NCBI GenBank assembly: GCA_014804085.1
Contig: JAAVAM010000022.1
Location: forward strand, 27,061 to 42,671
DNA: 15,611 nt
DNA from: Treponema sp.
GTDB taxonomy: Bacteria; Spirochaetota; Spirochaetia; Treponematales; Treponemataceae
Reading direction: 5' to 3'
Part shown: in pieces, positions 1 through 15,611 of the stretch
Position numbering within the stretch: the first letter of the stretch is position 1
How the letters are laid out: each line of letters begins with the position of its first letter
The notes under the pieces: generated by a model
The model's database searches: none
The model's input: only the letters and a program-made list of their open reading frames with translations
What the model was told of the DNA's origin: nothing
Position numbers and translations under genes: made by a program

Positions 1-392
1 ATGCAGCGGCCGGCGTAGACCGGCGTTCCGTCGCTCGCGTGGGGAGCAGTCGCCGCCAGCAGGTCAGCGCGGCGGCAGAAGCAGTCGTACACGATGCCCT
101 GCTCCCGCAGCGTATCGAACGCCCGCTCGTACAAACAAGTCCGCGCGGATTGCAGGTAGCGCGTGTCGTCCGCATCCGCCGGACCTTCGTCCCAGGCAAG
201 CCCCAGCCAGCGCAGGTCGTCCAGCAGCTGCTCGGCAAACACGCGCTTGCACCGCTGCCGGTCCAAGTCCTCTATGCGCAGCAGCCAGCTGCCGCCCGCC
301 TTTTTTGCCAGCAGCCAGGACAGCAACGCCGTGTACACGTTCCCCAGATGCATCCTGCCGCTCGGCGACGGCGCGAACCTGCCCTTGGTCAT
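1..392 (-). CDS. gluQ: Glutamyl-Q tRNA(Asp) synthetase, partial (C-terminus beyond left edge)
   Basis: The first 130 codons are present and read leftward off the window. The protein opens with a class I synthetase signature, RFAPSPSGRMHLGN, where HLGN is the HIGH-like motif. RIEDLDRQR follows. Near residues 104-130 is a zinc-site pattern, YDCFCRRADL then YAGRC, which in this family separates the short GluQ-RS from full glutamyl-tRNA synthetase. GluQ enzymes charge glutamate onto the queuosine base at position 34 of tRNA(Asp) and lack the anticodon-binding domain; that half would lie outside the window, so the shortened length cannot be confirmed. The ATG at 392-390 lies 3 bases after the adk stop (TAG CCG ATG). 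No clear Shine-Dalgarno is seen, so translation is probably coupled to adk. Confidence 0.85.
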   Translation of the reverse strand, partial: MTKGRFAPSPSGRMHLGNVYTALLSWLLAKKAGGSWLLRIEDLDRQRCKRVFAEQLLDDLRWLGLAWDEGPADADDTRYLQSARTCLYERAFDTLREQGIVYDCFCRRADLLAATAPHASDGTPVYAGRC

Positions 393-395
393 CGG

Positions 396-1028
396 CTACT
401 GCCGCGGGAATTTTCGCGTGAATTCCGCGAGCACCTGCTCCGGCGCGGGACGTGCGTCCACGTTGACCAGCAGGCCTTTTTCCCGGTAGAAATCGATGAG
501 CGGCGCGGTGGACGAACGGTAGACGATCAGCCGGTTTTTGATTGCCTCGGCCTTGTCGTCGTCGCGCGTGAACAACTCGCCGCCGCAGGCATCGCACGTT
601 CCCGCTTGTTTCGGCGGGTTGAAGGCCGTGTGGAACATCTGCCCGCATGCCTTGCAGCAGACGCGCCCGCTCAGCCGCTCCACCACGGCTTCGTCGGCAA
701 TGTCAAAGTTCACCGCCGCGTCAATCTTTGCGAACGTCTCAAGTGCCTGCGCCTGCGCGATCGTGCGCGGAAATCCGTCCAGAATGTAGCCGTTTTTCGT
801 GTCGTCCTGCGCGAGCCGGTCCTTTACCAAGCCGATCGTAATCTCGTCGCTCACCAGCTCGCCGGCATCAATAATCGCCTTTGCCTTCTTGCCCAGCTCG
901 GTCTGATTCTTGATGTTCTCGCGGAAAATATCCCCGGTCGAAATGTGCGGAATGCCATACGCCTTTGCCGCTTCCTTTGCCAGCGTCCCTTTTCCCGCTC
1001 CCGGCGGTCCCAAAAAAATCACGTTCAT
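396..1028 (-). CDS. adk: Adenylate kinase
   Basis: 210 residues, the normal size for a long-form bacterial adenylate kinase, which interconverts ATP + AMP and 2 ADP in the cytoplasm. Visible motifs are the P-loop GPPGAGKGT at 7-15, STGDIFR at 30-36 in the AMP-binding region, DGFPRT at 84-89, and a LID domain at about 120-157. The LID carries a four-cysteine zinc site (C125, C128, C145, C148) of the kind found in Gram-positive and some other bacterial enzymes. The ATG at 1028 is preceded by GAGGAG at 1039-1034, five bases before the ATG, and by a strong promoter at 1089-1061. The gene therefore starts its own transcript and gluQ follows directly. Nothing looks broken. Confidence 0.97.
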   Translation of the reverse strand: MNVIFLGPPGAGKGTLAKEAAKAYGIPHISTGDIFRENIKNQTELGKKAKAIIDAGELVSDEITIGLVKDRLAQDDTKNGYILDGFPRTIAQAQALETFAKIDAAVNFDIADEAVVERLSGRVCCKACGQMFHTAFNPPKQAGTCDACGGELFTRDDDKAEAIKNRLIVYRSSTAPLIDFYREKGLLVNVDARPAPEQVLAEFTRKFPRQ

Positions 1029-1060
1029 AACAACTCCTCGCTCGTGCGAAAATCGTCTTT

Positions 1061-1089
1061 AGTGTACCAAAAAATCTGCGGGCTGTAAA
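1061..1089 (-). promoter_or_regulatory. Sigma70-type promoter of adk-gluQ
   Basis: On the minus strand TTTACA (1089-1084) is followed after exactly 17 bases by TACACT (1066-1061). The predicted start is near 1054, giving a leader of about 25 bases that contains the GAGGAG ribosome site. This lies just downstream of the 21-bp repeat array. Confidence 0.75.
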
Positions 1090-1133
1090 TGAGGGCGTGC
1101 GCCGCTACCATCCCTCACGCATTTCAATCAGGC

Positions 1134-1373
1134 GGAACGCTTCCCCCACGTTGGGAAACATCTTCCTCATGTCGGGGAACGTCTCCCCCATATCGGGGGA
1201 CATCTTCCCCATGTCGGGGGAAGTCTTCCTCATGTCGGGGAACGTTTCCCCCACGTCGGGGAACGTTTTCCCCATGTCGGGGAACATCTTCCCCATGTCG
1301 GGGAACGCTTCCCCCACGTCGGGGGAAGTCTCCCTCACGTTGGGGAACATCTTCCCCATGTCGGGGACGTGTC
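1134..1373. repeat. Array of about eleven 21-bp palindromic tandem repeats
   Basis: Ten 21-bp units run without gaps from 1153 to 1362, with a degenerate unit before (1134-1152) and a partial one after (1363-1373). The commonest form is ggggaacatcttccccatgt plus c. Each unit holds TTCCCC and GGGGAA arms, so any unit can pair within itself or with its neighbour (6-bp stems with 4- or 5-base loops). The length is a multiple of three and no stops occur, so several frames stay open. The minus frame 1359-1105 reads a heptapeptide repeat of the type DMGKMFP / DVGEAFP and ends in LIEMREGW, but it has no well-spaced ribosome site. The array fills the gap between the rarA stop and the adk promoter. 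There are no unique spacers, so it is not CRISPR. Confidence 0.9.
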
Positions 1374-1392
1374 GTCCTTGTGTGGGGCGGGG

Positions 1393-3942
1393 TTACGGCA
1401 GTTCCACCGTAAAAAAGGCGATTTCGGTCTGCCAGGTGAACAGCGTCTTTGCGGCGGCGGTCGTGAGCAGGGCGCGCAGTTGTTCGGCAGTCTCTCCGCC
1501 GAGTGCGTCCGCAATCGTTGCGCCGTAGGCACTCGTTTCGGGGTCGAACCACCGTGCGATCTCCTGCGGCGTGATGCGGCGTTTTTCTGCGAGCGTCTTT
1601 GCCGCCGCCGTGACGGCAAGCCCCTCTGCGCGGAACGTTCCGGCAATGCTGTCCGCGTCCCAATTGAACAGCGGGTTTTCGGCATCCGCAAAAAAGGACT
1701 GCTCGGCGGCCGCCATTGCGTCGAGCGTCGCCTCGAACGGCGCGCGCGTGGCGGCGGTCAGCACCTGTGTGCGGATCAGCTCGCTGACGCGCTGTCCGTG
1801 CGCGGGAATGCGCTGTGCGATGACTGCTTTCCAGCCCTGCGCCAGCGGGCTGACGGTCTCGTAGGTCTCCGCTTCGTCCATATCCTCGTCGGTAAAGGCA
1901 AGCCCTTTTGCCGCGTGGGCGCAGTTTGCCGCATCCATGAACGCCCGCGCCAGTGCCGCCACGGACTCTTTTGAGATGAACGGATCGCGGAAGAACAGGC
2001 GGTCGAACATCGTGCCCTTGTACTGGAACTGCTGCAAGATGTCGGTGAAGGCGCGCGGCGTGAGGAACGGCTCGTCGGTCTGCGGGCGGCACAGGAGCAG
2101 GGGCTTGTCAAGATCGCCGAGCGTGCGCCCGTACTGTTCGAGGATTGCCCGTCCTTTTTCGCTGCGGCACAGCCCGCCGGTCACGCCTTCCGGGGTCTTG
2201 CGCATGATTTCCCACAGCAGCAGTCCGTCGTCTGCGTTCCACACGAGCGAGCGGTGGTGGCGGCTCAGGTCGGCGAGCGCGGTCATCGTGTTCCGCACCG
2301 AAAGCAGGATTTCCGCGCGGTTGGAGTCCAGTCGGCTGCGCCACGATTTGTCGGCCTTGTCGAGCGCGCTTTCTTTCCGTTCGTCCTTGGGCGTAAAGGT
2401 GAGCTGTTCCGCGCGCTGCTGTTTGCCCGCGCCCTTGAAATGTGCCTGAATCCACCATGCGGAAATGGGATTCGTCGGTATGTCCGCGTCGCCGGTCTTT
2501 TTCTTTCCCACGCCCATGTAATTCTGCGAGCCGGTGACCTGCGTGTCCTCCCACGCCTGTCGCGCGTCGGCTTCGCTGCCGTTTGCCGTCTCAAGGATAC
2601 GCGCGATCTGTATTTCGCGGCGGCTCAGCACGTCCTCGCGGATCTTCGCCTCGTAGCCCTGATTGCTCGGCGTGTAGAAGACGCGTCCCACGAGCGCGTC
2701 GGGCAGGTACTGCTGGGCGACCCAGTGGTCGCGGTAGGCATGCGGGTACAGGTAGCCGTCGCCGTGCCCGAATCCCTCGCTGTCACGGTTGCCGTCTTTC
2801 AGGTGGTTTGGCACTTCCGCGTCCTCTTTTTCCACGGAAGCGAGTGCGTCAAAAAATGCCATGGACGAGTTGGATTTGGGCGCGGTGGCAAGGTAGAGTG
2901 CGGCGTGTGCCAGATGGTAGCGTCCTTCGGGCAGTCCCACGCGGTCGAACGCGTCCGCGCATGAGGTTACCACGCCGATTGCCTGCGGGTCTGCCAAGCC
3001 CGTGTCCTCGCAGGCGGAGATGAGCATCCGGCGGAAAATAAAATGCGGGTCTTCGCCCGCGCGTACCATGCGGGCAAGCCAGTACATTGCCGCGTCGGGG
3101 TCGCGTCCGCGCAGTGACTTTATGAACGCGGAGATGATGTCGTAGTGGTAGTCGCCGTCGCGGTCGTACAGCACCACTTTTTTTTGGATCGATTCTTCGG
3201 CGGCTTCCCGGCTGATAAAAATGGTCGTGCCCCAGGCAGGAACGGGCGGCGTGCTGTTCGGCGACCAGGTTTCGGGCGTGGTCTCGACGGCGAGTTCCAG
3301 CGCGTTGAGCAGGCTGCGCGCGTCGCCGTTCGCGGTGTCTACCAGATGTTCGAGCGCGCCGTCCTCAAACTGCACGTCCCAGTGGCCGTAGCCGCGCTCC
3401 GTGTCCGTCAGCGCCATGTGCGCCGCCTTGCGCAGGTCGTCTTTGGTGAGGGCTTTGAGCTGGAACACGCGGCTGCGGCTGACGAGCGCTTTGTTCACCT
3501 CAAAGAACGGGTTTTCCGTCGTCGCGCCGATGAGGATAATCGTGCCGTTCTCTACCCAGGGGAGCAGCGCGTCCTGCTGCGCCTTGTTCCAGCGGTGCAC
3601 TTCGTCCACGAACAGAATCGTGCGCCGTCCGTACAGCTTGAAAAAATCGTCCGCCTGCTTGATTGCCGCGCGGATTTCCGCCACGCCCGTCAGCACAGCG
3701 TTCAGTGTGATGAAATTCGACTTGGTGTGGTTGGCAATTACGCGGGCGAGCGTCGTCTTGCCGCTTCCCGGCGGACCGTAAAAGATGACCGACGTGAGCT
3801 GGTCGGCGGCGATTGCCCGCCGCAACAGCCGCCCCCTGCCCACAATATGATCCTGCCCGATGTATTCGTCAAGGTTGCGCGGGCGCATGCGCGCGGCGAG
3901 CGGCTCTTTCTGCGCCGTGGTCGCGTCGAACAGGTCGGGCAT
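1393..3942 (-). CDS. rarA: RarA/MgsA-type AAA+ ATPase with a large C-terminal extension
   Basis: 849 residues from the ATG at 3942, about twice the usual RarA length (roughly 430-450). The first half is a clear RarA: MPDLFD start, Walker A GPPGSGKTT (56-64), Walker B ILFVDEVHRWNK (109-120), sensor 1 GATTENP (139-145), arginine finger SRSRVF (155-160), and the C-terminal RarA block with YLYPHAYRDHWVAQQYLP. RarA acts at stalled replication forks with clamp loader, SSB and RecA partners. From about residue 450 on is an extra half of some 400 residues with a region (RHHRSLVWNADDGLLLWEI) resembling the degenerate methyltransferase-like part of the RarA/unknown-domain fusions I recall from cyanobacteria; that match is from memory. 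The start was chosen because it begins like other RarA proteins and overlaps the upstream stop as TAATG; an in-frame start 14 codons earlier is unlikely. Confidence 0.9.
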   Translation of the reverse strand: MPDLFDATTAQKEPLAARMRPRNLDEYIGQDHIVGRGRLLRRAIAADQLTSVIFYGPPGSGKTTLARVIANHTKSNFITLNAVLTGVAEIRAAIKQADDFFKLYGRRTILFVDEVHRWNKAQQDALLPWVENGTIILIGATTENPFFEVNKALVSRSRVFQLKALTKDDLRKAAHMALTDTERGYGHWDVQFEDGALEHLVDTANGDARSLLNALELAVETTPETWSPNSTPPVPAWGTTIFISREAAEESIQKKVVLYDRDGDYHYDIISAFIKSLRGRDPDAAMYWLARMVRAGEDPHFIFRRMLISACEDTGLADPQAIGVVTSCADAFDRVGLPEGRYHLAHAALYLATAPKSNSSMAFFDALASVEKEDAEVPNHLKDGNRDSEGFGHGDGYLYPHAYRDHWVAQQYLPDALVGRVFYTPSNQGYEAKIREDVLSRREIQIARILETANGSEADARQAWEDTQVTGSQNYMGVGKKKTGDADIPTNPISAWWIQAHFKGAGKQQRAEQLTFTPKDERKESALDKADKSWRSRLDSNRAEILLSVRNTMTALADLSRHHRSLVWNADDGLLLWEIMRKTPEGVTGGLCRSEKGRAILEQYGRTLGDLDKPLLLCRPQTDEPFLTPRAFTDILQQFQYKGTMFDRLFFRDPFISKESVAALARAFMDAANCAHAAKGLAFTDEDMDEAETYETVSPLAQGWKAVIAQRIPAHGQRVSELIRTQVLTAATRAPFEATLDAMAAAEQSFFADAENPLFNWDADSIAGTFRAEGLAVTAAAKTLAEKRRITPQEIARWFDPETSAYGATIADALGGETAEQLRALLTTAAAKTLFTWQTEIAFFTVELP

Positions 3943-5009
3943 TATTCGCGATTCCAGTGCCCGCGACCGGGGTAGTATGCCCACAGCCCCTGGTTGTCGG
4001 CGGACGCGCCCGTGTTGGACGACGTGCCTTCAAAGACCGTCGTGCCATAGATGTCGCCGCCTTTTGCGGGCAGCGACGGATCGACGGCGAGTACGCTGTG
4101 TACTTCATAATAGGAAGAAAGCGTCGATGACACGTTCGTGCCCGAATCGGTAGTGCCAGTGGGAAGTCCGTTTTCGAGTCCGAAATAAAGCAGTCCGCCG
4201 TCCGTGCCGGCAAGCAGGAAATCGCTCGTGCAAGCAAGGGAATGTATGGCGTACCCGATATTTTCTTTTTTATGATCTGGATTCTTTCTGTCACTTGTCG
4301 AATAGGTGAATATGTCCTTGCCGCTGCCTTCGTACCATAAAGTCGGCTCGGTGCCTGCGGTTTCGTTCGTCGTTGCCGCACCCGACGTGCTGAACGTAAC
4401 GCCGCCGTCAAACCATACGCATGATTTTGGTTTTGTGTCGCCGGTATTGTATTCGGTAGCACTCTCGCCGTTCAGTGCATACACCGTTCCGTTGGTATTG
4501 AGGAACGCCTTGCGGTGATCCGGGTTGGGGGAGTTCGTGCAGAACAGCGTGTTCGGTCCTTTGGGGGGCAGCGTGAGGTCGATTTTCTTCCATTCGTTGC
4601 CGTCGGTCGAACAGTACAGCGTCTGCTCGGCGGAGTAATTCTCTCCCTCGTCCTCGTCTTCCTCAATGCGCACGGCGAGCGCGTAGAGATAGGCTGTGTC
4701 CGCCGCAAGACCGATGACAATGCCGTTGCCGATGTCGCCTTTGGTCGTTTTTTTCCATTGTCCTTCATACGGCTCGCTCGTGGTCGGCCCGGCTTTCAGT
4801 TCCTTGTAATAGATATTTCCGCTCTGCACGAACAGGTATTCCTTGTCGCCCATGCCGAATCGCACGATCGAGTTGATGTCGCCGGAGACTTGCGCGTCGG
4901 CGAGTTTGACTTCCTTACGGATTTCGTCAAAGATGACGTCGTGGCAGGCGGTGGCGACGAACGCGAGCATCGTGGCGAGGCAGGCGGCGGTCAGAACATT
5001 CTTTTTCAT
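3942..5009 (-). CDS. Treponemal-type lipoprotein, probably beta-rich, unknown role
   Basis: 355 residues. A lysine-start signal sequence ends at a lipobox-like FVATAC with C22 as the likely lipidated cysteine, so the mature protein should be membrane-anchored outside the cytoplasm. The rest is rich in Gly/Thr/Ser with short phrases such as NIYYKEL, TLYCSTDGNEWKKI, VYALNG and LLAGTDGGLLYFGL, spaced like the blades of a beta-propeller; this is inferred from pattern only. The C-terminus GLWAYYPGRGHWNRE is a distinctive ending I associate with treponemal lipoproteins. AGGAG at 5021-5017 is 7 bases from the ATG at 5009, which is preferred over the GTG one codon upstream. The gene is the middle member of a three-gene operon and its stop overlaps the rarA start. 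Confidence 0.8.
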   Translation of the reverse strand: MKKNVLTAACLATMLAFVATACHDVIFDEIRKEVKLADAQVSGDINSIVRFGMGDKEYLFVQSGNIYYKELKAGPTTSEPYEGQWKKTTKGDIGNGIVIGLAADTAYLYALAVRIEEDEDEGENYSAEQTLYCSTDGNEWKKIDLTLPPKGPNTLFCTNSPNPDHRKAFLNTNGTVYALNGESATEYNTGDTKPKSCVWFDGGVTFSTSGAATTNETAGTEPTLWYEGSGKDIFTYSTSDRKNPDHKKENIGYAIHSLACTSDFLLAGTDGGLLYFGLENGLPTGTTDSGTNVSSTLSSYYEVHSVLAVDPSLPAKGGDIYGTTVFEGTSSNTGASADNQGLWAYYPGRGHWNRE

Positions 5010-5019
5010 CACTCAGCTC

Positions 5020-5628
5020 CTAGAAATGATAGCGCGCGCAAATCTGCACGGAATTGAAGCAGCCGTAACTGTTGTACTTTGCCTCGTCGTACCACTGCGG
5101 CAGGAACGTAAAGTCGTCCGCCAGCCCAAACGACCAGCTCGGCGTGGCGCGGAAGAATACGCCCGCATTCGCCTTGAGGACAAGCCCCGGAAAATACGTG
5201 CGGTTTAGGTAGTTTTCCATTGCCATGCCGATTCCGACGGTAATGGGGAATTCAAATTTGTACAGGGTGGGCTGCACGGTCGCGTTGACGACGAGCGGCA
5301 CGTAGGTAAAGATGTTGCTTCCGAGCGTGGGGTGGTAGCCAAAACTGATGTCCGCGCCGACGGCAATCAGGCTGGTCAGAAAACGGTGGTAGCCGAGCAT
5401 ACCCGACCCGCCGATGCTGAGCTGCCCTTTCCGGTACAGCGGGAATTCACCGCCAAAGTTGAGCGGGAACGTGACCATGAGCGCGATGTTGATATATTGG
5501 TCTCCAGCCTGATTCAGCCGCATCATAATGCCGGTGTCGTCATACACATCGTCGTCGTCCGATTCCTGCGCGAACACGACCGCATTCGTCAGCAGCACTG
5601 CGCACACAACCGCGAAAAAACGCTTCAT
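5020..5628 (-). CDS. Small outer-membrane beta-barrel protein
   Basis: 202 residues with a cleavable signal peptide (MKRFFAVVCAVLLTNAVVFA, probable cut before QES), then an acidic stretch DDDDVYDD. Alternating amphipathic strands follow, such as YINIALMVTFPLNFG, VGADISFGYHP, FPITVGIGMAM and WSFGLADDFTFLP. It ends in phenylalanine (ARYHF), the terminal aromatic residue used in BAM recognition. Size and pattern suit an eight-stranded barrel. I recall treponemal eight-stranded barrels such as TP0733 and think that gene lies near folD, but I cannot verify this here. It is the first gene of the operon, transcribed from the promoter at 5683-5656. The ribosome site (GAGGG close to the ATG) is modest. 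Its stop overlaps the AGGAG of the next gene. Confidence 0.75.
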   Translation of the reverse strand: MKRFFAVVCAVLLTNAVVFAQESDDDDVYDDTGIMMRLNQAGDQYINIALMVTFPLNFGGEFPLYRKGQLSIGGSGMLGYHRFLTSLIAVGADISFGYHPTLGSNIFTYVPLVVNATVQPTLYKFEFPITVGIGMAMENYLNRTYFPGLVLKANAGVFFRATPSWSFGLADDFTFLPQWYDEAKYNSYGCFNSVQICARYHF

Positions 5629-5655
5629 ACACCCTCGCTTGAAGAAAGTAACGCA

Positions 5656-5683
5656 ATTATATTGTTCATTGCCTTTGTTTCAA
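5656..5683 (-). promoter_or_regulatory. Promoter of the barrel-lipoprotein-rarA operon
   Basis: On the minus strand TTGAAA (5683-5678) is followed after 16 bases by a perfect TATAAT (5661-5656). It is interleaved with the plus-strand folD promoter. Confidence 0.75.
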
Positions 5684-5690
5684 CTATAAT
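5662..5690 (+). promoter_or_regulatory. Promoter of folD-folE2
   Basis: A perfect TATAAT at 5685-5690 has TTGTTC 17 bases upstream (5662-5667). The start should be near 5697, giving a leader of about 30 bases with AAGGAG at 5717-5722. The -35 hexamer is only a partial match. Confidence 0.65.
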
Positions 5691-5728
5691 AAACACAGAA
5701 TAATGCGTTGTGTTACAAGGAGAAGCGA

Positions 5729-6604
5729 ATGAGTGCGGTGATTATCGACGGAAAATCGATTGCGGAGTCCGTCCGCGCAGGCGTTGCCGACAAAGTGGCG
5801 GAGCTGAAAAAGAACGGTGTCGCGCCGTGCCTTGCGGTCATTTTGGTGGGGCAGAATCCCGCGAGCGTGAGCTACGTGACGGGAAAGCGCAAGGCGCTGG
5901 CAGAGGCGGGCATGGTCGATAAGAGCGTGGAGCTGCCTGAGGACACGAGCGAGGAGACACTGCTGCGGACGATTGCCGACCTGAACGCCGACCCCGCGGT
6001 GCACGGCATTCTGGTACAGCTGCCGCTTCCCCGGCATATCGACGAAGACAAGGTGATCATGGCGATTGACCCGAAAAAGGACGTGGACGGCTTCCACCCC
6101 GTGAACGTGGGCAACCTCGTCATCGGCAAGAAGGCGTTTTTGCCCTGCACGCCGCACGGCATCATCGTGCTGCTTGAGCGCATGAACATTCCGCTGCACG
6201 GCGCGCACGTGGTCGTCATTGGGCGCAGCAATATCGTCGGAAAGCCGGTCAGCCTGCTGCTGTTGCGCCGCGAATACAACGCCACGGTGACGATCTGCCA
6301 CACGGGGACTAAAAACATCAAGGAGCTGGCATTGCAGGCGGACATCCTGATTGCGGCGACGGGACACGTCAACACCGTTACGGCGGATATGGTCAAGCCG
6401 GGGGCGGCCGTCATTGACGTGGGCGTGAACCGCATTCCCGACGAGACGAAAAAGAGCGGCTTCCGTCTGTGCGGCGACGTTGACTTTGAGCGTGTCAAGG
6501 AAGTGGCCGGGTATATCACGCCCGTTCCCAAGGGGGTCGGACCGATGACGATTGCCATGCTGATGTACAACACGCTCGAAGCCGCGGAGCATGCGAGCCG
6601 ATGA
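5729..6604 (+). CDS. folD: Bifunctional methylenetetrahydrofolate dehydrogenase / methenyltetrahydrofolate cyclohydrolase
   Basis: 291 residues, typical FolD length. The enzyme interconverts 5,10-methylene-, 5,10-methenyl- and 10-formyl-tetrahydrofolate using NADP(H) in the cytoplasm. Family motifs: [14 protein letters not shown] with Tyr49 and the catalytic Lys53, [10 protein letters not shown] at 96-104, [10 protein letters not shown] around Asp120, the dinucleotide-binding GRSNIVGKP at 165-173, and [10 protein letters not shown] at 265-274. The ATG at 5729 is chosen because AAGGAG (5717-5722) sits 6 bases upstream and the protein starts like other FolD enzymes; an earlier in-frame ATG at 5708 has no such site. 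The gene ends in an ATGA overlap with folE2, so the two are translationally coupled. Confidence 0.97.
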
Positions 6605-7398
6605 TTGACGTGCAGTCTGCGCCGGACACGCGCGCCGTTCCGCTGCAAAAAGTCGGGGTCAAGGGGCTTTCGTACCCCGTGACCGTGCTTGACAAGGCGC
6701 ACAAGACGCAGCCGACCACGGCGAGCATCGACCTGTTCGTCAACCTGCCGCAGGATTACAAGGGCACGCACATGTCGCGCTTTGTGGAGATTTTTCATCA
6801 GCACCATGACAGCCTGGGCATGAAAGAGTTTTTGGCGATGCTGGAAGAAATCCGCGTGTCGCTCCATGCGCAGAAAGCGTTCGGCACGATGACGTTTCCG
6901 TTCTATATAGAAAAGCGCGCGCCGGTTACGGGGAGCGCGGGCATGATGAGCTACGAATGCACGTACCGGGGCGACGTGAGCGAGGGTGCGCGCCGGTTTT
7001 ACGTGAGCGTTGCCGTTCCCGTGACGACGGTCTGCCCGTGCAGCAAGGCGATCAGCGCGCGCGGGGCGCACAACCAGCGCGGCGTGGTCACCGTGACCGT
7101 GCAGAACACGGGCTTTTTCTGGATAGAGGACGTGATTGCCGCCGTGGAGAACGCCGCCTCGTGCGGGCTGTACAGCGTCCTCAAGCGACCCGACGAAAAA
7201 TGGGTGACCGAACACGCCTACGACAACCCGCGCTTTGTGGAGGACGTGGTGCGCGAAGTCTACCTTGCGCTCAGGCAGTTTCCCGCAGAAAAACCGTTCT
7301 CCTATTTCAGCGTGGCGTGCGAGAACGCGGAGAGCATTCACCATCACAATGCCTACGCCTTTGCGGAGTACGGCGCGGAGGAGCGGCAGACCGTTTGA
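6601..7398 (+). CDS. folE2: GTP cyclohydrolase FolE2 (type IB)
   Basis: 265 residues, in the normal range for FolE2. It converts GTP to 7,8-dihydroneopterin triphosphate, the first step to folate and, in organisms with the pathway, to queuosine. It is unrelated in sequence to FolE and can use metals other than zinc. Visible motifs are GTHMSRF at 55-61, the metal-site segment [20 protein letters not shown] (Cys145/Cys147, His157) and [11 protein letters not shown] near residue 244. The ATG overlaps the folD stop. The last codons overlap an antitoxin-like remnant in another frame. Pairing with folD suggests a small folate operon. No zinc-responsive operator was recognised upstream. Confidence 0.95.
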
Positions 7399-7513
7399 CA
7401 TCTCCAACGAAGACCCGTTCTACAGCGCGGAAAACCAGGAGCGGCTGGCGCAACGGATTGCCGACATGAAAAACAAAGTGCACTGCGCAGAGCACGAGCT
7501 GATTGAGGCGTGA
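7385..7513 (+). pseudogene. Remnant: C-terminal tail of a RelB/DinJ-family antitoxin
   Basis: The frame different from folE2 reads [17 protein letters not shown], then ERLAQRIADMKNK, ending in AEHELIEA and a stop at 7513. The PF(D/E)I...(N/D)PFYS..N..L pattern and the EHELIE ending match the C-terminal part of RelB/DinJ-type antitoxins as I know them; this tail normally wraps the RelE/YafQ toxin. The N-terminal ribbon-helix-helix part is missing: upstream the frame runs into the folE2 coding region. The nearest in-frame ATG (7349) has no ribosome site. No toxin follows, as the next gene is convergent from 7542. I read it as a decayed toxin-antitoxin locus rather than a working gene. Confidence 0.55.
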
Positions 7514-7535
7514 CAATCGAAATCGTGCAGTGCGG

Positions 7536-7553
7536 TACGCATTACCATGCGTA
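7536..7553. terminator. Hairpin between convergent genes
   Basis: TACGCA (7536-7541) and TGCGTA (7548-7553) form a 6-bp stem with a 6-base loop that covers the stop codon of the minus-strand barrel gene. There is no U-tract, so a terminator role for the folD-folE2 transcript is only possible. Confidence 0.3.
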
Positions 7554-8243
7554 GCGGGCGGGTTGCGCCCCGTCATCGTCTGCCGGTTCGTCCGTTTCCG
7601 TTCTGTCGGGGCTGTCTGCCGTCCGCCGGAATATCCGCCGCAGTATGACCGGGAGGTTCAGCTTGATGTGGATGCCGTACCGCAGCCCTTTCCGCGTGAT
7701 TTTGTTGCTGAACGCGTTGTCGCCGTCGTTGAGGGGCAGGCGGTAGCCGACGAACGCGTCCGCCATGACGTAATCAAAGAAATTCTGTTTCCACCCGATT
7801 TCGCCGAGCAGCGTGATAAGCGCGTCGCTCTGCTCGCGGTCGGGGAGCGCGTTGCCATTGTACATGATGAAGTCCGTGCCGCACCCGCCGCCGACGTACA
7901 GCCAGTCAAGCCCGCGGGCAAACGGGTAGCAGAGCGCCTCTAGCTGCAAGCCGACGGTCGTGACGGTCATGCCGGAGCCGGACGGCTTTAGGGTCATGTG
8001 AGAGAAACTGCCCTTGACGGCGAGGCGGGGGAGCAGTGCTGCCTCGTAGGAAAGCCCCAGCCCCCAGCCGTTGTTCCGTAGCCCCGTGCCCAGATAGCCG
8101 AGGTCGAGCGAAAGGATGTCCTTGCCGACAAAACTTTCCGCGCCGGCAGCCGGCACAAACAGGCAAAGCAGCAGGACAATGACGGCCGCGCGGCGCGGGC
8201 GCGTGTTTGTGTGCGGCAGTTTGCCCGGCAGAACGAATCCCAT
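7542..8243 (-). CDS. Predicted outer-membrane beta-barrel protein, unknown role
   Basis: 233 residues from the ATG at 8243. A basic N-terminus (residues 1-18 include RPRR) leads into the hydrophobic core VIVLLLCLFVPAAGA, with likely cleavage before ES. The mature part alternates hydrophobic and polar residues in strand-sized pieces (LSLDLGYLGTGL, GLGLSYEAALLP, LAVKGSFSHMTL, VTTVGLQLEALCYPF, LLGEIGWKQNFF, VMADAFVGYRLPL, YGIHIKLNLPVIL), fitting a small barrel. A polar, acidic tail follows and ends in tryptophan. I know no specific function. The start is uncertain: no Shine-Dalgarno precedes it. A TATAAA at 8255-8250 would start RNA at or next to the ATG, so a leaderless message is possible. It is separated from the upstream lipoprotein gene by a terminator. 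Confidence 0.65.
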   Translation of the reverse strand: MGFVLPGKLPHTNTRPRRAAVIVLLLCLFVPAAGAESFVGKDILSLDLGYLGTGLRNNGWGLGLSYEAALLPRLAVKGSFSHMTLKPSGSGMTVTTVGLQLEALCYPFARGLDWLYVGGGCGTDFIMYNGNALPDREQSDALITLLGEIGWKQNFFDYVMADAFVGYRLPLNDGDNAFSNKITRKGLRYGIHIKLNLPVILRRIFRRTADSPDRTETDEPADDDGAQPARYAW

Positions 8244-8268
8244 GCGCTTTTTATAGCAGATTTTGCGG

Positions 8269-8301
8269 AAAAAAGAAAGGCGGCGGTCGCTTTCCCGCCG
8301 C
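8269..8301 (-). terminator. Rho-independent terminator of the 217-residue lipoprotein gene
   Basis: On the minus strand GCGGCGG (8301-8295) and CCGCCGC (8286-8280) form a 7-bp GC-only stem with an 8-base loop. It is followed by CTTTCTTTTTT (8279-8269). It lies about 60 bases past the stop codon. Confidence 0.75.
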
Positions 8302-8306
8302 AAGCA

Positions 8307-8335
8307 AATCAGCCGCCCTGTACGGACGGCTGATT
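8307..8335. terminator. Second stem-loop directly after the lipoprotein gene
   Basis: AATCAGCCG (8307-8315) pairs with CGGCTGATT (8327-8335), a perfect 9-bp stem around an 11-base inner part. It lies 27 bases past the stop and just before the U-tract terminator. It has no U-tract of its own and may protect the RNA 3' end or assist termination. Confidence 0.5.
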
Positions 8336-8361
8336 GTATACTGTGTGATTGCTATGCGCGG

Positions 8362-9015
8362 TTACTTGCCCCGTGTGTATATTATGTCGCCATAAGATAC
8401 ATAGCGAGTGCTATAGTCTTGCGGGTTGCGATTATAGGACTCGTAATAATGGCCATCGTCTTCATCCGGCAGAGTTCCATACCTACTAGCGTCATACGGC
8501 AGTTCTTTGATTGTGAACGTGGTGCCGTCCAAAGTGCCTGCTGTCAAGGTGATAACAATGCCTCTGCTCGTCGAGTAAGTGTCGCCTGTTTTTCTGATGG
8601 TAGTTTCTACAGAATTTGAAATGTCGTTATCCCTAAAGTCGAAATAATAACTTACTATATTTGTTTGTGTCGCGCCTGTTGTATCCGTTCCCCACTCCAT
8701 TGTCGCAACGTTGTCAGTAACAGGAGTTTTGTCCGCCACCCAGGCGTTGTGGAAATATTTGTTTACAGGCACATACTCGTACTTGTCCTCATCCCATTCT
8801 TCATCAATAAAATAATACTTTCCGCTGGCGGGTTTTGTCGTGCCGAGTTCGACCGGCTTGTACACATACCGTGTTGCCGTCACCGTTCCGGCATACTCAT
8901 ATTGAACGGCATCCACACCCTTATGCGTCGTTACGTCCAGTTCGTTAGAGTCCGAGCAGGACATCCACAATCCGAGGCTTGCCGCGCAAGCCAAAGTCAA
9001 AAGCAGTTTTTTCAT
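8362..9015 (-). CDS. Putative lipoprotein, unknown function
   Basis: 217 residues. MKKLLLTLACAASLGLWMSC gives a signal sequence with Cys20 as probable lipidation site; the box is loose (W-M-S-C), which spirochaetes tolerate. The mature part is acidic and rich in Tyr, Thr and Asp, with strand-like pieces (YEYAGTVTATRYVYKPV, KYYFIDEEW, IVSYYFDFRDN, GIVITLTAG), so it is probably beta-rich. I do not recognise a family. AGGAAGG (9027-9021) is 5 bases from the ATG. A promoter lies at 9090-9062. The gene is divergent from an XRE regulator (9170), the same layout as the BspA-like lipoprotein and the second regulator further right. Confidence 0.75.
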   Translation of the reverse strand: MKKLLLTLACAASLGLWMSCSDSNELDVTTHKGVDAVQYEYAGTVTATRYVYKPVELGTTKPASGKYYFIDEEWDEDKYEYVPVNKYFHNAWVADKTPVTDNVATMEWGTDTTGATQTNIVSYYFDFRDNDISNSVETTIRKTGDTYSTSRGIVITLTAGTLDGTTFTIKELPYDASRYGTLPDEDDGHYYESYNRNPQDYSTRYVSYGDIIYTRGK

Positions 9016-9035
9016 AAAAACCTTCCTGTAGATTT

Positions 9036-9048
9036 GGCATTAAATGCC
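9036..9048. promoter_or_regulatory. Palindrome in the lipoprotein leader, possible operator
   Basis: GGCATTAAATGCC is a perfect inverted repeat (5-bp arms) between the promoter at 9090-9062 and the ribosome site at 9027. Its ATTAAATGC core recurs between the -35 and -10 boxes of the BspA-like lipoprotein promoter (13022-13030). Both loci have a divergent XRE gene, so a shared regulator site is possible. Confidence 0.4.
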
Positions 9049-9061
9049 AGTATTGTTTGAG

Positions 9062-9090
9062 AATATAACATTAAATATTAAATAATGCAA
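9062..9090 (-). promoter_or_regulatory. Promoter of the 217-residue lipoprotein gene
   Basis: On the minus strand TTGCAT (9090-9085) is followed after 17 bases by TATATT (9067-9062). The surrounding sequence is very AT-rich. Confidence 0.6.
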
Positions 9091-9169
9091 GTAGAATTTG
9101 ATGTTTAGATATAATTTTTGCCATTAAAAATTATGTTTTATTGCCGGGGTCGCTTGTAAAGTCTATGAT

Positions 9170-9484
9170 ATGAACGTAAAGGTCATTTTTGGCGAGAATT
9201 TGAAGCATTGCAGGAAACTGCACAAACTCACCCAGGAGGAGCTTGCGGAAAAACTGGGAATAACGCCGCCGCATTTGAGCCGCATTGAGAACGGGAAATC
9301 TTTTGTGACGGCGGAGCTGCTGGACGCGCTCTGCGTTATTTTTGACATTACCCCCGCGAGCCTGTTCCTTTCGCCGCAAGAATTCACGGGCGACGACAGC
9401 CTGTTCGCAAAAATTGATGCCGTGATTGACGAGGAATTGAAGGAGTGGGGGATTCAGTTAAAGAAGAAAATCAGAAAACAATGA
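9170..9484 (+). CDS. XRE-family helix-turn-helix regulator (copy 1)
   Basis: 104 residues. The helix-turn-helix is residues 20-43 (LTQEELAEKLGITPPHLSRI, then ENGK), preceded by FGENLKHCRKL and followed by the LLDALCVIFDITPASLF segment typical of Cro/CI-type domains. A short C-terminal helix (DDSLFAKIDAVIDEELKEW) may serve dimerisation. It should bind DNA as a dimer and probably controls the divergent lipoprotein gene; this is inferred from position. It is clearly paralogous to the regulator at 13132 (MN(V/I)K..FGENLK, TQEEL, HLS, ENG, FVxAE). No Shine-Dalgarno precedes the ATG. TTGCCG at 9141-9146 and TATGAT at 9164-9169 are a 17-base-spaced promoter that would start RNA just inside this frame, so the start or promoter needs care. 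Confidence 0.85.
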   Translation: MNVKVIFGENLKHCRKLHKLTQEELAEKLGITPPHLSRIENGKSFVTAELLDALCVIFDITPASLFLSPQEFTGDDSLFAKIDAVIDEELKEWGIQLKKKIRKQ

Positions 9485-9512
9485 CGTTGCCGGGAGCCGT
9501 AAAATACAAGGC

Positions 9513-9543
9513 AATAGGGAAAGCCGTGTGCGCTTTCCCTGTT
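9513..9543. terminator. Bidirectional hairpin between convergent genes
   Basis: AGGGAAAGC (9516-9524) and GCTTTCCCT (9532-9540) form a perfect 9-bp stem with a 7-base loop, extendable by A-U and G-U pairs to 9513-9543. It sits between the XRE gene and the convergent small membrane-protein gene. There is no long U-tract on either side. Confidence 0.5.
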
Positions 9544-9546
9544 ATG

Positions 9547-9891
9547 TCAGCACTTTTCAATCTCTGATTTTACTCTGGCTTTCAGAGATTTTGTTATAGG
9601 ATATGAGTCGATCTTATCGAACATTTCTTTTTTTGAAAGGTTCTTTTTGCGCATAATTCTTTTTGCAACCTCAATCATAATCTTACTGTATCCATAGCGC
9701 GAAATCACCGATATGCCGCCATTAATTGCAATAAGAACGACGACCCCACCGACCATTCCGAAAGGACCTCCAAAAGCCGCAAGTGCAGCTGTTGTTGCGG
9801 CCGAACCCGCAAATCCTGTTGCACTCCTCGCCCCCAAGAATATTAGTGCCGGTATTCCGATGCTTGCAAGCTTTTCGCAGAATTCGTCCAT
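9547..9891 (-). CDS. Small glycine/alanine-rich membrane protein, unknown
   Basis: 114 residues. Two hydrophobic Gly/Ala-rich stretches, about residues 11-42 and 44-65 (IGIPALIFLGARSATGFAG, then GGPFGMVGGVVVLIAINGG), suggest two membrane helices or a hairpin. A basic tail follows (AKRIMRKKNLSKKEMF, YPITKSLKARVKSEIEKC) that should stay in the cytoplasm. I believe similar hypothetical proteins of about 110 residues are widespread, but I know no function. AAGGAG in the leader sits about 8 bases before the ATG. The gene is the last of a minus-strand run and carries the same stem-loop leader as its upstream neighbour, so the two may be controlled together. Confidence 0.7.
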   Translation of the reverse strand: MDEFCEKLASIGIPALIFLGARSATGFAGSAATTAALAAFGGPFGMVGGVVVLIAINGGISVISRYGYSKIMIEVAKRIMRKKNLSKKEMFDKIDSYPITKSLKARVKSEIEKC

Positions 9892-9965
9892 AAGTATTAC
9901 TCCTTGCCTCGTCTTTCCAACGACGAGGCGTATGTATTTTTTTGTCCGTCATACGACGGATGTTT
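9892..9965 (-). repeat. Stem-loop leader repeat, copy 1
   Basis: About 65 bases nearly identical to copy 2 (10218-10291). In RNA order for the minus strand: stem TCCGTC/GACGGA with a 4-base loop, an A-rich spacer (AAAAAAATA), stem GCCTCGTC/GACGAGGC with an 8-base loop, then AAGGAGTAA just before the ATG. The second stem ends directly at the Shine-Dalgarno, so it could affect ribosome access. Read on the plus strand, that stem is followed within a few bases by a T-run, resembling a terminator. Confidence 0.85.
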
Positions 9966-9968
9966 TGC

Positions 9969-10217
9969 CTATAGGTTTTCCTTGATTATTTTTTCTATTT
10001 CGTCCCAATTTTCAGAATCTTCCAATAGATATTTTTCCGAACACTCATTGCACACAACGTCATATACTCTTGTTGCAATGAAAGCGTCTTCATTTGCAAA
10101 GTCTTTCTCAGGAATGTTAAGATCGTTTTCTGCGCCTTTAATCATTTCTCTCCTTGTTTCATGCTCGACTTTGTTTTTATTCCCACATTTCGGACACTGA
10201 CTTTCAATTTCAAACAT
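9969..10217 (-). CDS. Small zinc-ribbon-like protein, unknown
   Basis: 82 residues with two CxxC pairs, C8-C11 (QCPKCGNKN) and C56-C59 (VVCNECSEKY), 44 residues apart. This is a four-cysteine zinc-ribbon arrangement, probably structural. The rest is charged and acidic (IEKDFANEDAF-like, ENWDEIEKIIKENL), with a helical C-terminus. No enzyme motif or membrane segment is seen, so it should be cytoplasmic and could bind protein or nucleic acid. I do not recognise the family. The ATG at 10217 has AAGGAG about 8 bases upstream inside leader copy 2. It lies between the BspA-like gene and the small membrane-protein gene, flanked on both sides by the repeated stem-loop leader. Confidence 0.7.
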   Translation of the reverse strand: MFEIESQCPKCGNKNKVEHETRREMIKGAENDLNIPEKDFANEDAFIATRVYDVVCNECSEKYLLEDSENWDEIEKIIKENL

Positions 10218-10291
10218 TGTTTTTACTCCTTGCCTCGTCTTTCCAACGACGAGGCTTATATATTTTTTCGTCCGTCATACGACAGACATTT
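10218..10291 (-). repeat. Stem-loop leader repeat, copy 2
   Basis: Direct repeat of 9892-9965 with a handful of differences. The GCCTCGTC/GACGAGGC stem and loop and the following AAGGAGTAA are identical. The other stem has one mismatched pair (TCTGTC/GACGGA). It lies after the stop of the BspA-like gene and before the zinc-ribbon gene. Confidence 0.85.
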
Positions 10292-10307
10292 TTAACGGTA
10301 TTGTCAG

Positions 10308-12020
10308 TCACTCCTTATACAAGTCAGAACCGATCAATGAACTCGCGGGGTAGCTGTTAACAAGCCTAAATGCGTTGGACACAGGATTGCTAAGATCTAC
10401 TTCTCTACCACCGCTTAGCCACCCCGAAGTGTCTTTGAATATTATACGCGTAAGTGACGTACAGTCTGAAAACGCAGTAGCCCCCTCAAGAATTATTACG
10501 CTCGATGGAATTTCAATATCACCCATAAGATTCCGACACGAGGCAAATGCATGGCTCTTAATTTTCTTGAGTCCTTCAGAAAACTCTATTGTTTCAAGTC
10601 CACTCAAGTGAAAAGCAAATCTGCCAATTTCTGTGACGCTGGGAGGGAATCGTATCGTTTTTAGCGATTTGCACGATTGAAATGCATATTCATCAATTAT
10701 GGTAACGCCCTCCATATTTTCCACTTTTTCAAGTTGCTCGCAGCTAGAAAAAGCACTCGCGCCTATCTTCGTAACACTTTTGGGAATTGTTATGCTTGCA
10801 AGATTCGTACACCCAGAAAAAACTGCGGTTCTAATTTCTGTAATATTGGCAGGAAGCGTTACGTTCGTGAGGCTCGTGCATTTATTGAACGCGGCAGTCC
10901 AAATTGTCGTAACGCTGTCTGGGATTGTTATGCTTGCGAGGCTCGTGCATCCGCTGAACGTATAGTCCAAAATTGTTGTTAAGCCGTTTGGAAGCGTTGC
11001 GCTTGCGAGGCTCGTGCATTCATTGAACGCATACTTCCCGATTGTCGTTAAGCCGTTTGGAAGCGTTGCGCTTGCAAGACTCGTGCATCCGCTAAACGCA
11101 TAATCACCAATTGTTGTTAAATCATTTGGAAGCGTTACACTTGTAAGGCTCGTGCATCCTTTGAACGCTTCTTTTCCGATTGTCGTAATACCGTTTGGAA
11201 GTATTATGCTCGCAAGACTTGTATAGGATCTGAAATACATATCGTTAATTTTTGTCAGACCCGTTATTCCGCTCAAGTCTATGTCAACTTGTTTTGATGA
11301 GCCATACTTGGAAGAGAAGTTATATAATATGTTACTGAAATAAAATTCTGAAAGTTCACCCACAACCTTGACTTTGGCGTTTGTATTTGTCTTCGCGTAG
11401 TTTTCCAATGCATTGGAAAGTTCGGAAAGGGTCTCTTTTGTCCATGCGCTTGGCGCATCCCCGTAGTCACAGGTTGGGCATATTTCTTTTCTTTCGCCGT
11501 CACTTGTGAGGGTGACGATCTTGGTTGCGTGTTCGGCAAAGTTTTCTTGCTTTCCACAACCGATGCATTCATTCCAGTGACCGCTTGCATCGCCTTTCCA
11601 TGTCGTGCTGTAACTATGTTCTGTCATCGCAATGGACTCGGTTCTTGTTATATTGCATACGGTGCAGATGTAAGTTCTTTCCCCTTCTGCGGTACATGTT
11701 GCCGCTTTCGTAATTTCAGGGTACCATGTGTGCGCTATTTTGTACGTGCGGTGTTCTTCCCTGCCGCAGCTCGCTTCGCGCCAGTGGAACTGTTCGTCAG
11801 TTGTCCATTCGCTTGACATGGTATGTTCATGCTTCAATGTGGGAATGACCTCCGTCCTTATGCTGCCGCATACGGTACAGGTGAAAGCCTTTTCGCCGGT
11901 TTCTTGTTCCGTCGCGGCTTTAGTGATTGTTCCATTATCCCATCCGTGCGCCGTTTTGCCCGTGCGGTGTTCTTCCCTGCCGCAGCTCGCGTCGTGCCAG
12001 TGGAATTGTTCGTCAGAAGA
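10308..12020 (-). pseudogene. BspA-like LRR lipoprotein, C-terminal part beyond an in-frame stop
   Basis: Same reading frame as the upstream part (12021-12950), separated only by a TAG at 12023-12021. It encodes 570 codons: the rest of repeat 4, repeats 5 and 6 of the Cys/His/Trp module, a linker (SAWTKETLSELSNALENYAK region), then about a dozen LRR_5 (BspA/TpLRR) units of roughly 23 residues, e.g. SLASATLPNGLTTIGKYAF. It ends in a short C-terminal block finishing LYKE. BspA-type proteins are surface adhesins that bind host proteins or other bacteria. The only starts after the stop (TTG 11837, ATG 11819 region) lie inside a repeat and have no signal peptide, so this part could reach the surface only by readthrough, suppression or repair of the TAG. 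Confidence 0.8.
10560..11270 (-). repeat. LRR_5 (BspA-type) repeats of about 69 bp
   Basis: Tandem units of 23 residues with the pattern LxxIxLPxGxTxIGxxAFxGCTS. Those between about 10860 and 11200 are close to identical at the DNA level (for example gcttgcgaggctcgtgcat recurs), so they are recent duplications able to recombine. Flanking units are more diverged. Confidence 0.8.
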
Positions 12021-12818
12021 CTATTCGCTTGCCATGATATGCTCGTGACCGAGCGCGGGAACGGTCTCGGTCTTTGTTGTGCCGCACGTGGTGCAACTGA
12101 AGAGCGTCTCGCCGTCGTCGGTTTCCGTCGCGGCTGTTATGATTTCGCCCTTGTCCCAGTCGTGCGTGGCTTTGTCTGCCCGGTGTTCTTCTCTGCCGCA
12201 GCTTGCTTCGTGCCAGTGGTGTGCTTCGTCAGAAGTCCATTCGCTCGCGATTATATGCTCATGGCCGAGCGCGGGAATTGCCTCGGTCTTTGTTGTGCCG
12301 CATGTGGTGCAGGAGAAGAGCGTTTCGCCGTCATCGGTTTCCGTCGCGGCTGTTATAATTTCGCCCTCGTCCCAGCCGTGCGCCGTTTTGTCAGTGCGGT
12401 GTTCTTCCTTGCCGCAGCTCGCTTCGTGCCAGTGGTGTGCTTCGTCGGCTGTCCATTCGCTTGCCATGATATGCTCGTGACCGAGCGCGGGGATTGCCTC
12501 CGTCTTTGTTGCGCCGCATGTGGTGCAGGTGAATGTCTTTTCACCGTCGTCGGTTTCCGTCGCAGCTGTTGTGGTTTCGCCCTTGTCCCACTTGTGCGCC
12601 GCTTTGTCGGTTCGGTGCGTTTCTTTTTCGCAGCTCGCTTCGTGCCAGTGGCATTGTTCGTCAGAAGTCCATTCGTTTGCTATGGTATGCTTGTGTCCGA
12701 GCGCGGGAATAGCCTCGGTCTTTGTTTTGCCGCATTTTGTGCAGGTGAAAAGTGTTTCGCCGTCGTTGTCTTCCGTCGCGGGTATGGTGATTTTGCCCGT
12801 GTTCCACGTGTGCTCCGC
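11736..12818 (-). repeat. Five 216-bp tandem repeats (72-residue Cys/His/Trp modules)
   Basis: Five units, the first one codon longer, followed by a diverged sixth to about 11526. Each holds AHxWDxGxxTxAATExxxGE, FTCTxCGxTKTEAIPALGH, EHxMASEWTxDE, and HHWHEASCGxEEHRTDK. Every unit has a CxxC pair, a third Cys and several His/Trp. Units 3 and 4 are almost identical in DNA. Unit 4 carries the TAG. Confidence 0.9.
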
Positions 12819-12950
12819 CGTGCCTGTTGCGCAGCTGCCGTTTTCAGATGCATCGGCAAGCAGGTCATCAACGGAACAAGTCGCAAAGGCAAAAGCCATT
12901 GCAACCGTAGCGATGACAAAAAATGGAATGGTACGCAAACCTTTTTTCAT
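12021..12950 (-). CDS. BspA-like lipoprotein, N-terminal part (ends at premature TAG)
   Basis: 309 residues as read. The signal sequence MKKGLRTIPFFVIATVAMAF ends at lipobox-like AFATC with Cys25 as probable lipidation site, followed by SVDDLLADASENGSC. From residue 45 come 72-residue modules with CxxC, HWHEASC and EHxxASEW motifs. Reading stops within module 4, where sister modules have TGG ACT and this one has TAG TCT. Without this stop the gene would run to 10308 as an 880-codon BspA-like lipoprotein. AAAGGAG (12965-12959) is 8 bases from the ATG, and a strong promoter lies at 13040-13012. The gene is divergent from the XRE regulator at 13132, which probably controls it. Confidence 0.8.
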   Translation of the reverse strand: MKKGLRTIPFFVIATVAMAFAFATCSVDDLLADASENGSCATGTAEHTWNTGKITIPATEDNDGETLFTCTKCGKTKTEAIPALGHKHTIANEWTSDEQCHWHEASCEKETHRTDKAAHKWDKGETTTAATETDDGEKTFTCTTCGATKTEAIPALGHEHIMASEWTADEAHHWHEASCGKEEHRTDKTAHGWDEGEIITAATETDDGETLFSCTTCGTTKTEAIPALGHEHIIASEWTSDEAHHWHEASCGREEHRADKATHDWDKGEIITAATETDDGETLFSCTTCGTTKTETVPALGHEHIMASE

Positions 12951-13011
12951 AAGACATTCTCCTTTTGCATGATTCGCAGAGTTTTATTACTTTAAAAGTA
13001 AATATTTTCGT

Positions 13012-13040
13012 ATAATACTGTATTAAATGCTGAAAGTCAA
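13012..13040 (-). promoter_or_regulatory. Promoter of the BspA-like lipoprotein gene
   Basis: On the minus strand TTGACT (13040-13035) is followed after exactly 17 bases by TATTAT (13017-13012). The spacer contains the ATTAAATGC motif (plus strand 13022-13030) shared with the leader of the other lipoprotein, placing it well for repression. Confidence 0.75.
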
Positions 13041-13113
13041 TGTAATTATTACTTATAACTAGTAAACACCAGTCGTTTAGAAATGTGGCAACCTTTATAT
13101 GTTTTGGTTTCAG

Positions 13114-13122
13114 TGTTATATA
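13114..13122 (+). promoter_or_regulatory. Extended -10 promoter of XRE copy 2
   Basis: TGtTATATA at 13114-13122 is an extended -10 element. RNA would start about 13129, at most a few bases before the ATG at 13132, so the message would be nearly leaderless. No convincing -35 box is seen. Confidence 0.45.
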
Positions 13123-13131
13123 CAGTAACGT

Positions 13132-13443
13132 ATGAACATTAAACGAGTCTTTGGAGAAAACCTCAAGAAATATAGGAAACGGCTACGGTTCACGCAGGAA
13201 GAGCTTTCGGAAAGGATAAACATAACGCAAAAGCATTTGAGTTTGGTGGAGAACGGCGTGACATTCGTTTCGGCAGAAGTCATTGAGCGGCTTTCTGATG
13301 TCCTCAAAGTGCCGGCCGCATCGTTTTTTTACAGTGAAGAAGAAAACGTTGGCGGGGAAAGTTTTCTGCGCCGGATTGACATCATTGTGGAGGAGGAGCT
13401 GTATTCGGCAATGAAAAGCATAAAGACGCGTGCGCGGGGGTGA
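13132..13443 (+). CDS. XRE-family helix-turn-helix regulator (copy 2)
   Basis: 103 residues. The helix-turn-helix is about residues 20-43 (FTQEELSERINITQKHLSLV, then ENGV), followed by the AEVIERLSDVLKVPAASFF segment of Cro/CI-type domains. The C-terminal helix (SFLRRIDIIVEEELYSAM) matches in position that of the paralogue at 9170. It should bind DNA as a dimer. Position suggests that it regulates the divergent BspA-like lipoprotein and perhaps the downstream gene across the 23-bp repeat array. There is no Shine-Dalgarno before the ATG; the extended -10 at 13114-13122 predicts a nearly leaderless message. Small XRE proteins of this type are, to my knowledge, numerous in treponeme genomes. Confidence 0.85.
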   Translation: MNIKRVFGENLKKYRKRLRFTQEELSERINITQKHLSLVENGVTFVSAEVIERLSDVLKVPAASFFYSEEENVGGESFLRRIDIIVEEELYSAMKSIKTRARG

Positions 13444-13477
13444 TACGGGCAGGGCATTATGTTCTCCGTTTAGGCAG

Positions 13478-13638
13478 GAAAACCCGTTAGAATCCCATGG
13501 GTAAACCCGCTAGAAACCCTGTGGTAAACTCGCTATAAATCCTGAGGTAAAACCGCTATAATCCCTGTGGTAAACTCGCTATAAATCCTGAGGTAAAACT
13601 GCTATAATCCCTGAGGAAAAACAATTATGGAGTACTGA
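13478..13638 (+). repeat. Seven 23-bp tandem repeats ending at a start codon
   Basis: Units begin at 13478, 13501, 13524, 13547, 13570, 13593 and 13616. The typical form is GTAAACTCGCTATAAATCCT plus GAG. Units 3 and 5 are identical; 4 and 6 differ by a few bases; 1 and 7 are degenerate. TATAAA or TATAAT occurs at 13534, 13557, 13580 and 13603, exactly 23 bp apart. The last unit supplies GGAG (13629-13632) six bases before the ATG at 13639. With no spacers it is not CRISPR. It fills the whole gap after XRE copy 2 and must contain or overlap the next gene's promoter, so copy number could change expression. Confidence 0.9.
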
Positions 13639-14745
13639 ATGACCTTAAAAGAAATACTGCACAAACGCTATGACGGAGTGAAAAAACAAGAGCCTAGAGG
13701 CTCCGATTTTGAGACGTTCTACAACAACGAATCAAGAAAACTGACGGATCTCTTCAAGCTCCTGCAACTTGACGAATGGACAGAAAAACTGAAGTCAAAC
13801 GGAGAATATAATTTCTCGCAAAAAGAGGCGGACTTCGTGCTGAGGCTTTTCGACGAGTATTCCGGGAAAGATGCAAAACTGGACGCAATCAGGCGAATGG
13901 ATTTCAGAAAATTCGATCCAGCATTTGTGGACTATCTCTGTCAGGGATTTCTGGAAATGTTCCGCGAGGCGGGGGCGTCGCCAGAAGAGCTTGCACACAT
14001 TGAGGTGAAGTTGCAAGAACGGATTTTTGCCGACTTTTACCAGGCAAGGGTGCAATACAATGCGACGAGGAAACGGCTTGACCAGTTTTTCAGAACATGC
14101 GCTATTAACAATCTTTCGGACTACAGGGAATTTCTCAGCTACTTTGCTGGCGAATTTGAAAAACTTTCAGCACCGTTCATTGAAAGCATGCAAGACCTCG
14201 CAGAGGCAATGGACGCAATCCGTTTGGAAGAATGCGTCGATGATGACCGCCTGAAAAACGAGGTTGAAAAAATAAGTCTAGAAGAAATTATGTGGGATGA
14301 GCTTGATACTGTCTATGCTGACAAAATCGATAGCGCAAAGGCCAGTGACGAGGAACTGAAAAAACTTAAACAAAAATATGAGTCTTTGATAAATCCTGGC
14401 GCAAAGAAACTGATAAATCCTGGCGCAAAGAAACTGATAAATCCTGGCGCAAAGAAACCGCCGTTCGTAAATAAAATAGAAAAAACGGCGCAGAAATTGG
14501 GAGCGCGCATTTCCGCGCGCGAAAAAGAAATAGAAAAATATATTATAGAAGAAGAGCATACAAAGGCTCTGCAACGCGACGGCAAACTGCATGAAAACGA
14601 ACGTTTTACGCTTCCGAACATAGAGAATCCGTACACGCCTTCTGCTGAAAACATACTGTCCTCGCGCGACGTGCTTGTTCGCGCGTTGGAACGGCTCAAA
14701 GAAGATGATGAAAACCTTGAAAGCGACAAGGACACGCAAAGGTAA
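13639..14745 (+). CDS. Unknown helical cytoplasmic protein with internal 8-residue repeats
   Basis: 368 residues, highly charged, with no signal peptide or membrane segment. The sequence is almost all predicted helix by eye: heptad-like runs around 150-215 (RLDQFFRTCAIN..., EKLSAPFIESMQDLAEAMDA) and a coiled-coil-like region around 235-250 (SDEELKKLKQKYE). Three perfect copies of LINPGAKK follow at about 250-273, then a helix (ISAREKEIEKYIIEEE) and an acidic tail (LKEDDENLESDKDTQR). I recognise no family or catalytic motif. GGAG six bases upstream supports the ATG. The gene is preceded by the 23-bp repeat array and followed by a terminator, so it is probably transcribed alone or with XRE copy 2. 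A structural or adaptor role is conceivable but unsupported. Confidence 0.75.
   Translation: MTLKEILHKRYDGVKKQEPRGSDFETFYNNESRKLTDLFKLLQLDEWTEKLKSNGEYNFSQKEADFVLRLFDEYSGKDAKLDAIRRMDFRKFDPAFVDYLCQGFLEMFREAGASPEELAHIEVKLQERIFADFYQARVQYNATRKRLDQFFRTCAINNLSDYREFLSYFAGEFEKLSAPFIESMQDLAEAMDAIRLEECVDDDRLKNEVEKISLEEIMWDELDTVYADKIDSAKASDEELKKLKQKYESLINPGAKKLINPGAKKLINPGAKKPPFVNKIEKTAQKLGARISAREKEIEKYIIEEEHTKALQRDGKLHENERFTLPNIENPYTPSAENILSSRDVLVRALERLKEDDENLESDKDTQR
14386..14457 (+). repeat. Three in-frame 24-bp repeats (LINPGAKK)
   Basis: Units at 14386-14409, 14410-14433 and 14434-14457 differ only at the first base (TTG/CTG). The core ATAAATCCTG also occurs in the 23-bp array upstream of the same gene, followed in both by an A-rich stretch and AACTG, so the two arrays look related. 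Confidence 0.9.
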
Positions 14746-14748
14746 AGC

Positions 14749-14773
14749 CGCACGTATAGGTGTGAATTTTTTT
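14749..14773 (+). terminator. Terminator of the 368-residue protein gene
   Basis: CGCAC (14749-14753) pairs with GTGTG (14760-14764) around a 6-base loop, followed by AA and seven T residues (14767-14773). The stem is short and has one G-U pair. Confidence 0.5.
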
Positions 14774-14826
14774 CTAGTTTTTCACAATGTATCATTCCTC
14801 AAGCCTCCGTTATAGTGTATGCAGGT

Positions 14827-14857
14827 AAAGCAAAGGCGCATCGATTGCCTCTGCTTT
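14827..14857 (+). promoter_or_regulatory. Stem-loop in the leader of the HU-like gene
   Basis: AAAGCA (14827-14832) pairs with TGCTTT (14852-14857), then an A-C mismatch, then AGGC (14834-14837) with GCCT (14847-14850) around a 9-base loop. A TATAGT at 14811-14816 could be the -10 box just before it, though no good -35 is seen. The AAGGAGG ribosome site lies about 15 bases after the stem. Confidence 0.4.
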
Positions 14858-14884
14858 GCAGAAAAAAATATAAGGAGGTCTGAT

Positions 14885-15271
14885 ATGTCAGACTTAAAGA
14901 GTACTGGTGGCTCATTTATCGAGCTTACCGAAGGAACTGCGGGGCACGTTTCCGTGAGCCTACAGAAAAATCATTTGGTGGAATCCGAGTCGCAGATGTA
15001 CCACGGAAAAGTGGAGCGGCGTATGTATTCGGAGAAGAACATTCTTGACGAGGTGTGCCGCAGGCTTCCCTCTGTCGATCCGGGAACGGCGGTTTCGATT
15101 TTGAATGCGTTTGGCGACGTGATTTGCGATGCCCTCAGTAAGGGCTACGCCGCAAAATTCGGAAAGCTCGGCACGTTTTATGTGGCGAGCAAAGGGCTAG
15201 TGAGCGCGCAGGACGAAAATCCCGAACTTACGGCGAAGTTTTCCCCAGCGAATACTTGCGCAATTGCGTGA
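14885..15271 (+). CDS. HU-like DNA-binding domain protein, N-terminal part (frameshifted)
   Basis: 128 residues as read from the ATG at 14885, which has a strong AAGGAGG about 6 bases upstream; an earlier in-frame ATG at 14819 lacks one. The start (MSDLKSTGGSFIELTEGTAG) and the following VSVSLQKNHLVESESQMYHG, KNILDEVCRRLPSVDPGTA and AKFGKLGTFYVASKG are those of the HU/IHF-like domain (Bvu_2165-type) that in treponemes and Bacteroidetes is joined to a DUF4469 C-terminal domain. Such proteins are thought to bind DNA. The frame breaks after KFSP: it reads NTCAIA and stops, while the expected continuation SEYLRNCVKDVKIDH is in another frame. One missing base in the C-run 15243-15246 explains this. 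Confidence 0.75.
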   Translation: MSDLKSTGGSFIELTEGTAGHVSVSLQKNHLVESESQMYHGKVERRMYSEKNILDEVCRRLPSVDPGTAVSILNAFGDVICDALSKGYAAKFGKLGTFYVASKGLVSAQDENPELTAKFSPANTCAIA

Positions 15272-15611
15272 AGGATGTGAAGATTGACCATGCCAGTTTT
15301 GAAGACCCAAAGGCGGCAATCTTTTCAGTCACCGATGTCGTCACCGGCAAAACGGGCCTTTCGCTCACGGCGGGCGGTTCCGTCCTTGTCGAAGGCAGCG
15401 GGCTTCGGGTTGGCGGTGACGGTTCGGGGATATGGTTTTCGCCGCTTTCTGACGGGCAAAAGCTTGCGGCAGACGAAAAGATGTGGCACGCCGTGGATTC
15501 GGCGCTGGTCTACAATATGCCCGCAAAGCTGCTGTTCCAGATGCCCGCCGCTCTTGAAGTCGGCGCGCATTATAAAATCGTCGTGCGCACCAGGTTTGCG
15601 GGCAAATCCAA
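15247..15611 (+). pseudogene. DUF4469-type C-terminal part of the same gene, out of frame and cut by right edge
   Basis: From AGC at 15247 the shifted frame reads SEYLRNCVKDVKIDHASFED, then VVTGKTGLSLTAGGSVLVEG, SGLRVGGDGSGIWFSP, HAVDSALVYNMPAKLLFQMP and YKIVVRTRFAGKS to the window end. It is open throughout and matches the Ig-like DUF4469 domain that normally follows the HU-like domain. Only about the last few tens of residues seem to lie beyond the window. The domain is undamaged apart from the junction, so the break is either very recent, a sequencing or assembly error in a homopolymer, or a slippage switch. Confidence 0.75.

Follow-up and report, generated by a model that had tools for sequence, protein, structure and literature searches.

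The stretch of DNA analysed here, referred to as the window, is 15,611 nt of Treponema sp. (contig C29, positions 27061-42671) from draft genome G000, which amounts to 2.71 Mb in 75 contigs and is 89.75% complete. A tandem array with a 23-bp period lies in the window between two plus-strand genes, that of a small XRE-type protein and that of a 368 aa protein (Table 1). The XRE gene is on the same strand as the 368 aa gene and 195 bp 5′ of it, and a scan of the plus strand between the two found no terminator-like site. The window has no match in Rfam at gathering scores.

Table 1. Positions of the array, its parts and the neighbouring features in the window
Feature	Position	Strand	Basis
Second array of the same class		1134..1367	.	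TRF; 21-bp period, 63-bp higher-order period, dyad-symmetric units
Gene for XRE-type helix-turn-helix protein, 103 aa	13132..13443	+	PF01381, E 2.5e-11
Unit 1, diverged	13477..13499	+	16/23 to the consensus of units 2-6
Units 2-6, five good units in two alternating versions	13500..13614	+	21, 21, 20, 21 and 20 of 23 to the same consensus
46-bp block, copy 1	13523..13568	+	44/46 identical to 13569-13614
46-bp block, copy 2	13569..13614	+	2 differences in 46 from copy 1
Extended -10 element TGCTATAAT, probable promoter	13600..13608	+	sequence of unit 6
Unit 7, repeat-like in its first half alone; contains ribosome site	13615..13638	+	10/23 to the same consensus; sequence
GGAG, likely ribosome-binding site	13629..13632	+	sequence; 6 bp before ATG
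Gene for 368 aa protein	13639..14745	+	eight homologues, 56-92% identity

Searches of Pfam, PADLOC, NCBIfam, PHROGs and PDB sequences gave no match to the 368 aa protein. Its gene is nevertheless judged to be real from the eight homologues and a shared N-terminus. The residues MTLKE are present in 8 of 9 aligned rows (the window protein, seven homologues and P0007), the ninth row, P0007, being a fragment that does not include the N-terminal end, and by this comparison the start codon at 13639 is well supported. The closest other protein of named source is the homologue P0002 (90% identity), from a MAG designated “Treponemataceae bacterium”. When the protein was sought in 147 genomes, the one match was the window itself. 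Alignment A1 of the family, run against 274 genomes, gave two matches, the window and a weak match in G258 that has three stops, and no relatives were found in the genome contigs or viral contigs searched.

The 368 aa gene also carries three perfect 24-bp repeats (window positions 14387-14458) that encode LINPGAKK; there are two copies in P0002 and one in the remaining homologues. The 10-mer ATAAATCCTG occurs both in this 24-bp unit and, further upstream, in units 3 and 5 of the 23-bp array, perhaps by chance. Elsewhere in the window, a tandem repeat with a 216-bp period (11730-12806) straddles two consecutive minus-strand ORFs, covering the last part of the first and the beginning of the second; these two ORFs (10308-12950) may once have been a single surface-protein gene.

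Structure of the 23-bp array

Both the sequence and TRF place a tandem array with a period of 23 bp, anchored on GGTAA, at 13477-13638. TRF scores are 155 at period 23, 200 at period 46 and 192 at period 69, whereas 40 order-1 Markov windows of equal length reach 58 at most. Thus the 23-bp array of the original prediction, which was made from the letters of this DNA, is real. Its units start at 13477, 13500, 13523, 13546, 13569, 13592 and 13615. The original prediction also had seven units filling the space before the gene to the base; unit 7 does reach the ATG and includes the ribosome site, but it is half decayed, and its score is equalled or beaten at 1,131 of 31,178 window positions on the two strands. 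The duplication of 13523-13568 at 13569-13614, with two differences, indicates that the last expansion was a two-unit, 46-bp step.

Dyad symmetry is not displayed by the window array: its value is equalled or exceeded in 197 of 200 unit-permuted controls. There is also no RNA fold signal (z 0.04), and a hairpin function for this array was rejected on that score.

Related arrays and the genome-wide class

It had been proposed that the genome be searched for the same 23-mer, and related arrays do occur on contigs C48 and C30 of G000. The C48 array was found in a DNA search of 269 genomes (E 2.1e-4, 69% over 97 bp), which took at most the best three candidates per genome among the matches listed; these did not include the array of the close relative G061, and they did include a 33-bp match in G207, where TRF detects no array. 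A search with a three-unit pattern located arrays on C48 and C30 and on C50 of G061. Compared array against array by BLAST, the window array has one direct match, the C48 array, at 70.9% over 103 bp (E 1.1e-7). By single linkage, the window, C48, C30 and C50 arrays form one group. BLAST E-values are inflated between periodic arrays; the reversed arrays nonetheless gave 0 pairs. The presence of the family in at least three places of G000 points to copying about within the genome. The three-unit GGTAA pattern was matched in 35 of 200 genomes of the genus. However, the backwards control also matched often (45 times in G204 and 25 times in G267), so the search locates arrays and proves no enrichment; GGTAA was rejected as a special motif.

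The C48 array is situated between a minus-strand gene and a plus-strand 131 aa gene. The 131 aa gene and a 566 aa gene beside this array (L075, 8392-10498) match no Pfam or PADLOC model; the start of the 566 aa protein looks SIR2-like by eye. The C30 array lies directly behind a gene that resembles a metal-transporter permease, a label given by eye. The gene finder called the C30 context tandem, and the ORFs suggest a convergent gap.

To place this family among the tandem repeats of the genome, TRF arrays with a score of at least 50 were collected over 1,183,749 bases of G000 (1.18 of 2.71 Mb), a sample that includes the window and two loci fetched for their arrays. There are 149 arrays, of which 84 were called non-coding and 63 coding, with 2 between the cut-offs. 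It should be noted that the hexamer gene finder is crude: an LRR-coding repeat at 10852-11168 was counted as non-coding, and the array at 1134-1367 was missed and was added by hand for the family clustering. In 400 kb of G000 picked by contig alone there are 19 non-coding arrays. Samples of 80 kb, which are small, hold 1 non-coding array in G197, 1 in G200, 4 in G201, 4 in G061 and 2 in G101, a member of another family.

Arrays with a period below 18 were dropped from the counts of base periods and families. In the 82 non-coding G000 arrays that have a period of at least 18, the smallest period is 20-24 in 48, 40-42 in 22, 27-28 in 5 and another value in 7, and at least four base copies are present in 47. 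Clustering of 106 arrays from G000 and G061 gave 22 families of at least two members (65 arrays) and 41 singletons. The 22 families are of like size and unlike sequence, several to a genome. No k-mer common to most arrays was found. The best 5-mer by excess is present in 19% of arrays as compared with 8% in the background, and the commonest one listed in 30% as compared with 22%; thus no short characteristic sequence is shared across the repeats of the genome.

Non-coding arrays of G000 are found in gaps of every gene orientation (45 tandem, 15 divergent, 15 convergent and 9 at an edge). All gaps longer than 60 bp number 243 tandem, 104 divergent and 54 convergent, so that the arrays are similarly distributed, with relatively more in convergent gaps. 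For the 45 arrays in tandem contexts of both genomes, the stop codon upstream is no more than 30 bp away in 10 cases (6.4 expected, p 0.08) and the start codon downstream in 8 (6.5 expected, p 0.31). A preference of arrays for gene ends was rejected on these values.

Many arrays of the class are dyad-symmetric. In a test that leaves out arrays shorter than 46 bp as well as those of period below 18, 46 of 76 non-coding G000 arrays have at most 1 in 30 unit-permuted controls that are as symmetric, as compared with 9 of 47 coding arrays; in G061 the numbers are 10 of 22 and 2 of 16. Within the family of the window array, the C48 member is symmetric (equalled or exceeded by 0 of 200 controls; fold z -6.6), and the C30 and G061 members are not (55 and 97 of 200). 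The second array of the window is also symmetric (1 of 200), and a good fold was obtained for part of its minus strand (z -3.9). This second array clusters with arrays in L163 and L213 and is flanked by the gene for a RarA-like AAA ATPase on one side and an adenylate-kinase-like gene on the other, the latter label given by eye.

The relative G061 allows arrays to be compared in place. Array flanks that could be matched over at least 200 bp are mostly 86-98% identical between G061 and G000, with a few at 65-81%. The L201 array, which belongs to another family, is 40 bp, or one unit, longer in G000, and the remaining sequence is 97% identical. For the C48 sibling, the region in G061 exceeds that in G000 by about 112 bp; some five units on its right-hand side can be aligned in register, and identity is 83% over the whole aligned stretch and 96-97% in the flanks. 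No unit was gained or lost in the L172, L203 and L114 arrays, and the alignments of the remaining pairs are not clean enough for unit counts. Thus units are gained and lost in this class, and some arrays are stable. An array with a 28-bp period (L118, 10847-11152) is contained in a stretch of about 306 bp in G000 whose counterpart in G061 is about 10 bp, between flanks more than 91% identical, and is thus a case of presence and absence.

At the locus of the window array, G061 matches window positions 7536-9496 and then a sequence that starts in G000 128 bases past the window end, so that about 96 bp in G061 stand in place of about 6.2 kb in G000. No G061 match to window positions beyond 11105 was found among the 40 of 69 candidates scored. 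The 368 aa gene, the array and the XRE gene at 13132 therefore belong to a block that is absent at that place in G061. The block was either gained in G000 or lost in G061. Its place in G061 (9497-15611 plus the 128 bases) is between an XRE gene and a ribosomal protein L13-like gene, as labelled by eye. The XRE-type proteins encoded at 9170-9484, at the edge of this variable block, and at 13132-13443, inside it, are about 45% identical.

A class of bacterial tandem repeats with constant size (20-21 or 52 nt, and 20-23 nt in many groups) and variable sequence has been described by Subirana and Messeguer (PMC8161180). In that paper, several families are reported per genome, with partial conservation between strains and no known function, and roles in the nucleoid or as small RNAs are suggested. 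The G000 arrays are like this class in being non-coding, with a 20-23 nt unit and several families of the same size that are unlike in sequence. With six to seven 23-bp units between two genes, the window array is itself non-coding, has at least four units and falls within this size, and it is placed in the class as a new member on these main features. Partial strain conservation is seen in other G000 arrays, whereas the locus of the window array is absent from G061.

There are also differences from the class as it is presented there. A second size class, of 40-42 bp, is found in G000, and dyad symmetry is present in many G000 families, although not in the window array; short sequences together with their reverse within one repeat are noted in the same source (PMC8161180). 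Both features are worth adding to the description of the class. Characteristic short sequences are also reported in that text, whereas the G000 arrays have no motif common across families. The published statement covers many species, not all, and a shared short sequence was therefore treated as non-defining. A treatment of this class in Treponema was not found by title or abstract among the matches listed.

In another spirochaete, Leptospira interrogans, dispersed non-coding families with units of 46, 46, 37, 69 and 46 nt have been reported in an earlier survey by Subirana and Messeguer (PMC6749651). These are similar to the G000 arrays in forming several scattered non-coding families, and the lengths 46 (three of five) and 69 (one of five) are multiples of 23. 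However, L. interrogans is without short-repeat satellites according to that report, whereas G000 has mostly 20-24 bp base units; the two were compared by description.

The last intact unit and the role of the repeat

TATAAA or TATAAT recurs at 13534, 13557, 13580 and 13603, all four as predicted. The copy at 13603, in unit 6, is the only one with TGn ahead of the -10 box, which gives TGCTATAAT, and its hexamer begins 36 bp 5′ of the ATG. Exact TATAAT is found in 0 of the 3 sibling arrays and in 2 of 82 other G000 arrays, and an extended -10 on either strand in 7 of 83 G000 arrays. As many -10-like boxes on the plus strand are present in 12 of 300 unit-permuted versions of the array. A good -35 box is not present in any unit, the best being 4/6 to TTGACA at spacings of 15-19 bp. 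The original prediction had equated the 23-bp period with the distance between the starts of -35 and -10 boxes. The arithmetic is correct (6 + 17 = 23), but the position of the “-35” falls on the -10 box of the preceding unit and matches TTGACA at 3 or 4 of 6 positions at most. Thus the array does not consist of successive -35/-10 modules. Since good -35 boxes are missing from all units, adding or removing units further upstream would leave unaltered both the spacer and the best -10, that of the last intact unit, and unit number would change neither promoter spacing nor the count of complete promoters. The -10-like boxes are local to this array and agree with a promoter in its last intact unit, but they do not define the repeat; promoter activity from that unit is plausible on its sequence.

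The reading that we favour, with a probability of about 0.55, is that of a class-typical non-coding minisatellite, the last intact unit of which is the probable promoter of the 368 aa gene, with no gene-specific job for the other units. The array would be one member of a genome-wide intergenic class, with base periods that mostly correspond to about two helical turns (20-24 bp) or four (40-42 bp) and with sequences split into many small families. It would have grown in place by unequal exchange or replication slippage, in steps that include the 46-bp two-unit step, and its last intact unit would then have become the probable promoter, with the extended -10 and the GGAG in front of the gene; the remaining units may have no gene-specific job. 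The sibling arrays, the base periods and families of the surveyed arrays, the 46-bp duplication and the confinement of the extended -10 to the unit nearest the gene count in favour of this reading. Against it, the window array lacks the dyad symmetry common in the class and has no fold signal, the -10-like boxes could be due to chance, as the permuted arrays show, and the end of the array at the ATG is unexplained by a purely passive origin. For the 368 aa gene this amounts to a modest result, namely that the repeat probably provides a promoter.

The alternative that survives best, although it is rather unlikely, is a neutral minisatellite and nothing else, in which transcription of the gene starts elsewhere, e.g., together with the XRE gene, and the -10-like boxes are a matter of chance. 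The permutation result, the lack of a good -35 and the position of the XRE gene, 5′ on the same strand with no terminator-like site found in between, are all in agreement with it. However, a perfect TGnTATAAT stands at a fitting distance before the ribosome site in the very unit nearest the gene, and exact TATAAT is rare in other G000 arrays.

A broader proposal, which we regard as tentative and doubtful, is that of a satellite system that keeps unit length and not sequence. Such a system would comprise probably well over 100 intergenic arrays, which form many small and often dyad-symmetric families and fall into two size classes, one of about two helical turns and one of about four; arrays would grow and shrink by one or two units and be copied between intergenic sites, perhaps because repeat length is measured by a protein that wraps DNA or polymerises on it. 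In the window array, such a member would have lost symmetry and been turned into a promoter. The published class is without a known function or way of spreading, and the pair G000 and G061 makes growth, loss, spread and symmetry measurable.

The copy-number switch that had been suggested for this locus, with unit number setting expression of the 368 aa gene, is possible yet improbable. As in contingency loci, where repeat number switches a promoter, a tandem repeat lies directly 5′ of the start codon; other arrays of the class vary in unit number between close genomes, and the 24-bp repeat within the gene varies in copy number among family members. The array is unlike contingency loci in its long unit and in having no -35/-10 spacing that is set by unit number. 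The suggestion is weakened further by the occurrence of arrays in all gene-orientation contexts and by the siblings, which adjoin other genes and do not have exact TATAAT.

A multi-site operator bound by the adjacent XRE protein, the other function originally put forward, is very improbable. The XRE gene is directly upstream and the sites are repeated, but 0 of the 13 XRE-type hits of G000 are on C30 or C48, so that these two sibling arrays do not accompany an XRE gene on their contigs. In addition, the window holds no comparable site elsewhere: the best match to a unit outside the array scores 7.8, and near the upstream region of the XRE gene 6.5, as compared with 33-34 for units 2-6. The units of the window array are also not dyad-symmetric. 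The operator claim is thus unsupported.

REP and BIME elements are extragenic, dyad-symmetric and dispersed, and can stand in tandem. The G000 arrays share these features, but they form many small families of unlike sequence with a strict period, and the window array is not an imperfect palindrome. The least credible reading, disfavoured for G000, is a remnant of a mobile element, in which a Y1 (RAYT) transposase would have spread REP/BIME-like elements or the units would be repeated transposase sites from the end of an IS21- or Tn7-type element: related arrays are dispersed and the array is within a block absent from G061, but the IstB match of G000 is partial (profile positions 95-198 of 238, in a 504 aa frame that by eye is probably another AAA protein), a near-complete IstB is found only in G256 among 20 genomes, Y1 transposase has one match below the cut-off in this 89.75% complete draft and three above it in G061, two of them with an internal stop, and no k-mer is common to most arrays.

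Arrays of 23 bp in other genomes

Arrays with a 23-bp period and another sequence (GGTAAAAATCTAAAGT...) are found in four other genomes (L077, 5206-5297; L078, 8005-8119; L083, 7957-8071; L089, 7985-8099). Next to each array, at a distance of 17-24 bp, an AAA_14/DUF4143 ATPase gene begins, in reverse orientation; the gene was assigned by Pfam in L077 and by its first residues in L078, L083 and L089. An array of the GGTAAAAATCTAAAGT type without an adjoining AAA_14/DUF4143 gene is present in G058 (L082). In addition, 23-bp GGTAA arrays are found at L081 (8064-8132), 369 bp from a gene for a type ISP restriction-modification enzyme, and at L088 (4138-4229), 119 bp from a gene for an Eco57I/MmeI-like restriction-modification enzyme.
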